Position numbers and translations under genes: made by a program
Assembly (NCBI RefSeq): GCF_020535405.1
Contig: NZ_CP085036.1
Location: 1,798,001 to 1,862,000, forward strand
DNA: 64,000 nucleotides
Source: Antiquaquibacter oligotrophicus
GTDB lineage: Bacteria; Actinomycetota; Actinomycetes; Actinomycetales; Microbacteriaceae
Reading direction: 5' to 3'
The notes under the pieces: generated by a model
The model's database searches: none
What the model was told of the DNA's origin: nothing
What the model saw: only the letters and a program-made list of their open reading frames with translations
Shown here: positions 1 to 64,000 of the stretch, one piece after another
How the letters are laid out: every line of letters starts with the position of its first letter
Numbering within the stretch: position 1 is the stretch's first letter

Positions 1-572
1 TAGGCCCAACAGAGTTCGAGGTCGGCACCCCGGGCATCCGCGAAGGCCGTCGCTACGACCGCCTTCTCTTCGCCGTGAAGGACATGGCCGTCGAGGTCCC
101 CCGTGAAGACGCCATCGAGCGCTTCGACCTTGGTGCCGATCGCGCCGGTCAACCCCAAGCGTGACGCAATCACGTCGGCGACCAACTGCGGAGTCGCCGT
201 GATGAGCCACACCTCGTGGCCCTTGGCGAGATGCTCACGCGCGAGCGCGACGGTCTCCGGCCAGAGCTTGGGGGCGATGTCGCGATCGTAAATATCGTGG
301 GCGAGGGTGACGAGTCCCTCCTCGGTGTGACCCGTCACCAGACCGAGCGCCCGCTCCTTCGCCGTGACGAGATGATTCCGGTTCTCTCCGACGGCGAGAA
401 AGCGGAACTGATGCCACGCGAATACGGCGATGTCACGCCACGAGATGAGACCGCGCCGCCACGCCTCACGGCCGACGTAGAAGACACTCGCGCCCCTCAT
501 GAGTGTGTTGTCGACGTCGAAGAATGCGATCACAGGGGTGTCGCTGGCGTCGTTGTCGGCGAGATCGGGCAT
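1..572 (-). CDS. HAD-IB family phosphatase (SerB-like), C-terminus off window
   Basis: Hydrolase of the haloacid dehalogenase superfamily, subclass IB (phosphoserine-phosphatase-like); the substrate cannot be told from sequence. Read on the minus strand from ATG at 572-570, the frame stays open to the window edge for 190 codons. The nucleophile motif FFDVDNTLM (DxDxT) lies near residue 20, and motif II WLITATPQ about 100 residues later. The helical, W/F-rich stretch between them fits the small cap of this subclass. A Lys in HGEEKAV is the likely motif III residue; motif IV is beyond the edge. The gene is divergent from the glutaredoxin-like gene, with 58 bp between starts. Confidence 0.85.
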   Translation of the reverse strand, partial: MPDLADNDASDTPVIAFFDVDNTLMRGASVFYVGREAWRRGLISWRDIAVFAWHQFRFLAVGENRNHLVTAKERALGLVTGHTEEGLVTLAHDIYDRDIAPKLWPETVALAREHLAKGHEVWLITATPQLVADVIASRLGLTGAIGTKVEALDGVFTGDLDGHVLHGEEKAVVATAFADARGADLELCWA

Positions 573-630
573 CCCTACCAGTCTGACAGATGGGGGCGGG
601 TGCGCCCGCGCCGCGGCTAGGGTTGAGGTC

Positions 631-885
631 GTGCCCGTACGTGTGACGCTGCTCTCCAAGCCCGGTTGTCACCTGTGCGATGCGGCCCGGGATGCCGTGA
701 ACGAGGTCATCGCGCGGGCGGGGGTCGAGGCATCCGTCGACGAGGTCAACATCCTCGACGACGCGGCACTCAACCAACGTTATTGGGACGAGATCCCCGT
801 GGTTCTCATCGAGGATCGCGTGCACACCATTTGGCGAGTGGACCCCGATCGCTTCGCCGCAGCACTCAAGGAGCACTCAGAATGA
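631..885 (+). CDS. Glutaredoxin-like thiol-disulfide protein
   Basis: Small 84-residue thioredoxin-fold protein of the DUF836/glutaredoxin-like group, probably a cytoplasmic dithiol oxidoreductase. The N-terminus reads as a beta strand, VRVTLLSKPG, followed by the redox motif CHLC at residues 13-16. The cis-Pro segment IPVVLIED sits near residue 57, in the place expected for the fold. The start is GTG at 631; upstream in-frame codons back to 499 overlap the divergent HAD gene and give no fold, so they were rejected. Its stop overlaps the ATG of the next gene (ATGA, 882-885), implying translational coupling. The physiological partner is unknown. Confidence 0.8.
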   Translation: MPVRVTLLSKPGCHLCDAARDAVNEVIARAGVEASVDEVNILDDAALNQRYWDEIPVVLIEDRVHTIWRVDPDRFAAALKEHSE

Positions 886-1181
886 TCAAGCACATCGTCG
901 TGTGGAAGCTCGCCGCAACCGATGACTCGGCCAAAGCCGAAGCGACCGAGGAAATCCGCGCTGTTCTCACCCCACTCGTCGACGTCATCGAGGGACTGCG
1001 GACGCTCACGGTGCACGCCAACGAGGCCTACTTCGACATGAACTGGGACGTCGTGCTGCTCTCGGAGTTCGACTCCTTCGAGGCGCTCGCCGAATACCAG
1101 GTTCACCCGCAGCACGTGGCTGCGGCAGCGGTTGTGCACAGCCACACGACGCAGCGCGCCGGCGTCGATATCGAGGTCTGA
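882..1181 (+). CDS. Dabb (stress-responsive A/B barrel) family protein
   Basis: A 99-residue ferredoxin-like alpha/beta protein. The opening IKHIVVWKL and the closing region FDSFEALAEYQVHPQHV match the Dabb pattern, in which a YxxHPxH stretch closes the barrel. Members form dimeric barrels; some bacterial ones act in small-molecule metabolism, but most are uncharacterised, so no reaction is assigned. ATG at 882 overlaps the stop of the upstream glutaredoxin-like gene, making a two-gene unit. It converges on a small minus-strand gene that ends 3 bp away. Confidence 0.85.
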   Translation: MIKHIVVWKLAATDDSAKAEATEEIRAVLTPLVDVIEGLRTLTVHANEAYFDMNWDVVLLSEFDSFEALAEYQVHPQHVAAAAVVHSHTTQRAGVDIEV

Positions 1182-1184
1182 GGC

Positions 1185-1469
1185 TCAGCTCGCGATGTCG
1201 ATGGGGCCGGTGAGCCGGTTCTTGAGGGCGTCGCGCTCCGCAGCCAGCGACGCGATCGTCGAGGCCTCGAGCGTTTCCATACCCGTGAACGGGTTGGGCA
1301 TCCCGCTCTTTTCGAGCACGGCGGCCGCGTAAGCGTCCGCTGCCGCCGCCACCTTCGCGCTTGCTCGCTGCGACTTCTTGAGTGAGACCGCGGGACCCCC
1401 GACGACCTCGGCGTGCTTCTTCAGAGCCTTCTTGAGCTCTTTGAGTGCCGAATCGATCTTCTTGGACAT
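1185..1469 (-). CDS. Conserved small hypothetical protein, Lys/Ala-rich helical
   Basis: A 94-residue protein starting MSKKIDSALKELKKALKK. It is almost entirely predicted helix, very rich in Lys and Ala in the first half, and ends in a less charged segment. No motif was recognised. The ATG at 1469 is preferred because it starts the amphipathic helix; an in-frame ATG 18 bp further upstream (1487) is also possible. It is convergent with the Dabb gene and co-directional with the YegP-like gene upstream. A nucleoid or DNA-associated role would be a guess and is not assigned. Confidence 0.6.
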   Translation of the reverse strand: MSKKIDSALKELKKALKKHAEVVGGPAVSLKKSQRASAKVAAAADAYAAAVLEKSGMPNPFTGMETLEASTIASLAAERDALKNRLTGPIDIAS

Positions 1470-1528
1470 GCGCCCATCATGCACCACCCGAGTGAACGAC
1501 CACGAGGGTGAACTTTCAGGTGCGTGCC

Positions 1529-1708
1529 CTAACTTTCGTCGACGACCTCGGCGGAGGCAGCTGCGGTGCGAACGGCATCAATGCCGCCCATGGCGCTCGC
1601 CTTCGCCGTGTAGCCCTCGGACGTTGCGATGACCTCGCCGTTGCCGGCCTTGAGAACGAAGCGGAACTCGCCCCGAGCGTCCTTCGAAATCACAAACTTT
1701 GCGGCCAT
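1529..1708 (-). CDS. YegP/DUF1508 family protein
   Basis: A 59-residue protein. MAAKFVISKD, then GEFRFVLKAGNGEVIATSEGY, and TAKASAMGGIDAVR form one copy of the DUF1508 unit (strand-strand-helix: F-x-F-x-L-K-A-x-N-G-x-x-I-x-x-S-E-x-Y followed by a G-I-x-x-V helix). The family is widespread, and structures show a small alpha/beta fold; its function is not established. E. coli YegP carries two units, whereas single-unit proteins are common in Actinobacteria. A good Shine-Dalgarno (AAAGGGA on the minus strand) sits 7-8 bp before the ATG at 1708. Confidence 0.8.
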   Translation of the reverse strand: MAAKFVISKDARGEFRFVLKAGNGEVIATSEGYTAKASAMGGIDAVRTAAASAEVVDES

Positions 1709-1785
1709 GATGGATCCCTTTCACCTGCGGATGGTGCCGCCAGGCTAGGGTTGCCGGAGTCCCGAAATCTACGGGTGAGTGTCCT

Positions 1786-2637
1786 CTATTTCGCGGGTTC
1801 GTCCGCCATGATCGCGAGGATCTGCGACGCGTCGCCCCACACGCCGGGGGAGTCGTACGGGCGGTCGGGGAAGGCACCGTACTCGAGGGTGATCGGCAGA
1901 TTGTTGTCGGTGATGAAAGTCTCCACCCGCTCGGCGAGGGTGAGCGGTACGCCGCTACTGCAGTTGATGATTCCCGTGACGTCCGAACGCGCGCTCACGG
2001 TCGCGATCTGATCGCCCAACTCGCTCACGTCGATGAAGTCGTAGCGGTTTTTGCCCGTGGTGAAGGGGAAAGTTGTTTTGCCCTCCGCAGCGGCCGTGAG
2101 GATGCGCGTGAAGATCGACTGGTTGTTGAGGTCGTCCCCGAGGATGTAGTAGCAGCGCAACCACTGCAGCGGTACGCGCGGGGCGAGGTGCACGAAGCTC
2201 GCCCGGCGGAGGGCATCCTTGGCGATGCCGTACAGCGAGAGAGGGTTGGTGGGGGTGTCGGCGTCGATAGCGCCCTCCCAGTAACCGACCTCGTGCATCG
2301 TTCCGAGGACGGCGAGACGCCCGACGCCCCAGTCGGTGAGGGCCTCGAGAAAGCGGAAGTGCGACGACAGCTGCTCCATGTGCGACGGAGCGTTGTGGGC
2401 GAACCCGTCCTGCCATGCCAGATGCACAACCCCGTCGAACGGGGTGTCGCTGAGCGTGTTTACGTCGAAGTCGGGAGCGAGGATGTCCGCCGCGACGATC
2501 GTCGCGCGGAGGTCGACCTCGGCCCGCGACGATGGACGCACCGTAGCGACTACCTCGTGGCCCCGGTCGAGGAGGGATCGGACGACGTGTCGGCCGACAT
2601 AACCGCCGGCACCGGTGACGAGAACACGATCAGGCAT
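1786..2637 (-). CDS. NAD-dependent epimerase/dehydratase (extended SDR)
   Basis: A 283-residue extended short-chain dehydrogenase. The start ATG at 2637 gives [16 protein letters not shown], the GxxGxxG nucleotide-binding turn, within the first 20 residues. The catalytic YxxxK is seen as [11 protein letters not shown] in mid-protein. The C-terminal substrate region is short. Such enzymes modify nucleotide sugars or similar substrates; the specific substrate is not readable. It is divergent from the rhamnan-synthesis glycosyltransferase, 89 bp apart, which suggests a role in making or modifying the sugars of the surface glycan encoded to the right. The in-frame extension to 2769 crosses that gene and was rejected. 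Confidence 0.85.
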
Positions 2638-2690
2638 GGCCGCAATCCTACGGGCAGGGAACATCCAGGCCGGGCAGGGGCGGGCGCACC

Positions 2691-2696
2691 TATAAT
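2691..2696 (+). promoter_or_regulatory. Candidate -10 box (TATAAT)
   Basis: A perfect TATAAT hexamer stands 30 bp before the GTG start of the RgpF-like glycosyltransferase, in otherwise GC-rich sequence. No convincing -35 hexamer is seen 16-18 bp upstream. The call rests on the -10 match and its position alone. Confidence 0.45.
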
Positions 2697-2726
2697 TGCA
2701 AGGCTTGCTGTCGACGAGAGGGCGTA

Positions 2727-4640
2727 GTGGAACAGTCCAACGAGCAGCGCGCACTAGCCGCGGGGGCACGACGCGCGATCTTCTACCTCTTCTACGATCC
2801 GAGGGGGATCGTCGACGACTACATCCCGTACAAGTTGGAGCGGCTGCGCCCGCACGCCGATCACATCACGGTGATCGTCAACGGCGCGCTCGACGAGGCA
2901 GGCCGAGTCGCCCTCGAAGCCGTGTCCGACGACGTGTGGCAGCGCGAAAACATCGGTTTCGACGTCGAGGGTTACAAGGACGCCATCGAACGTTTCGGGG
3001 AGCGTGCCAGCGAGTTCGACGAACTCCTGCTCATGAACTACACGTTCTTCGGGCCGATCGGAGACTTCGCCCCGCTCTTTGAGCGGATGGATGCCGCCAA
3101 CGTCGACTTCTGGGGAATGACCGACCACACCGAGGTCACCCCCAACCCGATCACGCTCGACGGCACCATGCCCCGGCACCTGCAATCGCACTGGATTGCG
3201 GTTCGACGACCCGTCTTCGAGTCGGAGGCGTGGCGCGACTACTGGCGTCAGATGCCCCCCATCCGCTCCTACTCCGACTCGATCCTCAACCACGAGTCGC
3301 GCTTCACCAGCCACTTCGAGTCCCTCGGCTTTGTCTCGGCTGCGGCCTACCCGCACGAGAACTACCCCGGAACACCGCATCCGGCCTTCGAACGAGCCCA
3401 GCAGCTGTTGGAGGACGGATGCCCGGTGCTCAAGCGCCGCCCGTTCTTCCACGATCCGCTCTACCTCGACCGCGAGGGTGTCATCGGCAGGTACCTCCTC
3501 GACGAGGTGGAGCAGCGCGGTTACCCCGTCGAGTTTGTGCTGCGCAACATGTCGCGCACGTCGATGCCGCGTGTTCTCAATACCGCGGCTTCCCTTCTCG
3601 AGATCCTTCCCGACCAGCAGGTCGGTTACGACCCCGAGAAGCCGTTCCGCATCCTGGCGGCGGTCCACATCTTCTACGAAGACCTCACCGACGAACTGCT
3701 CGACAGGCTCGAATCATTGCCGAATTCCTACGACCTGGTCGCCACCACCACCGATGAGGCCAAGGCCGAGTACATCCGCGAACGTATTGCCGCACGGTCG
3801 GATGCCCGGCTCGCCGCCTCGGAAGTGCGTGTGCTGCCGTCTAACCGCGGCCGCGACCTGAGCGCATTTTTTGTCGCAACACGCGACAAGCTCGTGAGCG
3901 ACGAGTACGACCTCGTCGTCAAGGTTCACTCGAAGAAGACGGTGCAGCAGGGTGCCGCGGTCGGCACACTCTTCAAACGCCAGCAGCTCGACAACCTCCT
4001 CGGAACGCCCGGCTATACGGCCAACGTCATTGGGCTCTTCCAGAAGGAACCGACCCTGGGTGCCGTCTACCCACCCACCGTTCACATCGGTTTCCCGACG
4101 ATGGGTGGCGCCTGGTTCACGAATAAAGAACCCACCAAGAAGCTCGCCGATCGGCTCGGCATCCGTGTTCCGCTCGACGACCTGTCGCCCCTGGCTCCGC
4201 TCGGAGCAATGTGGATCGCGCGCCCGGAGGCTATGCGTCTGCTCTTCGAGATCGAGTACGACTACACCGACTACTCTCCGGAGACCGACCACAGCGACGG
4301 AAGTCTCGCCCACGTGCAGGAGCGCATCATCCCGTACGCGGCCGGTGAGCTCGGGTACCACGTCAAGACCGTTGCCAACACGGAGTACGCGGCCATCAGC
4401 CACACGTTCCTCGAGTACAAGCTCGACCAGCTCAGTCGCACCGTGCAGGGTTACGCGATCGAGGAGGTCGGTGTGCTCCAGCAGTGGGCCGCGACGGTCT
4501 CGCGCGTCGACTCCGGAGTGCTAGGCACGATTCGTGCCTACTTCGGGCGCCATCATCCGGGGCTTCGCGATCGCCTCTCGCCCGCGTACCACGGACTGCG
4601 TAAGGTGCTCGGACGCGCCCCCGCCAACCCCGAACAGTAG
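2727..4640 (+). CDS. RgpF-like rhamnan synthesis glycosyltransferase
   Basis: A 637-residue cytoplasmic protein resembling the RgpF (rhamnan synthesis F) family, whose streptococcal member extends rhamnose-glucose cell-wall polysaccharide. Two related halves can be seen. The first has [16 protein letters not shown], an [14 protein letters not shown] motif and MNYTFFGP; the second has [30 protein letters not shown] and VVKVHSKKT. The N-x-G-x-D and N-R-G-R-D motifs are typical of these GT-A-like repeats. Start is GTG at 2727. It heads a co-directional run with an acyltransferase, an AlgX-like protein, a second acyltransferase and another glycosyltransferase, so a rhamnose-rich, acylated surface polymer is the likely product (inference). 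Confidence 0.85.
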
Positions 4641-4649
4641 GCTGTCGGG

Positions 4650-5879
4650 GTGAAGGTGACCGTCGCGAGCGCATTTAACCCGCGCGCGAACAGCATTGGG
4701 TTCGTCCGATGGCTCATGGCCTTCATGGTGATCTTCTCGCACGCCGGCCCACTCGCGGGTTTCTACGGCGGCAAGGACCTCGGAACGCAGTTCAGCACCG
4801 AGCAGTCCGTCGGTGGAGTGGCCGTTGCCGGATTCTTTTTCCTCTCCGGCTTCCTCATCACCCAGAGCCGGCTCGGTAAGTCATCGACAGCCCGGTTCTT
4901 CTGGCGCCGTGTCGTTCGCATCATGCCCGCGTTCTGGCTCACGCTCATCGTGACCGCGTTTGTGCTCGCCCCCATCGCGTGGATGCGCGAGGCGGGCAGC
5001 ATCAACGGGTACTTCACGGCCCCCGTCGACAGCCCGCTGACGTACTTCGTCAACAACATGTTCCTGGTCATGAACCAGCCGAGCATCGCCGAGATGGGCA
5101 CAACGATCCCCTTCTACACGATGCACGGTGGCTTCGAGTGGAACGGTTCGGCCTGGACGCTCGGCTTCGAGTTCGCGGCCTACATCCTGGTGGGCATCCT
5201 CGGGATGATCGGCGCTCTGCGCAATCGCATCGTCGCTACCGCCGTCGCCCTCTTCATCATCTTTATGGCCACGCTCCAGTGGCTGTACATCTCCCTCGAG
5301 CAGGCCGGCCCGACCTTCACTGACTACCGGGTGCTCCTGCTGCTCGCGCCGTTCGCCTTTGGAATCCTGTTCGCTCTGTGGGGGGAGAAGATCCCGCTCG
5401 ACGATCGCCTGGCGATCGCCGCGATCACGGTTGCGGCCTACACCTACGTGCGGGGCGGCTGGCTGGTTGTCGGCCAGTACCTCTTCCTGTACTTCCTCAT
5501 GTGGTTCGCCATCAGGGTCACCCTCCTCAAACGGTGGGAGCGTTTCGGGGACTTCTCGTACGGCATCTACATCATTGCGTGGCCCCTGATGCAGTTCGCC
5601 GCCTACTTCAACCTGCAGGCCTACGGGTGGCTGGTCTACCACGCGGTGATCGTCGTCGGCTGCCACATCTACGCGTTCCTCAGCTGGCATCTCATAGAGA
5701 AGCCCGCTATGAGCCTCAAGAACTGGACACCTCGGTGGCTCGCCTGGACGATGCGCAAGATCGATCCGCTCTTCGAACCCGGGCGTAGGCTCCTCGCGCG
5801 TATCAACTTCCCCACCGGAACCGCACCGAGCGAGATCCCGTCGCTGCCGCTGCGACAGGGGCCGGGAGGTACGTCGTGA
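4650..5879 (+). CDS. Acyltransferase 3 family membrane protein (OafA/YrhL-like)
   Basis: A 409-residue integral membrane O-acyltransferase with about ten hydrophobic segments. Hallmarks are the early FVRWLMAFMVIFSHAG (R and H of the active-site helix), GGVAVAGFFFLSGFLITQSR and RFFWRRVVRIMPAFW. There is no C-terminal SGNH domain, unlike the paralogue two genes downstream. It probably passes acetyl groups across the membrane onto sugars. The start GTG at 4650 lies 10 bp after the previous stop. Its stop overlaps the GTG of the AlgX-like gene (GTGA), so the two are coupled and may act together. Confidence 0.9.
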   Translation: MKVTVASAFNPRANSIGFVRWLMAFMVIFSHAGPLAGFYGGKDLGTQFSTEQSVGGVAVAGFFFLSGFLITQSRLGKSSTARFFWRRVVRIMPAFWLTLIVTAFVLAPIAWMREAGSINGYFTAPVDSPLTYFVNNMFLVMNQPSIAEMGTTIPFYTMHGGFEWNGSAWTLGFEFAAYILVGILGMIGALRNRIVATAVALFIIFMATLQWLYISLEQAGPTFTDYRVLLLLAPFAFGILFALWGEKIPLDDRLAIAAITVAAYTYVRGGWLVVGQYLFLYFLMWFAIRVTLLKRWERFGDFSYGIYIIAWPLMQFAAYFNLQAYGWLVYHAVIVVGCHIYAFLSWHLIEKPAMSLKNWTPRWLAWTMRKIDPLFEPGRRLLARINFPTGTAPSEIPSLPLRQGPGGTS

Positions 5880-7051
5880 GCTTGCGGGAGCTGCCCCCGG
5901 AGCAGACGATCAGCAGCCGGTGGACACACCTGCGGTACGTGCCGCTCGTCATCCTCGTTGTCCTCGTTGTGGTTGCCACCGGTGTCGGCCTGTGGGCCCG
6001 GTCGAATCAGGCGGCCCCGCCGACTCCCGACCCGGCCGGCACCCCCGCGGCGCCCGTGGCCCAGCGTCTCCCCGATGTGTGCCGCACCCCGACCGAGGTG
6101 CCGAGCGCCGCACCGTGGTCGGCGGACAACGCCGGTGCATCCGAGGCGGTGTGGAACGAGCACGCCGAGGAGACCGCCAACGTCGTTCTCGGCCAGGATC
6201 GTTGGGTGTTCTGGGGTGACCTGCAGAACAACAACTTCTCGCAGGCCCTCGGTCGACGCACACTCTCAGCCGAAGAACTCGAGTCGTGGCGCTCCTACAT
6301 CGCGAACCTCGACACCACACTCACCGAAGCGGGCATCGAGTTCTACGTTGTCATCGCACCGGCCAAGTGGGCGATCTACCCGGAGGAACTGCCCACGTGG
6401 GCGGAGAGCATCCGGGGCCCGGGGCCCCTCGACCAGTTGATGGCGGCGGGAGGGGATCTCCCGCTCATCGACCTCCGCGAGAGCCTGCGCGAAGCATCCG
6501 CCGAAACCCAGACCTTCAGCAGGTACAACAGTCACTGGACGTCGTTCGGGGCGCTCACCGGGTGGAACACCATCGCCGAATGCCTGAACGCCAACGAAGC
6601 GGACCTCGCGATCACCCCCAACCCCATCGACGGCGTCACCCTCGTCGAGGACTACAACGAGTTCGGCAACTACGGAGTCGAACTCGAGGAAGCGGACTGG
6701 ACCGAACCCGTATTCACCCCGCCACTGGCCCCCATCGAACTCACGATCGCGGGAGGCGACCCGAGCACGATCGAGGGCAACCGCTGGACGACCTTCGACG
6801 ACATGCCAGCCCTCAGTCGCAACGAGTCCGCGGCCACGGATGCCTCGGTGCTCTTCGCGGGCGACTCCTTCGGTATCATCATGTCGCCGTACTACCAGCA
6901 GGCGTTCCGCGAGGTGCGCACTCTCCGGCACAACCTCGACGCCGACCCGAGTGAACGCCCCGACATCGCCGAGCTGGCGCTCGCCACCCGCCCGGACATC
7001 GTGATCCTCGAGATCGCCCAGCGACACCTCAATCGCCCCCCGACCCCATGA
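5876..7051 (+). CDS. AlgX/AlgJ-like SGNH acetyltransferase-type protein, membrane-anchored
   Basis: A 391-residue protein with one N-terminal transmembrane segment (about residues 21-40) and an extracytoplasmic domain. Two motifs point to the AlgX/AlgJ SGNH-like family of polysaccharide O-acetylation: SHWTSFGA around residues 219-226 (catalytic His-Trp) and FAGDSFG near residue 328 (GDS nucleophile block). The family transfers acetyl to polymers such as alginate after a membrane partner exports the acyl group. Coupling by overlapping codons to acyltransferase genes on both sides (GTGA at 5876, ATGA at 7048) fits that two-component scheme. The acceptor polymer is not known. Confidence 0.75.
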   Translation: MSLRELPPEQTISSRWTHLRYVPLVILVVLVVVATGVGLWARSNQAAPPTPDPAGTPAAPVAQRLPDVCRTPTEVPSAAPWSADNAGASEAVWNEHAEETANVVLGQDRWVFWGDLQNNNFSQALGRRTLSAEELESWRSYIANLDTTLTEAGIEFYVVIAPAKWAIYPEELPTWAESIRGPGPLDQLMAAGGDLPLIDLRESLREASAETQTFSRYNSHWTSFGALTGWNTIAECLNANEADLAITPNPIDGVTLVEDYNEFGNYGVELEEADWTEPVFTPPLAPIELTIAGGDPSTIEGNRWTTFDDMPALSRNESAATDASVLFAGDSFGIIMSPYYQQAFREVRTLRHNLDADPSERPDIAELALATRPDIVILEIAQRHLNRPPTP

Positions 7052-9120
7052 CCGAGGCCCGCGCAGGGCGCTTCCTGCCCGAGATCCAAGCCCTGCGCGC
7101 GCTTGCCGTGGTGCTCGTTGTGCTGTACCACGTGTGGCCCGAGAGGCTCCCGGGCGGCTTCATCGGTGTCGACGTATTTTTTGTGATCTCGGGTTACCTC
7201 ATCACCGATCACCTCGTCCGTGAGTACGAGGGCCGCGGCACCATTTCGCTCACACGCTTCTGGGCGCGTCGCATCCGCCGGCTCCTCCCCGCAGCGTTTG
7301 TTGTGCTCGCGGCGTGTGTGGTGCTCGTGTTTATTGTGCTCCCGGAGGTGGTGCGCCAGGAGACGTTGCGGCAGATCGCCGCGGCATCCGGCTACGTGCT
7401 CAACTGGGTGCTCGCCTTCGACGCCGTCGACTATCTCGCCGCGGGCAACGAGCCGACCGTGGTCCAGCACTACTGGACACTCTCGGTCGAGGAGCAGTTC
7501 TACCTGGGGTGGCCACTGCTTCTCGTGATAGTCGGTGCCGTGCTGCTGCGGGTACGCCGACACCGCGTGTCGGCGACGGCCCTCGCGGGGTGGAGCGCCC
7601 TCGCGGTCATCGTCGTCTCGTTCGGGTTCTCGGTCTACCTCACGTGGTTCACGCCAAAACTCGCGTTTTTTGCCACCACAACCCGCGCGTGGGAGTTCGC
7701 CGCGGGAGGCCTGCTCGCCGTGATCGTGGTGCGCTGGCCGTCGTTGGTCGAGCGCCTTCGGTCGCAGCGTCTCGTCGCGAGCACCTCGGCGCTGACGGTG
7801 CTCGGGGTTGCACTCATCGTCGCGGCATCCTTCCTCCTCGACGGCGACTCGGCCTTCCCCGGGTGGATCGCGGCCGTCCCGGTGCTCGGTGCTCTTCTCG
7901 TCATCCTCGGCGGCCGCCCACGCGCGCTCGGGCTCGGGCCGATCGTCTCGTGGCGACCCATTCAGTACCTCGGTGATATCTCCTACTCCGTGTACCTGTG
8001 GCACTGGCCGATTCTGCTGACACTCGTGGTGCTCACGGCGCGACGGCCCACCCTCCTCGAGGGTGTTGCGATCGTGGCTGCGACCCTCGTGCTCGCAGCT
8101 CTCACCAAACACTTTGTGGAGGACCCGGGTCGACGCTCGGCGCTACTGACGCGTCGCCGCGGAGCCTTCGCGCTCGCCGCGATCGGTGTTGTCGCATTCG
8201 TCGGTGTGTGGGTCGGGACGGGCGCCGTTGCCGCGAGCCAAGCGCAAGCGGATCGCGCCGCCCTCGAACGCGCAATTGCCGATACCGAAGGATGTTTCGG
8301 TGCCAACGCATTACTCGGCTCAGGCGAGTGCGCTGATCCCTTCCTGCTGACGCCCGACGTGGACCTCGCTGCCGCCGCCAACGATCTCGCCTACGAGGAC
8401 TGGTGCCTCACGTGGTACGACGAGGAGTGGGTCTCGTGCGAGATCGGGGCGACGGATGGTGCCGAGACCTGGGCGCTCGTCGGGGACTCCCACGCGGCAT
8501 CCATGGTCGAAGCCTTCGACGACTACTTCGCCGATCGTGACGTGACGATCGTCACGTACATGCGCTACGGCTGCGATGGTTACCGACTTCCAAATGGCGT
8601 CGAGGCGCTGACCGACGACGAGCGTCAGGACGCCGACTGCCGTGAGTGGGCCGAGCGGGTGCAACGGGAACTCGCGTCGCGCGACGACATCAGCACCGTC
8701 ATGTTCCTCAATCGCACGAGCCTGTACGCGAGCGAGGGCAGGCCGGACGACCGCCGACTCACCGTCGAGAACATCACCGCAACGTGGGAGCCCCTCATCG
8801 GGGGTGGCAAACGGGTTGTCGCGATCAAGGACTGGCCGGTCACGGAGGGTGACAGCATCCCCGTATGCCTCTCGGCGCATGTAGGCGAGCAGGGGCCGTG
8901 TAGCGTGCCGCGAGATGTCGGTATGCCCTACGACCCCCAGGACGATGCCGCGGCAGAGACCGGGGCCGAGTTGATCGACCTCACCGATGCCTTCTGCGAT
9001 GACGAACGCTGCTACTCCGTGATCGGAGGGGTCGTCGTCTACCCCGATCACAACCACATCACCGGCACGTACTCACGCACCCTCATGCCGTACCTCGGGT
9101 CACTTCTGACGGGCCGCTAG
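7048..9120 (+). CDS. Acyltransferase 3 with C-terminal SGNH domain (OafA-like)
   Basis: A 690-residue two-domain O-acyltransferase. The N-terminal part carries the acyltransferase-3 signature: EIQALRALAVVLVVLYH, FIGVDVFFVISGYLIT, RFWARRIRRLLPA, and YWTLSVEEQFY. It has about ten membrane helices up to about residue 390. The extracytoplasmic part holds an SGNH fold: GDSHAASM near residue 477 and DHNHITGTYSR near residue 667 supply the Ser and Asp-His. OafA-type enzymes acetylate lipopolysaccharide or cell-wall sugars, with the SGNH domain completing transfer outside. Several Cys (for example CFGAN, CADPF, CLTWY) may form disulfides. The start ATG overlaps the previous stop. Confidence 0.9.
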   Translation: MTEARAGRFLPEIQALRALAVVLVVLYHVWPERLPGGFIGVDVFFVISGYLITDHLVREYEGRGTISLTRFWARRIRRLLPAAFVVLAACVVLVFIVLPEVVRQETLRQIAAASGYVLNWVLAFDAVDYLAAGNEPTVVQHYWTLSVEEQFYLGWPLLLVIVGAVLLRVRRHRVSATALAGWSALAVIVVSFGFSVYLTWFTPKLAFFATTTRAWEFAAGGLLAVIVVRWPSLVERLRSQRLVASTSALTVLGVALIVAASFLLDGDSAFPGWIAAVPVLGALLVILGGRPRALGLGPIVSWRPIQYLGDISYSVYLWHWPILLTLVVLTARRPTLLEGVAIVAATLVLAALTKHFVEDPGRRSALLTRRRGAFALAAIGVVAFVGVWVGTGAVAASQAQADRAALERAIADTEGCFGANALLGSGECADPFLLTPDVDLAAAANDLAYEDWCLTWYDEEWVSCEIGATDGAETWALVGDSHAASMVEAFDDYFADRDVTIVTYMRYGCDGYRLPNGVEALTDDERQDADCREWAERVQRELASRDDISTVMFLNRTSLYASEGRPDDRRLTVENITATWEPLIGGGKRVVAIKDWPVTEGDSIPVCLSAHVGEQGPCSVPRDVGMPYDPQDDAAAETGAELIDLTDAFCDDERCYSVIGGVVVYPDHNHITGTYSRTLMPYLGSLLTGR

Positions 9121-9161
9121 CGCGCGCACGGCCAGCCTTGCGCCTTCGATAGGCTCGGTGC

Positions 9162-10388
9162 GTGAGCGATGAAGAGACGCCGCAGTCCTTCGACCCGAAT
9201 CCGCGCATCGTCGACGAGTACACGGCACTCGTTGAGGGACGGTACGCCGACGGGTCTCTCGGTCGACTCCTCATCGTCGTCTCGACGGCCGATCTCGGGA
9301 TGTCACGGGGCGACCTGTACGTCGCGATGGGGCTCGCCAAATACCTACGCCGACGGGGCTGGGGCATCACCCTGTGGCCGACCGAACGCTGGACCGAGCA
9401 GACCCCGGAGGGTTACCACGCCGCGATCGTCATGATCGAGACGTTCGTTCCCGGGCTCATTCACCCCGACACTCACGTCATCGCCTGGGTGCGCAACTGG
9501 ACCGAGCGTTGGGCTGCGCTTCCCTACCTCGACACTTTCTCGCAAGTGTGGTGCAGCTCCCCGGCCTCGGCCGACCGCATCAGAGAGGTCTACCGGGGTC
9601 GAGTCGAGGTGGTGCCGCTGGCAACCGACCACGAACTCTTCTCGCCCCAACCGGTCGAGCGAGCCGATGCCGTGGTGACCACCGCGAACTTCTGGGGTGT
9701 CAATCGTGGGCTGGGGGATGCCCTCGCGCGCATCGCCGAACACGAGACGGTCACCTGGTATGGCAAAAATGCGCGCTTCCTCGACCTGCCGGAGGGCATC
9801 GACCACCGGCACACCATGGACTACTTTGCACTGCCCTGGGTGTACTCCGCGTGGCGCTTTGTTGTGGACGACGTCATCGAAGCGGCATCCGTTTACGGAA
9901 CCCTCAACAGCCGGCTTTTTGACGCGCTCGCGTGCGGCGCGATCGTGGTCACCAACACTCGATCGGGCCTCGCCGAACTGGGTCTCGATGAGGTGCCGGT
10001 CTACGAGAACGCCGACGACCTCGTGGGTCTCATCGCCCGGCTTCGCGAGGATGCCGACGCCGGGGTTGCGCTCAGCGAGAGGCTTCGCGCTATCGTCCTG
10101 GAGCGCCACACGTACGAGCTTCGTGCAGAGGCGGTATCCGCGTACCTGGAGGAGTGTGTTCCCGGCGCCGACCGGACGGCGCTCCTCGCGTGGTCGACGG
10201 AACTTCGTGAGGCGTTCCGTTCCGAAGAATTCGAGCATGCGCGACTCCGCACCGCCTACCACGACCTGTACGACGAGGTGCTACACCGCCGTAAGCACAT
10301 CGAGCAGCTCGAGGCCGCAGTGCACGCGTACCAGAACAGTCGGGTACGCCGGTACTGGGGGTACGTGCGGCGTGTGTTCGGCCGCTGA
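9162..10388 (+). CDS. Glycosyltransferase (GT-B fold, family 4/CgeB-like)
   Basis: A 408-residue cytoplasmic glycosyltransferase. The N-terminal Rossmann part reads LLIVVSTADLGMSRGDLYVAMG. The C-terminal nucleotide-sugar-binding part includes YGTLNSRLFDALACGAIVVTN, the E/D-x-x-ACG-xx-VVT pattern of GT-B enzymes, followed by a helical tail. It ends the co-directional surface-glycan run, 41 bp after the acyltransferase. Donor and acceptor cannot be told; rhamnose or a related sugar is suggested by the RgpF-like neighbour (inference). Start is GTG at 9162; the protein lacks a signal peptide. Confidence 0.8.
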   Translation: MSDEETPQSFDPNPRIVDEYTALVEGRYADGSLGRLLIVVSTADLGMSRGDLYVAMGLAKYLRRRGWGITLWPTERWTEQTPEGYHAAIVMIETFVPGLIHPDTHVIAWVRNWTERWAALPYLDTFSQVWCSSPASADRIREVYRGRVEVVPLATDHELFSPQPVERADAVVTTANFWGVNRGLGDALARIAEHETVTWYGKNARFLDLPEGIDHRHTMDYFALPWVYSAWRFVVDDVIEAASVYGTLNSRLFDALACGAIVVTNTRSGLAELGLDEVPVYENADDLVGLIARLREDADAGVALSERLRAIVLERHTYELRAEAVSAYLEECVPGADRTALLAWSTELREAFRSEEFEHARLRTAYHDLYDEVLHRRKHIEQLEAAVHAYQNSRVRRYWGYVRRVFGR

Positions 10389-10393
10389 CTCGG

Positions 10394-10448
10394 GTTGCCG
10401 CTGAGCGTCACCGGCCGCTGAACGTTACGGGCCCGCTGAGCCTTACGG
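10394..10448. repeat. Degenerate 18-bp tandem repeat between convergent genes
   Basis: Three head-to-tail copies of a unit close to GGCCGCTGAACGTTACGG lie between the glycosyltransferase and aspS (copies at about 10394-10412, 10413-10430 and 10431-10448). The last three codons of the glycosyltransferase (GGCCGCTGA) look like the start of another copy, and the last copy runs into the aspS stop codon. This suggests slippage duplication of gene-end sequence. Confidence 0.55.
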
Positions 10449-11771
10449 CGTCAGGCGCGTCGGTCCGCGGAAGAGGTACGTTGCCTCGCGGATGTTCGGC
10501 AGGTGCAGCATGAGCATGACAACACGCGACAACCCCATACCGAAACCGCCGTGCGGGGGTACTCCGTAGCGGAAGAAGTCGAGGTAGAAGTCGAGCTCCT
10601 CCGGGTCGAGGCCCTTGTCCTTCGCCTGCTCGATGAGCACGTCGACGCGGTGCTCACGCTGTGCTCCGGTGGAGATCTCAACGCCGTTAAAGATGAGGTC
10701 GTAGCTGTTCGTCAGGCCCGCGTCATCCGCGTGCCGCATGTGGTAGAACGGCCGGATGCTGGAGGCGTAGTCGGTGAGGAACACGAACTCACTGCCGTAC
10801 TTCTCGAGTGCGTACGCCGCGATTTGGCGTTCGCCCTCCGGGTCCATGTCGGCGTCGGTGCGCGGCACCGTGTAGCCGCGCTCGGCGACGATCTGCTTCG
10901 CCTCCGCGAGCGGGATGCGCGGGAACGGGGCCGTCGGCACCGTGATGTCGAGGTCGAAGAGTGCCTTGATCTCCTCGCCGTGCTTGTCCTTGACGGCCTG
11001 GAAACCGGCGATGAGGAGCTCCTCGTGGAGCTTCATGACATCCTCGTGCGAATCGATCCAGCTGATCTCCGCGTCAACACTCGTGAACTCGGTCGCGTGG
11101 CGGCTCGTGAAGCTCGGGTCGGCACGGAAAGCCGGGCCGATTTCGAAGATCTTGCCGAAGCCGGCAGGCTGCGCCATTTGCTTGAAGAACTGCGGGCTCT
11201 GTGCGAGATACGCCTTGCCCTCGAAGTACTCGACCTCGAAAAGCTCGGCCTTCGATTCGCTCGCGCTCGCCATGAGCTTGGGGGTGTGCAGCTCGATGAA
11301 GTCGTTCTCGACCCAGTAGGTGCGCCAAGCGTGCTCGAGGGTCGTCTGGATGCGGAAGATCAGGTTGTTCTTCGGCTGGCGGAGGTCGAGGAAGCGCCAG
11401 TCCATGCGCTTGTCGACACCCGTGTCATCCGCGATCGGAGTCTCCGGGATGGCCGCTGCCGCAATGTCCATGCCCTCGAGCTTGATCTCGACACCGCCGA
11501 GCTTGACACGCTCGTCGTGCTTGAGCTCGCCCGTTGCGGTGAGGAACGTGCCCTGGGCGAGGCCCGAGATGGCGTCGGCGAGGGCATCCTCGGCGGGTGT
11601 TCCGTCTTCGGCGAACGCTCGCGGGTGCACCAGTTGCACGGCGCCGGACTCATCGCGCAGCACAACGAACTGCACCTTCTTCTGATCGCGCACCGTATCA
11701 ACCCACCCGGAGACGGACACCGGTCCGTCGGTAGCAGCGGCGAGGTTCTTGATGAGGGTGCGTTCGGTCAC
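10443..11771 (-). CDS. aspS: Aspartate--tRNA(Asp/Asn) ligase, archaeal-type
   Basis: A 442-residue class II aminoacyl-tRNA synthetase charging tRNA with aspartate in the cytoplasm. An N-terminal OB fold (residues about 15-105) precedes the catalytic core. The core shows motif 2 (FRADPSFTSRHATEFTSVDAEISW) and motif 3 (GGFGMGLSRVVMLML, the ATP-binding Arg). Length and the lack of the large bacterial GAD insertion mark the archaeal/eukaryal type. In Actinobacteria this form is usually nondiscriminating and mischarges tRNA-Asn for later GatCAB amidation (known for relatives, not shown here). It converges with the glycosyltransferase. Confidence 0.9.
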   Translation of the reverse strand: MTERTLIKNLAAATDGPVSVSGWVDTVRDQKKVQFVVLRDESGAVQLVHPRAFAEDGTPAEDALADAISGLAQGTFLTATGELKHDERVKLGGVEIKLEGMDIAAAAIPETPIADDTGVDKRMDWRFLDLRQPKNNLIFRIQTTLEHAWRTYWVENDFIELHTPKLMASASESKAELFEVEYFEGKAYLAQSPQFFKQMAQPAGFGKIFEIGPAFRADPSFTSRHATEFTSVDAEISWIDSHEDVMKLHEELLIAGFQAVKDKHGEEIKALFDLDITVPTAPFPRIPLAEAKQIVAERGYTVPRTDADMDPEGERQIAAYALEKYGSEFVFLTDYASSIRPFYHMRHADDAGLTNSYDLIFNGVEISTGAQREHRVDVLIEQAKDKGLDPEELDFYLDFFRYGVPPHGGFGMGLSRVVMLMLHLPNIREATYLFRGPTRLTP

Positions 11772-11830
11772 CGTACGAGTGTAGTTCTGCCCGGGGGACG
11801 CGTACGCCGCGGGAAGGCCCCGTCGTGCGC

Positions 11831-12769
11831 TCAGCCGCGCAGGGACGCAACGAGCGGTGCCACAAAGAGGAGGGCGGGCGGCACGAGCACGAGGGCCGCG
11901 GCGAGGGCGAGAACCGCCGTCTCCGCGGGGCGCGGGAGCGGGGGTTCGGCGAGCCTCGCGAGGCGTGTGGTGAGGGCATCCGTGGGGGTCGCCTCGTCAT
12001 CGATCGAGGTGACGGATGCCCCGGCCCCCACTCGCACGATGGCGTCGGCGAGTACCTCGTCGTCGACCACACGGCGCGCTTCGTCATCGGCGAGCAGCTC
12101 GATGAGCAGGCCAACCTCTTCTTGCGCGCGGTAGGCGATGGGAAACCAGGGCAGGGACGCGCGCCAGGCGCGGAAAAACACCAGGACGATGTCGTGCCGT
12201 TGTTTGACGTGGGCGCGCTCGTGTTCGATGACGGCGAGCATCTGTTGTTCGTCGAGGAGCTCGATGAGTCCCGCCGAGACGACGGTGACCGACGAGATCG
12301 CGCCGGGGAGGCAATAGGCGACCGGGGCCGGGGTGTCGATGAGTCGCGTGCCCGAGTCATGGGGCTGGCTGAGCAGCATGAGTAGGCCCGCGTGACGACG
12401 GCGCTGGCGCTCGGCTCGCACGACGGTCACGAGCAGGTTGAGGAGGAGGTGCCCGGTGAGGAGGGCGGCACCGGCGAGGGCGAGCACGTTCCAGAACTCG
12501 AGCGGGCGGAGTGGGGCTTCGCCGAGGAGCACACCCGGGAGGGCGAGTGCGCCAGCGAGGAGGTTATCTCCGAAGGGCAACAGGCCGAAGGTCAGCAGTG
12601 CACCGATCATGGAGAGCCCACCGGCGACGGCGATCGCCTGCCACAACACGAGGGCGGTGGCAGGGCTCCGTCGTGTCCAGCGCGCTCCCGCGAGTAACAG
12701 CGGTACCGGCCATGCGAGGGCCAGCGCGAGCGCGGCGAGAAGCGCGGGTGCGACGAGGGCTCCCGTCAT
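11831..12769 (-). CDS. M56-family membrane metallopeptidase (BlaR1/MecR1-like)
   Basis: A 312-residue membrane protease. Hydrophobic segments lie at about residues 5-27, 40-63, 95-117 and at the C-terminus (285-308). The zinc site HERAH (residues 183-187) fits HExxH, with downstream acidic residues (ELLADDEARR) as the third ligand region. No extracellular penicillin-binding sensor domain is present, unlike true BlaR1, so the signal is unknown. It lies 142 bp downstream of the BlaI-type repressor gene on the same strand. In known BlaR1-BlaI pairs the peptidase leads to loss of the repressor; the same wiring is inferred here. The gap holds only a weak inverted repeat. Confidence 0.85.
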   Translation of the reverse strand: MTGALVAPALLAALALALAWPVPLLLAGARWTRRSPATALVLWQAIAVAGGLSMIGALLTFGLLPFGDNLLAGALALPGVLLGEAPLRPLEFWNVLALAGAALLTGHLLLNLLVTVVRAERQRRRHAGLLMLLSQPHDSGTRLIDTPAPVAYCLPGAISSVTVVSAGLIELLDEQQMLAVIEHERAHVKQRHDIVLVFFRAWRASLPWFPIAYRAQEEVGLLIELLADDEARRVVDDEVLADAIVRVGAGASVTSIDDEATPTDALTTRLARLAEPPLPRPAETAVLALAAALVLVPPALLFVAPLVASLRG

Positions 12770-12911
12770 CCGTCACCACCCCACCCTTGGTAATTCACTC
12801 TTCTCCGGAGGTTTTGCCTGACACGCCGGGCAACCACGTAACCAGTGTGACTCAACACCAAAAGCTCCGGAAAAGTGCGCGAGAACACACTCCGGGGAGA
12901 GTGGCCAGGTT

Positions 12912-13274
12912 CTAGCGCCCGGCGAGGAGTCGCCGCAGTGCTTCGGCGTCTTCCGGGCCTACCTGGCCGACGAAGCGCTCGAGCACGGCAGTGCGGTTGG
13001 ATGCCCCACCCAGAACTTCGTGCATGAGGTCGGCCATATGGTCCTCGCGGCTCGCCGCTGCACGGTAGCGGTGCGGGCGGACCGACCGCTCGCGCTGCAC
13101 AAACCCTTTGGCCTCCAACCGCGACAGAACGGTGAGGACGGTGGTGGCGGCGAGAGCTTTGCTTCCGTCGGTCTGTTCGGCGAGGGTCGCCTGAATGTCG
13201 TAGGCCGAAAGGGTGTCGTCGGTTGCCCACAGGAGGTCCATGACCTGCCGCTCGAGCTCTCCCAGTGTCGCCAT
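12912..13274 (-). CDS. BlaI/MecI/CopY-family transcriptional repressor
   Basis: A 120-residue winged-helix repressor. The N-terminal domain reads LGELERQVMDLLWATDDTLSAYDIQATLAE, then the recognition helix TTVLTVLSRLEAKGFVQRERS and a basic wing PHRYRAAASREDH, as in BlaI and MecI. The C-terminal third is the helical dimerisation and cleavage region. It is transcribed away from cydA; three tandem palindromes suitable for a dimeric repressor occupy the shared 189-bp upstream region. Autoregulation and control of cydABDC are both plausible (inference). The M56 peptidase gene follows it. Confidence 0.9.
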   Translation of the reverse strand: MATLGELERQVMDLLWATDDTLSAYDIQATLAEQTDGSKALAATTVLTVLSRLEAKGFVQRERSVRPHRYRAAASREDHMADLMHEVLGGASNRTAVLERFVGQVGPEDAEALRRLLAGR

Positions 13275-13282
13275 GTCCAGAA

Positions 13283-13345
13283 TTCTACCCCCGAGTAGAA
13301 ATAACTTCTACAGAGGTGTAGAAATGAGTTCTACGACAAGTAGAA
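13283..13345. promoter_or_regulatory. Three tandem operator palindromes, TTCTAC-N5/6-GTAGAA
   Basis: Three perfect 6-bp inverted repeats stand in a row: TTCTAC-N6-GTAGAA at 13283-13300, the same at 13306-13323, and TTCTAC-N5-GTAGAA at 13329-13345. Their centres are about 23 bp apart, so dimers would sit on nearly the same helical face about two turns apart. They fill the region between the divergent BlaI-type gene (start 13274) and cydA (start 13464). Binding by the BlaI-type protein is inferred from position and symmetry. Confidence 0.8.
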
Positions 13346-13463
13346 AAGACCGGCGGGACCTTCGACCTTAGGGGCGGGGCATCCGATCTGGCCAACTTGG
13401 CGAGGGGCGCCGACCGACGACCCGACACAGCCGCGCGAGAGCGCCGTCCCAGAAGGGGCCACC

Positions 13464-15038
13464 GTGGATCCGCTTGAGATTGCCCGCTGGCAGTTCGGCA
13501 TCACAACCGTCTACCACTTCGTCATGGTGCCGTTGACGCTCGGCCTCGGCCCGCTCGTCTTCGTCATGCAGCTGCAGTGGGTGCGCACGGGCGACGAAAA
13601 GTGGCTCAGAATGACCAAGTTCTGGGGCAAGCTCTACCTGATCAACTTCATCATGGGTGTCGCCACCGGTCTCGTGCAGGAGTTCCAGTTCGGCATGGCG
13701 TGGAGCGAGTACGCCCGATTCGTGGGCGACGTCTTCGGCGCACCGTTGGCCATGGAGGGGTTGCTCGCGTTCTTCGTCGAATCGACCTTCCTCGGCCTGT
13801 GGATCTTCGGCTGGGATCGACTTCCCAAAAAGGTGCACCTCGCGACCCTCGGGCTCGCCGTGTTCGGTTCGATCGTGTCGGCGTTCTTCATCATTGTCGC
13901 CAACTCGTGGATGCAGCATCCGGTCGGTGTCGAACTCGTCGACGGTCGCCCCGTCATGAACGACATCTGGGCCGTGCTGACCAACAACACGGCGCTCGCC
14001 GCCTACAGTCACACTCTCTTCGGTGCGATCGCGGTCGGCGGTGCCCTCCTCATCGGCATCGCGTGGTACCAGCTCTGGCAGCGCCGTCGCGATGGAATCG
14101 ACACGACGGATGCCCGGGGCAGGGTCGTTGTTGGCGAGAACCTCAGCATCCCCGGCCGCGACAAGGCAGACCACACCGTGTGGTTGCGGAGCCTGCGTAT
14201 CGGCGCGCTCGTAGCCATCGTCGGCTTCGGTGGTGTCGCGATCACCGGCGACCTGCAGGCCAAGCTCATGTTCGAGCAGCAGCCGCTCAAGATGGCGGCG
14301 GCGGAGGCCGCCTGCCACGACGGCACGAGCTTTTCGGTGCTCTCGATCGGTCCGCTCGGGGGTCAGGACTGCAACCAGGTGGTCGGCATCATCGAGATCC
14401 CCGGTGTGCTGTCGTTCCTCGCGCACGGCGACTTCGACACCGAGATCAAGGGTGTGAACACGCTCATCCCCGAGTACCAGGAGGCGTACGGCACCCACCT
14501 GCCAGACAACCCCATCTACGGGGAGCGCGCGGGGCAGGAGATCCAGTACCTGCCGCTCATGGAGGTCACCTACTGGGGCTTCCGTCTCATGATCGGCTTC
14601 GGGGCGCTCGCCGCCGGTGCCGCCGTCCTGGCACTGTGGCTCACCCGCAAGGGAACGGTTCCCGCGTCCAAGCCGCTCATGTGGGTGGCGGTCGCGAGCA
14701 TCGCGGCACCGTTCGCGGCGAATATCGCGGGATGGGTGTTCACGGAGATGGGACGCCAACCGTTTGTTGTCGCCCCCAATCCGACCCCCGGTGGTGTTGA
14801 CGGTGTGTTCATGTTCACGGCGGCCGCCGTCTCGCCGGGCGTGAGCGGCGAGGAGGTCATCTTCTCGCTCGTGAGTCTCGGCCTCATCTACGGTGCGCTG
14901 TTGGTTGTCGAGCTCACCCTCATCGTGAAGTACGTGCGGGCGGGTGTTGCGGGGGTCATGCCCGCCGAGGAGACCCCGAGCGATGACAACCCGACCGACC
15001 CCGACAGGCGAGACGACGTGCTCGCGTTCGCCTACTGA
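13464..15038 (+). CDS. cydA: Cytochrome bd quinol oxidase subunit I
   Basis: A 524-residue integral membrane subunit of the high-affinity terminal oxidase that oxidises menaquinol and reduces O2. Visible heme ligands and channel residues are His18 (TTVYHF), Glu98 and Glu106 (AMEGLLAFFVEST), and His183 (AAYSHTLFG). The Met ligand region reads MEVTYWGFRLMIGFG. The quinol loop is moderate in length and contains two Cys (ACHDG and QDCNQ). The start GTG at 13464 is preceded by AGAAGGGG at an 8-9 bp distance. It is first in cydA-cydB-cydDC, 26 bp before cydB, and the tandem palindromes upstream suggest repressor control. Confidence 0.97.
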   Translation: MDPLEIARWQFGITTVYHFVMVPLTLGLGPLVFVMQLQWVRTGDEKWLRMTKFWGKLYLINFIMGVATGLVQEFQFGMAWSEYARFVGDVFGAPLAMEGLLAFFVESTFLGLWIFGWDRLPKKVHLATLGLAVFGSIVSAFFIIVANSWMQHPVGVELVDGRPVMNDIWAVLTNNTALAAYSHTLFGAIAVGGALLIGIAWYQLWQRRRDGIDTTDARGRVVVGENLSIPGRDKADHTVWLRSLRIGALVAIVGFGGVAITGDLQAKLMFEQQPLKMAAAEAACHDGTSFSVLSIGPLGGQDCNQVVGIIEIPGVLSFLAHGDFDTEIKGVNTLIPEYQEAYGTHLPDNPIYGERAGQEIQYLPLMEVTYWGFRLMIGFGALAAGAAVLALWLTRKGTVPASKPLMWVAVASIAAPFAANIAGWVFTEMGRQPFVVAPNPTPGGVDGVFMFTAAAVSPGVSGEEVIFSLVSLGLIYGALLVVELTLIVKYVRAGVAGVMPAEETPSDDNPTDPDRRDDVLAFAY

Positions 15039-15063
15039 GCCCGGATAGACAGGAGCAACCGCC

Positions 15064-16104
15064 ATGGAATTCCTTCCCACCGTCTGGTTCATCGCCATCG
15101 CCGTGCTCTGGATCGGCTACCTCCTCCTCGAGGGATTCGATCTGGGTGTCGGGATGCACGTGCTCACCTCGACACGGAGCGACAAGCAGCGCCGCCTCAT
15201 GCTCAACACCATCGGCCCCGTATGGGACGGCAACGAGGTGTGGCTCATCACGGCGGGTGCCGCGACCTTCGCGGCGTTCCCGCTCTGGTACGCGTCGCTC
15301 TTCTCGGCGCTCTACATCCCCCTGGTGATCGTGTTGGCTTCGCTCATCTTCCGGGCGGTCGCCATCGAATACCGCGGCAAGCGCAACGACGACGCGTGGC
15401 GTCGCCGCTGGGACCTCGCCCTCGGCCTCGGGTCCTTCGGTGCAGCCTTCGGTGTCGGTGCCGCCCTCGCCCTCACGACCACCGGGTTGCCGCTCAACGA
15501 GAACGGCGACCGAGTTGGTGGTGCGTTCGCATGGCTCACCCCCTACGCGGTGCTCGGCGGGCTCGCGGTTGTCGGCTTCTGCCTCGTGCACGGTGCCGCC
15601 TTCCTCGCGCTCAAAACCGATGGCGAGGTGCGCGAGCGTGCGCGGCGTTTTGTGGTCCGCTGGTCGCCGGTGGCGTTGTTGCCCATCGTCGCGTGGGTGT
15701 TGGTTGTGCAGTTCCAGTCGGGAGGCGCGGCGAGCTGGGTGCTCGTCGTGCTCGCGGTGGTCGCGATCGTCGGTGGGTGGTTGGCCGCGCGGGCAGGGCG
15801 CGAAGGGTGGAGCTTCATCGGCATCGCCGCCTTCGTGGTTGCGGGAGCGGCATCCATCTTCACGGCGGTCTTTCCCGTGGTGCTGCCCTCGACGATCGAC
15901 CCCGCGTTCAACCTGACGATCTCGAACGCGTCGAGCGGTGAGTACACCCTCGGGGTGATGTCGGTTGTCGCCCTTATCGGCCTGCCCATCGTGCTCGCCT
16001 ATCAGGCGTGGACGTACTGGGTGTTCCGTAAGCGCATCAGTGAGGGGAGCATCCCCGACGCCCACACGATCGTCGCGGCCGTCGGCCGGCGCGCCACACC
16101 ATGA
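15064..16104 (+). CDS. cydB: Cytochrome bd quinol oxidase subunit II
   Basis: A 346-residue membrane subunit with eight to nine hydrophobic helices, partner of CydA. The opening FLPTVWFIAIAVLWIGYLLL and EGFDLGVGM, followed by NTIGPVWDGNEVWLI, are hallmark CydB sequences. The start ATG has a good Shine-Dalgarno (AGGAGC). Its stop overlaps the ATG of the cydDC gene (ATGA, 16101-16104), so exporter and oxidase are co-translated. Length is normal for actinobacterial CydB. Confidence 0.96.
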   Translation: MEFLPTVWFIAIAVLWIGYLLLEGFDLGVGMHVLTSTRSDKQRRLMLNTIGPVWDGNEVWLITAGAATFAAFPLWYASLFSALYIPLVIVLASLIFRAVAIEYRGKRNDDAWRRRWDLALGLGSFGAAFGVGAALALTTTGLPLNENGDRVGGAFAWLTPYAVLGGLAVVGFCLVHGAAFLALKTDGEVRERARRFVVRWSPVALLPIVAWVLVVQFQSGGAASWVLVVLAVVAIVGGWLAARAGREGWSFIGIAAFVVAGAASIFTAVFPVVLPSTIDPAFNLTISNASSGEYTLGVMSVVALIGLPIVLAYQAWTYWVFRKRISEGSIPDAHTIVAAVGRRATP

Positions 16105-19100
16105 GACGCGGCCCGCTCGAGGGTGTTGCGCCCCGGCACGTGCTGGTGCTCGGGTTGCTGGCTGCCGTCAAGGCTGCGGCGCTCGTCGGCATCGCCCAGG
16201 CGGTCGCGAGCGGGGTTGTCGCGGTCATCGCGGGCACCGACACGTGGCGCGACGCCGTGGTGCTCGGCATCGTGAGCGGGCTTGTGCGCGCCGCCGTCAC
16301 GTGGGCGAGCACAAGTTACGCCACCCGTGCGGCGATCGGTGCCAAGGAGGCGCTCCGGAGCGACCTCGCGCGCCGGCTGCTCGGCACGGGGGAAGCCCGG
16401 GTCGGCTCGAGCGCGATCGTCGGCAGCGTAGGCCTCGACGCGCTCGACACCTACTACCGCACGGCCTTGCCCGCCACAATCACGGCGGCGGTCGTGCCGC
16501 TTCTCATCGGTGCTCGCATCCTGTTCGCCGACCCCGTGAGCGCCATCATCATCGTGCTCACCGTGCCACTCGTGCCCGTGTTCATGGTGCTCGTCGGCCT
16601 GCACTCGAAGGAACGGGCGGATGCCGCATCCGCCAGCCTGCAGCGGTTGAGCGACAACCTCGCGGAGCTCGCGCGTGGCCTCCCCGTGCTCGTCGGGCTC
16701 GGCAGAGTGCGGGAACAATCGGAGGCGCTGCGCGAGGTCTCGGAGCGCAACCGCGCCGCGACGATGAGCACACTCCGGTCGGCGTTCCTGTCATCGCTAG
16801 TGCTCGAACTCATCGCCACGATCTCGGTTGCCGTTGTCGCCGTATTTGTGGGGGTGCGGCTCGTAGGCGGGGACCTGCCGCTCGAGGTGGGCCTCCTCGC
16901 GCTGGTGCTCGCGCCGGAATGCTTCACACCCTTCCGCGAGGTCGGTGCCGCGTTCCACTCGTCGCAGGACGGTCTCGCGGCGATGCGTCGCGCACGCGAA
17001 GTGATCGATGCGCCCGCCGCTGGCGATGACCGTCGCCCTGGGCGTGACCTCGAGGTGCGTGACCTCGTGGTCACACGCGACGACAGGTCGGCGCCGATCG
17101 TTGACGGACTAACCTTTCGTGTTCCCCGCGGCACCATTGCCGCAGTGGAGGGCGCGAGTGGTGCGGGCAAGTCAACGATCCTGGGTGTGCTCGCGGGGGT
17201 GGTGCCCTGGCAGGGCGGCACCGTGAGCGGGGTGCCAGCGGGTTTGGTGGCGTGGGTGCCGCAGCATCCGCACACCGTCGCAGCGACGGTTCGCGACGAG
17301 GTGCGGCTGTACGCCGACACCGATGAGTCGACGGATGCCGCGCTCGAGCAGCTCGCGTTGACGGGTATCGCTGCCGACGACCCTCAGCGCGTGAGTCCCG
17401 GGGAACTGCGGCGCCTTGCCGTCGCCCGCGCGCTCGTGAGGGTTGATGCTGGCGCCACCGTGGTGCTGTTGGACGAACCGACGGCGCACCTCGACGCTGC
17501 CAGCGCCGCGCTCGTGGAGGGCGCCATCGAGGGGCTTCGCGGCAGGGCGACCGTGGTGCTCGCCTCGCACGAGGCCGGGGTCGCTTCCCTTGCCGACCAG
17601 CGCATCGTGCTCACGCGCCAGGGCGGACTGCGCGACGACGAGTCGGGCGGAGCCCAGCGCGAGAAGTACGAGCAGAGCGAATCGGCGGCACGCACAAGCC
17701 GTGGCGCGCTCGCGGAACTCGGCGCGTTCCTGCGCCCGACCGCGTGGCGTATGGTCGCCGCGGTGCTCCTGGGGTCGGCGGCCGCGCTCGCCGCTGTATC
17801 CCTCACCGCCGTGAGCGGGTGGCTCATCGTTCGCGCGAGCGAGCAACCGCCCATCATGTACCTGCTCGTCGCGATTGTCGGGGTGCGGTTCTTCGGAATC
17901 GCGCGTGCCGGCCTGCGCTATGCCGAACGGCTCGCGACCCACGACGGAGTGCTCGGCTCGGTCACCGACCTGCGGTCGCGGCTGTGGAACGGACTCGCCG
18001 CCCGCGGTCTCGGCTCACGGGTGCTCACCACGGGTGGCGCAGCCCTCGACTACCTCGTGGGGGCGGCCGATCGTGTGCGCGATCTTGTGCCCCGCGTTGT
18101 GCTCCCGCCCGCGGTGGCCATCGTCACGGGGATCGCGGCTCTCGTCGCCGTCGGCCTCCTGCACTCCGCGGCAGTCCCGGTGCTGCTCGCCGGCATCGTG
18201 GTGAGCCTCGTTGTCGGGCCCGCGGTGGCCGTACTCGCAGATCGTCGGGCGTCGGTGGGGGCGGCCGCGGTGCGCACGTCGGTACTTCGCGAATTCGCGG
18301 CGATGGTCGCGGCATCCGGAGATCTCAGCGCCAACGGTGTCGGGGACCGGATGGTCGACCGGCTGGTTGCCCTCGACGCGCGTGCGAGCAGACTGGCGCG
18401 CGGTACCGCGTGGGCCCTGGGCCTCGGAAACGCGGTTGTTGTTCTCGCGGGTGTCGTCACGGCCATGCTCATGCTGCCGGCGACCGTGGATGCCGTCGCT
18501 GCTGGAACCCTTCCCCCCGCGGTTGTCGCCGTGCTCGTGCTGCTGCCGCTCGCCCTCGTCGAGCCGCTCACGGGTCTCGTCGACGCCGTGCAGCAGTGGC
18601 CGGCGCTCGCCGCAGCGCTGCGGCGGGTGCACGACGTCGCGGCGACGGATGCACCGCGCCGGGGCACACGAGAAGTGACACGTATCGACGAGCTCGAGCT
18701 CGACGGACTTGCCGCCACCTGGGCGGGTGCCGAACGCCCCGCGTTCCACGACCTGACCGCGCGCGTGACGCGCGGGGAATGGCTTGTGGTTGAGGGGCCG
18801 TCGGGGGCGGGCAAGTCGACGCTTCTCGCGACCCTCCTCGGAGACGTCCCCGTGACCGCTGGCAGGGTTCTGCTCGATGGAGTCGATGCTCGGGAGTTCG
18901 CGCCGGATGCCCTCCGCCGTCGCATGGCGTGGTGCCCGCAGGAGGCGCACCTCTTCGACTCGACGATCCGCGGCAATCTCCTCCTGGCCCGCGGCCGCGA
19001 GAATCGCCCCAGTGACGTCGACCTGGAGCTTGTGCTCATCAGAGTTGGTCTCGGTGACCTCCTCGAGACGCTCGAGAACGGGCTCGACACCCGGGTCGGG

Positions 19101-19355
19101 CCGTCGGGGTCGCGGCTATCGGGCGGTGAGCGTCAGCGACTCGCCGTCGCGAGAACGCTCCTGACCGATGCCGACATCGTGCTCCTCGACGAACCAACGG
19201 CGCACCTCGACGCCGACGCGGCGGAGGGCCTCATGGACGACCTCCGTTTTGCGCTCCGCGACCGCATCGTGGTGCTCGTCACCCACCACGCCTCGGAACG
19301 CCGTACGGGCGACGAGCTACTGAGCCTGGCCCGGGCATCCGTCACCACTTCGTGA
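16101..19355 (+). CDS. cydDC: Fused thiol-reductant ABC exporter CydDC
   Basis: A 1084-residue single-chain ABC exporter needed for cytochrome bd assembly; in E. coli separate CydD and CydC export glutathione or cysteine. The order is membrane domain 1, ATPase 1 (Walker A GASGAGKST near residue 350, Walker B VVLLDEPTAHLD), membrane domain 2, and ATPase 2 (Walker A GPSGAGKST near residue 898, signature LSGGERQRLAVART, Walker B IVLLDEPTAHLD). The signature of ATPase 1 is degenerate (SPGELRRLAVARA), as in many asymmetric exporters. Fusion of both halves is common in Actinobacteria. The gene ends inside a large palindrome, probably a terminator shared with the convergent hxlR-type gene. Confidence 0.93.
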   Translation: MRRGPLEGVAPRHVLVLGLLAAVKAAALVGIAQAVASGVVAVIAGTDTWRDAVVLGIVSGLVRAAVTWASTSYATRAAIGAKEALRSDLARRLLGTGEARVGSSAIVGSVGLDALDTYYRTALPATITAAVVPLLIGARILFADPVSAIIIVLTVPLVPVFMVLVGLHSKERADAASASLQRLSDNLAELARGLPVLVGLGRVREQSEALREVSERNRAATMSTLRSAFLSSLVLELIATISVAVVAVFVGVRLVGGDLPLEVGLLALVLAPECFTPFREVGAAFHSSQDGLAAMRRAREVIDAPAAGDDRRPGRDLEVRDLVVTRDDRSAPIVDGLTFRVPRGTIAAVEGASGAGKSTILGVLAGVVPWQGGTVSGVPAGLVAWVPQHPHTVAATVRDEVRLYADTDESTDAALEQLALTGIAADDPQRVSPGELRRLAVARALVRVDAGATVVLLDEPTAHLDAASAALVEGAIEGLRGRATVVLASHEAGVASLADQRIVLTRQGGLRDDESGGAQREKYEQSESAARTSRGALAELGAFLRPTAWRMVAAVLLGSAAALAAVSLTAVSGWLIVRASEQPPIMYLLVAIVGVRFFGIARAGLRYAERLATHDGVLGSVTDLRSRLWNGLAARGLGSRVLTTGGAALDYLVGAADRVRDLVPRVVLPPAVAIVTGIAALVAVGLLHSAAVPVLLAGIVVSLVVGPAVAVLADRRASVGAAAVRTSVLREFAAMVAASGDLSANGVGDRMVDRLVALDARASRLARGTAWALGLGNAVVVLAGVVTAMLMLPATVDAVAAGTLPPAVVAVLVLLPLALVEPLTGLVDAVQQWPALAAALRRVHDVAATDAPRRGTREVTRIDELELDGLAATWAGAERPAFHDLTARVTRGEWLVVEGPSGAGKSTLLATLLGDVPVTAGRVLLDGVDAREFAPDALRRRMAWCPQEAHLFDSTIRGNLLLARGRENRPSDVDLELVLIRVGLGDLLETLENGLDTRVGPSGSRLSGGERQRLAVARTLLTDADIVLLDEPTAHLDADAAEGLMDDLRFALRDRIVVLVTHHASERRTGDELLSLARASVTTS

Positions 19356-19412
19356 GGTGCCCACTTCGGTGGCTTCTGTGTTCGAAATACCCACCGAACT
19401 GGGCACCTCACG
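19351..19412. repeat. Extragenic palindrome, family B copy 1 (bidirectional terminator candidate)
   Basis: A 22-bp left arm (CGTGAGGTGCCCACTTCGG plus TGG, 19351-19372) pairs with 19391-19412 at 21 of 22 positions around an 18-base loop. It starts inside the cydDC stop codon and lies before the end of the convergent HxlR gene. A close relative is at 22048-22113, so this is a repeated family rather than a unique terminator. Confidence 0.8.
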
Positions 19413-19426
19413 GGCTGGACGCGGTG

Positions 19427-19759
19427 CTAGACGCGGGCGGGGGTGCCCCAGCGCTGACCCCAGGCCGCGAGGGGTTGGAGGGCGCGCATGAGGTCGGTGC
19501 CGCGCTCGGTGAGGGCGTAGCGGATCTGCACGGGAACGGTCGGGATGACGTCGCGCTCCACGAGCCCTTCCGCCTCCAGTTCGCGCAGGCGTTGGGCGAG
19601 CATCCGGTCGGAGAGGCCCTCCACACGCCCGAGGATTTCGCTGAAGCGGGTTGACCCGAGATAGAGGGCCATGAGGATGCCCCCGCTCCACCGTTTGCCG
19701 ACCGTTTCGGCGGAGGCCTGGAAGCGGCGGCACTCCTCGTCATAGATGTGTTCAGTCAC
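19427..19759 (-). CDS. HxlR-family transcriptional regulator
   Basis: A 110-residue MarR-like winged helix of the HxlR type. CRRFQASAETVGKRWSGGILMAL opens the domain, and the recognition region reads FSEILGRVEGLSDRMLAQRLRELE, followed by GLVERDVIPTVPVQIRYALTERG. A single Cys near residue 10 sits where redox-sensing HypR-like members carry theirs, so thiol or electrophile sensing is possible but unproven. It is divergent from the flavin oxidoreductase fusion. A palindrome, ACTTAC-N5-GTAAGT, overlaps its GTG start, suggesting autoregulation and control of the neighbour. Confidence 0.9.
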   Translation of the reverse strand: MTEHIYDEECRRFQASAETVGKRWSGGILMALYLGSTRFSEILGRVEGLSDRMLAQRLRELEAEGLVERDVIPTVPVQIRYALTERGTDLMRALQPLAAWGQRWGTPARV

Positions 19760-19774
19760 TTACCTATAGTAAGT
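19758..19774. promoter_or_regulatory. Candidate HxlR operator ACTTAC-N5-GTAAGT
   Basis: A perfect 6-bp inverted repeat with a 5-bp spacer covers the GTG start of the HxlR gene. The word GTCACTTAC recurs at 19773-19781. It lies 50 bp before the divergent fusion gene. Half sites of this kind are usual for HxlR dimers; binding is inferred. Confidence 0.55.
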
Positions 19775-19823
19775 CACTTACGAGCAACTTTGATTGTGGG
19801 CGGACCACGAGCATGCTGGTCTC

Positions 19824-22040
19824 ATGCCCGACTATGGCCACTCCCTCGAATTCGGGGTCTTCATCACCCCGACCGCAGCCGCACCCCAGCAGCCCGTCGC
19901 TCTGGCACAACTCGCCGAGCAGCTCGGGTACGACGTAGCGACGTTCCAAGATCACCCCTACCAGCCGTCCTTCCTCGACACGTGGACCCTCATGTCGTGG
20001 GTCGGGGCGAGCACCGAGAGCATCACCATCTCGGCGAACGTGCACAGCCTGCCGCTGCGCCCGCCCGCCGTGCTCGCGCGGTCGGCCGCGAGCCTCGACC
20101 TTCTCTCCGGTGGACGGGTCGCGCTCGGTCTCGGCGCCGGAGCGTTCTGGGACGCGATTGAGGCGATGGGTGTGCCGAGGCTCACCGCCGGCCAGGCCGT
20201 CACGGCGCTCGACGAGGGAATCGACATCATCCGTGGCATCTGGGATGCCGCGAACCGAACACCGCTGCGCGTGAGCGGCGAGTTCCACTCTGTCGATGGC
20301 GCCAAGCGCGGCCCAGCACCGGCCCACGACATCCCGATCTGGATCGGCGCGTACAAACCCCGCATGCTGAAGCTCACGGGCGCCAAGGGCGACGGATGGA
20401 GTGTGTCACTCCCGTACCTGCAGCCGGGCGACCTCGAGGCCGGAAACGCCACCATCGACGAAGCGGCGACCGCGGCGGGTCGAGATCCTCGCGAGATCCG
20501 ACGGCTCCTGAACGTGTCCGGCGAGCTCTCCGTCTCGCAGCTCGTCGACTTCGCACTCGACAAGGGGATCGGCACGTTCATCCTCGCCGCCGACGACCCA
20601 CGCGTGATGCAGTCCTTCTCCGAACTCATCCCCGAGGTGCGCGAGCAGGTGGCCGCCGAGCGCGCGACACGGGGAACCGAGCAGGGCCGTGTGCGTAACG
20701 CCGTCGCCCTCTCCAAGCGCCGCGAGGGAGTCGACTACGACGGAGTGCCCGCCTCCCTCGCGGCTGACGCCGTCGAACCCGGTGACGCGCGCTACGAGCG
20801 GATCCGCAACGGCTACATGCGCGGTGGTTCGCCCGGCATCATCCTGCGGCCCGGCACCACAGAGGAGGTGACGGATGCCCTCGCCTACGCCGCGCGCCAC
20901 CGTGACCTGCCGCTCGGCATCCGCAGCGGCGGGCACGGCATCAGCGGGCGCTCCACCAATGACGGCGGCGTCGTCATCGACTTGCGCAAGTTCGACAGGA
21001 TCGAGGTGCTCGACGAGTCGAAGCGTCTCGTGCGTATTGGTGCCGGTGCACGCTGGGGTGACGTTGCCGCACGCCTCTCGCAGCACGGCTGGGCGCTCTC
21101 CTCCGGCGACTACGGCGGTGTGGGTGTCGGCGGTCTCGCGACGGCTGGCGGCGTCGGGTACCTCGGTCGTGAGCACGGGCTCACGATCGACCACGTGCGC
21201 GCAGCCGATGTGGTGCTCGCCGACGGCACTGCGGTGCGGGCATCCGCCACCGAGAACCCGGACCTGTTCTGGGCTCTACGGGGTGCCGGTGCCAACTTCG
21301 GTGTCGTCACGTCGTTCGACTTCGAGGTCGACGAGGTGGGCGAGGTCGGCTGGGTGCAGCTCGCCTACGACGCGAGCGACCTGGAGGGGTTCCTCGAGCG
21401 CTGGGGCGCCGCGCAGGAGGCCGCGCCACGGGATGTCACGACCTTCCTGCTCGTCGGCCGTTCGACCGGGAGCCAGATCGTGGCCCAGCTCATGGGGGTG
21501 GTCGACAGCGACGACCCGGACACGATCATCGAACGCCTGCAACCGTTCGCGAACCTCGGTCCGCTCCTCCAGCAAGAGGTGCAACTGAAGCCGTACGCGG
21601 CCGTCATGGGCAACACGGTGCCGGGCGACCAGCAGGGTCAGGGCGAACCGAAGGCCCGGTCGGGCCTCGTGCGGCACCTCACGCCGGAGGTGTCCGCGGC
21701 GTTGGCGCGGTTCATCCGGAGCGGGGTTCCGTACTTCTTCCAGATCCGCTCGGTGGGTGGCGCGGTCGCCGATGTGGCTCCGGATGCCACGGCCTACGCG
21801 CACCGCGATGCGAACTTCGCCATCACGGCACTCGGCACGGGGCGTGAGCGCCTCGACGAGGCGTGGGACACCGAGGTGTACCCGCACCTCGAGGGCCTCT
21901 ACCTGAGCTTCGAAACCGACCAGCGGCCGGAGCGCATCGCAGACGCGTTCCCGCCGGCGACCCTCACGCGGCTTCGCGAACTGAAGAAGCGGTACGACCC
22001 GACGGGGTTGTTCCGCGACAACTTCCCGCTCGCGGGGTGA
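19824..22040 (+). CDS. Luciferase-like monooxygenase fused to FAD-linked oxidase (BBE type)
   Basis: A 738-residue fusion. Residues about 1-300 form a luciferase-like (LLM) barrel: LEFGVFITPTAAAPQQP, GGRVALGLGAGAFWDAIEAMG, and IPIWIGAYKPRMLKLTGAKGD; this family uses FMN or F420. Residues about 330-738 are an FAD-linked oxidase. The PP-loop GIRSGGHGISGRS has the His (near 371) that anchors FAD covalently in berberine-bridge-type enzymes. The second anchoring Cys is replaced (SSGDYGGVGVGG), and the berberine-bridge C-terminus YDPTGLFRDNFPL is intact. Start ATG at 19824; upstream in-frame codons overlap the regulator promoter. Substrates are unknown. It is likely controlled by the divergent HxlR protein. 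Confidence 0.85.
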   Translation: MPDYGHSLEFGVFITPTAAAPQQPVALAQLAEQLGYDVATFQDHPYQPSFLDTWTLMSWVGASTESITISANVHSLPLRPPAVLARSAASLDLLSGGRVALGLGAGAFWDAIEAMGVPRLTAGQAVTALDEGIDIIRGIWDAANRTPLRVSGEFHSVDGAKRGPAPAHDIPIWIGAYKPRMLKLTGAKGDGWSVSLPYLQPGDLEAGNATIDEAATAAGRDPREIRRLLNVSGELSVSQLVDFALDKGIGTFILAADDPRVMQSFSELIPEVREQVAAERATRGTEQGRVRNAVALSKRREGVDYDGVPASLAADAVEPGDARYERIRNGYMRGGSPGIILRPGTTEEVTDALAYAARHRDLPLGIRSGGHGISGRSTNDGGVVIDLRKFDRIEVLDESKRLVRIGAGARWGDVAARLSQHGWALSSGDYGGVGVGGLATAGGVGYLGREHGLTIDHVRAADVVLADGTAVRASATENPDLFWALRGAGANFGVVTSFDFEVDEVGEVGWVQLAYDASDLEGFLERWGAAQEAAPRDVTTFLLVGRSTGSQIVAQLMGVVDSDDPDTIIERLQPFANLGPLLQQEVQLKPYAAVMGNTVPGDQQGQGEPKARSGLVRHLTPEVSAALARFIRSGVPYFFQIRSVGGAVADVAPDATAYAHRDANFAITALGTGRERLDEAWDTEVYPHLEGLYLSFETDQRPERIADAFPPATLTRLRELKKRYDPTGLFRDNFPLAG

Positions 22041-22047
22041 TCCATCC

Positions 22048-22113
22048 CCCGTGAGGTGCCGACTTCGGCGGGTGCACAGCCCTCAACACCCACCGAACTC
22101 GGCACCTCACGGG
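22048..22113. repeat. Extragenic palindrome, family B copy 2
   Basis: Arms 22048-22074 and 22087-22113 (27 bp each) match at 25 of 27 positions around a 12-base loop. The core GTGAGGTGCC-GACTTCGG is shared with the copy at 19351-19412. It lies after the fusion gene and before the histidine phosphatase gene, both on the plus strand, so it could end transcription of the former. Confidence 0.8.
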
Positions 22114-22164
22114 AGGAAAAGCCGCACTCAGGTGCCCGTTGTCTACGCAACGTAGAATTACCGG

Positions 22165-22794
22165 GTGCCCGCCGATCTCATCCACCTCGTCCGCCACGGT
22201 GAGGTGCACAACCCGGAGCGCATCCTGTACGGGCGCATCGCCGGGTACCACCTGAGCACCCTCGGCCACGAGATGGCGGCGGTGGCGGCCACGAGCTTCG
22301 AAGGCCGCGACATCCGCCGCCTCATCGCGAGCCCGCTGCAGCGCACGCAGGAGTCCGCGAAGCCCTGGGCCGACCTCTTCGAGCTACCCATCGAGACGGA
22401 TGAGCGCATCATCGAACCCCACAACTGGTTCGAGGGCACCCGGATGCGCGAGCGCCTCCGCAACCCGATCTCCTGGCCGCGCCTCATCAACCCGATGCGC
22501 CCGAGTTGGGGCGAGTCGTACCGGAGTGTGCTCACACGCATGTTCTCGGCCATCGATGACGCGTGGGCCGAAACGGTGTCCGGCGAGGTGGTGCTCGTGA
22601 GCCACCAGATGCCCATCGTGACCGTTGCGCGCAACGTGGCGGGGCGTGTTCCGTTCCACGACCCGCGCAAACGCCGCTGCACACTCTCGAGCATCACGAC
22701 CCTGCAGCGCGAAGGGGACCGCTTCGTCGAGGTCGACTATCGCGAACCGGCCCGCGAGCTGCTCGAGAACTCGATCGATCTGGGCGCAGTGTGA
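22165..22794 (+). CDS. Histidine phosphatase family protein
   Basis: A 209-residue member of the phosphoglycerate-mutase-like superfamily. LIHLVRHGEVHNPER carries the RHG catalytic motif in the first 15 residues. LIASPLQRTQESAKPWA holds the second Arg, and VVLVSHQMPIV supplies the second catalytic His. In Actinobacteria a gene of this kind commonly precedes the cytochrome c biogenesis set, as here; its substrate is not known. The start GTG at 22165 is close to a family-B palindrome. The stop overlaps the GTG of the thioredoxin lipoprotein (GTGA). Confidence 0.88.
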   Translation: MPADLIHLVRHGEVHNPERILYGRIAGYHLSTLGHEMAAVAATSFEGRDIRRLIASPLQRTQESAKPWADLFELPIETDERIIEPHNWFEGTRMRERLRNPISWPRLINPMRPSWGESYRSVLTRMFSAIDDAWAETVSGEVVLVSHQMPIVTVARNVAGRVPFHDPRKRRCTLSSITTLQREGDRFVEVDYREPARELLENSIDLGAV

Positions 22795-23375
22795 GGCGCG
22801 CAGCGGTGGCCGCGGTGGCGGCCGTACTCCTCCTCGCCGGTTGTTCGAGCAACGACAGTCTCGCGCAGCAATACTCCGAGGGTTCCGGTCAGGGCTACAT
22901 CTCCGGAGACGGTGCCTACACGGAGATCCCCGCCGACCAGCGCGACGAGCCCATCGTCTTCGAGGGCACGGATGAACGGGGCGAGACGATCTCGAGCGAG
23001 CAACTCGCCGGTACCCCCTACGTTGTCAACTTCTGGTACGCGAGCTGCCCGCCGTGTCGGGTGGAAGCCCCCGACCTTGCCGACCTGTCCCTCGAGTACG
23101 CGGACGTGCCGTTTGTCGGTGTGAACATCAGCGACTCAGCCGATGTCGCCCTCACCTTCGCCGACGAGTTCGGTGTGCCGTACCCGAGCATCATGGATGC
23201 CCAGACCGCGGGTGTTCAGTTGGCGTTCGCCGGTTCCGTTGCACCCAACGCGGTGCCGACCACGATCGTGGTGGACGCGGAGGGCCGTGTGGCGGCGCGC
23301 ATCAGCGGGTTGCTGCGGGAGCCCGGCATCCTCGCGTCCATGATCGACACCGTGCTCGCCGAAGGTACGCGCTAG
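22791..23375 (+). CDS. TlpA/ResA-like thioredoxin lipoprotein
   Basis: A 194-residue extracytoplasmic thiol-disulfide oxidoreductase that keeps apocytochrome c cysteines reduced for heme attachment. The signal peptide ends in the lipobox LLLAGC (lipid anchor at Cys18). The thioredoxin fold carries FWYASCPPCRVEAPDL (CxxC) and the cis-Pro region NAVPTTIVVD. The start GTG at 22791 overlaps the previous stop; the longer in-frame extension to 22563 lies inside the phosphatase gene and was rejected. Its stop overlaps the ccdA GTG (TAGTG). CcdA would supply electrons across the membrane. Confidence 0.92.
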   Translation: MRRAAVAAVAAVLLLAGCSSNDSLAQQYSEGSGQGYISGDGAYTEIPADQRDEPIVFEGTDERGETISSEQLAGTPYVVNFWYASCPPCRVEAPDLADLSLEYADVPFVGVNISDSADVALTFADEFGVPYPSIMDAQTAGVQLAFAGSVAPNAVPTTIVVDAEGRVAARISGLLREPGILASMIDTVLAEGTR

Positions 23376-24109
23376 TGGGTCCGGGGGAACTGGTCAGCGA
23401 GGGCAGCCTGCTCGTCGCCCTGCCGATCGCGCTCGCTGCCGGTCTGCTCGCCTTCCTCTCGCCCTGCGTGCTGCCGCTCGTGCCCGGGTACCTCGGCTAC
23501 GTGAGTGGCATCACGGATGCCGCGGATGCCCGCCGCTCGCGCACGGTGCTGGGTGCCGCGCTTTTTGTGCTCGGGTTCAGCGTCATCTTCCTCGGGGTTG
23601 TTGTGCTCGGCAGCACCGTCGGGGTGTTTTTCCTCCAGTACGGCGGACTCATCGAGCGCATCGCCGGTGTGCTCGTGATCCTCATGGGGCTCGTGTTCAT
23701 CGGGCAGGTGACGTTCTTCCAGCGCACCCTCAAGCCGACGTGGCGGCCGGCGACAGGCCTCGCGGGTGCGCCGCTGCTCGGTGCGGTCTTCGCGATCGGT
23801 TGGACACCCTGCATCGGGCCGACCCTCGTGGCCGTCACCTCCCTGGCCAGTTACCAGGGCGACCCCGGTCGCGCCGCGATCATCGGGCTCTTCTACTGCC
23901 TCGGGCTCGGCATCCCGTTTGTGCTGGTCGCACTCGGCCTCGGCTGGGTGACCAACTCGGTGGCGTGGGTGAAGAAGCACATTCGGGCGATCAACATCGT
24001 GGGTGGTTCGCTACTCATCGTCATCGGTGTGCTCATGGTGACCGGACTCTGGGGTCTTGCGATGTCGCACCTGGGGGTGATGATCAGTGGATTCCTCCCG
24101 GCCCTCTGA
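23375..24109 (+). CDS. ccdA: Cytochrome c biogenesis protein CcdA
   Basis: A 244-residue membrane protein with six predicted helices that passes reducing equivalents from cytoplasmic thioredoxin to the extracytoplasmic thioredoxin lipoprotein. Both redox Cys motifs are present in their usual places: FLSPCVLPLVPGYLG in helix 1 and IGWTPCIGPTL in helix 4. The start GTG at 23375 overlaps the previous stop. Its 3' end overlaps resB by 23 bp. A 15-bp direct duplication (CTGACCACATCGACG, 24106-24135) begins at its stop and extends into resB. Confidence 0.93.
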   Translation: MGPGELVSEGSLLVALPIALAAGLLAFLSPCVLPLVPGYLGYVSGITDAADARRSRTVLGAALFVLGFSVIFLGVVVLGSTVGVFFLQYGGLIERIAGVLVILMGLVFIGQVTFFQRTLKPTWRPATGLAGAPLLGAVFAIGWTPCIGPTLVAVTSLASYQGDPGRAAIIGLFYCLGLGIPFVLVALGLGWVTNSVAWVKKHIRAINIVGGSLLIVIGVLMVTGLWGLAMSHLGVMISGFLPAL

Positions 24110-25691
24110 CCACATCGACGCTGACCACATCGACGCTGACGCCCCCGCCGACAGCAAGATCACCCAACCGAAACTCGGATTCGTCGGCTATGTGCGTTTC
24201 TTCTGGCGCCAGCTGACCAGTATGCGCACGGCGCTCTTCCTGCTGCTCCTGCTCGCCATCGCCGCGATCCCCGGATCGCTCGTGCCGCAAAAGTCCTCCG
24301 ACCCGAACGGTGTCATCCAGTACCGCGCGGCCAACCCCGAACTCTCCGACGTGCTCGACGCCCTCGGGGTCTTCAACACCTACACCTCGGTGTGGTTCTC
24401 GGCGATCTACCTCCTGCTGTTCTTGTCGCTCATCGGCTGTGTCATCCCGCGCACCAAACACCACCTGGAGGCGTTGCGCGCGAAGCCGCCCAAGACCCCA
24501 GCAGACCTCAGCCGGCTGCCCGCTTACGTCTCGCGCGAGACGACAACGGATGCGGGGCTCGCGCTCGACGAGGCCGAGAGGATGCTCCGCTCGCAGCGTT
24601 ACCGGGTGCAGCGTTTCGACGGCTCCATCAGTGCCGAGCGCGGGTATCTGCGCGAGACCGGAAACCTGGTATTCCACTCCGCCCTCATCGGTGTGCTTGT
24701 CGCCGTCGGGATCGGTGGAGGTTTCGGCTACTCCGGTCAGCGTGTCATCGTCGAAGGCCAGGCGTTCGTCAACTCGCTCGCCAGTTACGACTCGTTCAAC
24801 CCGGGCCGCTTCTTCACCGATTCGGCGCTCAGCCCGTACCGCATCCAGTTGGACTCCTTCGAGGCGACCTACGAAGAGGACAACTTCAACGCCTACGGGC
24901 AGCCGACCGACTTCGTTGCGACCGTGACAACAACCGAGCGCGGCGGCGAACCGAAGCAGGGGCAGATCAAAGTCAACGAGCCGCTCTCGATCGCCGGCAC
25001 CACCGCGTACCTGCTCGGCAACGGTTACGCACCGCACCTCGTCGTGCGCGACCCCGACGGTACGGCCGTGTTCTCCCAGCCCGTCGCGTTCCTGCCGCAA
25101 GACCAGAACCTCTTCAGCCTCGGCATCATCAAAGTGCCGGACGGGCTCGACCAGCAGCTGGGCATCCGGGCGCTCCTCTACCCGACGACGTTCCCGCTCG
25201 CCAACGGCACGTTCAGCTCGAGTCACCCCGATCTGCGCGACCCGAGCATGAGCCTCGAGGTGTACGCGGGCGACCTCGGCCTCGACGGCGGTCGTGCCAC
25301 CAACGCGTACGCGCTCGACGTCGATGACCTGACCCAGCTCGCGGGGCGTGATGCTCCCGAGCCGACGATCCGCCTCACCGTCGGGCAGGTCGCCGACTTG
25401 CCCGACGGGCTCGGCACGATCGAACTCGTCGAGATTCCGAGGTTCGTGTCGCTGGACATCCACCACGATCCCTCCCAGTTCTGGGTTGCGCTGTTCAGTG
25501 CCCTTGTCGTCGCGGGACTCATCGCGAGTCTCTTCGTGGCGCGCAGGCGCGTGTGGATCAAAGTTGTCGACACGGACGGCGTCACCGCACTGCAGTACGC
25601 GGGGCTCGCCCGCGGTGACGACCCCCGACTGGAACAGGTGGTCGGCGAACTAGCGGACCGCCACAACGAAAGGCTTAAGGTGGACGAGTGA
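24087..25691 (+). CDS. resB: Cytochrome c biogenesis protein ResB
   Basis: A 534-residue membrane protein, half of the system II cytochrome c synthase that exports heme and attaches it to CXXCH apocytochromes. It has transmembrane helices near residues 42-62, 96-116 and 195-215, a large extracytoplasmic domain, and a last helix near 470-490 followed by a cytoplasmic tail. SMRTALFLLLLLAIAAIPGS and VSRETTTDAG are typical of actinobacterial ResB. The N-terminus has a duplicated DHIDA unit from the 15-bp tandem repeat. It is in an operon with ccdA (overlap) and ccsB (GTGA overlap at 25688). Confidence 0.92.
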   Translation: MDSSRPSDHIDADHIDADAPADSKITQPKLGFVGYVRFFWRQLTSMRTALFLLLLLAIAAIPGSLVPQKSSDPNGVIQYRAANPELSDVLDALGVFNTYTSVWFSAIYLLLFLSLIGCVIPRTKHHLEALRAKPPKTPADLSRLPAYVSRETTTDAGLALDEAERMLRSQRYRVQRFDGSISAERGYLRETGNLVFHSALIGVLVAVGIGGGFGYSGQRVIVEGQAFVNSLASYDSFNPGRFFTDSALSPYRIQLDSFEATYEEDNFNAYGQPTDFVATVTTTERGGEPKQGQIKVNEPLSIAGTTAYLLGNGYAPHLVVRDPDGTAVFSQPVAFLPQDQNLFSLGIIKVPDGLDQQLGIRALLYPTTFPLANGTFSSSHPDLRDPSMSLEVYAGDLGLDGGRATNAYALDVDDLTQLAGRDAPEPTIRLTVGQVADLPDGLGTIELVEIPRFVSLDIHHDPSQFWVALFSALVVAGLIASLFVARRRVWIKVVDTDGVTALQYAGLARGDDPRLEQVVGELADRHNERLKVDE

Positions 25692-26635
25692 TCGAGACCC
25701 TGGAGTCCTTCTCGTCGATCGCCGTGTACTCGGCGATGGGCGTCTACACGGTGGCGTTCATCATGTTCGCACTCGACCTCGCGCGACGTTCGGCGATCTC
25801 GCCCGTGACCGCGTCCGAACGTGTCGCGCGGGCCACCTCGGGAGCCGCGTACGGCGGCACCGCCGTGATCGAGGCGACGGATGCCCCCGCCCGCCCCGCG
25901 GCGCCCCGCTACCTTCGGGCGGCGATGGCCCTCACGGCGCTGGCCTGGGCCCTGCAGGTCACCGGCACCGTGCTGCGCGGTATCGCCGCCGAGCGTGTGC
26001 CGTGGGCCAACATGTACGAATTCACCCTCACGGGCACCGCGATCATCGTTGGCGTTTTCCTCGCCGTGCAGTTCTGGCAGGACCTGCGGTTCCTCGGAAC
26101 CTTCATCACCGGGTTCGCCCTCATCGCCCTCGGTGTCGCAACGGTCAACTTCTACGTACCCGTTGTGCCGCTGCCGCCGGCACTGCAGTCGCCCTGGCTC
26201 ATCATCCACGTGTTCGTCGCGACCCTCGGAACCGGCTTCTTCGCGCTGGGCGCCGGCTTGTCCATCGTGCAGCTGCTCAAGTCGCGGCGCACGAGCGGAC
26301 CGAAGTTCCTGTCGACACTGCCGAGTGCAGACAAACTCGAGACGCTCGCCTACCGACTCAACATCGTCGGTTTTGTTTTCTGGACCTTCACCCTCATCGC
26401 CGGAGCCATCTGGGCTGAGCGTGCGTGGGGTCGCTACTGGGGCTGGGACACCAAAGAGGTGTGGACCTTCATCATCTGGGTGATCTTCGCCGGGTACATT
26501 CACGCTCGAGCGACACGCGGCTGGCGTGGGGCCCGGTCCGCGTGGCTCGCGATCATCGGATTCACGGCGGTGCTCTTCAACTTCACCATCGTCAACCTCT
26601 TCTTCAAGGGCCTCCACGCCTACAGCGGCCTCTAA
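25688..26635 (+). CDS. ccsB: Cytochrome c biogenesis protein CcsB (CcsA/ResC type)
   Basis: A 315-residue membrane protein with about eight helices, the heme-handling partner of ResB. The Trp-rich heme-binding motif is seen as WGRYWGWDTKEVWTFIIW near residues 250-265. His residues in PWLIIHVFVATLG and AGYIHARATRGW fit the conserved axial ligands. It ends the histidine phosphatase-tlpA-ccdA-resB-ccsB run. Its stop interlocks with that of the convergent menC gene (4-bp overlap, CTAA at 26632-26635). Confidence 0.93.
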   Translation: MIETLESFSSIAVYSAMGVYTVAFIMFALDLARRSAISPVTASERVARATSGAAYGGTAVIEATDAPARPAAPRYLRAAMALTALAWALQVTGTVLRGIAAERVPWANMYEFTLTGTAIIVGVFLAVQFWQDLRFLGTFITGFALIALGVATVNFYVPVVPLPPALQSPWLIIHVFVATLGTGFFALGAGLSIVQLLKSRRTSGPKFLSTLPSADKLETLAYRLNIVGFVFWTFTLIAGAIWAERAWGRYWGWDTKEVWTFIIWVIFAGYIHARATRGWRGARSAWLAIIGFTAVLFNFTIVNLFFKGLHAYSGL

Positions 26636-27612
26636 GCCTCAAGCAACTCCCAGCAGCGTTCGAGGCGGGCGCGCCACCAGAGCGTGCGGTCCTGGGTGGC
26701 CGCGTGACGACGCAGCAACCCGGGGCTCGGTACAACACGACGCACGGGCAGGGCACCATCGCGCGGGAGGAGCGGGGCATCCGTCACGTCCGCCGCGAGG
26801 AGTGCCGCGGTGCCGAGGCCGCAGTCGAAGTCGAGCGACGGTAGTGCCCCCGCCAGGTGCAGCCCCATCGAGATGCCCACGGATGTCTCGAGCCCGCTAG
26901 AGACCACCATCGGCAAACCCACCTCGGCCTCGAGCGACAGAACACGGCGCACGCCGCCCAGCGGTTGCACTTTCGCGATCAGCACATCGGCTGCCCCTGC
27001 CCGCGCGACCGCCAGCGGGTCGGATGCTTTGCGCACACTCTCGTCCGCGGCGATCGGGATGCCCATGTATCTGACCCGTTGCCGAATCTCGGCGAGTTCC
27101 TCCACTGTCGCGCACGGCTGTTCGACATATTCCAGGTCGTAGGGTGCGAGCGCGTGGATGGCGTGCTCGGCTTCGTCGACATTCCAGGCGCCGTTCGCGT
27201 CGACGCGGATCCGGCCCTCCGGGCCCAGAGCGGCGCGCACGGCCGCGACTCGCGCAACATCGTCGTCGAGCGTCTGGCCGCGTTCGGCGACCTTCACCTT
27301 TGCCGTTCGGGTTCCCGCAAATCGTGCGAGGGTAGCAGGAACATCGGCGGCCGCGAGCGCGGGCACCGTGGCGTTCACCGGGATGCTGTCCCGCAGCAGT
27401 GGCGGCGCTGCATTCCACCCGAAGTCGATTGCGGCGGCCAGCCACGCCGCCGCCTCCGGGTCGGCGTACTCGGTGAAGGGGGAGAACTCGGTCCACCCGT
27501 GCGGTCCCTCCAGCAGCATCGCCTCGCGCACGTCAATGCCGCGGAACCGCGACACGAGCGGCAGCGACACCACGTGTGTGGTGTCGAGGAGCTCATCGAG
27601 TGGGGGACGCAT
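26632..27612 (-). CDS. menC: o-Succinylbenzoate synthase
   Basis: A 326-residue enolase-superfamily enzyme that dehydrates SHCHC to o-succinylbenzoate in menaquinone synthesis. Catalytic features are TAKVKVAERG (KxK, the second Lys acting as base), RIRVDANGAW and LEYVEQPC (metal ligands), and PIAADESVRK (third acidic ligand and opposite-face Lys). The length fits the actinobacterial OSBS subfamily. The start is ATG at 27612; a GTG directly before it (27615) is an alternative. It is divergent from a small membrane protein gene and then menB. Confidence 0.93.
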   Translation of the reverse strand: MRPPLDELLDTTHVVSLPLVSRFRGIDVREAMLLEGPHGWTEFSPFTEYADPEAAAWLAAAIDFGWNAAPPLLRDSIPVNATVPALAAADVPATLARFAGTRTAKVKVAERGQTLDDDVARVAAVRAALGPEGRIRVDANGAWNVDEAEHAIHALAPYDLEYVEQPCATVEELAEIRQRVRYMGIPIAADESVRKASDPLAVARAGAADVLIAKVQPLGGVRRVLSLEAEVGLPMVVSSGLETSVGISMGLHLAGALPSLDFDCGLGTAALLAADVTDAPLLPRDGALPVRRVVPSPGLLRRHAATQDRTLWWRARLERCWELLEA

Positions 27613-27652
27613 CACCCCAGTCTGACAAGACCCCTCACGTTATGGTGGGTTC

Positions 27653-28069
27653 GTGACAATTCCGGGCGAGCCAGAACGGGCGGCCATCAAGGTCGTGCCC
27701 ATCTACCTCGACCCCGTCGTGGAGACGATCGAGGTGCCCGCGGAGGCCCCGGCATCCGTCGTCGAGGAGCCGGCCCCGGATGCTCCAGCGCCGCGTAGCG
27801 GTGTGCTGGGTGGCCTCGCGCTCCTTCTCGCCCTGGCCACGAGCATCCTCACGGCGATCGGCGTCTCGGTTGCTTCGAGCGGCGGGTTCGATGTCGGTGC
27901 GGCGCTCGCGTGGGCAGCGATCGTGACATCGGGGTTGTCCGTGCTCGCGGGACTCGTGGCGACGATCTTCCGGCTCGGCCGCGGCATGGGTATTGCGGCG
28001 ATGGTCATCGGCGTCATCTCCAACCCGTGGTTGCTCGCCACGGTGCTGGGCTTCTTCGCGCCCGTCTGA
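27653..28069 (+). CDS. Small two/three-helix membrane protein, unknown
   Basis: A 138-residue protein with an acidic, Pro-rich cytoplasmic N-terminus (about residues 15-50, PASVVEEPAPDAPAP). Hydrophobic segments follow at about 53-75, 80-102 and 113-135. No enzymatic motif was seen. Start is GTG at 27653, 40 bp from menC on the other strand. Its position between menC and menB hints at membership in the menaquinone region, but small membrane proteins of this type are scattered in Microbacteriaceae and the function is unknown. Confidence 0.65.
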   Translation: MTIPGEPERAAIKVVPIYLDPVVETIEVPAEAPASVVEEPAPDAPAPRSGVLGGLALLLALATSILTAIGVSVASSGGFDVGAALAWAAIVTSGLSVLAGLVATIFRLGRGMGIAAMVIGVISNPWLLATVLGFFAPV

Positions 28070-28075
28070 TCCTTT

Positions 28076-28105
28076 CGTGCCCGTGCCCGTGCCCGTGCCC
28101 GTGCC
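28076..28105. repeat. Hexanucleotide microsatellite (CGTGCC)x5
   Basis: Five perfect tandem copies of CGTGCC are followed by a partial CGTCC and flanked on both sides by the same CCTTTCGTGC sequence. The array lies between the small membrane protein gene and menB, outside coding sequence and about 40 bp before the menB ATG. Unit number is likely to vary by slippage. Confidence 0.85.
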
Positions 28106-28144
28106 CGTCCTTTCGTGCTCGAGCCCGAGTCGTAGGCTGGGCGC

Positions 28145-29026
28145 ATGGTTTCCGAGTTGTTCGATCCCGAACTCTGGCGCGACGTCGAAGGGTTCGAGGG
28201 TCTCACCGACCTGACCTACCACCAGGATGTGACCGGTCGTGTGGCGCGAGTTGCGTTCAACCGGCCCGAGGTGCGCAATGCGTTCCGTCCGCACACAGTC
28301 GATGAGCTGTACCGCGCGCTCGACGATGCGCGTCAGAACCCGCGCATCGGCGTTGTGCTGCTCACCGGCAATGGACCCAGCCCGAAGGATGGCGGTTGGG
28401 CGTTCTGTTCGGGCGGCGACCAGCGCATCCGTGGTCGCGACGGTTACCAGTACGAGGACGGCACCGCCGCCGTCGGCAGACTCCACATCCTTGAGGTGCA
28501 GCGCCTCATCCGCACGATGCCCAAGGTTGTCATCGCCGTGGTCCCCGGCTGGGCTGCCGGTGGCGGGCACTCGCTGCACGTGGTGTGCGACCTGACGATC
28601 GCGTCGCGTGAGCACGGCATGTTCAAGCAGACGGATGCCGATGTCGGCTCCTTCGACGCCGGCTACGGCAGCGCGTACCTGGCGCGGCAGGTCGGCCAAA
28701 AGGTGGCGCGCGAGATCTTCTTCCTCGCCGAAACGTATGACGCAGAGCGCGCGTTCCAGATGAACGCGATCAACCGTGTCGTGCCGCACGCCGAGCTCGA
28801 GTCGACCGCGTACGAGTGGGCGACCACGATCCTCGGCAAGTCGCCGACGGCGATCCGGATGCTGAAGTTCGCGTTCAACCTCGTGGATGACGGGCTCATG
28901 GGGCAGCAGGTTTTCGCGGGTGAGGCAACCCGTCTCGCCTACGGAACCGATGAGGCCGTCGAGGGGCGTGACGCGTTCCTCGAGAAGCGCGCACCCGACT
29001 GGGGTCCGTTCCCCTGGCAGTACTAG
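28145..29026 (+). CDS. menB: 1,4-Dihydroxy-2-naphthoyl-CoA synthase
   Basis: A 293-residue crotonase-fold enzyme that closes the naphthoquinol ring from o-succinylbenzoyl-CoA. WAFCSGGDQRIRGRDGY is the oxyanion and active-site loop of MenB. VPGWAAGGGHSLHVVCDLT holds the second oxyanion glycine region. TDADVGSFDAGYGSAYLAR contains the Asp/Ser/Tyr residues typical of the family. The C-terminal WGPFPWQY tail is also typical. menE follows after 4 bp, so the two are coupled. Confidence 0.96.
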   Translation: MVSELFDPELWRDVEGFEGLTDLTYHQDVTGRVARVAFNRPEVRNAFRPHTVDELYRALDDARQNPRIGVVLLTGNGPSPKDGGWAFCSGGDQRIRGRDGYQYEDGTAAVGRLHILEVQRLIRTMPKVVIAVVPGWAAGGGHSLHVVCDLTIASREHGMFKQTDADVGSFDAGYGSAYLARQVGQKVAREIFFLAETYDAERAFQMNAINRVVPHAELESTAYEWATTILGKSPTAIRMLKFAFNLVDDGLMGQQVFAGEATRLAYGTDEAVEGRDAFLEKRAPDWGPFPWQY

Positions 29027-29030
29027 TGCG

Positions 29031-30158
29031 ATGACCCGTCCCCTGGAGGTCATCCCGGCGGAGCCCCATCGGGTGGCTGCGGCGCTGGAGGCCGCGTTGT
29101 CGGGGAGTGGGCCGGCCATCCTTCCGCATCCCGATCCGTCTTCCGCGGTGGATGTGCCCGAGCTGGTGCCGCAGAAGGTTGCGGTGGTTGTTGAGACGAG
29201 TGGGTCGACGGGTCGGCCGAAACGTGTGGCGATCTCCCCGGATGCGTTGCTCGCCAACGCGGCGGCATCGGAGGTGGCGCTGGGTGGCCCCGGACAGTGG
29301 ATGCTCGCCCTCCCCGCCCACTACATCGCGGGTATCGCGGTGCTCGTGAGGGCGCTGGCCGCGCAAATCGCTCCGGTGTTTCTGGATCCGTCGGGGTTCA
29401 CCGCCGAGCGTTTTGTTGCGGCGGCGGGTGAGTTGGATCATCCGCGACGTTTTGTCTCCCTCGTGCCGGTGCAGCTGTCGCGTCTGCTCGACACGGACGA
29501 TGCGGTCCACGCTCTGCGGGGCTTCGAGCGGGTGCTTGTGGGTGGGCAGTCGATGCCGTCGGCGCTCGCGGCCCGGGCCGATGAGCTGGGTGTGTCGATC
29601 ACCCGCACCTATGGGTCGAGCGAAACGAGTGGGGGTTGCGTTTACGACGGGGTGGCGATCGGCGACACGAGGGTGCGCATCTCGGATGGTCGGGTGGAGC
29701 TTGCGGGGAGCATGCTCGCGGAGGGTTACCTGGGTGACCCGGAGCGCACGGAGCTCGCGTTTCGTGACGAGCACGGTGACCGGTGGTTCCGTACGGATGA
29801 CACGGGTGAGGTCGTCGACGGTGTGCTGACGATCACGGGGCGTGCCGACGATGTGATTGTGTCGGGCGGGGTGAAGGTGTCGCTGGCCGCGGTGGAGGCT
29901 GTGGTGCGGGGGATGCCCGGGCTGGAGCAGGCGGTCGTGGTGGCGGCCCCGCATCCGGTGTGGGGTGAGTCTCCGGTGGTGGTGAGTGAGCTGGCGGTGA
30001 CGCGTGAGGAGGTGCGCTCAGTGGTGGCGGAGCAGTTGGGTGCGGCGGCCGCCCCGACCGAGGTGGTGATCGTTGACCGGGTGCCGTTGTTGCCGTCGGG
30101 CAAGCCCGATCGGCTCACTGTCGCCGCACTCGTCTCGGGTTCTCGCGGTGACGCCTGA
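29031..30158 (+). CDS. menE: o-Succinylbenzoate--CoA ligase
   Basis: A 375-residue adenylate-forming enzyme that activates o-succinylbenzoate with ATP and CoA. VVETSGSTGRPKRVAIS is the phosphate-binding loop. RTYGSSETSGGCVYDG is the A5 region, and WFRTDDTGEVVDG, the ADP-binding Asp, precedes the hinge ITGRADDVIVSGGVKVS. PLLPSGKPDRLTV carries the catalytic Lys. It is shorter than Bacillus MenE, as usual for Actinobacteria. ATG at 29031 lies just after menB; the longer reading to 28887 is inside menB. The last 44 bp overlap the convergent HNH gene. Confidence 0.92.
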   Translation: MTRPLEVIPAEPHRVAAALEAALSGSGPAILPHPDPSSAVDVPELVPQKVAVVVETSGSTGRPKRVAISPDALLANAAASEVALGGPGQWMLALPAHYIAGIAVLVRALAAQIAPVFLDPSGFTAERFVAAAGELDHPRRFVSLVPVQLSRLLDTDDAVHALRGFERVLVGGQSMPSALAARADELGVSITRTYGSSETSGGCVYDGVAIGDTRVRISDGRVELAGSMLAEGYLGDPERTELAFRDEHGDRWFRTDDTGEVVDGVLTITGRADDVIVSGGVKVSLAAVEAVVRGMPGLEQAVVVAAPHPVWGESPVVVSELAVTREEVRSVVAEQLGAAAAPTEVVIVDRVPLLPSGKPDRLTVAALVSGSRGDA

Positions 30159-31494
30159 TTACTAGGGGAACCTTCGGTTCCATGCGCTGGGCCACTACTC
30201 CGGGCGGCGCATCCGGTGGCGGGGTCCACCAGTGTTCGATCTCGCCGTCGGGGTTCTCCACGATGACAATGCACCACTTGTTGGCATGGAGCTCGTGATG
30301 GTGGAACCTGCACAACGGGATGCCGTTCTTGAGGGTGGTGTTGCGTCCGTTCCAGGCCTGCATGTGGTGGACCTCGGTCATGGCCGGGGGTCGATCGCAC
30401 CCGGGCACAGCGCATCCGCCCCACTGTGCGGCGAGTGCTGCACGGTCGGCCGAGCAGTGCAAGCGACGGGTAGCGCCAGCCTCGACGGCTTGCGTGCCGC
30501 GGAAGGCGATGGGAATCACTCCGCTCGTGCAGATGTGCTTGCGCGCAGTGCCGACGCCCACTGTCACACCCTGTCCTTCGAACCATGCCGCGCCTTCGCC
30601 CGACTCCAGATCCTCGAGCGTGACGTGCACGCGCACGGCGGGGCTGCGTGAACCGAAGAGGGTTTTCGGGTCGATGTCGGTGTTCGCGGCGCGTGTGGCG
30701 AGTTCGACGATGTCCACGAGTGTGTCGAGGGCGAGCTGCGCATTCGTGCGGGGGTCGGCGACGAGTGTCTCGGCCCGCGCGGCCTCGTCGGGGTCGACAA
30801 AACGTGGACCTCCCCGACGCGGCGACGTGATGCTGTCGATGGCACCCGTGATGACGGCGGCGGACTCGGGATCCAGCAGAGCGCTCAGCTTTGTCATGCC
30901 GTCGGGAAGCTGGTGCCAGGTCAGCGATCGGCGAGAACGGCGATGTTCTTCGAGGTCGGAGATCGAGGCGACATCGAGTGCTTCGCGAAGAGAGCGCGCG
31001 GACTTCGCCATCGACTCCGGCGAAGCCGAGCCCGCTATATCGACGAGTTGGTGTGCGGCGTCGAGGAGGTCGTCGGCAGCAACCGTCGCGGAGGGTGCTC
31101 CGAGACCCGAGGTGATGGCGGCGGCCGTAGCGACAGAGAGCGAGCCGTCCCCTAGGCCGGAGTCGACCGGAGCCAACCACGGTGAGTCCTGGCCGATTGC
31201 CGTCGCCACGACGGTCAGTTCTTTCGCTTCGGTGCGCGAAACACCGCCGAGCGTTTGGATGGCCTTCTCCGCCGTGGGTGCGCCGAGCCGGGACGCGAGA
31301 CCGGCGTGGCCTAATGCTGGATCGGAACGACGGACCAGTTCGGCGACGATGGCGAGCTTTGCGGCATCCACTCGCCTGCGTGCTGCCGTTACCTCCGAGT
31401 CGAGCTCGAGGAGGCGCTCATCCGATACCGAACACAGCTCGTCGAGGCGCGGCAGCTCAACAACCTCGGAGGGGAGGGGAGCCGTCGCTGTCAT
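30115..31494 (-). CDS. DUF222 / HNH endonuclease protein (13E12 type)
   Basis: A 459-residue protein of the actinobacterial 13E12-like family. The N-terminal three quarters are helical DUF222. The C-terminal HNH nuclease domain reads CSADRAALAAQWGGCAVPGC, then EVHHMQAW, NGIPLCRFHHHELH and a basic tail; two Cys pairs hold a structural zinc and the HH the active site. The family's function is not settled; some mycobacterial 13E12 genes are under LexA control. Here a GAAC-N4-GTTC palindrome stands 22 bp upstream. It separates menE from menA, is oriented against both, and its 3' end overlaps menE by 44 bp, consistent with later insertion. Confidence 0.88.
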   Translation of the reverse strand: MTATAPLPSEVVELPRLDELCSVSDERLLELDSEVTAARRRVDAAKLAIVAELVRRSDPALGHAGLASRLGAPTAEKAIQTLGGVSRTEAKELTVVATAIGQDSPWLAPVDSGLGDGSLSVATAAAITSGLGAPSATVAADDLLDAAHQLVDIAGSASPESMAKSARSLREALDVASISDLEEHRRSRRSLTWHQLPDGMTKLSALLDPESAAVITGAIDSITSPRRGGPRFVDPDEAARAETLVADPRTNAQLALDTLVDIVELATRAANTDIDPKTLFGSRSPAVRVHVTLEDLESGEGAAWFEGQGVTVGVGTARKHICTSGVIPIAFRGTQAVEAGATRRLHCSADRAALAAQWGGCAVPGCDRPPAMTEVHHMQAWNGRNTTLKNGIPLCRFHHHELHANKWCIVIVENPDGEIEHWWTPPPDAPPGVVAQRMEPKVPLVIRRHRENPRRVRRQ

Positions 31495-31515
31495 GGATCG
31501 ATTCTACCCGACATT

Positions 31516-31529
31516 AGAACATACGTTCT
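31516..31529. promoter_or_regulatory. Candidate LexA (SOS) box AGAACATACGTTCT
   Basis: A perfect 14-bp palindrome matches the Gram-positive SOS consensus GAAC-N4-GTTC. It is 22 bp before the ATG of the DUF222/HNH gene on the minus strand and about 90 bp before menA on the plus strand. Position favours control of the HNH gene. LexA itself is not in the window. Confidence 0.7.
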
Positions 31530-31619
31530 ATACAAATCGCCGATTGTGGAAAGCTGACGGAATAGTCGTGCCCATCCCGTGAAGGCCCCGAATAGGTGCC
31601 CACTATTAGGATTCTCGTC

Positions 31620-32639
31620 GTGGCTTCCCCGAAACAACAACGCATCGACCCCGCATCCGTGCCCGCTCCGTCGAAGAAGGCCGGCAGCACAAAAAAGCCA
31701 GGCGCCCGCAAACCCAAGGTTGTGCCGCCCTCGGCGCGCAAGGCCAAGCGGGCGAGCCTCGGCGACTGGATTTCGGCGGCACGACTGCTGACGCTCCCAC
31801 TCTCCATCGCGCCCGTGCTGCTGGGTGCTGCGATCGCGTTCGTGTACCCCCGCGCGGAGGGCGACCTGGTCGGCTTCTGGATTCTCGCCGCCGCCTGCCT
31901 CGCGGTGGCCGTCTTCCTGCAGATCGGTGTCAATTACGCCAACGACTACTCCGACGGGGTTCGGGGAACGGATGACGACCGCGTAGGCCCCGCCCGGCTT
32001 ACCGCTTCGGGTGCCGCTCGTCCCCGCACCGTGCTCACCGTCGCGCTCGTCTTCTTCGCGCTCGCCGCGGCCGCCGGCGTCTTCATCGTCATCCGCACGG
32101 AGCACTGGTGGTTGCTCGCCGTCGGCGCGGTCGCGATCCTCGCCGCGTGGTTCTACACGGGTGGCAAGCGCCCCTACGGTTACTTCGCGCTGGGTGAGCT
32201 CGTCGCGTTCCTGTTCTTCGGAATCGTCGCCACCGCGGGCACCGTGTTCGTGTTGGCGAACGACATCCCGTTCGAGACGTGGATTGCCGCGGCATCCATC
32301 GGTGCGATCGCGGCTGCTGCCCTGCTCGTCAACAACATCAGGGACCGGGAGAAGGATGCTGTGGTCTCCAAGCGCACCCTCGCGGTGCTCATCGGCGACC
32401 GTGCATCGCGCATCCTGTACGCGTTCCTCATCATCGTGCCACCGCTCGCGGCGACCGTGTTCTTCTCGCTCGTGTTCGAGATGAGCTACCTCGCCTACTT
32501 CGCGCTCCTCGCGGCGGTTCCCGCGGCAGTCATCACGCTCTTCGCCCGCACTCCGGGCGAGCTTGTGATCGCGCTGCGGCTGACGTCACTCACTGCGCTG
32601 CTCTACGCCCTGGGCCTCGGGTACGGGATCGCGTTCTAG
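31620..32639 (+). CDS. menA: 1,4-Dihydroxy-2-naphthoate polyprenyltransferase
   Basis: A 339-residue membrane prenyltransferase of the UbiA superfamily that joins the polyprenyl tail to DHNA and releases CO2. It has about nine helices. The two Mg-diphosphate motifs are NYANDYSDGVRGTDDD and NNIRDREKDAVVSKRT. The first about 45 residues form an unusual Lys/Pro/Ser-rich cytoplasmic extension before the first helix. The start GTG at 31620 has TAGGA at a suitable distance; a GTG at 31596 is an alternative. In relatives the DUF4229-PLDc_N-menD genes follow directly; here 11 kb intervene. Confidence 0.93.
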   Translation: MASPKQQRIDPASVPAPSKKAGSTKKPGARKPKVVPPSARKAKRASLGDWISAARLLTLPLSIAPVLLGAAIAFVYPRAEGDLVGFWILAAACLAVAVFLQIGVNYANDYSDGVRGTDDDRVGPARLTASGAARPRTVLTVALVFFALAAAAGVFIVIRTEHWWLLAVGAVAILAAWFYTGGKRPYGYFALGELVAFLFFGIVATAGTVFVLANDIPFETWIAAASIGAIAAAALLVNNIRDREKDAVVSKRTLAVLIGDRASRILYAFLIIVPPLAATVFFSLVFEMSYLAYFALLAAVPAAVITLFARTPGELVIALRLTSLTALLYALGLGYGIAF

Positions 32640-32669
32640 TTCAACCGCGATGTTGGCAGGAGGACGGCC

Positions 32670-33278
32670 GTGGATCGTCGCATCTCTTCCCAGTCGATGG
32701 ACCGTGCTCTCGGCTGGACTGGGCTCCTGGTCGCGTTAGCACTCGCGGTGCCTGGCTCCGCCGTCATCGCTCTCCGGGTTGCGTCGCAGTATCGCGAATC
32801 GACTGCCAAGGGTGATGCTGCACTCGCAACTGTGCTAGTCGTCGTCGGTGGTCTCATTGCTATCGCAAGTCTCGTGGCGGCAGGGATCCTGATGTGGCGG
32901 CATACCCTCGTCCGCCGCGTCGCGAGACGAACCGACGGACTCAGCTACTTCGGGACAAATGTTGGAGAATTTGCGTCGAGTGTCGAAGCTCTGGGTGTGA
33001 CATGGGGGCACGGCCGCCCCTACGTGCTCAACGTCAATGAAGCAGGGGTCTCGTTATGGAGAGGCAGTCGTGGCGAGAGAGACCCGGCATTGATCTTGTG
33101 GTGGGATGACATGAGAAGCGTCGAGTTCTCCACCCTGCGAGCGATCGGGAAGCCATTCTTCGAGGTTGGCTTCGGTGCGAAGCAGGGCATCCTCAAGGTC
33201 GCCCTGGACCGGCAATCTCTGCCGAAACGGCGAATTCCGGACTTCGTCGACGCGCTTCAGACATTGCACCAGGTGTAA
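32670..33278 (+). CDS. Unknown membrane protein 1 of a tandem set (2 TM + C-terminal domain)
   Basis: A 202-residue protein not recognised. Two transmembrane segments (about residues 15-37 and 50-75) precede a cytoplasmic domain of about 110 residues with alternating strands. The core reads VNEAGVSLWRGSRG, LILWWDDMRSVEF and FFEVGFGAKQ, recalling PH-like/bPH membrane proteins. The core pattern G-hydrophobic-S-hydrophobic-W-x-G and W-D-x-hydrophobic-R-x-V-E is shared with the next gene, so the two are probably paralogues. It starts 30 bp after menA with GTG (Shine-Dalgarno GGAGGA upstream). First of four co-directional genes of similar build. Confidence 0.75.
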   Translation: MDRRISSQSMDRALGWTGLLVALALAVPGSAVIALRVASQYRESTAKGDAALATVLVVVGGLIAIASLVAAGILMWRHTLVRRVARRTDGLSYFGTNVGEFASSVEALGVTWGHGRPYVLNVNEAGVSLWRGSRGERDPALILWWDDMRSVEFSTLRAIGKPFFEVGFGAKQGILKVALDRQSLPKRRIPDFVDALQTLHQV

Positions 33279-33358
33279 ACCGCTGGGGGGTGGTCGTCCC
33301 CTACAGTGACCAGTGCACGCGACTCGAGACCTTCTCGGCTGGTACCCGAAGGCGGGAT

Positions 33359-34006
33359 ATGAATTACGGGAAATGGATAGCAGGAGGCCTGGCGCTCTTT
33401 CTCGTGGGGCGAGCGCTCATCGAGATCGTTCGGATCGCAAATACCTCTAAAGAGGATCCCGGCCTGGCGATTTCCATGTCCGTCAACACCGTCCTCATCC
33501 TTGGCGCCTTCGCGCTTGTTGTTTGGCTGTCCGAGTCGAATGTGGGGGCCGACGCTCGGAAGCGGCGTCCACATCTGGAAGAGGTATCCGAGGGCGACGC
33601 CGTCTTCGAGATTTGGAAGGACAAGCAGATCATCCTCGCGTTTCATCGCCTTTTTCCCGCGCTGCCGACTGGATTCGATAGAAACGGGTTCCTCGGCAGA
33701 GCTGGCCTTGTCTCGGTCGCGGTGTCTTCCCAAGGCTTAAGTTTTTGGACAGGAAGCGTCGCGCTGGAGAACTTCGGTCACATTCCTTGGGATGCAGTTC
33801 GTGATGTCGAGGTCAGGGAGCACGCCGGAATTACGAGATCCTGGCAGGTGCTCGATGTGAGCTTCGATCCCGACCATTTCCCGATTGCGTCACTTTCCGG
33901 CGCGAAACTGTATTGGCTTCGTCGAGGCAAGTTTTTCCCAATGCGCGACGCCGAAGGCCGCCAGGTTGCAGATGAGATCAACAAGCGCAGATTCACCCGC
34001 GCCTGA
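33359..34006 (+). CDS. Unknown membrane protein 2 of a tandem set (2 TM + C-terminal domain)
   Basis: A 215-residue protein, paralogous in layout to its upstream neighbour. Two hydrophobic segments lie near residues 5-23 and 35-57. A strand-rich domain follows, with VAVSSQGLSFWTGSVALE, then IPWDAVRDVEVREHAG and WQVLDVSFDPDHF. The start ATG at 33359 is preferred because AAGGCGGG precedes it; an in-frame GTG at 33290 lacks a site. An 80-bp gap separates it from gene 1 and 89 bp from gene 3. The C-terminal domain may be a lipid- or protein-binding PH-like fold, which is inference only. Function unknown. Confidence 0.72.
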   Translation: MNYGKWIAGGLALFLVGRALIEIVRIANTSKEDPGLAISMSVNTVLILGAFALVVWLSESNVGADARKRRPHLEEVSEGDAVFEIWKDKQIILAFHRLFPALPTGFDRNGFLGRAGLVSVAVSSQGLSFWTGSVALENFGHIPWDAVRDVEVREHAGITRSWQVLDVSFDPDHFPIASLSGAKLYWLRRGKFFPMRDAEGRQVADEINKRRFTRA

Positions 34007-34095
34007 ACTGCGCCAAGCGTGTGCATACGGCTACGCTCGTCGGGTTGCAGGGGTTGAACGGGAACGCACGGAGACGACTTGAGGGGGCGCGAACA

Positions 34096-34764
34096 GTGGA
34101 GCAAAAGAGCTCGGCGCGCACGGTACTCAGCGTCTTCTTCGTCCTGACATCCGTCGCCTCCATCGGGTCCCTCGTTGTCTCCAACGCTGTGAGAGCATCC
34201 GACGCGTCGGAATCTTTGCTCACCTCCGCATCGTGGCTCCTCGGGGGCCTCGCGGTAGCGCTAGCTCTGATCTTGCTCCTCAGCAACGCGAATCGTCAGC
34301 GTAGGAATGCGCTCGCGGCCGAGTTCCCGAACGCGATCATCTGGAACGCGGCGAGCAGCCCAGGCCTCGCTCAGGCGATCTCGCAGATGAAGGGCACCCC
34401 AACCGTTCAGGCCGACCTGCCCAACTTGCTCACCGTCGTTGCGGATGCCGACGAGGTGCGTGTGTTCGGGGGCCATCCCAAGCGTCTGCGGCTCGAACTT
34501 GTTCTGCCCTCCGGGAGCATCGTCGGTCTTCGCCACGGAAAGATCCTCTCCGGCCCCGTGTCGTTCAACGGTGTCGAACTCGAGACGCTGCTCGATGATG
34601 CTACGAGCGTCCGCGTCCCACTCGTCGTTACTGGCGGCGGTTTGGGCGGGGTCTATGCCGCGTCCGCTGAAAAGATCGCCAACCTGGCCGCATCGCTCCA
34701 TAACCTCCTGCCGAGGCTGCAGCAGAGCGCAGAGCCCACGGATGCTGCGGGAGGCGAGTCGTGA
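34096..34764 (+). CDS. Unknown membrane protein 3 of a tandem set (2 TM + C-terminal domain)
   Basis: A 222-residue protein with two transmembrane segments (about residues 10-32 and 45-65). The cytoplasmic part starts RRNALAAEFPNAIIWNAAS and continues with LPNLLTVVADADEVRVFGG and a Gly-rich strand region LVVTGGGLGGVY. The pieces PNA-hydrophobic-hydrophobic and VVADADxVRV recur in the next gene, so genes 3 and 4 are paralogues. The start GTG at 34096 is chosen because GAGGGGG (34081-34087) sits 8 bp upstream; the longer frame to 34021 has no such site. Function unknown. Confidence 0.7.
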   Translation: MEQKSSARTVLSVFFVLTSVASIGSLVVSNAVRASDASESLLTSASWLLGGLAVALALILLLSNANRQRRNALAAEFPNAIIWNAASSPGLAQAISQMKGTPTVQADLPNLLTVVADADEVRVFGGHPKRLRLELVLPSGSIVGLRHGKILSGPVSFNGVELETLLDDATSVRVPLVVTGGGLGGVYAASAEKIANLAASLHNLLPRLQQSAEPTDAAGGES

Positions 34765-34816
34765 GCGCACGGCTTTCTGCGCGAGATAGCGTTCCAGGGC
34801 CCTTGTGGGGAAACCA

Positions 34817-35485
34817 ATGAGCCAGAGATACCCGAAGTTCACGCGTTTCGGAGACCCAGCGGTTGAACGGTGGATGACGCACGAGGGCGAGGCGCGCCTT
34901 GCCCGCGTCGCGCCAGTATTGATCCCCGCGATCGCCTTCGTGCTCGCGATCTTCATGGCGATCCTTCTGGGCCAGGGCAACAGTTCGCAGCGGGTTGGGA
35001 CGGCCGTGGCCCTCGGCCTGTATGGGACTGCACTCGCCGTCCTCTTCATTGTGTGGCGCTTGTCGTGGACGGACGCACGGACGCAAAGACGAATCATCCG
35101 CCGCAGTCAACCAAACGCAGTCGTGGTGACTGTGCGCCTACCGTCCTGGACACCCGCTGCCACCGACATCGCTCTGCCGCTGTACCTGCCGTACCCCAAG
35201 CGGAGGGCTTTGGTGGTGGCCGACGCAGACGCGGTGCGTGTTCTCCCCGTGCGGGCAACATCCACGCCAGCGGTCAGCTTCGAGTGGCACGACCTTGAGA
35301 TGCTGACTGTCGACTACGTGGAAGTGGGTAAAGCGTGGTCCGGCCTCGCCCTGGTTGATACGCGCACAGGTCACGCGCTCGTCGCCCAGCCCTTCGTCAG
35401 CCTCTGGTGGGGGATGATGCCGGGTTACAACACCGACGCGGCCGCTGCGGTGAATGCACTTGACCGCGCGAACCCTGATCGCTGA
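34817..35485 (+). CDS. Unknown membrane protein 4 of a tandem set (2 TM + C-terminal domain)
   Basis: A 222-residue protein, last of the tandem set. Two helices (about residues 30-51 and 60-82) follow a short cytoplasmic N-terminus. Then come RRIIRRSQPNAVVVTVRLPSW and LVVADADAVRVLPV, matching gene 3, and a final segment LVAQPFVSLWWGMMPGYNTDAA. The ATG at 34817 is chosen over an in-frame GTG at 34805 because the GTGGGG there serves as its ribosome-binding site. A large hairpin (35493-35565) follows directly and may end the transcript. Function unknown. Confidence 0.72.
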   Translation: MSQRYPKFTRFGDPAVERWMTHEGEARLARVAPVLIPAIAFVLAIFMAILLGQGNSSQRVGTAVALGLYGTALAVLFIVWRLSWTDARTQRRIIRRSQPNAVVVTVRLPSWTPAATDIALPLYLPYPKRRALVVADADAVRVLPVRATSTPAVSFEWHDLEMLTVDYVEVGKAWSGLALVDTRTGHALVAQPFVSLWWGMMPGYNTDAAAAVNALDRANPDR

Positions 35486-35492
35486 CCTGCTT

Positions 35493-35565
35493 CGCTGAGG
35501 TTTGGCGCCCGCACGCCCGTCTGCACCGGTGTGAACCGGCGTGCGCACACCAAAAAACCTCAGCG
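35493..35565. terminator. Hairpin after the tandem membrane-protein genes
   Basis: CGCTGAGGTTT (35493-35503) pairs with AAACCTCAGCG (35555-35565), and GCGCACGCC-like inner arms extend the stem around an inner CACCGGTG palindrome. The stem is followed by no U tract on the plus strand, as is usual in high-GC Actinobacteria. It lies 7 bp after the stop of membrane protein 4. Confidence 0.55.
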
Positions 35566-35677
35566 CGGGCACCGTCGCTGAGCGACGTCCGCCCCTACTG
35601 GTCCTCCACGGTCGCGTCGACGATAACCCGATAATCGGATGCTCATGGACGGTCCCGACGGAATAGTTGAGCTCAAT

Positions 35678-35705
35678 TTGGTTACGAGGTGCGCTCACCT
35701 ATAGG
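35678..35705 (+). promoter_or_regulatory. Candidate promoter of the RHS gene
   Basis: TTGGTT (35678-35683) and TATAGG (35700-35705) are spaced by 16 bp in a local AT-richer stretch. If used, transcription would start near 35711. That is downstream of the GTG at 35689 and supports the TTG at 35737 as the translation start. Confidence 0.4.
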
Positions 35706-35736
35706 TTTGCAGAGTTGTCTACCCGGGGGTATTTCC

Positions 35737-38700
35737 TTGCGTCGCTCGCTGTCACTTTCTGCCGTCGCCATCTCGTCCGCGCTGGCCTTGACACTCGGAG
35801 TGCTAGTGCCTATTGCGCCAGCAGAGGCAACCGAAACCGCCGAGGCGACGATTGCCGTCCCGCCCCTTGAGTCCGCGCCGTTGGAGGCGCCTGAACTCTC
35901 GACGCCCCAGGGTGAATTCATTCCAGAGCTCGAAGCCCGGGAGCCGCTCGCGCGCGATTCGACCAAACCGCCTGCCGAGTTTGAGTCATCACTCGATGAG
36001 TTTGATCCTTCCACTGCGACGGAAGTGGAGCGAGACGAATTCACCACGACGTACGAAGGGGCCGACGGAAGTTATGTGAGCGCGGTGAGCGCGGTTCCGA
36101 CCAGCGCCGAGGTGGATGGCGAGTGGGTGAACATTGAAACTCACGTTGAGCTGGCTGCTGACGGGACTCGCCAGCAAGACGCGCACCCGCTGAATCCTGA
36201 GTTTGGCGCTTTCGCCGACGAGGAAGGTGCTTTCGCCGTTTCTAATGATGACCATCGCGTGGAGTTCACACTCGATGGTGCGGCCTCGAGTCCCTTCTCG
36301 AGCGTGACCACCCCGAGGGCTCCTCCCTCCAACGAGGTCACGTACCGAGAGGTGTTCGAGGGCGTGGATCTCACGTACGAAATCGATGACGCAGGTGTGA
36401 AAGAAACGCTCGTCCTCAATGAGGCCCCGGAGCGCGGAGAGTCCTCCTGGACCTGGAGTGTCAGTACGGACGGATTGGAGATGCGCGCAGAAACCGACGG
36501 GCGCATTGTCTTCGTGGACACGGAAGGTGTTGTCCAATTCCACGTCCCAGCGCCTCTTGTCTGGGATTCGTCTGGCATTGAGGGAGAGCGAGAGCCGGCG
36601 TCGGAGAACTTGAGGGCCACGATTTCCGGATCCGGCAGCAGTTGGTCGCTCACCTTGTCAGCCAATGAGGAGTGGCTCGCGTCTGCCGATCGTGAGTACC
36701 CAGTCTTTGTGGACCCCACTATCTACAAGTACGACGCGGCGTATTACTCCTACAAGTCGAACGGAGTGACGTCCAACTCCGCGTACATCGGCAACACTCG
36801 TGAGAGCAACCAGAACGTCTACTGGCGCACGATTGTGCGATACGACTTTCCAGATCTGGCTGGAAAACAGTTCCTCGGTGGTGCGGCCGAAATCGCCTAC
36901 GGCGGCAACGGGACGACGGGTACCTATGGAGGGAGTCTCTGGGGAGCGAGCAACTTTTGCTATTCCTGTAATCAAGGTTTGCTCGGCTCGTTCAGTTTGG
37001 GGACAAGCTCAGCCGTAGTGTCTGGTACTGCCCTCAACGAGAAGTTCGCCGAGATCGGAAGGACGGGCCTTTCCAGCTACCACCTGATGTGGGTGGGGGA
37101 CGAAGCGGGCGCATACTCCTTCAAGGAGGTGGCGACCCGGTTGTTCATCGAGTGGAAGGACAAGCCCTCGGTCGTTCACAACACACCATCCAGCGGGGCA
37201 GCAACCTCTCCCCATCCCAAGTTCACCGTAACGGGATCGGTGAACTATGACATTCCCCTGTCGTATGCGTTCAAGGTCGAGGAACTTGTCAACGGCTCGT
37301 GGGTGGTGGTCCACCAGTCGCCCTGGCAGACGAAGTCGACGCTCCAAGTGAACAACCTCACACCCAACAAGACCCATCGTTGGCAGGCCAGAGTCAAGGA
37401 CGGTTTGGACGGATACTTGGGCACGTCCACAAAGAGTGCTTGGACTAGCACCTGGACCTTCACGACAAGCCTTCCCGACGTGAGTCCGCCTGAGATCGAC
37501 GCCTATCCGGATGACGAATCGGTGCTGTCCGACTCGACCCCGAAACTGAGCATCTGGCTCTGGAATCCGCCACAGAGGGCTGACCAGTATCAGTTCCACA
37601 TTGCGACGGGTTCGGACGGGCTCTCCGGCATGATTGTGCAATCGGGCTGGCTTAACGCACCGCACCCTTCTTCAAGTTCCACGATGACCTGGACACCGCC
37701 CGCAGGCTCGCTCGTAAACGGTGGCGTTTACACCTGGGGGGTTTCGTCCCGCAGCGGAAGCGACGTGCGCGATCCCGTCTGGACGAACACTTTCACTGTG
37801 GACACTCGTCTGGGGTCCAGCGGACCGTCGCCTTACGACACCGCTGGACCGGTCACCGTCAACATGGCGAACGGCAACGCTAGCTTCTCCTTCAGCTCAC
37901 CCACGGTCGCGACCGTGGGGGGCGCGATGGGTGTCGCCTTCAACTACAACTCGCAGGAGCAACGGCAGGGGCTTCGGGCAGAGTATTTCGACGCGCTCAA
38001 TCCGGGTCAATCGGCAACCTCGAACTTTGTGTTCACCGATCAAAATGGTCAACCGCGCGAACCGGTGTTGGTCCGTGACGAGACAGTGATCAACGCTGAC
38101 TGGAAGTTCGGCTCGCCGGGGCCTGGGGTGAACTCTAACTACTTCCTCGCCCGCTGGACCGGATTCGTTACCGTGCCTACCACTGGGACCTACCGATTCG
38201 ATGCGGCTCACGATGACGGCGTGCGGATCTGGATCGCGGACGCGAACGGCCAATATCAGTCCATGGTGGATAGGTGGTCTTACGGCACCACCACGCCCAC
38301 CTTCCCCAACAGTATTCAGCTGACTGCCGGGCAACCACGCAAGATCAAAGTTGAGTACCACGAAGTCACTGCGTCGGCGAGCATCGCGCTCTACATCAAG
38401 TACGCGGGCGGCTCGATCTACAAAGTCCCTTCGGACTGGTTGTCTGGATCGCCGCGCATTCTCCCCCAGGGTTGGGGAACGTCCACTCCGATCGCGGGTG
38501 CAGCTACGCCGTACGTTCGAGCGTCCGTGACTGAGGGCTCAGTGTCGATCACGCTCGCCGATGGAAGTAACTTGGCCTTCACGAAGAAGTCCGATGGTGG
38601 TTACGAGCCACCCTTCGGCAGCAAGGCAATCCTCTCGCTTAGCGCAACGAAACGCGTAACTCTCACCGATGAGAGTGGGACCGTTGTGCAGTTCAACGCG

Positions 38701-41700
38701 CAGGGAAATGTCACGTCCGTCACTACACTCGCCGACGCGATGAAGCCGGCTACGCCAGAACTCAGTTACGACTCTTCGGGACGGCCCGCGAAGGTAACCG
38801 ACCCGGTGACTCCTTCGACTGGCCCCGGTAACGGCGGCCAGAAGCGGTCGGTCGATTTCAGCTACTACGGGTCGAGTTCGGTATGCCCGACTGACACCGG
38901 GTATACGCCCGCGCCGGGCATGTTGTGCAAGATCACCTACCCAGGCACGACCGAAGTGACCAAACTCCTTTACAACGCCAACGGACAACTCCAGCGAATC
39001 GTGGATCCGGGCGGAGCGATCACGGATTTCGCGTACACGGGCAAAAATCAGGTCGCGTCGATCCGAACATCCAGCCTTCACGATTGGCTCGCGCGGCCTG
39101 GGTCAGGCGCACGCGACGCCGCGGTAGCTCTGTACTCGATCGCCTACGACGTGGACGGCAGAGTCGTGTCTGTGAAGTCGCCCGCGCCCGATGGAGTGAC
39201 CGCTGCGGATCGTCCAGAGAAGGTGTACGACTACGACTATTACGAGGGCTTCCTGGCGGGATCCTCGACCATGGATGTCGTCGGGGTCGGGAACCCCGGA
39301 ACGACGGGGCATAGTCTGACGACACATTTTGATGACTCGTGGCGGATGACGCGGTCGATCAGCGCGCTAGGGCTCACGACGTGGAAGGAATGGGATCACA
39401 AGGACTTCCTGCTTTCGAGTACTGACAGCCAAGGCCGGAAGACGACTAACATTTACGACGGCGACGACCGCCTAACCGACACCTATGGTCCTGCGCCGAA
39501 GGCGTGTTTCGACGGGGTGACGCGGTTGCCGAAGCCGACGTGCGAGATTGTTCCAGCCCACACGCGTACGGAGTTTGACGACGGGTACAGAGGGCTCCAC
39601 GTTGCTTGGTTCACCAACAAGGACTTGTTGGGCCAACCGAAGAAGTTCACCCTCGGGCTACCCGGTTCCCACAGCGGCCAGATCGAAAGTGATTGGGGGA
39701 CGTCGGCGCCGACCTCGGGTATACCTGCGGATGGATGGTCCCTTCGCATGACCGGGCTCGTGCAATTCGAGGGGGCAGAGGAGTATTCCTTCGCAACATG
39801 GGCAGACGATGGCACGAGAGTCTGGATCAATGACGAGCTTGTGGTTGAGAACTGGAGAGATCAATCCGGGATGTATTCGTCCACAGTTGTTGGGTACCAG
39901 GCCGAGGAGAACGAAATTGCGCGTATCCGGGTCGAGTACTACGACGCAACAGGTACAGCCCAGTTGAGGTTGCGCTGGAAGAAGGGCGCGTCGGGCAGTC
40001 TCGTAACTGTGCCTGGTTCGCGCCTGAGCCCCGGATACGACCTCGCCAACAATGTGACGGTGGAGGATTCCGTCCCGATCAACTCAGGACTCGACGACTC
40101 CATTGTTCCGGACATCACGACAGCTCTGGACTACGAGCATCCGTGGTTGGGCGCAGTGACGTCATCCACGATCGATCCGGGGGGACTTGCTCTCGAAACG
40201 AAGCAAAAGTTCGAGTCGCCGGAGTCGTCGTCGGGTTGGATGCGCCGCACCTCAAGGATGCTTCCCGGGCCTGTCGCCGCCGGGCTCTCCGCGAGTTCGG
40301 TGGGGGCGACCAAGTATGAGTACCATCCGGACGGAGGTACCGCATCCAGCTCCCTCGGCCTCAGCCAAACCACGTGTGGGGTGCCGACGAGCACGCGCCA
40401 GGCCGGCCTGCTGAAGAAGACGATTGAGCCAAGCCCGACCGGGTCGGTCACGGACGGTCGTACGACTCTCTATCTGTATGACTCATGGGGGCGCGTGGCT
40501 GGCACGAAGACCGCGAGCGATCCCTGGGCTTGCACCTATTGGGATGCCCGTGGGCGGATAACGTCGGCGACAATCCCGGCGTATAACGGCGAGCCCGCGA
40601 GGACCGTCACGTACACCTACGGGTTCAATGACACGGGTGCCATCAGTACGGTGGCCGACGGCTCCGTTACAGGATCGCCGAATGGTGGCACGATCACGAC
40701 GCAAACCGATGTCGCCGGACGCACCGTGACCTACACGGACGTATGGGGAACGGTCACCGTTCCCACCTATGAAGAGCACACCGGGTGGGTCGAGGAGGTC
40801 ACGACGACCCCCGCCAGCGGGGCTGCGGGTACGCAGTTCTTCGAGTACGACGCCGACGGCAAGGTCACGGAGATCCGTCACACGAACACCGCTTTGGGTC
40901 TCGACGACACGACGATTGCGACGCCCACATACAGCGCAAGTCAGGTCCTGGCATCCGTCACCTACCTGAATGGCACCTCCTTGACCGATATCGCCCCAAG
41001 CCCTTCGGGAGCCGCCGTTTCCATGAAATGGAACTTCCAGGAGATCGGCGAAGTTGTGCACCCGGCCGAGGCGGTCTACGAGTTCGGCTTCGAGTCGGGA
41101 ACCGACTCGTGGCTGTGGTACCCGTACTCACATTCGGGTAGCGCGACAGCGCATGCGGGTTCTGGGTCGTCGGTTCTTGCTCAGACAGGCAATTACCCCG
41201 CTGGCGCCCTTCGCACCTTTACCGATTTGGTCGAGGGCGCTGAGTACACGCTGAGCGGCTGGGCGGCGTCGACTCAGGACGCCACGGTCGAGACGACCCT
41301 CACCGTCGCGGCGGATGGGATCAGCAACACGCCGCACGAGTTGGAGCCAGCCGATGGCAGCACCGTCACGTGGGTACCTGTCTCCCACACGTTTACCGCT
41401 ACGGGTACCAGTCAGCAGGTTTCGTTCAGTGCCTACGACGCGGTGACCAACTCGGCCAACGTGCTCTTGGACGACATTGCGCTTACTCGCTCCTCGTGGG
41501 TAGAGGAGGGTGGCGTAGCCGCCGACGCCGACGGCTCCGAGAGCGTCCGGGACCAGGTCGTGCGTTCTCAGTCGGGGCGGATCGTCAAGAACACTCTCAC
41601 CGATCGCGGCCTGACGGAGACGTCGAACTACCGATTCGACGGCGCAGGACGACTAACCGAAGCCTCGATCCCGGGTCACGTCTTGGGCTACTCGTATGCG

Positions 41701-43059
41701 GACACCACGGGTTGCACGAACAACTATGCGGGCAGGTCGGGCAACCGCACCGGCTTCACGGATACCGTGGGCGGCGTGGTGGTAACGGATGTTTCCTACT
41801 GCTACGACTACGCGGACCGTCTGGTCTCCACCAACCCCGATACTGCACAGCCCGGGGCGAATCCGGTGCTTGGCCAGGCAATGTCCACGACAGCGCCGCT
41901 GGCGAACATCGCATACGACTCGCACGGCAACACGACCAAACTGGCGAACCAGACGATGGTTTACGACGCTGCGAACCGTCACATGAAGACGACTGTCATC
42001 GACGGTTCTGTCACGACCACGATCACCTATCAGCGTGATGTGACGGGACGCATTGTGTCCCGGACCACTTCGGATGGCACCACAACGTCCACGGTGCAGT
42101 ATCTGTACTCCTCCAGCGGCCTGTTCGCGGTGAAGTCGGACTCGACGATGCAGTACAGCCTCTCCCTGCCCGGTGGGGTGAACGTTACCGCGACGGGTTC
42201 TGCCGAGCAGTCCTGGTCGTACCCGAACGTCCACGGCGACGTCATCCTCACAGCGGACCACAGCGGTCTCCGGATTGGTGCTCGCTTCAAGTTCGACCCC
42301 TTCGGTCAGCCCATCGACGCGAACGGCGCCATCGGAACGACGGCAGCGGATGACACGGTGCCCGACAACCTTGAAGGCGACGCCGACCACGCTTGGGTGG
42401 GGCAGCACCAAAAGCTATACGAACACGCGGGATCGATCGCTTCGATCGAGATGGGCGTGCGCGTCTACGTCGCCGCGCTTGGCCGATTCTTGTCGGTCGA
42501 TCCCGTAGAGGGGGGTGTGACCAACGCCTACGACTACCCCGCCGATCCAGTGAATGGGCTTGATCTCACCGGCGAGAAATGCACTAGCCACTGCGTGAAG
42601 AAGGTCTCAAAAGCAAAGGGCGCGAAGGAATCGAAGAAGTTGAACCCTGTGTCCACCGCCCCCGTCGGGCCGCAAGACTGGGGGCAGGAATACGGCATCG
42701 AAACCACAGATTGGCATTGGGACGAGGATAGCGGGAGATGGAAGCTCTCAATCGAAGTCTTGCGGCCGGACGAGCCGGCGAGCTGGACGGACTGGTCGGC
42801 ATACGATTCGCAACTCGATGAAATCAGCGTCCCGAAGAATCAATGGGAGGCCATCATCGAAATGTACGGACCTGACATGAACACACGCTCGATGTTCCAG
42901 CAGTATCAATGTCATCAAGTAGGTGACTTCACCGGATTTACCGGAGAAACTTGGGATTTGGAGTATTCCCGACCGGACACCCTATGGTGGCCCGTGACCG
43001 GATTTTCGCCGCGAGACCGTTTCCCGTACTTTACGATGGGGTGTAGCTGGAGTGGCTAA
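35737..43059 (+). CDS. Secreted RHS/YD-repeat polymorphic-toxin-like protein with PA14 domains
   Basis: A 2440-residue exported protein of the RHS/WapA type. The signal peptide is [20 protein letters not shown] ending near PAEA. The N-terminal WapA-like part ends in YPVFVDPT; an Fn3-like region follows (nt 37170-37480). PA14-like domain 1 lies at nt 37966-38460 ([20 protein letters not shown]) and PA14-like domain 2 at nt 39580-40060 ([13 protein letters not shown]). YD repeats run from about nt 38760 to 42510 ([49 protein letters not shown]). A galactose-binding-like insert is at nt 41050-41490. The RHS core closes with [20 protein letters not shown] and [11 protein letters not shown] (to nt 42577). 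The last 160 residues are a distinct tip. Start TTG at 35737 (GGGGG 7 bp upstream) is preferred over GTG at 35689, which would bury the signal peptide. Known relatives (WapA) kill neighbouring cells; toxicity here is inferred. Confidence 0.88.
42578..43059 (+). other. C-terminal tip of the RHS protein, DUF2599-like candidate effector
   Basis: The region of the RHS protein after the core motif [11 protein letters not shown]. It opens with a Lys-rich linker with two Cys (CTSHC). A Trp-rich domain follows, containing [26 protein letters not shown] and a final TMGCSW. The spacing of Q-x-x-CH, T-W-x-L-E, R-P and a terminal C recalls the DUF2599 family of secreted actinobacterial proteins (recognition by pattern, not by search). 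The two Cys of the domain could form a disulfide. In RHS toxins this position holds the variable toxic domain. Confidence 0.5.
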
Positions 43060-43525
43060 CTTAGATAGCAGTGGCAAGCTCTTGGTTGCGACTGGTGCCG
43101 CGGTCGTTCTTGTCCTGGCATATGCGTACCTTGCGATTCCCCTGGATGTCGGGCTTGGGTTCGTCGGCGGGTACGGGGCGATTGGGGCGATTGGTGGCGG
43201 CGGTTTACTCCTCCTACCATGGCTCGTGGCGACTGCGTTTCTCGCCTATCTCGCTGCGAGGAGAGTAGATGAGATCCGTTCCTCCGCTCGCACCGTTTGG
43301 TACACGATCCTCGTCGTTTCACTAACGCTCATCTGGTCGTACCCCATGGTGATCGCTACGATGTACGGCGCCGTCGACTCGCTCGATGTCGAGTTGTTCG
43401 ACTACTCACTTGCGCTCGGGGTCGTGTACTGGGCAGCCGTGGTGATTAGTCTCGTAGCCGCGCCGGTGTCGGCACTAAACCTGTTCCTCGCCCGGGCGCA
43501 AAGAACGCGCACGTACAAACGTTAG
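43052..43525 (+). CDS. Four-helix membrane protein, candidate immunity protein for the RHS tip
   Basis: A 157-residue integral membrane protein with hydrophobic segments at about residues 10-31, 44-68, 82-105 and 121-147, and a short basic tail. No motif was recognised. GTG at 43052 overlaps the last 8 bp of the RHS gene, so translation is coupled. Toxin and immunity genes of polymorphic systems are arranged this way, and membrane immunity proteins usually guard against toxins acting at the membrane or cell wall. Composition is as AT-rich as the RHS gene. The assignment is inference from position. It converges with DUF4229, 53 bp away. Confidence 0.65.
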
Positions 43526-43578
43526 GTACGTCGCTATCGCGGAAAGCTGCCATCAACTGCCCCCCGGAGTTCTCCGCC

Positions 43579-43812
43579 TTACCGATCCTCCACCGACGCG
43601 TCCACGTCGACCGCGGGGGATGCCCGGCGCTCCGCGATGTCGCGGTTCACGGCATCCCGGAGTTTGCCGAAGAAAATGTACGAGACGCAGAAGCCGATGA
43701 CGGCGGCGAGGATCGCGGCGAGCCACCACTCGATTCCCACGAGCATGAGCACCGCGAGGGCTACTGCGAAGACGCCGACGCGCACGAGTGTGTAGGCGAC
43801 CCAGGGTTTCAC
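43579..43812 (-). CDS. DUF4229 small membrane protein
   Basis: A 77-residue protein with two helices (about residues 5-24 and 27-48) and a polar tail ending DVDASVEDR. KPWVAYTLVRVGVFAVALAV and a helix with AAILAAVIGFCVSYIFFGKL match the DUF4229 pattern found beside menaquinone genes in Actinobacteria; its role is unknown. Start GTG at 43812; the long minus-strand reading that continues upstream is an antisense shadow of menD. It is divergent from the PLDc_N gene, 54 bp apart. It marks the point where the conserved men gene order resumes. Confidence 0.8.
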   Translation of the reverse strand: MKPWVAYTLVRVGVFAVALAVLMLVGIEWWLAAILAAVIGFCVSYIFFGKLRDAVNRDIAERRASPAVDVDASVEDR

Positions 43813-43866
43813 CCTGACAGTGTAGGTGCACAGGATCTGCACGGCCTGCGAGCCTAGAATGAGGCC

Positions 43867-44196
43867 ATGGGACGTTTGCTCGCCGTCGGCATCGCGGCCC
43901 TCGTGCTCGACATCTTCGCGATCGTCGATCTTGTGGTCATCGATCGCTCGCGTGTTCGGGCGTTCCCGAAACTGTTCTGGGTGGTCATCATCGTGGCGGT
44001 GCCGTTCATCGGCGCCCTGCTGTGGTTCACGGTCGGTCGCGACTGGGGTCGCAAACGCGAGAACCGTGTAGTTGCGCCTGACGACGACCCGAACTTCCTC
44101 CGCAGCATCAAGCTCGACGAGGAGCAGCAGGCGCGCATCCGCAAGCTCGAACAAGAGCTCGCCGACCTCGACGATGACCCCGACACCCCCAAGTGA
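43867..44196 (+). CDS. PLDc_N domain membrane protein
   Basis: A 109-residue protein with two transmembrane helices. [22 protein letters not shown] and [24 protein letters not shown] are the phospholipase-D-nuclease N-terminal (PLDc_N) membrane module without the catalytic domain. An acidic coiled tail, [18 protein letters not shown], follows. Stand-alone modules of this type accompany menD in many Actinobacteria, with unknown function. The last 23 bp overlap the menD start. Confidence 0.85.
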
Positions 44197-45808
44197 GTCG
44201 CCGGCCACCACCTTCAGTGTGGCCCTTCTCCAGGAGTTCGTGCGCCTCGGCGTTCGCGATGTTGTGCTCGGGCCGGGTTCCCGTTCGCAGGCTCTCGCCC
44301 TTGCCGCGGCCGAGTTGGAGCGCATCGGCCAACTGCGGCTGAGGGTGCGCATCGATGAGCGCGTCGGCGGTTTCCTCGCGCTCGGTATCGCGGTCGAGAA
44401 GAAACGCCCCGTCATCCTCGTGACCACCTCCGGCACTGCGGTCGCCAACCTGCACCCCGCCGTGCTCGAGGCGCACCACTCTGGGGTGCCGCTCATCGTC
44501 ATCACCGCTGACCGCCCCGACTCGTTGCGCGGCATCGGCTCTAACCAGACCACCGAGCAGCCGGGCATCTTCGGCGGCGCGGTCCGGCGCACGTGGGATG
44601 TTGCCGCCCCGAGCGGTAAGCCAGGCGAGACGGATGCCGCGGCCGCCCTAGCCCGTGATGCCCTCGCCGCGGCATCCGGCCCCGTACATCTCAACTTGGC
44701 TTTCGCGGAGCCGCTCTCGTCGCCGGTGACGTTTATCGCCCCCGACCTGGAGCCGCTCCCGGAGACCCCGGAACGCGACCCCGAGCACACCCTCACGGTC
44801 ACTCCAGCCGAGGGAACAATCGTGGTGGCGGGCACCAACTCCGGCCCGCGCGCCGAGGAGGTCGCACGCGAGCTCGGTGCACCCCTCATCGCGGAGGCGG
44901 CGAGTGGCGCCCACTTCGGCCCGAACCTCGTCGTGGCGTACCGCGAACTGCTGCACACCGAGTTGGCCGACGCGATCGACCGCGTGATCGTGTTCGGGCA
45001 TCCGACGCTGAGCCGTGAGGTGCCCGCGCTCATCCAGCGCGACGGTGTGGAGACGATCGTGGTGCGTCACGCCTCAGCCGAGGACTACAACCCGGGTCGC
45101 CGGGTGCGCACCTACACCGACGCGCTCGTCGTGGAAGGGGAGCCTGCACCCCGCAGCTGGGCGGGCCGCTGGGTTGCGGCATCCCGCGCCCTCATCGAGG
45201 ACGTCGACACAGCACCCGACATCGACGCGGACGCCGGCGCGCACGCGAAGGCCGAACTCGCCGCCGTGCGTGCGCCCGTCACACGCCGAAGCCTCGCCGA
45301 GGCCGTCTGGCGCGCGACGTGGCCGCACGACCGGCTCGTGCTGGGGGCGTCGCGCCTCATCCGCGAGGTCGACCGCGCCGTGCCCGGCAAACGCATCACC
45401 GTGCACGCCAACCGCGGCCTCGCGGGCATCGACGGCACCATCTCCACAGCCCTCGGCATCGCCCTCGCGAGCATCGACCCCGGCACAACACGCGTGCTCG
45501 TGGGCGACCTCACCTTCCTCCACGACGTCGGCGCCCTACTGTTCGGCGAGGGCGAGGAACGCCCGCGCATCCAGGTGATCGTCGGCAACGACGGCGGCGG
45601 AACCATCTTCGACGGGCTCGAGGTGGCCGACTCGGCTGGCCCCGCGTTCGACCGGGTGCTGTACACACCCCAGCACGCGCCTATCGAGGCGCTCGCCGCG
45701 GCGTACGGCTGGGAGTACCGCACGGCGCAGAACAGGGGTGAGCTCGATCAGGCGCTCACGGCATCCGTCGGCCCCACGATCGTGGAGGTTCCGCTGCCGC
45801 GCGAGTAG
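44174..45808 (+). CDS. menD: 2-Succinyl-5-enolpyruvyl-6-hydroxy-3-cyclohexene-1-carboxylate synthase
   Basis: A 544-residue thiamin-diphosphate enzyme that joins isochorismate and 2-oxoglutarate (SEPHCHC synthase). [19 protein letters not shown] and [15 protein letters not shown] (catalytic Glu) form the PYR domain. [17 protein letters not shown] through [12 protein letters not shown] is the GDG-NN Mg-ThDP motif in the PP domain. ATG at 44174 gives the usual actinobacterial length; the longer frame from 44072 lies inside the PLDc_N gene. ppk2 follows after 9 bp. Confidence 0.95.
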
Positions 45809-45817
45809 CGTAGGCGA

Positions 45818-46639
45818 ATGGATGCCCTGACCCCCGTCGATGCGGGTTTTGTGCTCGCCGACCTCGACCCGGGCTCGACCCCGGGCATGAGCGACAAGAA
45901 GCACGCCGCGCGCGACCTCGACTCGCGCCGCGCCACCCTCGACAAGCTGCAGGAGCGACTCTTCGCCGAAAGCCGTTTCGGCGGGACGCGGAGTGTGTTG
46001 CTTGTGCTGCAGGCAATGGATACCGCGGGCAAGGGCGGCATCGTGCGGCACGTGGTCGGCGGCATCGACCCGCAGGGTGTGCACATCCACGCGTTCAAAG
46101 CGCCGACGGACGAGGAGAAGGCGCACGACTTCCTGTGGCGCATCCGCAAGCAGCTGCCGCAGCCCGGGTCGATCGGGGTGTTCGACCGCTCGCACTACGA
46201 GGATGTGCTGATCCACCGCGTGCGGGGGTTCTCGCCGCCGGAGGTGATCGAGGAGCGGTACGGAATCATCAACAACTTCGAGGCGGAGGTCGCGGCATCC
46301 GGCACGACGATCGTCAAGGTGATGCTGCACATCTCGAAGGACGAGCAGAAGAAGCGTCTGCTCGAGCGGCTTGACCGTCCGGACAAACACTGGAAGTTCA
46401 ATCCGGGCGACATCGACGAGCGCCTGCTGTGGGAGAAATACCAGGAGGCGTACCAGATAGCCATCACGCGAACGTCGACGACGGATGCCCCGTGGTTTGT
46501 CGTCCCCGCGAACCACAAGTGGTACGCCCGATGGGCCGTGCAGGGGCTGCTCCTCGATGCGATGACGCGACTCGACCCGCAGTGGCCTGCGGCCGACTAC
46601 GACGTGGACGCGGAGCGAGCGCGCCTGCTGGCGAGCTGA
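45818..46639 (+). CDS. ppk2: Polyphosphate kinase 2 family protein
   Basis: A 273-residue P-loop kinase that uses polyphosphate to phosphorylate nucleotides. Walker A is AMDTAGKGGIVRHVVGG (residues about 66-82), Walker B is GVFDRSHYEDVLIHRV, and the lid module is KKRLLERLDRPDKHWKFNPGD. These features fit the short single-domain PPK2 group; whether it prefers NMP or NDP cannot be read reliably. It follows menD on the same strand. The 187 bp after it hold three palindromic repeat units and no gene. Confidence 0.93.
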   Translation: MDALTPVDAGFVLADLDPGSTPGMSDKKHAARDLDSRRATLDKLQERLFAESRFGGTRSVLLVLQAMDTAGKGGIVRHVVGGIDPQGVHIHAFKAPTDEEKAHDFLWRIRKQLPQPGSIGVFDRSHYEDVLIHRVRGFSPPEVIEERYGIINNFEAEVAASGTTIVKVMLHISKDEQKKRLLERLDRPDKHWKFNPGDIDERLLWEKYQEAYQIAITRTSTTDAPWFVVPANHKWYARWAVQGLLLDAMTRLDPQWPAADYDVDAERARLLAS

Positions 46640-46661
46640 CCGCCAGTGGGCCGCGCGGCAC

Positions 46662-46700
46662 GGTGGTTTCGAGACGCGCCTGCGGCGCTCCTCAACCACC
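46662..46700. repeat. Extragenic palindrome, family A unit 1 (inverted)
   Basis: Unit with ends GGTGGTT and AACCACC and the conserved pieces TTTCGAGACGCG and GGCGCTCCTCAACC. It is a diverged family-A element in the orientation opposite to the next two. It sits between convergent ppk2 and menF and can fold as a hairpin. Confidence 0.75.
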
Positions 46701-46701
46701 A

Positions 46702-46755
46702 GGTGAGGCAGATACCGCTGGTTGAGGAGCCCGCGTAGCGGGCGTCTCGAAACCA
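46702..46755. repeat. Extragenic palindrome, family A unit 2
   Basis: First of two identical 54-bp direct repeats (the other at 46764-46817, period 62 bp). It opens GGTGAGGCAGATACCGC, followed by the palindromic part CTGGTTGAGGAGCCCGCG, TAGCGGGCGTCTCG and AAACCA. The inner CCCGC-GTA-GCGGG makes a tight hairpin. Confidence 0.85.
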
Positions 46756-46763
46756 ACCCGCGC

Positions 46764-46817
46764 GGTGAGGCAGATACCGCTGGTTGAGGAGCCCGCGTAG
46801 CGGGCGTCTCGAAACCA
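46764..46817. repeat. Extragenic palindrome, family A unit 3
   Basis: Exact copy of 46702-46755, 10 bp before the end of the convergent menF gene. Perfect identity of two 54-bp units next to each other suggests recent duplication. Confidence 0.85.
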
Positions 46818-46826
46818 GCCCCCCGA

Positions 46827-48062
46827 CTACCCCAGCGCCTCCACGATGGGACGGAACTTAAGGTCGGTCTCCGCGAGTTCCTTCGCCGGGTCGGAGCCTT
46901 CCACGATGCCAGCCCCCGCCCACGCGGTCACGGTGCCGTGCTCGTCGATCTGCGCGCACCGCAGCGCGATCGCCCACTCCCCGTCGCCGTGGGCATCCAC
47001 CCAGCCGACGGGGCCGGCGTAGCGGCCGCGGTCGAGCGGCTCGAGTTCTGCGATGAGCTCGAGTGCGGCATCCGTCGGCGACCCTGCGACCGCTGCGGTC
47101 GGGTGCAGTGCCGCAACGAGGTCGAGGGCGGTGCGCCCGCGCTCGAGGGTTCCGGTGACGTCGGTGGCGAGGTGCCAAAGGTTCGGCAGCTTGAGTGTGA
47201 ACGGCGCGGAGTGCGCAACCTCGATGGTGTGTCGTGCGAGCGATTCGAGCACACCTCGCACAGCGAGTTCGTGCTCTGCGCGGTTCTTGCTGCTGGAGGC
47301 GAGCACGGATGCCGCGGCCGCATCGCTCACGTCATCGGCTGCCCGCGCGGCCGTGCCCGCGAGCACTCGGGCGCTCATCGTGCCGCCCTGCACACGCACG
47401 AGAGTTTCGGGGCTGGAACCGAGCAACCCGTCCATGGCGAAGGTGAACGTGTCCGGGTAGCGTTCGGCGAGGCGCGTGAGCAGCCAGCGCCGGTCGCTCA
47501 TCGCCGGGATGCTCCCCACGAGGTCACGCGCGAGCACAACTTTGCGCACACGGTCCTCGGCGATAGCCTCCAGCGCGCGCCGGATGCCCTCCTCGTAGTC
47601 GTCTCGGCTGCGTCGTCCGGGTTCCAGCGACGTGAAGGAACCTGGCCCGAGCTGGTCGCGCGGTTCGGGTCCGAGTGGATTGCGGGAGACCTCGAGTCCG
47701 CCATCGACTGTGGTCATCCACGACCTGCCGTCGCGGCGCCCGATGATGACGTTGGGGATGGTGAGCCTGCTGGGTTCTGCCGAGCCGTCGGAGAACGCGA
47801 AGCTACCGAGTGCCACGAGCCCCGTGCCGGGTAAGCCGACTTCGTCCTCGACGTCGGCGAGCGCACACATCTCGCGCCACCAGCGGCCGAGCTCCGCGAT
47901 TCGGTTCGCGCCCGTGTGTTGCGCACGCGCCCGGTCGCCGAATCCGACGATGCCGTCGCCGCCGCGCACGAAGACCGCGGGGTGCAGGTGGTGGGTCCAC
48001 TCGATGAGCGGCCCGGGGTCGTCGATCTCGACGGTGCGCACAGTGAGCACCCGGGTTTCCAC
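46827..48062 (-). CDS. menF: Isochorismate synthase (MenF/EntC type)
   Basis: A 411-residue chorismate-binding enzyme that makes isochorismate, the first committed step of menaquinone synthesis. Motifs are VRKVVLARDLVGS, the active-site region FTFAMDGLLGSSPETLVRVQ with SARVLAGTAARA, HPTAAVAGSPTDAALELIAELE, and GRYAGPVGWVDAHGDGEWAIALR. All are typical of MenF/EntC. It is divergent from menG with 70 bp between starts. Its product feeds MenD, encoded two genes to the left on the other strand. Confidence 0.94.
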   Translation of the reverse strand: METRVLTVRTVEIDDPGPLIEWTHHLHPAVFVRGGDGIVGFGDRARAQHTGANRIAELGRWWREMCALADVEDEVGLPGTGLVALGSFAFSDGSAEPSRLTIPNVIIGRRDGRSWMTTVDGGLEVSRNPLGPEPRDQLGPGSFTSLEPGRRSRDDYEEGIRRALEAIAEDRVRKVVLARDLVGSIPAMSDRRWLLTRLAERYPDTFTFAMDGLLGSSPETLVRVQGGTMSARVLAGTAARAADDVSDAAAASVLASSSKNRAEHELAVRGVLESLARHTIEVAHSAPFTLKLPNLWHLATDVTGTLERGRTALDLVAALHPTAAVAGSPTDAALELIAELEPLDRGRYAGPVGWVDAHGDGEWAIALRCAQIDEHGTVTAWAGAGIVEGSDPAKELAETDLKFRPIVEALG

Positions 48063-48132
48063 AGCTCCAGCGTACCCGCAGACCTTCGCCGCATCTCAGG
48101 AGCCTGACGGTCGAACGGCCTAGACTTGACGC

Positions 48133-48918
48133 GTGGCACGAGCGGATTTGACCAAGCGACCGGATGACGTCGCCAGCATGTTCGACGGGGTCGCCAAGCG
48201 TTACGACCGCACCAACACCCTCCTCTCCGGCGGCAACGACATTCTGTGGCGTGTTGCCACCGTTCGCGCGGTCGCTCCAGTCGCAGGCGAGCGCATTCTC
48301 GACATCGCCGCGGGCACCGGCTCCAGCTCGGCGGCCCTCGCTCGCAGCGGCGCCCGGGTTGTCGCCGTCGACCTGTCTCCTGGCATGATCGCCGAGGGGC
48401 GCAAACGTCACAAGAAGATCGAATTCATCGAGGCGGATGCCCTCTCCCTCCCCTTCGGCGATGACGAGTTCGACGCCGTCACCATCAGCTTCGGGCTCCG
48501 CAACATCACCGACCCGAAGGCCGCGCTCGCCGAGATGTACCGTGTGCTGAAGCCCGGCGGTCGCCTCGTGATCTGCGAGTTCTCCCGCCCGCCGGTCGCG
48601 ATCCTGCGCGCGAGCTACAACGCCTACCTGAAATACGTGCTCCCCGCGGTCGCGGGCCGCGCGAGCTCGAACCCCGAGGCGTACGACTACCTTGCGGAGT
48701 CGATCAAGGCGTGGCCAGACCAGGGCGAACTCAGTCAGTGGATCCGCGGCGCCGGCTTCGTACGTGTCGCCTACCGAAACCTGACGGGCGGTGTGGTCGC
48801 CCTGCACCGCGGCCGCAAGCCAGCCGATGCCACGGTGCTGGCATCCGTCGCTCGCCGTAAGACGGCGACGCGCCCCATCCCCACCCTGCGGTCGACGACC
48901 GCGCCCGAGAAGCAGTAG
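48133..48918 (+). CDS. menG: Demethylmenaquinone methyltransferase
   Basis: A 261-residue SAM-dependent methyltransferase (MenG/UbiE) catalysing the last step of menaquinone synthesis. MFDGVAKRYDRTNTLLSGGND is the UbiE signature 1 region. ILDIAAGTGSSSAALA is the SAM-binding motif I, FDAVTISFGLRNITDP is the second signature, and VLKPGGRLVICEFSRP motif III. A 30-residue basic tail extends past the core. Start GTG at 48133. The polyprenyl synthase gene follows after 26 bp. Confidence 0.95.
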   Translation: MARADLTKRPDDVASMFDGVAKRYDRTNTLLSGGNDILWRVATVRAVAPVAGERILDIAAGTGSSSAALARSGARVVAVDLSPGMIAEGRKRHKKIEFIEADALSLPFGDDEFDAVTISFGLRNITDPKAALAEMYRVLKPGGRLVICEFSRPPVAILRASYNAYLKYVLPAVAGRASSNPEAYDYLAESIKAWPDQGELSQWIRGAGFVRVAYRNLTGGVVALHRGRKPADATVLASVARRKTATRPIPTLRSTTAPEKQ

Positions 48919-48944
48919 CTTCACCAGAGAAATCGGTCCAGACA

Positions 48945-50030
48945 GTGACTCCGAGCGTCCCCCTTGCGCGCCGTAGCAACACCCTGAGCTCGTCGTTGGG
49001 TTTGGGGGAGAAGCTTTTCGCCTCCAGCGACGAGCGACGCTTCGCGGCGGAGATCGAGAAAGGCCTCGCGCGCGTCGAGGAGGGCCTGCTCGCTGCGATG
49101 CAGTTCGATGACGGCATCGCGGATGTCACGGGCCGCTACCTCATGGAGGCGGGCGGCAAGCGCGTACGCCCCGTGCTGACCCTGCTCACCGCACAGCTCG
49201 GTGAGGGCAACAACGACGACGTGATCGTTGCCGCCCAGGCCATCGAGATCACCCACGTTGCCTCCCTGTACCACGACGACGTCATGGACGAGGCGGAGAT
49301 GCGCCGCGGGGTGCCCACCGCGCAGAACGTGTGGGGCAACTCCGTCGCGATCCTCACGGGTGACCTGCTGTTCGCGCGTGCGAGCAGGCTCGGGGCATCC
49401 CTGGGTGAGCGCATCCTCGCGCTGCAGGCGGAGACGTTCGAGCGTCTGTGCCTGGGGCAGCTGCACGAGACCATCGGGGCGCGCGCCGAGGATGACCCCA
49501 TCGAGCACTACCTGCAGGTGCTGGCCGACAAGACCGGCTCGCTCATCTCGGCGGCCGCTCAAGTGGGTGTGATCTTCTCCAATGCTCCACAGGAGTACCG
49601 CGCCGCGGTTGCCGAGTTTGGGGAGCGCATCGGTGTCGCCTTCCAGCTCATCGACGATGTCATCGACCTCACGAGCGAACTCGACGAGTCGGGAAAAACG
49701 CCCGGCACCGACCTTCGCGCGGGTGTCGCGACCCTGCCCCTGTTGTACTTGCGTCGGGCGGCGGAGACGGATGCCGAGGCGGCGGCACTGCTGCGTCGCA
49801 TCGAGATCGACACCACCTCCTTCGCCTCCGAGGAGACCACGGCAGCCAACGACGCCGACCTGGATGCAGCGATCATCGAGCTGCGCACGCACCCCGTCAC
49901 CCAGCAGACCCTCGACGAGGCCCACCGTTGGGCGCGGTCGGCCATCGACGCACTGTCACCCCTGCCCGACGGGCCCGTCAAGAAGGCCCTCACCAAGTTC
50001 GCCGAGACCATCGTGGAAAGAAACGCATGA
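48945..50030 (+). CDS. Polyprenyl diphosphate synthase (trans, menaquinone tail)
   Basis: A 361-residue all-helical prenyltransferase that extends allylic diphosphates with isopentenyl diphosphate. The first Asp-rich motif is SLYHDDVMDEAEMRRG (residues 108-122), with GGKRVRPVL before it. The second is FQLIDDVIDLTSE. Residues upstream of the first motif are small (HVAS), compatible with a long product, so heptaprenyl to nonaprenyl is likely for the menaquinone tail (inference). Its stop overlaps the ATG of the FprA-like gene. Confidence 0.92.
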   Translation: MTPSVPLARRSNTLSSSLGLGEKLFASSDERRFAAEIEKGLARVEEGLLAAMQFDDGIADVTGRYLMEAGGKRVRPVLTLLTAQLGEGNNDDVIVAAQAIEITHVASLYHDDVMDEAEMRRGVPTAQNVWGNSVAILTGDLLFARASRLGASLGERILALQAETFERLCLGQLHETIGARAEDDPIEHYLQVLADKTGSLISAAAQVGVIFSNAPQEYRAAVAEFGERIGVAFQLIDDVIDLTSELDESGKTPGTDLRAGVATLPLLYLRRAAETDAEAAALLRRIEIDTTSFASEETTAANDADLDAAIIELRTHPVTQQTLDEAHRWARSAIDALSPLPDGPVKKALTKFAETIVERNA

Positions 50031-51373
50031 GCACACTCCGCCTCGCCATCGTCGGCGCAGGACCCGCAGGCATCTACGCGGCAGACATCCTGCTGAAGGC
50101 TGAGAAGCAGTTCGACGTCTCCATCGACCTCTTCGAGCAGCTGCCGGCCCCGTACGGTCTCGTGCGGTACGGCGTCGCACCCGACCACCCGCGCATCAAG
50201 GGCATCATCACGGCCCTCCGCGATGTGCTCGACACAGGGCAGATCCGCTTGTTCGGCAATGTCTACTACGGTCGTGACATCACGCTTGCCGACCTCAAGC
50301 AGCACTACCACGCGGTGATCTTCTCCACCGGTTCGATCAAGGATGCACCGCTGCCGATCCCCGGTATCGAGCTCGACGGTAGCTACGGCGCAGCGGACTT
50401 CGTGAGCTGGTACGACGGGCATCCGGACTTCCCGCGCGAGTGGCCGCTCGAGGCGAAGGAGGTCGCCGTCATCGGCAACGGGAACGTTGCCCTCGACGTG
50501 GCGCGCATGCTGGCCAAGCACGCGGATGATCTGCTCCCGACCGAGATCCCCGACAACGTGTACCAGGGGTTGAAGTCCTCGCCCGTCACCGACGTTCACG
50601 TCTTCGGTCGTCGTGGCCCCATGCAGGTGAAGTTCACCCCCCTCGAGTTGCGCGAGCTCGGCGAGCTCAACGACGTCGACATGGTCGTCTACGAGGAGGA
50701 CTTCGACTACGACGAGGCTTCCAAACTCGCCATCGAGACCAACAAGCAGATCATGGTCATCGACCGCATTTTCCGTAAGTGGCGGGATGAGCCGCAGACA
50801 GGGTCATCCCGTCGGCTGCACCTGCACTTCTATGCCAACCCCGTTGAGGTGCTCGGCACCGACTCAGTTGAGGGTTTCCGTTACGAGCGCACCGAGCCGG
50901 ACGGCGAGGGCGGCGTTCGCGGTACCGGGGAGTTCCGTGAAGTCCCCGTGCAGTCGCTGTACCGTGCGGTCGGATACTTTGGGTCGCCGCTAGACGGAAT
51001 CCCGTTCGACAGCAAGCGTGGGGTCATCCCGAACCGCGAAGGCCAGGTGCTCGACGACAACGACGAGCCCGTCAAAGGTGTCTTCGCGACGGGGTGGATC
51101 AAGCGCGGACCGGTCGGGCTCATCGGTCACACCAAGAGTGACGCGATGGAGACGATCAAGCACGTGCTCAACAGTCAGGCCGACTGGTGGAGCCCTGCCC
51201 ACCCCGAGGAGTCGGCGGTCGTCGAGCTGCTGCGTTCGCGTGGTGTCGAGTTCACGAACCTCGACGGATGGCACAACCTCGACGAGCACGAACTCGCCCT
51301 CGGCGCAGCCGAGGGTCGCACCCGCATCAAGGTCGTCGACCGCGACGCCATGGTGCGGGTCTCGAACGGGTAA
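50027..51373 (+). CDS. FAD-dependent ferredoxin/adrenodoxin-type NADP reductase (FprA-like)
   Basis: A 448-residue flavoprotein. LRLAIVGAGPAGIYAADIL binds FAD, and PYGLVRYGVAPDHPRIKG is typical of adrenodoxin-reductase-like enzymes. VAVIGNGNVALDVARML binds NADPH. GVFATGWIKRGPVGLIGHTKSDAMET is the conserved C-terminal FAD region. Such enzymes move electrons between NADPH and ferredoxin. The start ATG at 50027 overlaps the previous stop (ATGA). It ends the menG-synthase-fprA run and is followed by a family-A palindrome. Confidence 0.92.
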   Translation: MSTLRLAIVGAGPAGIYAADILLKAEKQFDVSIDLFEQLPAPYGLVRYGVAPDHPRIKGIITALRDVLDTGQIRLFGNVYYGRDITLADLKQHYHAVIFSTGSIKDAPLPIPGIELDGSYGAADFVSWYDGHPDFPREWPLEAKEVAVIGNGNVALDVARMLAKHADDLLPTEIPDNVYQGLKSSPVTDVHVFGRRGPMQVKFTPLELRELGELNDVDMVVYEEDFDYDEASKLAIETNKQIMVIDRIFRKWRDEPQTGSSRRLHLHFYANPVEVLGTDSVEGFRYERTEPDGEGGVRGTGEFREVPVQSLYRAVGYFGSPLDGIPFDSKRGVIPNREGQVLDDNDEPVKGVFATGWIKRGPVGLIGHTKSDAMETIKHVLNSQADWWSPAHPEESAVVELLRSRGVEFTNLDGWHNLDEHELALGAAEGRTRIKVVDRDAMVRVSNG

Positions 51374-51439
51374 TCCGGGGGCGGAGCGCCGACCGACCCT
51401 CCGCTGCGTGTCGCGTTCTCGTTGGTGGAGGGCTACCTG

Positions 51440-51474
51440 CTGGTTGAGGAGCCGCGCAGCGGCGTCTCGAAACC
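51440..51474. repeat. Extragenic palindrome, family A unit 4
   Basis: CTGGTTGAGGAGCCGCGCAG followed by CGGCGTCTCGAAACC. It is the same family as 46702-46817 but with a one-base-pair shorter inner stem (GCCGC-GCA-GCGGC). It lies between the convergent FprA-like and lipoprotein genes, again a tail-to-tail position. Confidence 0.8.
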
Positions 51475-51514
51475 TGCGCCCCCGGAGTACCCCGATGCCG
51501 GAGAAGCAACCGCG

Positions 51515-51958
51515 TTACTGCGGTGCCGGCGTCACGGCCATGTTGAGCACTGTGTTGCCGTCGCCATCTTCACCCCAGCTGTAGGTGACACCCCAGGTTC
51601 CATTCGTCAACACGTTCATCTTCATGCCGCCGAGGTCAGCCTGCGACTGCGACTCGTAGCCTGCCGCGAGTAGAGCATCGAGCCCGGCCTGGGCGGCCGC
51701 GGCGTCCGCCATCTCAATCGTTGCCGAGTAGGTTCCATCCACACCGAAGGACGCGACAACGGTTCCGGCAGGGGTGGGCACGTCGCTCGGCCAGTCGGCC
51801 GGGAGACTCGCACCCGAGCCATCCGAGTTCACGTCAACGTCGACACCTGTCTGCTGTTCTATCGCTCCCTCGACGAGGTTTTCCACGGGATTGCCGAAAC
51901 AGCCGGTGAGAGTGAAAGTGAGGGCGGCGGCGAGGGTGATTGGTGCGAGAACACGCAT
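51515..51958 (-). CDS. Small lipoprotein, unknown
   Basis: A 147-residue secreted lipoprotein. The signal peptide MRVLAPITLAAALTFTLTGC ends in the lipobox TLTGC with the anchor Cys at residue 20. The mature part contains a short acidic linker (VDVDVNSDGSG), a PADWPSDVPTP segment, and an alpha/beta region ending NTVLNMAVTPAPQ. No enzymatic motif was recognised. Proteins with this build are common in Microbacteriaceae with no assigned function. It is 70 bp downstream of the LuxR-type gene on the same strand. Confidence 0.82.
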   Translation of the reverse strand: MRVLAPITLAAALTFTLTGCFGNPVENLVEGAIEQQTGVDVDVNSDGSGASLPADWPSDVPTPAGTVVASFGVDGTYSATIEMADAAAAQAGLDALLAAGYESQSQADLGGMKMNVLTNGTWGVTYSWGEDGDGNTVLNMAVTPAPQ

Positions 51959-52028
51959 GGCTGTGCCTTTCGAGTCGAGGTTCGACACCACGGTACGGGT
52001 GTGTGCTCCCTGGCCGCCTGAGTAGAAA

Positions 52029-54539
52029 CTACTCAGGCAAGCGCTCGAGGGCTTCGGCGAGTTCGAGGCGGCCGCGCACACCGAGCTTTCGGTAGGCCCG
52101 AGCGAGATGGTTGTCCACGGTACGAATGGAAATGCCCAGTTCGTCGGCGATCTCTTGGCTGCGACGGCGGGATGCCGCGGCCCGCGCGACCTCCCGTTCG
52201 CGTTCGGTGAGCTGTTCACCCGAGGCTCTCGTCGGCGCGAGGCTGAACAGGTCGGCGTGGCCGCGTAGCCTCTCTGCGGCGTTCAACCAGCGACGTCGGA
52301 TCTCGCGCGACGACTCGAGTCGTGCCGCGTCGGTGAAGGCGTCCATGGCGAGCACCGTCATCCCCACGTCGCTCAGCTCCTGTGCAGAAGCAGCGAGCCC
52401 GGATGCCTGCGCGGACGCTTGCGCACGTGCGAGCATCGCGAGCACCGACACGAGACGGCTTCCCGTCATCGAGTCGATGGCATCCAGCACTTCGGCGACA
52501 ATCCTCCCCTCACCGAACCGGCACGCCGTGGCGGCGGTGAGCGATGCGAGTGCCGGATGCCCGGCCTCGATACCCGCCTCGGCGGCCTCTCGGAGCACGG
52601 CGGCGGCGAGGGCGCGATCGCCATCAAGGGCGAGGGACCAGGCTCGAGCCTCGGCGGTCTGCAGCAGCACTTTGACATCGCTCGAGTCATGCTGGCCGAG
52701 GTCGACGTGTGCGCCGTTCTGCACCTCCGCGGTTGCGTGCAGCGCTGTTGCCGCGCCGAGCAGGCCGGTGAAGTCCCGCCATTCGAGTTCGGTGACGGCC
52801 GCCGATGCGAATTGTCGCGCCTCGGACATGCGTCCCGTGTGGAGCGCGATGAGTCCCATCGTGTAGCTCCATAGTCCTGCTGCATCGGTGCGCGGACCGT
52901 CTAGACGCGCGCGTGCGAAGGCCTCCGCTTCGAGTAAGCGCCCGTCGAAGACGGTCGCGAGAAAGTCGTTGAGGTCGAGCAGGTCGGATGCCGTGGGTAG
53001 TTCGCTGCGGTAGCGCGGCACCAGCGGTCGCGCCGCCGCCGTCGCGGCGCGCGTGGCCGCGGTGTGGCCAAGCATCGAGGCGACCATGGCGCGTCCGATG
53101 AGGGCGGCGAGCTCGGCTGGTCCAGGCTCCGGGTCGACGAGTTCCGCTTCGAGAGCCGTTCCCGCCATCGACTTCCATTTGAGGAGATCGGCACTGACGA
53201 GCGCTCGTGCGGCGGGCGAGGCGATGCGTTCCAGGGTTCGCGAGACGATGGTCACGGCATCCGAGGCGCGACCGAGGCGAATCGCGAGATGGTGGCCGAG
53301 GCGAGCGAGGGCAAGTGCCGTCTCGTCGTCGCCGTCGGCGTCCGCGAGTGCATCCTCAATGCTCGTGAGGGCCGCGTCGTCGCCGAGGGCCGACAGCGCA
53401 CTGCCGAGGGTGAGCCGAGCGTCGAAGCGGCCCCCCTGCTCGAGAGATAGTCGGGCCAGGCGTGCGGCGAGTACGTGATCCTGAACGACGTGTGCGTAGC
53501 TGGCGGCCCAAGCAAGTCTCTCGCCGACGACCGGGAGGCCGTGCCGCAGTCTCAACAGCAGGCCTCGGAATGCAAGCTGCTCGTCTCCGGAGTCGATAAG
53601 CAACCCGGATGCCTCGTCCGCGACCCGATTCCGTAGCGCCGGCGACGCATCCGCGAGCAGGACCTCCGCGATGAGCGGATGCACGAGCGACACCTGCTCC
53701 CGCCCTGGCGCGCCGGTGAGCTCAACCAAGCCGGTGCCGAGAACGGTGTCGACGTGACTCTCGGCCAACCGAAGCGGGAGGGGTTGGGCTGCGGCGAGAA
53801 AGAGGGCCTGCTCGCGTTGGGTGACCCCCAGCCCGGCGAGACGCTCCGCCACGATCGCAGACACGTGACGCGGCAGGCGGGGCGCGTCGACGATGGCGCC
53901 CCGGCTGCCCCGCTGAATGGTGTCCTGCTCCTCTGCCGCGAGGGCCAGGGTGCGCAGCATGAGTGGATTGCCTTCGCTCCGCGCGAGCATCCCCCGCACG
54001 CTCTCTGGCTCGACCCGAGTGCCGAACCGTTCCTCGAGAACGGCTTCTACCTCGCGCGCTCCGAGCGGGCCGACGGCGACGCGTTCGAGCACATTCTCGT
54101 GATCAAGGCGTTGAATCGCACCGGTGAGCGGGTGCTCGTCTCGCGCGGTCAGGATGCTCGGCACCTTGTGAACGCGGATCAGTTGGTACACCGCTGCCGC
54201 GGACAATTCGTCGAGGAGGGGGGCGTCGTCGACGAGGAGGAGCGACGGGCCCAGCGCTACCACCGCGCCGACGACATCCCGCAACCGATCACTGAGCTCG
54301 GGCGCGAGGTCCGGGGAGGCGAGCACCGGCGCAAACGCGCCGAAAGGAACGTCGCGTAACTCCGCGAGGGCAAGGACCTCGACCACTGTGCCCTCGCGTG
54401 CGCTGGCCACAGTGCGGGCGAGCGTCGACTTGCCGATGCCTGTCGGGCCGGTGAGCAGCACCGCACCAAACGGCCTCCGGGAGAGCGCGGCGTCGAGCCG
54501 AATCTGTAATTCGACGCGAGGTGCCAGCGGCCACGACAT
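52029..54539 (-). CDS. Large LuxR-family ATPase regulator (LAL-like)
   Basis: An 836-residue transcriptional regulator. An N-terminal STAND/AAA-type ATPase has Walker A LLTGPTGIGKSTLART and a Walker B-like LLLVDDAPLLDE. A long helical repeat region rich in Ala and Leu forms the middle. The C-terminal LuxR helix-turn-helix reads LTEREREVARAAASRRRSQE, then IADELGISIRTVDNHLARAYRKLGVRGR. Family members act as ATP-dependent switches responding to a ligand or partner; none is evident here. It is 4 bp from the cardiolipin synthase gene on the same strand, which may be coincidental. Confidence 0.88.
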   Translation of the reverse strand: MSWPLAPRVELQIRLDAALSRRPFGAVLLTGPTGIGKSTLARTVASAREGTVVEVLALAELRDVPFGAFAPVLASPDLAPELSDRLRDVVGAVVALGPSLLLVDDAPLLDELSAAAVYQLIRVHKVPSILTARDEHPLTGAIQRLDHENVLERVAVGPLGAREVEAVLEERFGTRVEPESVRGMLARSEGNPLMLRTLALAAEEQDTIQRGSRGAIVDAPRLPRHVSAIVAERLAGLGVTQREQALFLAAAQPLPLRLAESHVDTVLGTGLVELTGAPGREQVSLVHPLIAEVLLADASPALRNRVADEASGLLIDSGDEQLAFRGLLLRLRHGLPVVGERLAWAASYAHVVQDHVLAARLARLSLEQGGRFDARLTLGSALSALGDDAALTSIEDALADADGDDETALALARLGHHLAIRLGRASDAVTIVSRTLERIASPAARALVSADLLKWKSMAGTALEAELVDPEPGPAELAALIGRAMVASMLGHTAATRAATAAARPLVPRYRSELPTASDLLDLNDFLATVFDGRLLEAEAFARARLDGPRTDAAGLWSYTMGLIALHTGRMSEARQFASAAVTELEWRDFTGLLGAATALHATAEVQNGAHVDLGQHDSSDVKVLLQTAEARAWSLALDGDRALAAAVLREAAEAGIEAGHPALASLTAATACRFGEGRIVAEVLDAIDSMTGSRLVSVLAMLARAQASAQASGLAASAQELSDVGMTVLAMDAFTDAARLESSREIRRRWLNAAERLRGHADLFSLAPTRASGEQLTEREREVARAAASRRRSQEIADELGISIRTVDNHLARAYRKLGVRGRLELAEALERLPE

Positions 54540-54543
54540 CGCG

Positions 54544-56028
54544 CTACTGCAGCGCCGCCGTAAGACGCATAACGTTGTCGAGGGTTGCCGAGGCGCGTGA
54601 GCGGTGCATCCACTCGTCCAGGGTCAACTCGCGGCTCACCTCGCGGTAGCTCTGCTCCACCTCCCGGAGATCGTCGACGAACTCGCGGCTGCGCACCATC
54701 ACCGAGATCTCCAGGTTGAGGCTGAACGAGCGCATGTCCATGTTGCTGGAGCCGATGACGGCGACCTCGTCGTCGATGGTGAAGTGCTTCGAGTGCAGCA
54801 CGGTCGGCGCCGGGTACAGCCAGATGCGCACGCCGGCGCGCAACAGTTGCTCGTAGTAGCTGCGCTGCGCGTGGAACACCATGAACTGGTCGCCCACCTC
54901 CGACACGAAGAGCTGCACATCGAGCCCCGACTGTGCGGCGGTTGTGATCGCGTACAACATCGAGTCGTCCGGTACGAAGTACGGGCTCGTGATGATCACT
55001 TTGTGCTGCGCGGCGTACACGAGCGAGTTGAAGAGGCGGAGGTTGTTCTCGCCCTCGAAGCCGGGGCCTGACGGCACCACCTGGGCGTCGAGGGGTGCTC
55101 GGGCGAGCACCGGGTTGGCGTCCGGGGATTCCCTGAGGAGCAATTCATCCGTCTCACTGAACCAGTCGGTGACGAACAGCGCGTTGATGCCCGCGACGAT
55201 GGGCCCCTCGAAGCGCACCATGAGGTCTTTCCAGTGCAGACCGCGACGGATGTTGGTGGGCTTGTTGTAGCTCGAGTCGACCATGTTCTGCGAGCCCGTG
55301 AACGCCACGAGCCCATCAACGACGACGATCTTGCGGTGATTGCGCAGGTCGGGCCGCTGCCATTTGCCGCGGAGGGGCTGCACGGGAAGCATGAGCTTCC
55401 ACAGCGCGCCCATCCGCTTCAGTCGCTTGATGGTCTGCTTGTATCCGGGGGCGCGGATGCTCGCAATGTGGTCGAGCAGCACCCGAACGATCACACCCCG
55501 CTGAATGGCACGATCCATCGCCTCGAAGAACGGCGCCGTCGTCGCGTCGTAACTGAGGATGTAGAACTCGATGTGGACCGTCTTCTGCGCGTTGTCGATG
55601 GCGCGCGCCATCGCCGCGATCGAGAGCTCATACTCGGGGTAGAGGGAGGCGCTGTTGCCGCCCACGAGCGGCATCGCGCCGAGGGTGCGGTTCAGTTCGA
55701 CGATGGGGGGAAGCCAACCCGGCCACTCGGTTTGAGTGGTGACCTTCTCAATTCCGTCGGTGGTCTCGAGGATGTACTTGTTGATCTCCAGCTGACGTTT
55801 GCGGCGCTTGCGGGGAAGTTTGCGCGAACCCAGCAACAGGAACAGGATGATGCCGACGTAGGGGATGAAGAAGATGGCGAGCAACCACGCCATCGCCGTC
55901 TGGGGGCGTCGGTTTCGCGGAATGTAGATGACCGCGAGAACACGAATCGTGAGGTCGCCCGCGATGACCAGGAGTGCGACGACGACGGAGAACCAACCGG
56001 TCGTCGGATCGTCCGTCGTGTAGATCAC
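54544..56028 (-). CDS. cls: Cardiolipin synthase
   Basis: A 494-residue phospholipase-D-superfamily enzyme that joins two phosphatidylglycerols into cardiolipin. Two N-terminal helices (about residues 12-30 and 40-61) form the PLDc_N anchor, including [22 protein letters not shown]. The two catalytic HKD motifs are [19 protein letters not shown] and [20 protein letters not shown]. The start GTG at 56028 overlaps the yajQ stop (GTGA). Confidence 0.95.
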
Positions 56029-56513
56029 CGGAAGTTCACGAACTGCAGCGCGACGTCGAGATCCTTGCCCTTGAGGAGAGCCATGGTGGCCTGCAGGTCG
56101 TCGCGGCTCTTCGACTGAACGCGGAGCTCGTCACCCTGAATCTGCGACTTCACCGACTTGGGTCCCTCTTCGCGGATGATCTTGGAGATCTTTTTCGCGT
56201 CATCGGAGCTGATGCCGTTCTTGAGGCCGACCTCGATGCGGTACTCCTTACCGCTCGCGTACGGGTCGCCGGCGTCGAGGCTGCGCAGCGAGATCCCGCG
56301 CTTGATGAACTTCTGCTCGAGCACCTCGAGCACCGCCTTGACGCGCTCTTCGGCGCTCGCCTTGAGCAGGAGCTTTTCGCCGCTCCAGTCGACCGAGGCG
56401 CCAACACCCTTGAAGTCGTACCGCTGCGCGATCTCTTTCTGCGCCTGGTTGACCGCGTTCTCGGCCTCCATCTTGTCGACCTTGCTGACGATGTCGAATG
56501 AGGAATCTGCCAT
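56025..56513 (-). CDS. YajQ-family nucleotide-binding protein
   Basis: A 162-residue protein with two ferredoxin-like halves. [20 protein letters not shown] and [18 protein letters not shown] open it, and [23 protein letters not shown] is the conserved C-terminal segment. Some YajQ proteins bind cyclic di-GMP or nucleic acid; the role in Actinobacteria is uncertain. It is coupled to cls by a 4-bp overlap and divergent from the lytic transglycosylase gene, 54 bp between starts. Confidence 0.94.
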
Positions 56514-56567
56514 GCCGACATGCTAGCGGGAGGGCTCCCGTTCAGCCGCTCGTGCTAGACACGAAGG

Positions 56568-57323
56568 ATGGTTGCGCGCTGGGTTCCGTTTGCTGCCGGT
56601 GCGGGGGCGCTCGCCGTCGTCGCGACCGTGGCGGTGGTGGCGCTCGCCCCTCGAGAGACTCTCCCTCCCGCCCCCACGGATGCCCCGGACCTCCTGTTCG
56701 CCACGCAGGCCGCCGCGCCCCCTCTTGCCGCCGAACCCACCGGTCCGGGGCCGATCGGACTCATCGACCCCACGTGGGTGGAGAGCACCGCCGCGGTCAC
56801 GGGCATCCCGCACCAGGCCGTGCTCGCGTACGCGGGAGCTGTCGTGAACGCTGAGGAGAACTTCCCCGGCTGCGGGATCGGCTGGAACACCCTCGCGGGC
56901 ATCGGCTACGCGGAGAGTGACCACGGCCGCCACGGGGGTGCCACGTTCGAGGAGAACGGGCACGTGAGCCCCAAGATCTTTGGGGTGCCGCTCGACGGCA
57001 CAACCACGGAGGAGATCCCGGATACCGACGGCGGCGAGTTCGACGAGACGGCCGACATCGACCGTGCGATCGGCCCGATGCAGCTCATCCCGTCGAGTTG
57101 GCGCAGCTTCCCGTCGGACGGAAACGGAGACGGGGTGCCAGACCCCCACAACATCTATGACGCGGCGGTTGCTGCCGCGAACTACCTGTGCCGGGCATCC
57201 GGCGACTTCACGACGCGTGAAGGTTGGGCGGCAGGGGTCGCGGCCTACAACTCGGCCGGAAGCTACACGGGCATCGTGGCGACCGCAGCGCAGTCCTACT
57301 ACGACGCGAGTGTGGCCGGCTAG
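56568..57323 (+). CDS. Membrane-anchored lytic transglycosylase
   Basis: A 251-residue exported peptidoglycan lyase. One N-terminal helix (about residues 5-27) acts as signal or anchor, followed by a Pro/Ala-rich linker. The SLT domain reads LAGIGYAESDHGRHGG (catalytic Glu116), AIGPMQLIPSSWRSF (GxMQ motif), DPHNIYDAAVAAANYLC, and GVAAYNSAGSY. Two Cys (residue 102 and near 205) may pair. Closest in build to MltB-like transglycosylases of Actinobacteria. Its stop interlocks with that of the convergent LacI gene (CTAG at 57320-57323). Confidence 0.9.
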   Translation: MVARWVPFAAGAGALAVVATVAVVALAPRETLPPAPTDAPDLLFATQAAAPPLAAEPTGPGPIGLIDPTWVESTAAVTGIPHQAVLAYAGAVVNAEENFPGCGIGWNTLAGIGYAESDHGRHGGATFEENGHVSPKIFGVPLDGTTTEEIPDTDGGEFDETADIDRAIGPMQLIPSSWRSFPSDGNGDGVPDPHNIYDAAVAAANYLCRASGDFTTREGWAAGVAAYNSAGSYTGIVATAAQSYYDASVAG

Positions 57324-58333
57324 ACCTGGCGCGCGGTGCTCGAGCGCACGATCAGCTCGAACGGGAGCGCCGTGTTGGTGGCGCTGATCTCGCGGTGGCC
57401 GGGCTTCAACTGGTCCATCAGCATGTCGACGGCCATGCGCCCCTGCAGCGCCGGGAACTGCGCGACGGTGGAGAGGCCGAAGAAGTCGCTCAGTTCGTGG
57501 TCGTCGACTCCGATCACGGAGACGTCGCCCGGCACGTTGAGGCCGAGGTCGCGTGCGGCGAGGATGGTGCCGATGGCCATCTCATCGGATGCGGCGAACA
57601 CCGCTGTCGGCCGTTTGCGCGGGTTGCCCAGCAGCTGCTTGGCTGCGGCGTAACCGCCCTGGAGGGTGAAGTCGGCCGCCTCGAAGAGTTCCGGGTCGGG
57701 GGTGATGTCGGCGGCGACGAGCGCTTCCTCGTACCCGACCCTGCGCTTGGATGGCACGTGGAAGTCCATCTCGGAGTCTTTGTTGCCACCGATGTGGGCG
57801 ATGACGGTGTGCCCGAGGGCGAGAAGGTGTTCGGTGGCAAGCCGCGCGACACCGATGTCGTCGATGCTGAGGGTCGGCACGCCTTCCATGGTTCCGCCGA
57901 CACCGACGATGGGTTTGCCGAGGTCGTGGAGCCGCCCCACTTCGGCTTCGGTGAGTTCCAGCGCGATGGCGATGACCGCGTCGACGCGTTTGCGCAACAG
58001 GAAGTGCTCGAACACACTCGCGCGCTCGTCTCCGCCGCCGGACAGGTTGTAGAGGGTGAGGTCGTAGCCGTGGCTGAGTAGTGCGCTTTCGGCGCCTTCG
58101 AGGACGGCGCCGTAGAACCAGCGGTTGAGGAACGGGATGACCACACCAACGTTCTTCATTCGCCCGGTCGCCAGTGCCGAGGCGTGGGAGGAGACGACGT
58201 ACCCGAGCTCGAGTGCCGCGGCGTGGACTCGCTCTCGCGTGGCCTCGGAGACGTGCCCGTTGCCGCTGAGCGCACGTGAAACCGTCGCGGTGGAGACCCC
58301 CGCGAGTTGGGCTACTTCGTTGATTCCCGGCAT
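57320..58333 (-). CDS. LacI-family transcriptional regulator 1
   Basis: A 337-residue sugar-responsive repressor. The N-terminal helix-turn-helix reads INEVAQLAGVSTATVSRALS and the hinge ALELGYVVSSHASALATG. The periplasmic-binding-protein-like domain begins NVGVVIPFLNRWFYGAVLEGAE. The C-terminal part has TAVFAASDEMAIGTILAARDLGLNVPGDVSVIGVDDHEL. The regulated sugar genes are not next to it: upstream are tRNA-Tyr and noncoding sequence, downstream the transglycosylase. The target is unknown. Confidence 0.92.
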   Translation of the reverse strand: MPGINEVAQLAGVSTATVSRALSGNGHVSEATRERVHAAALELGYVVSSHASALATGRMKNVGVVIPFLNRWFYGAVLEGAESALLSHGYDLTLYNLSGGGDERASVFEHFLLRKRVDAVIAIALELTEAEVGRLHDLGKPIVGVGGTMEGVPTLSIDDIGVARLATEHLLALGHTVIAHIGGNKDSEMDFHVPSKRRVGYEEALVAADITPDPELFEAADFTLQGGYAAAKQLLGNPRKRPTAVFAASDEMAIGTILAARDLGLNVPGDVSVIGVDDHELSDFFGLSTVAQFPALQGRMAVDMLMDQLKPGHREISATNTALPFELIVRSSTARQV

Positions 58334-58460
58334 GTGCGACGCTGCTTTCCTCGGACGCAGCCATGCTAGCCGCCCGAAAGGTGGTCACGGGGCGGGCGTT
58401 GGTCTTGTATTCTTGTTCAGCGCGTTCGGACAGATGAGTACATGTGGCCGGGGGCGCCTC

Positions 58461-58542
58461 GGCAAGTTACCCAAGCGGCCAAAGGGATCTGACTGTAAAT
58501 CAGACGTCTCAGACTTCGGGGGTTCGAATCCCTCACTTGCCA
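58461..58542 (+). tRNA. tRNA-Tyr (anticodon GTA)
   Basis: Acceptor arms GGCAAGT (58461-58467) and ACTTGCC (58535-58541) pair perfectly, with discriminator A. The anticodon loop CTGTAAA has GTA at 58495-58497 between stems TCTGA and TCAGA. A long variable arm (class II) and the T-arm GGGGG-TTCGAAT-CCCTC follow. The 3' CCA is not encoded. A strong hairpin follows at once. Confidence 0.96.
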
Positions 58543-58543
58543 C

Positions 58544-58586
58544 AAAAGGTTGAGGGCCTCCGCGAAGCGGGGGCCCTCAACCTTTT
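58544..58586 (+). terminator. Rho-independent terminator of tRNA-Tyr
   Basis: A perfect 15-bp stem, AAAAGGTTGAGGGCC (58544-58558) with GGCCCTCAACCTTTT (58572-58586), and an inner CCGC-GAA-GCGG extension, ending in a short T run. It starts two bases after the tRNA. Confidence 0.9.
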
Positions 58587-58617
58587 GTATTGAACGGAGC
58601 ACCCCCGTGGGCCCCCG

Positions 58618-58661
58618 CTGAGCAGTCCGGCGGAGCGCGAAGCGCTCTGGCGGCGGCTCAG
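58618..58661 (-). terminator. Imperfect hairpin after LacI gene 2
   Basis: CTGAGC (58618-58623) and GCTCAG (58656-58661) close an imperfect stem with a GAGCGC-GAA-GCGCTC top. It lies between the tRNA terminator and the end of the convergent LacI gene 2 (58695) and may stop its transcript. The bases just after it, GGGAGTCGAATCCCTCA, resemble a tRNA T-arm. Confidence 0.4.
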
Positions 58662-58694
58662 TAGGGGAGTCGAATCCCTCAGCACCCCCGAGGG

Positions 58695-59678
58695 CTAACG
58701 AAGAGAACTTCCCCGCACGATGAGGCGCGTCGGAAGGCTCACCTGACGGGCTTCGAGCCGGGACCCGCCCCGAATGCGTTCGACGAGCATACGGGCCGCC
58801 TTTGCCCCCACGTCGTACGCGGGCTGTTCTACGACGGTCATGGGCGGGTAGATCAGCTGGGCCCACGGGGTGTCGTCGAAAGTCAGGATGCCGATGTCGC
58901 GGCCAGGTTCCAGTCCTCGACGTTTCAGTTCCGCGAGAACCCCGAGTGCCATTTGCTCGCTCGACACGAAGAGCGAGTCTGGCGGGTCTTCGCGGTCGAG
59001 CAGCGCCGCGGCCGTATCTGCTCCGCCCTGCTGATCGAAGGTCCCGTGCTCGACGATGGGCTCGCCGCCCGCCGCGAGGACCGCTTCGACGTACCCTTGG
59101 GCGCGCCACTTAGCTGTTTCGATGTCTGTGGGGCCCGCGGAGCATCCGGGTCGTGTCCAGCCTTCGCGGATGAGGTGAGCGGTCGCTTCGCGCGCGCCGT
59201 GCACGGAGTCGGTGGTGACCGCATCGATGTTCTCGCCGAGGGTGCGGTCGATCGCCACGACGGGGATGCTGTTTTCGGTCAGCAATGAGATATCGCTGTC
59301 GGAGTTGTGCGGACACAGCAGAACACCGGCGACCTTTTCGGACAGGGCGACACCGATATAGGTCGCCTCTTTCGCGGCATCCTCATCGGAGTTACACAAG
59401 AGCACAGACAGACCCGCTTCGCGCGCGACATCCTCGACGCCGCGGGCCACCGCCGTGTGAAAGTGGTTGCCGATGTCGGGAATGATCAGGGCGATGAAGT
59501 CGGTGGACTGTCGCCGCAGACTGCGGGCAACGCCGTTGGGCCGATATCCGAGCTTCTCCGCCGCCACCTTGACACGCCGCACGTACTCTTCGCCGACCGT
59601 CGGGTGATTGTTCAGGGCCCGCGAAACGGTGGACGGTGCGACGCCGGCCTCCCGGGCCACATCGACGATCTTGATCAT
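58695..59678 (-). CDS. LacI-family transcriptional regulator 2
   Basis: A 327-residue repressor. The helix-turn-helix is IVDVAREAGVAPSTVSRALN and the hinge AAEKLGYRPNGVARSLRRQ. The ligand domain starts FIALIIPDIGNHFHTAVARG and includes SEQMALGVLAELKRRGLEPG. The start ATG at 59678 has GAGGAGG 6 bp upstream; the in-frame extension to 60233 is antisense to the next gene and was rejected. Overlapping perfect palindromes (59738-59766) lie between it and the divergent secreted protein gene, the likely regulated target. Confidence 0.93.
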   Translation of the reverse strand: MIKIVDVAREAGVAPSTVSRALNNHPTVGEEYVRRVKVAAEKLGYRPNGVARSLRRQSTDFIALIIPDIGNHFHTAVARGVEDVAREAGLSVLLCNSDEDAAKEATYIGVALSEKVAGVLLCPHNSDSDISLLTENSIPVVAIDRTLGENIDAVTTDSVHGAREATAHLIREGWTRPGCSAGPTDIETAKWRAQGYVEAVLAAGGEPIVEHGTFDQQGGADTAAALLDREDPPDSLFVSSEQMALGVLAELKRRGLEPGRDIGILTFDDTPWAQLIYPPMTVVEQPAYDVGAKAARMLVERIRGGSRLEARQVSLPTRLIVRGSSLR

Positions 59679-59737
59679 GCCGCCTCCTCGCACTCCCAGC
59701 GTCATGCTAACGGGCTGTTTCCGAGCATCCGCCAAAA

Positions 59738-59766
59738 AATCGATTCCCATCGGGAATCGATTCCCG
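59738..59766. promoter_or_regulatory. LacI-type operator pair
   Basis: CGGGAATCGATTCCCG (59751-59766) is a perfect 16-bp palindrome with central CG, as in LacI/GalR operators. An overlapping second dyad, AATCGATTCCC-ATC-GGGAATCGATT (59738-59762), shares half of it. They stand 60 bp upstream of LacI gene 2 and 57 bp upstream of the secreted protein gene, placed to repress both. Confidence 0.8.
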
Positions 59767-59823
59767 TAAGGTGTTCCGGAGTGGCTCATTGGGGAGTCGC
59801 TGTCGAGGCGCAATGGAGCGAAA

Positions 59824-62800
59824 ATGATCAGAACCCGAGTCGACAGATTCCGAGCGTGGCGCGCGAGCGCCATCGTTGCCGCACTGGCCGTCGTCGCGTC
59901 CCCACTGGGCGCGATCGCGCCTGCGGCGGCCGCTTCCTCCGTTGAGCTGTTCGCGTCTCCGACCGGGGCCGGGTCCGACTGCACAGTGGCTGCACCGTGT
60001 TCGATCGTCGAGGCACAAGCGGCAGCGCGGTCTCTTCTCGCGGCCGATGAGTCAGTGACGGTCACTCTGGCGGACGGGCGATACGACCTCGCGTCGACTC
60101 TCCAGTTCACGCCAGAGGACTCGGGCAGCGAAGGCGACCCCGCCATCTGGCGTGCGGCAACACCAGGGGCGGTCACACTTTCCGGCGGCACGAGCATCAC
60201 CGGGTGGTCCATCGATGACGAGACACGCGGCATCTGGGTTGCGGATGTCCCGGACGGCAGCCAGAGTCGACAGCTTTACGTCGACGGGGAGTGGGCGCCG
60301 ATCGCGCGGGCATCGGCGCAGGAGCTCGGATTCTTCGGCGGCTGGACGGGAACCTCGACGGGCTACACCATCACCGATGCATCCGCTCGCCAGTGGTTCC
60401 AGTCGGTGGATCCGGATGACGCGCCCCGAGTGGAATTCGTGTACGACGGTAAGACGGGGCACTGGACGCAAGGGCGGTGTCTCGTTGACGGGGTCACGGA
60501 CAACGCGAACTCCACCAACCTGACCATGCTGCCCGTGTGTTGGGACGGAATGACGAAGCGCCCGCCCCGAGCGGGCATCGAGAGTGGCGACCTGCCGAAC
60601 ATGCCGACGTCTACGATCCCCTCGCGGATCGAAAACCACCCGTCACTCCTGAGCGCCGGCGAGTGGTACCTCGATGAGGACGACAACAAGCTCTACTACG
60701 CGCTTCCCGAGGGCAAGGACATCGCCTCCCTCGACATCACCCTCCCGCGGCTCGAGCGCCTGGTGACGGTGGCGGGAAGTCTGGCGGACCCGGTGCACGA
60801 CATCCGTTTCGAGGGTCTCCAGTTCTCGTACGCAACCTGGCTCGGCCCCTCGACGACGGGCTTCGCCGAAGTGCAGTCCAATCTGCACATCACCGAGGAG
60901 CCGACACAGGGCAAGTGCAACGTGGGCAACCTCGGCGGTTCGTGCCCTTACGGTGCGCTGACCCAACCGCTCGCCAACGTCGACGTGTCCGGCAGCCGGA
61001 ACATCGCGTTCGTCGACAACACCTTCCGGGCGTTGGGTGGCGCAGCGCTGGGCGTCCGATACGGCGCAGAGGGAACCGTCGTGACGGGTAACGAGATCAC
61101 GTCAACCTCGAGCACCGGACTGTACCTCGGTTGCACCTATGACCCCCAGCCCTGGGATGCTTCCACCCACAACGGAATCAAGGAAAACTGCACTCCCGAC
61201 GCTTCGGTAGTTGCGGGGGACGCCATCGGTGACAACGAGATCGTGCGCAACACGACCGTCTCCAACAATGTCATTCACGCGGTCGGGCTCGACTACAAGG
61301 CAGCGCCTGGCGTGACGATCCTGTTCGGCCAGGAGCTGACGCTCGTCAACAACGAAGTGTTCGACACTCCGTACACGGCGATCACGGCCGGAATCGTTCA
61401 GGGTCACGCGACGGATGCCGACAACCCCGAGAACAATCCGAACGTCAACGCTCGCAACGTCATCAGCAACAACCTGCTTTACAACTACATGCAGTACCTG
61501 CGCGACGGCGGAGCGATCTACGTTGAGGGCCACCAGGGCCAGTACGTGCTGGACGACGAGGGTGACCTCGACGTCGAGGCGACGATGGCCAACGGCTTGC
61601 TCGCCGAGGGAAACGTGGCGTTCAACGACGCCCCCGAGACGAACTACACCTACTACGACGACGCCGGCTCGCAGTTCCTTCGGTGGGTGGGCAACGTCGC
61701 GATGGGAACGAACGGAGCATCGCAGGGCGGATGCTCGCCGGGCGGGTACATCTGGACGACAGACAACTACTTCTCGAAGCAGATCGGGCGCTTCTCGGAC
61801 TGCGAGCCACCGCGCGTCGGCATCGTCGCTTCGGGCAATACGGTGATTCCTTCGCGAGCGTCGCTCGCGGACATCCCTGAAGCAGTCATTGCGTCTGCCG
61901 GTCTGGACCCGGACTATCAGGCGTCGAGCACGGCAGAACAGCCGCAGCTCCAATACGTCTCGGATCGTGCCGCTGACGGGAGGGTGTTGCTCGCCATCAC
62001 GAACCTCTCGGATGACACTCCGGTTTACGCGGGGCTGACGAAGCTCGACTCGCGCCGGGTGAGCTCCACGTTCGTTGAGGCGATTGTTCCGGAGTCGCTG
62101 ATCGGGTACACCATCGCAATCGAGCAGCCGGATGCCTGGACCCGCGTCAACGAGACCGACCCGAGTGTCAGCTACCCGGGCTGGACTCTCGCGGGGGGAC
62201 GGACCTTCGGCGATTACCAGAACGACATCATCTACACGGAGGCCAACGGCGCGACCGCGACAGTGACCTTCACCGGCACGCAGGTGCGGATCTACGGTGA
62301 AAAGAACGCAGACCAGGGTGACCTGGATATCGCAATCGACGGGGGTCCCGCTGAGACGATCAGTACGTACGCGGACCAGAGGGAGGTCGACACGGTTGTC
62401 TTCGAGTCGCAGCCGCTCGCCGCGGGCACTCACACCGTGACCATCACCAAACGATCGGGGCAGTACGCGGTCATCGATGGATACTCCTACATCCGTGTAC
62501 AGCCGCCGGTGTCGGATGTTGTCGTGGATCGTATTGCCGGTGCTAGCCGCTATGACGTCGCGGTCAACATCTCCCAGAGTGCCTACCCGGAGACAGCGCC
62601 GGTCGTGTACGTCGCGAGCGGTGAGAACTACCCGGATGCTCTGTCGGCTGGTCCGGCGGCGGCATCCGAGGGCGGTCCCCTCCTCTTGGTGAGGCCCACC
62701 GCGATGCCCGCGCTGATCAGAGCCGAGATTGTTCGTCTGAACCCCGCAAAGATCGTGGTCGTCGGTGGACCGGCGTCGGTCAACGAGGACGTGTTCTTCT

Positions 62801-63420
62801 CGCTGTCATCGCTGGCGGACGAGGTTGTGCGTGTCGATGGTGCCGACCGCTACCAGGTGTCCCGCAATGTTGCCGAGTACGCCTTCGGCGGTGCTGATGT
62901 GCCGCTGGCGTATCTAGCGACCGGGGAGAAGTTCCCCGACGCGTTGACCGCTGGCGGTGCTGCGGGATCGCAGGATGCCCCGGTGGTGCTCGTCCGCGGC
63001 TCCGCGTCGGAGCTCGATGCTGACACCGCTGCTCTGCTTGAAGGCTTCTCCACCACGGACACTCGCGTGCTCGGTGGTGAGGCTTCCGTCTCGCAGGGGG
63101 TCTTCGATGACATCAACGAGATCACCACCGCGAAGCGTTTGGGCGGAGCAGATCGTTATCAGGCGGCGCGCGCCATCAACATGGACGCGTTCGACGAAGC
63201 GGAGCGTGCGTTCCTCACGACCGGGCTCAACTTCCCCGACGCCTTGACGGGCTCGGCGTGGGCGGCTGCTGCAGCGGCACCCATGTTCGTGGTGCCGGGG
63301 ACCTGTGTTCCGGCGGGTGTGCTCAGCGATCTCGACACTCTGGGAGTGACCAAGGTGACCCTCCTCGGCGGTACCTCGTCGCTCACCTCGGCGGTGTTCA
63401 CTCTTACGCCCTGCGCGTAG
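59824..63420 (+). CDS. Secreted parallel beta-helix protein with three cell-wall-binding (CWB2) repeats
   Basis: A 1198-residue exported protein. The signal peptide spans about residues 1-37 (ends APAAAA). A long right-handed beta-helix region occupies about 40-690, with LFASPTGAGSDCTVAAPCSI, TLSGGTSITGW and SRQLYVDGEWAPIARAS at its start. Asn-rich turns (NVISNNLLYN, NTTVSNNVIHAV) are typical of glycan-active beta-helices. A beta-sandwich domain lies at about 770-890 (WTLAGGRTFGDY, GEKNADQGDLDIAIDG). Three CWB2 repeats span about 897-1198 (RIAGASRYDVAVNIS, RVDGADRYQVSRNVA, RLGGADRYQAARAIN) and attach the protein to the cell wall. It probably binds or cleaves a polysaccharide; the glycoside hydrolase family is not identified. 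LacI gene 2 likely controls it. Confidence 0.85.
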   Translation: MIRTRVDRFRAWRASAIVAALAVVASPLGAIAPAAAASSVELFASPTGAGSDCTVAAPCSIVEAQAAARSLLAADESVTVTLADGRYDLASTLQFTPEDSGSEGDPAIWRAATPGAVTLSGGTSITGWSIDDETRGIWVADVPDGSQSRQLYVDGEWAPIARASAQELGFFGGWTGTSTGYTITDASARQWFQSVDPDDAPRVEFVYDGKTGHWTQGRCLVDGVTDNANSTNLTMLPVCWDGMTKRPPRAGIESGDLPNMPTSTIPSRIENHPSLLSAGEWYLDEDDNKLYYALPEGKDIASLDITLPRLERLVTVAGSLADPVHDIRFEGLQFSYATWLGPSTTGFAEVQSNLHITEEPTQGKCNVGNLGGSCPYGALTQPLANVDVSGSRNIAFVDNTFRALGGAALGVRYGAEGTVVTGNEITSTSSTGLYLGCTYDPQPWDASTHNGIKENCTPDASVVAGDAIGDNEIVRNTTVSNNVIHAVGLDYKAAPGVTILFGQELTLVNNEVFDTPYTAITAGIVQGHATDADNPENNPNVNARNVISNNLLYNYMQYLRDGGAIYVEGHQGQYVLDDEGDLDVEATMANGLLAEGNVAFNDAPETNYTYYDDAGSQFLRWVGNVAMGTNGASQGGCSPGGYIWTTDNYFSKQIGRFSDCEPPRVGIVASGNTVIPSRASLADIPEAVIASAGLDPDYQASSTAEQPQLQYVSDRAADGRVLLAITNLSDDTPVYAGLTKLDSRRVSSTFVEAIVPESLIGYTIAIEQPDAWTRVNETDPSVSYPGWTLAGGRTFGDYQNDIIYTEANGATATVTFTGTQVRIYGEKNADQGDLDIAIDGGPAETISTYADQREVDTVVFESQPLAAGTHTVTITKRSGQYAVIDGYSYIRVQPPVSDVVVDRIAGASRYDVAVNISQSAYPETAPVVYVASGENYPDALSAGPAAASEGGPLLLVRPTAMPALIRAEIVRLNPAKIVVVGGPASVNEDVFFSLSSLADEVVRVDGADRYQVSRNVAEYAFGGADVPLAYLATGEKFPDALTAGGAAGSQDAPVVLVRGSASELDADTAALLEGFSTTDTRVLGGEASVSQGVFDDINEITTAKRLGGADRYQAARAINMDAFDEAERAFLTTGLNFPDALTGSAWAAAAAAPMFVVPGTCVPAGVLSDLDTLGVTKVTLLGGTSSLTSAVFTLTPCA

Positions 63421-63431
63421 GAGTGCACTAC

Positions 63432-63473
63432 AGACGGCTATGGCCCTCCGTGCGGGAAGGGTCATAGCCGTCT
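63432..63473 (+). terminator. Terminator hairpin after the beta-helix protein gene
   Basis: AGACGGCTATGGCCCT (63432-63447) pairs with 63458-63473 at 15 of 16 positions around a 10-base loop. It lies 11 bp after the stop and 84 bp before the next gene. Confidence 0.8.
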
Positions 63474-63557
63474 GACCTTGAGGGCCTTTGTGCCCTGCGC
63501 GTGCCCCTCGGGAATGGCAGCGTCGACTGCACAAGTCGACAAGCGCGGGAGACCACC

Positions 63558-64000
63558 ATGTGCACGGGATTGAGCTTCACCACGAAGGATCACTACTTCG
63601 GTCGCAACCTCGACCTCGAGGTGTCATACCACGAAGCCGTCACGGTAACCCCGCGGAATTTTCCTTTGACGTTCCGCCGGCTGCCGCCCCTCGACTCGCA
63701 CTACGCGATGGTGGGTATGGCGACATCCGCCGCGGACTATCCGCTGTACTACGACGCCGTCAACGAGAAGGGTCTCGGGATGGCCGGCCTCGCGTTCGCC
63801 GGCAACGCCGACTACAAGGAGGAGGCAAAGGGTAGAACCAATGTCACGCCGTTCGAATTCATCCCCTGGGTTCTCGGACAGTTTGACTCGGTGGACCAGG
63901 TAGAAGAGGCCCTCGCGGACATCTCGCTCGTGAACATCCCGTTCAGCGAGTCATTCCCCCTGTCACCGTTGCACTGGATCATTTCGGATCGTGAGCGCAG
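63558..64000 (+). CDS. Choloylglycine hydrolase family (Ntn) amidase, C-terminus off window
   Basis: The first 147 residues of a linear-amide C-N hydrolase. After Met removal the protein would start with the nucleophile Cys2 (MCTGLSFTTKDHYFGRNLDL), with FGRNLDLE carrying the Arg and Asp of the active site. NEKGLGMAGLAFAGNADY is the second conserved region. Bile-salt hydrolases and penicillin V acylases belong here; in soil or marine Actinobacteria the substrates are often acyl-homoserine lactones or unknown amides, so no substrate is assigned. The frame is open at the window end. Confidence 0.88.
   Translation, partial: MCTGLSFTTKDHYFGRNLDLEVSYHEAVTVTPRNFPLTFRRLPPLDSHYAMVGMATSAADYPLYYDAVNEKGLGMAGLAFAGNADYKEEAKGRTNVTPFEFIPWVLGQFDSVDQVEEALADISLVNIPFSESFPLSPLHWIISDRER

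Follow-up and report, generated by a model that had tools for sequence, protein, structure and literature searches.

Does the long RHS/YD-repeat protein encoded in the menaquinone locus of Antiquaquibacter oligotrophicus form a toxin-immunity pair with the small membrane gene that overlaps its end, and if so, where would such a toxin act? We addressed this question in a stretch of 64,000 nucleotides (contig NZ_CP085036.1, positions 1,798,001 to 1,862,000; hereafter the window), whose own numbering is used for all coordinates (Table 1).

Table 1. Features of the menA-menD island in the window
Feature	Position	Strand	Basis or remark
Upstream gene 1, small membrane protein	32670..33278	+	
Upstream gene 2, membrane protein weakly matching the RHS-partner family	33290..34006	+	
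Upstream gene 3, candidate orphan immunity gene	34021..34764	+	Membrane segments and a soluble domain
Upstream gene 4, candidate orphan immunity gene	34805..35485	+	Same family as gene 3
Possible remnant of DUF4229 gene 3' end, candidate insertion junction	35593..35620	-	Imperfect direct repeat of 43578-43600
RHS/YD-repeat protein, 2456 aa from GTG	35689..43059	+	ORF; Pfam and NCBIfam matches
Putative Sec-type signal peptide of the RHS protein	35737..35829	+	Hydrophobic N-terminus in the translation, by eye
First PA14 domain	38032..38436	+	PF07691, residues 782-916
Second PA14-type region	39559..39972	+	Residues 1291-1428 match part of NF041776, far below its cut-off
RHS-associated core	42442..42573	+	TIGR03696, residues 2252-2295
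Variable DUF2599 tip (157 aa), candidate toxin domain	42586..43059	+	PF10783, 29.1-29.3 bits for the tip alone
DUF2599 match with invariant Gln, Cys, His and Arg	42829..42978	+	Residues 2381-2430
Four-helix membrane protein, 157 aa, candidate immunity protein	43052..43525	+	8-nt overlap with the RHS gene; four hydrophobic segments

The island between menA and menD

In the window genome, an insert of ~11 kb (about 32640-43578) separates menA from DUF4229-PLDc_N-menD. Since all 26 other genomes of the genus lack this insert and have DUF4229-PLDc_N-menD within about 10-400 bp of menA, the island is, judging from this genome comparison, an insertion. The sequence-only reading had placed the RHS gene and its small neighbor between these genes and had assumed that the latter adjoin in many relatives; both statements hold, yet the insert is larger than described, with four further plus-strand genes (32670-35485) ahead of the RHS gene. 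Its G+C fraction is 0.58-0.63 over much of its length vs. 0.65-0.72 in the flanking DNA. When the island ends were examined for flanking repeats, one imperfect repeat alone was found, in which 18 of 23 positions are alike between 35593..35620 and 43578-43600 (by eye, VDATVEDQ-stop vs. VDASVEDR-stop); its reading as a gene remnant and insertion junction is weak because a third copy of the repeat inside the RHS gene scores alike. No tRNA lies at the island ends (the window has a single tRNA, at 58461), and promoter and terminator counts there were no different from those of shuffles.

As previously described, the RHS gene is overlapped by the membrane gene, by exactly 8 nt, and the protein length of 2440 residues becomes 2440-2456 aa depending on the start: the alternative TTG at 35737, chosen in the sequence-only reading, lies 7 nt downstream of a GGGGG stretch. 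The long ORF matches the RHS repeats PF05593 (57.4 bits, cut-off 22), PF07691 reports two PA14 stretches (coordinates being given for the first only), and TIGR03696 scores 32.0 bits, just below its cut-off of 32.5, at a core that is conserved across the 18 further RHS copies in the comparison. Its own genome contains no second RHS match at E ≤ 0.001, and no orphan tips were seen behind the main gene; shortened RHS copies are present in relatives. Orphan tips are a non-obligatory feature of RHS/WapA-type polymorphic toxins.

The 157-aa downstream protein had been assigned to no recognized family, and searches against Pfam, NCBIfam and PADLOC indeed gave no significant match; nor was a clear relative found in the 298 other genomes of the family. 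Eight weak matches (E 1.9e-4 to 9.8e-4, ~20 bits), located in frames of 288-695 aa, were taken as chance membrane similarity.

Conserved RHS cores and exchanged tips

The idea that a variable tip stands behind an RHS core next to a small adjoining gene is borne out by the relatives. Across 171 pairwise alignments, the RHS cores of 19 copies share 55-98% identity, whereas the tips are alike in 13 pairs, nine of them among five DUF2599 tips. The core nearest to that of the window (80%, L099) bears an unrelated tip and an unrelated partner, while two species have an identical tip (162/162 residues) with the same partner reading. Tip and downstream gene also vary together, with the exception of L106, and partner class follows the phylogeny of the tip; an unvarying tip and neighbor in all relatives, named beforehand as the outcome speaking against a toxin-immunity pair, was not found. 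RHS tips of the DUF2599 type are present in the window, L096, L097, L105, L104 and L106, the sixth of which has no envelope partner. Membrane or lipoprotein partners are also located behind 8 of 13 non-DUF2599 RHS tips, which means that having such a partner is not by itself distinctive of DUF2599, and the DUF2599 sets differ weakly from other RHS tips in partner frequency (p 0.05 and 0.15).

DUF2599 is spread through the actinobacteria and reported in Pseudomonas, and a 2012 comparison lists it with the 50 Pfam families that have expanded most in mycobacteria (PMC3388012); our literature search found no published function. The window tip scores 29.1 bits against PF10783 when searched alone (cut-off 25), but 23.1 bits, below the cut-off, within the whole protein. 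It contains all five residues (Q, C, H, R and a later C) that are invariant in 123/123 DUF2599 rows, and has a serine for the near-invariant asparagine after the last cysteine (Asn in 122/123 sequences) and an aspartate at a site occupied by arginine in 111/122 sequences. The family also has a near-invariant glutamate, and the L105 tip lies closer to its consensus than the window tip does. None of its 19-residue stretches exceeds a KD of -0.25, and KD19 is at most 1.08 in the five DUF2599 RHS tips measured, whereas 10 of the 13 distinct tips of other types reach 1.5-3.5; this lack of a hydrophobic segment is more in keeping with an enzyme or binder acting at the surface than with a pore former. 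A structure model of medium confidence (pLDDT 71.7, pTM 0.70) had no match among structure neighbors, with nothing usable from Foldseek or VIA-align, the window tip had no sequence match in the PDB, and a region search for close relatives of the L097 tip returned its own source protein only.

PA14 domains and long YD repeats, both present in the RHS protein, occur in adhesins too. Together with the substitutions at near-invariant DUF2599 sites, they could indicate that the protein is an adhesin or host-directed and that the small membrane gene is an unrelated neighbor, but this is scarcely credible given the 8-nt overlap, the background rate of 4/104 for such neighbors, and the joint exchange of tips and partners in related arrays.

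Envelope partners of DUF2599

Envelope partners were defined as ORFs of 60-260 aa at -45..+45 nt with a KD of 1.6 or a lipobox. Because this rule was written after some loci had been seen and the group labels were assigned by eye, the first count was not blind; it gave partners for 5/5 RHS-DUF2599 tips, 20/22 secreted DUF2599 proteins, 2/32 lipoprotein-type DUF2599 proteins and 4/104 control genes. Fisher tests against the lipoprotein-type and control sets yielded 1.5e-10 and 2.7e-17 for the secreted set, and 4.8e-5 and 1.1e-6 for the RHS set. The lipoprotein-type set comprised 28 of 58 places plus five others, with L058 unscorable (n = 32). Absent from this count were L106, L112, L118, L123 and L132, the contig-end loci L131 and L140, L133-L135 (the same loci as L105, L097 and L096), and L096 16530 (tip identical to that of L101). 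Under wider limits, an envelope ORF is found near each of L112, L118, L123 (at -49 nt) and L132, of which L118 and L132 are near copies of L117 and L125. Two of the four-helix partners were labeled 3TM in the first count by its threshold.

The held-out loci comprised 25 stretches for the 26 remaining places and 18 DUF2599 loci found by searching 197 genomes of the class, and were grouped by motif instead of by-eye labels. With the rule unchanged, partners were found in 10/11 loci with a YPVVADP-type region (including the near copies L203 and L204; L213 unflagged) vs. 11/32 without it (p 0.0014). These 11 consist of seven DeoC-like aldolase genes (two called by Pfam, the others by shared motifs), three apparently spurious calls (L194, L198 and L200, by eye), and L210, which looks real. 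In total, envelope partners accompany 5/6 RHS-DUF2599 tips, 30/33 secreted DUF2599 proteins, 13/64 other DUF2599 genes (at least 7 of these 13 being false) and 4/104 controls, and the carrier-type genes left unflagged are L129, L139 and L213.

The secreted proteins, of ~350 residues, carry DUF2599 at the C-terminus behind a YPVVADP-type N-terminal region, which is also joined to many different C-termini. As judged from these sequences, they are a second polymorphic carrier, beside RHS, in actinobacteria. In the 197 genomes searched for the N-terminal part of the carrier or for DUF2599, no new protein among the matches listed spans both, and our literature search found no description of this carrier.

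On the DUF2599 tree, partner class changes five times, compared to a mean of 12.5 in shuffles, and none of 1000 shuffles was as low. The 1TM/lipoprotein partners except L104 constitute one sequence family, and two partners of the 2TM type (L122 and L125) match. The window partner was not linked by hhalign to the other 4TM partners, "4TM" being the name of a topology rather than of a demonstrated family; a single homology group for all partners was likewise unsupported by hhalign. From these comparisons, the toxin-immunity reading of the RHS tip and the membrane gene is supported, since tips and downstream genes vary behind a kept core, envelope partners are in excess, partner class tracks phylogeny, and the island is inserted.

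A non-toxic role has also been considered, in which the membrane protein encoded downstream serves to export, anchor or process the tip, and DUF2599 is a surface-binding or targeting module. In P. aeruginosa HvnA, DUF2599 is described as an extra C-terminal domain behind the HvnA domain with its NAD+-hydrolysis active site (PMC3510237), and many DUF2599 proteins lack such a partner (2/32 flagged in the lipoprotein-type set), so it could be a targeting module. However, an export factor would be expected to be conserved with its carrier, whereas the partners fall into several classes without detectable relation that follow the DUF2599 clade, and the DUF2599 tip occupies the site where other RHS copies bear unrelated tips with their own partners, making this explanation unlikely. 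We lean slightly towards the view that part of DUF2599 is an unrecognized superfamily of extracellular antibacterial toxins with at least two unrelated carriers and several unrelated immunity families of membrane proteins or lipoproteins.

Proposed mode of action and related systems

The insert is probably an antibacterial polymorphic-toxin island, with a DUF2599 tip attacking outside the cytoplasmic membrane and a four-helix protein protecting the producer. The RHS protein would be exported by Sec and, by analogy with WapA and RHS proteins, would display or release its C-terminal tip, which, to judge from the location of the partners, may hit related bacteria at a target outside their cytoplasmic membrane. 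As the tip appears to be a soluble domain, probably held by one conserved disulfide, it would most likely be an enzyme or binder acting on a surface target, e.g. a cell-wall precursor or lipid-linked polymer, and not a pore, while the co-translated four-helix protein would guard the producer at its own membrane. The earlier suggestion of an effector acting at the membrane or wall may accordingly be narrowed to one acting outside the cytoplasm, probably by means other than pore formation.

Two-helix immunity proteins have been proposed to prevent uptake (PMC3482391), and the tip might similarly act in the cytoplasm after uptake, with the membrane partner blocking entry. This is very unlikely, as at least three envelope partner types, lipoproteins included, are found behind the same domain, its two invariant cysteines are kept, and no clearly soluble cytoplasmic partner was seen, although L106 is partnerless and L129, L139 and L213 are unflagged. 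Invariant cysteine pairs are common in exported proteins.

WapA of Bacillus is one of the WapA/RHS polymorphic toxins of Gram-positive bacteria. Those described for Streptococcus suis (WapA-CT1, PMC12704120) resemble the window system in their RHS shell, variable C-terminal tip and small gene directly downstream, and would do so in their export signal if the hydrophobic N-terminus read by eye here is of the Sec type; relatives of the window RHS gene also have shortened RHS copies with other tips. The window system differs in its DUF2599 tip, four-helix membrane partner, PA14 in the shell and actinobacterial host. In Streptococcus intermedius, the lipid II phosphatase TelC acts outside the membrane and is countered by the outward-facing, membrane-anchored inhibitor TipC (PMC6193138), as proposed for the 1TM/lipoprotein partners of DUF2599, but its export by the T7SS is different. 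TspA-TsaI and EsxX-ExiCD of Staphylococcus aureus include multi-helix membrane immunity proteins, as proposed for the window pair, and TsaI also tandem immunity genes, but these toxins depolarize membranes, EsxX via a glycine zipper (PMC9484751, PMC12744356), unlike the five measured DUF2599 tips without a hydrophobic segment. Similarly, Tse5 of P. aeruginosa (PMC10684867) has an RHS shell delivering an envelope-acting tip, but relies on T6SS delivery and forms pores.

Cell-surface immunity proteins are exceptional in a published survey, in whose collection Imm65 is the only apparent lipoprotein (PMC3482391), whereas lipoprotein partners recur here. Given this rarity, the regular pairing of DUF2599 with several families of this kind makes the domain a useful entry point to toxins acting outside the cell. 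The analysis offers a testable function for DUF2599, part of which is accompanied by envelope-located partners in the manner of a toxin, and it also suggests that actinobacteria have a second polymorphic-toxin carrier.

Finally, the four tandem plus-strand genes upstream include two clear members and one weak member of a family found directly behind RHS tips in L094, L151 and L160. Members also occur away from RHS genes (L146, L152, L153 and L158, and a relative of gene 4 in G282); with L150, L154 and L156 assigned to neither group and L155, L157 and L159 unused, no family-wide RHS association is claimed. Pairwise similarity to the L094 partner was marginal and became clearer once more relatives were added, and gene 4 scored 67.0 bits (E 7.6e-20) in the family search, which it had itself seeded. 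Two or three of these genes may be spare immunity genes, presumably against other RHS tips. Polyimmunity loci, defined as four or more tandem same-strand immunity genes without interrupting toxin genes (PMC3482391), are comparable in their tandem same-strand order, and the upstream family differs from Imm65 in being a membrane protein.

The RHS unit between menA and menD

The pair of genes singled out by the sequence-only reading is real, with both ORFs present and overlapping by 8 nt, and comparative evidence lends support to its interpretation as a toxin and its immunity protein. As described there, the downstream protein contains four hydrophobic segments and has no family match. The RHS protein starts with a hydrophobic, signal-like stretch and contains RHS repeats (PF05593) and two PA14 stretches; its match to the RHS core falls slightly below the model cut-off. 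Its C-terminal tip reaches 29.1 bits for DUF2599 (PF10783, cut-off 25) when scored alone and 23.1 bits, below the cut-off, when scored inside the whole protein; a PDB sequence search with the tip gave no match.

The proposed insertion into the menaquinone locus was also borne out. The menA gene is present in 27/27 genomes of the genus, and in all 26 others, each fetched and compared, it is directly followed by DUF4229, PLDc_N, and menD. In the window (single-contig genome, 2.9 Mb), menA and DUF4229 are separated by 11 kb, which hold four unannotated plus-strand genes followed by the RHS gene with its partner. The G+C content is 0.58-0.63 across much of the insert vs. 0.65-0.72 in its surroundings. 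An imperfect direct repeat is located at 35593-35620 and 43578-43600, and its first copy, which precedes the RHS gene and resembles the final codons of DUF4229, may weakly hint at the junction where the RHS unit was inserted.

The four upstream genes (32670-35485) encode membrane proteins and lie in tandem. Each was scored with a ten-relative profile, for which the recruiting sequences were the gene at 34805-35485, its relative in genome G282, and the protein partnering a hydrophobic RHS tip at locus L094. Judged by these scores, two or three of them belong to a family that is also found after hydrophobic RHS tips elsewhere. Recruited members at L151 and L160 directly follow RHS-like readings with hydrophobic ends, those at L146, L152, L153, and L158 are not behind RHS-like readings, and L150, L154, and L156 carry no assignment either way in this tally. 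With moderate confidence, the block probably represents spare immunity genes of the sort described for polyimmunity loci (PMC3482391).

Genes of the insert (window coordinates; bits refer to the ten-relative profile)
Gene	Coordinates	Strand	Remarks
Upstream gene	32670-33278	+	6 bits
Upstream gene	33290-34006	+	19 bits
Upstream gene	34021-34764	+	56 bits
Upstream gene	34805-35485	+	67 bits (among the profile's recruiting seeds)
RHS/YD-repeat gene	35689..43059	+	2456 aa from GTG; 2440 aa from TTG 35737
Small downstream gene, candidate immunity	43052..43525	+	157 aa

Exchange of tips and partners among RHS proteins

RHS genes were detected in 9/27 genomes of the genus (E<=1e-10), including shortened copies with differing tips and differing downstream genes in G309, G306, G303, and G300. 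Across 19 RHS copies (171 pairwise alignments), the core is kept at 55-98% identity and the tip and downstream gene vary, as the sequence-only reading had anticipated for a toxin-immunity pair. Similarity between tips at E<=1e-3 was seen in just 13/171 pairs, nine of them among the five DUF2599 tips. The core closest to that of the window (L099, 80%) carries an unrelated tip and partner. Tips at L096 (oriented 16530-17386) and L101 (4694-5550), from two species of the genus, are identical over 162 residues and have the same partner reading, which suggests a probable recent exchange of the tip-partner cassette.

Besides the window, DUF2599-type RHS tips are found at L096 (G306; no Pfam match), L097 (G303), L105 (G041; under the Pfam cut-off), and L104 (G048), with L096 and L105 placed by alignment, and a more distant one at L106 (G424). 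The partner is a four-helix protein in the window, L096, L097, and L105, and a lipoprotein in L104; none was found by the partner rule for L106, the sixth such tip. At L094, two related RHS tips (oriented stops 10544 and 6297) with HExxH-like stretches read by eye are each followed by a lipoprotein, making both candidate metallopeptidase toxins with lipoprotein immunity.

DUF2599 in a second carrier

Searching 398 genomes of the family with a profile built from the five DUF2599 tips gave matches in 25. The remaining matches are mostly secreted proteins of ~350 residues with DUF2599 at the C-terminus, often ending in Cys-Asn-Trp, and share an N-terminal motif read by eye as about 'WAVDA..VPT.Y.V.G..L.QVVDH..YPVVADP'. 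The wider result goes beyond the RHS protein of the window: in both carriers, DUF2599 shows the behaviour expected of a swappable toxin domain whose candidate immunity proteins sit in the envelope.

Partners were called as same-strand ORFs of 60-260 aa, starting -45 to +45 nt from the stop, with a hydrophobic segment or lipobox. Under this rule, drawn up with part of the first data set already seen, envelope partners accompany 5/5 RHS-DUF2599 genes (5/6 once L106 is added), 20/22 secreted and 2/32 lipoprotein-type DUF2599 genes, 8/13 other RHS tips, and 4/104 control genes near men loci. With the rule unchanged, held-out loci gave 10/11 for genes with the YPVVADP-type motif vs. 11/32 for DUF2599 genes lacking it (p 0.0014), a weaker contrast as counted than in the first, non-blind data set. 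Among the partners called for these 11 non-motif genes, seven are DeoC-like aldolase genes wrongly flagged by the hydropathy threshold and three look like spurious readings; the rule is therefore imperfect and the true contrast larger than the count. At L173, L177, L178, L179, L180, L185, and L186, the aldolase gene directly follows a short secreted DUF2599 gene, mostly with a 1-nt overlap, forming a conserved neighbourhood without an envelope partner.

Among partners classed by their hydrophobic segments (1TM, 2TM, 4TM), those of the 1TM and lipoprotein types make up a single family, from which the L104 partner stands apart. Profile comparison found no link between the three groups, and 4TM denotes a class by topology rather than a demonstrated homologous family. 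Mapped onto a tree built from 25 DUF2599 domains, the class of partner switches five times; 1000 shuffles averaged 12.5 changes, and the lowest count among them was 8. It seems that the domain and the type of its partner have been passed between carriers, since the RHS tips cluster with secreted proteins having 4TM partners (support 87/87), with the window row on a very long branch and unsurely placed.

The YPVVADP-type N-terminal part is also joined to many other C-termini (39 homologues and 11 further loci), among them HNH-looking, short hydrophobic, and beta-rich-looking ones, some with an overlapping small ORF. The C-termini of P0033 and P0035 look HNH-like by eye; a Pfam-type scan of P0033 gave a sub-threshold DUF2380 match alone. 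The gene for the YPVVADP-type protein at L161 overlaps by 4 nt with one for a small soluble protein, presumably DUF2283-like. A secreted protein of this type is also encoded elsewhere in the genome of the window (L162, C1:2337431-2338111, outside the window itself). Its C-terminus is beta-rich-looking and not DUF2599, an 88-aa ORF overlaps its gene, and the two may be a further toxin-immunity pair.

Possible activity of DUF2599

The literature retrieved for DUF2599, available in part, contained no toxicity data and assigned no function. The alignment of 123 sequences shows no variation at a Gln, a Cys-His pair, an Arg, and a further Cys, and very little at a Glu, a Leu, a Trp, and an Asn. The structure model (pLDDT 71.7) comprises a beta hairpin, two main helices, and a strand, and had no usable match in the PDB. 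No 19-residue stretch of the five DUF2599 tips measured exceeds a KD hydropathy of 1.08; 10/13 distinct other tips exceed 1.5. We infer a disulfide-bonded exported domain, an enzyme or binder acting outside the membrane. The closest working analogues, by likeness rather than family membership, are TelC-TipC of Streptococcus intermedius (PMC6193138) for outward-facing anchored inhibitors, and TspA-TsaI and EsxX-ExiCD of Staphylococcus aureus (PMC9484751, PMC12744356) for multi-helix inhibitors. Part of the family may instead be a targeting domain, because DUF2599 also occurs without envelope-type partners and, in the available text on P. aeruginosa HvnA, is placed behind the HvnA domain (PMC3510237). 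Read as a toxin domain, the window tip might be altered in activity, as it carries substitutions at two near-invariant positions.
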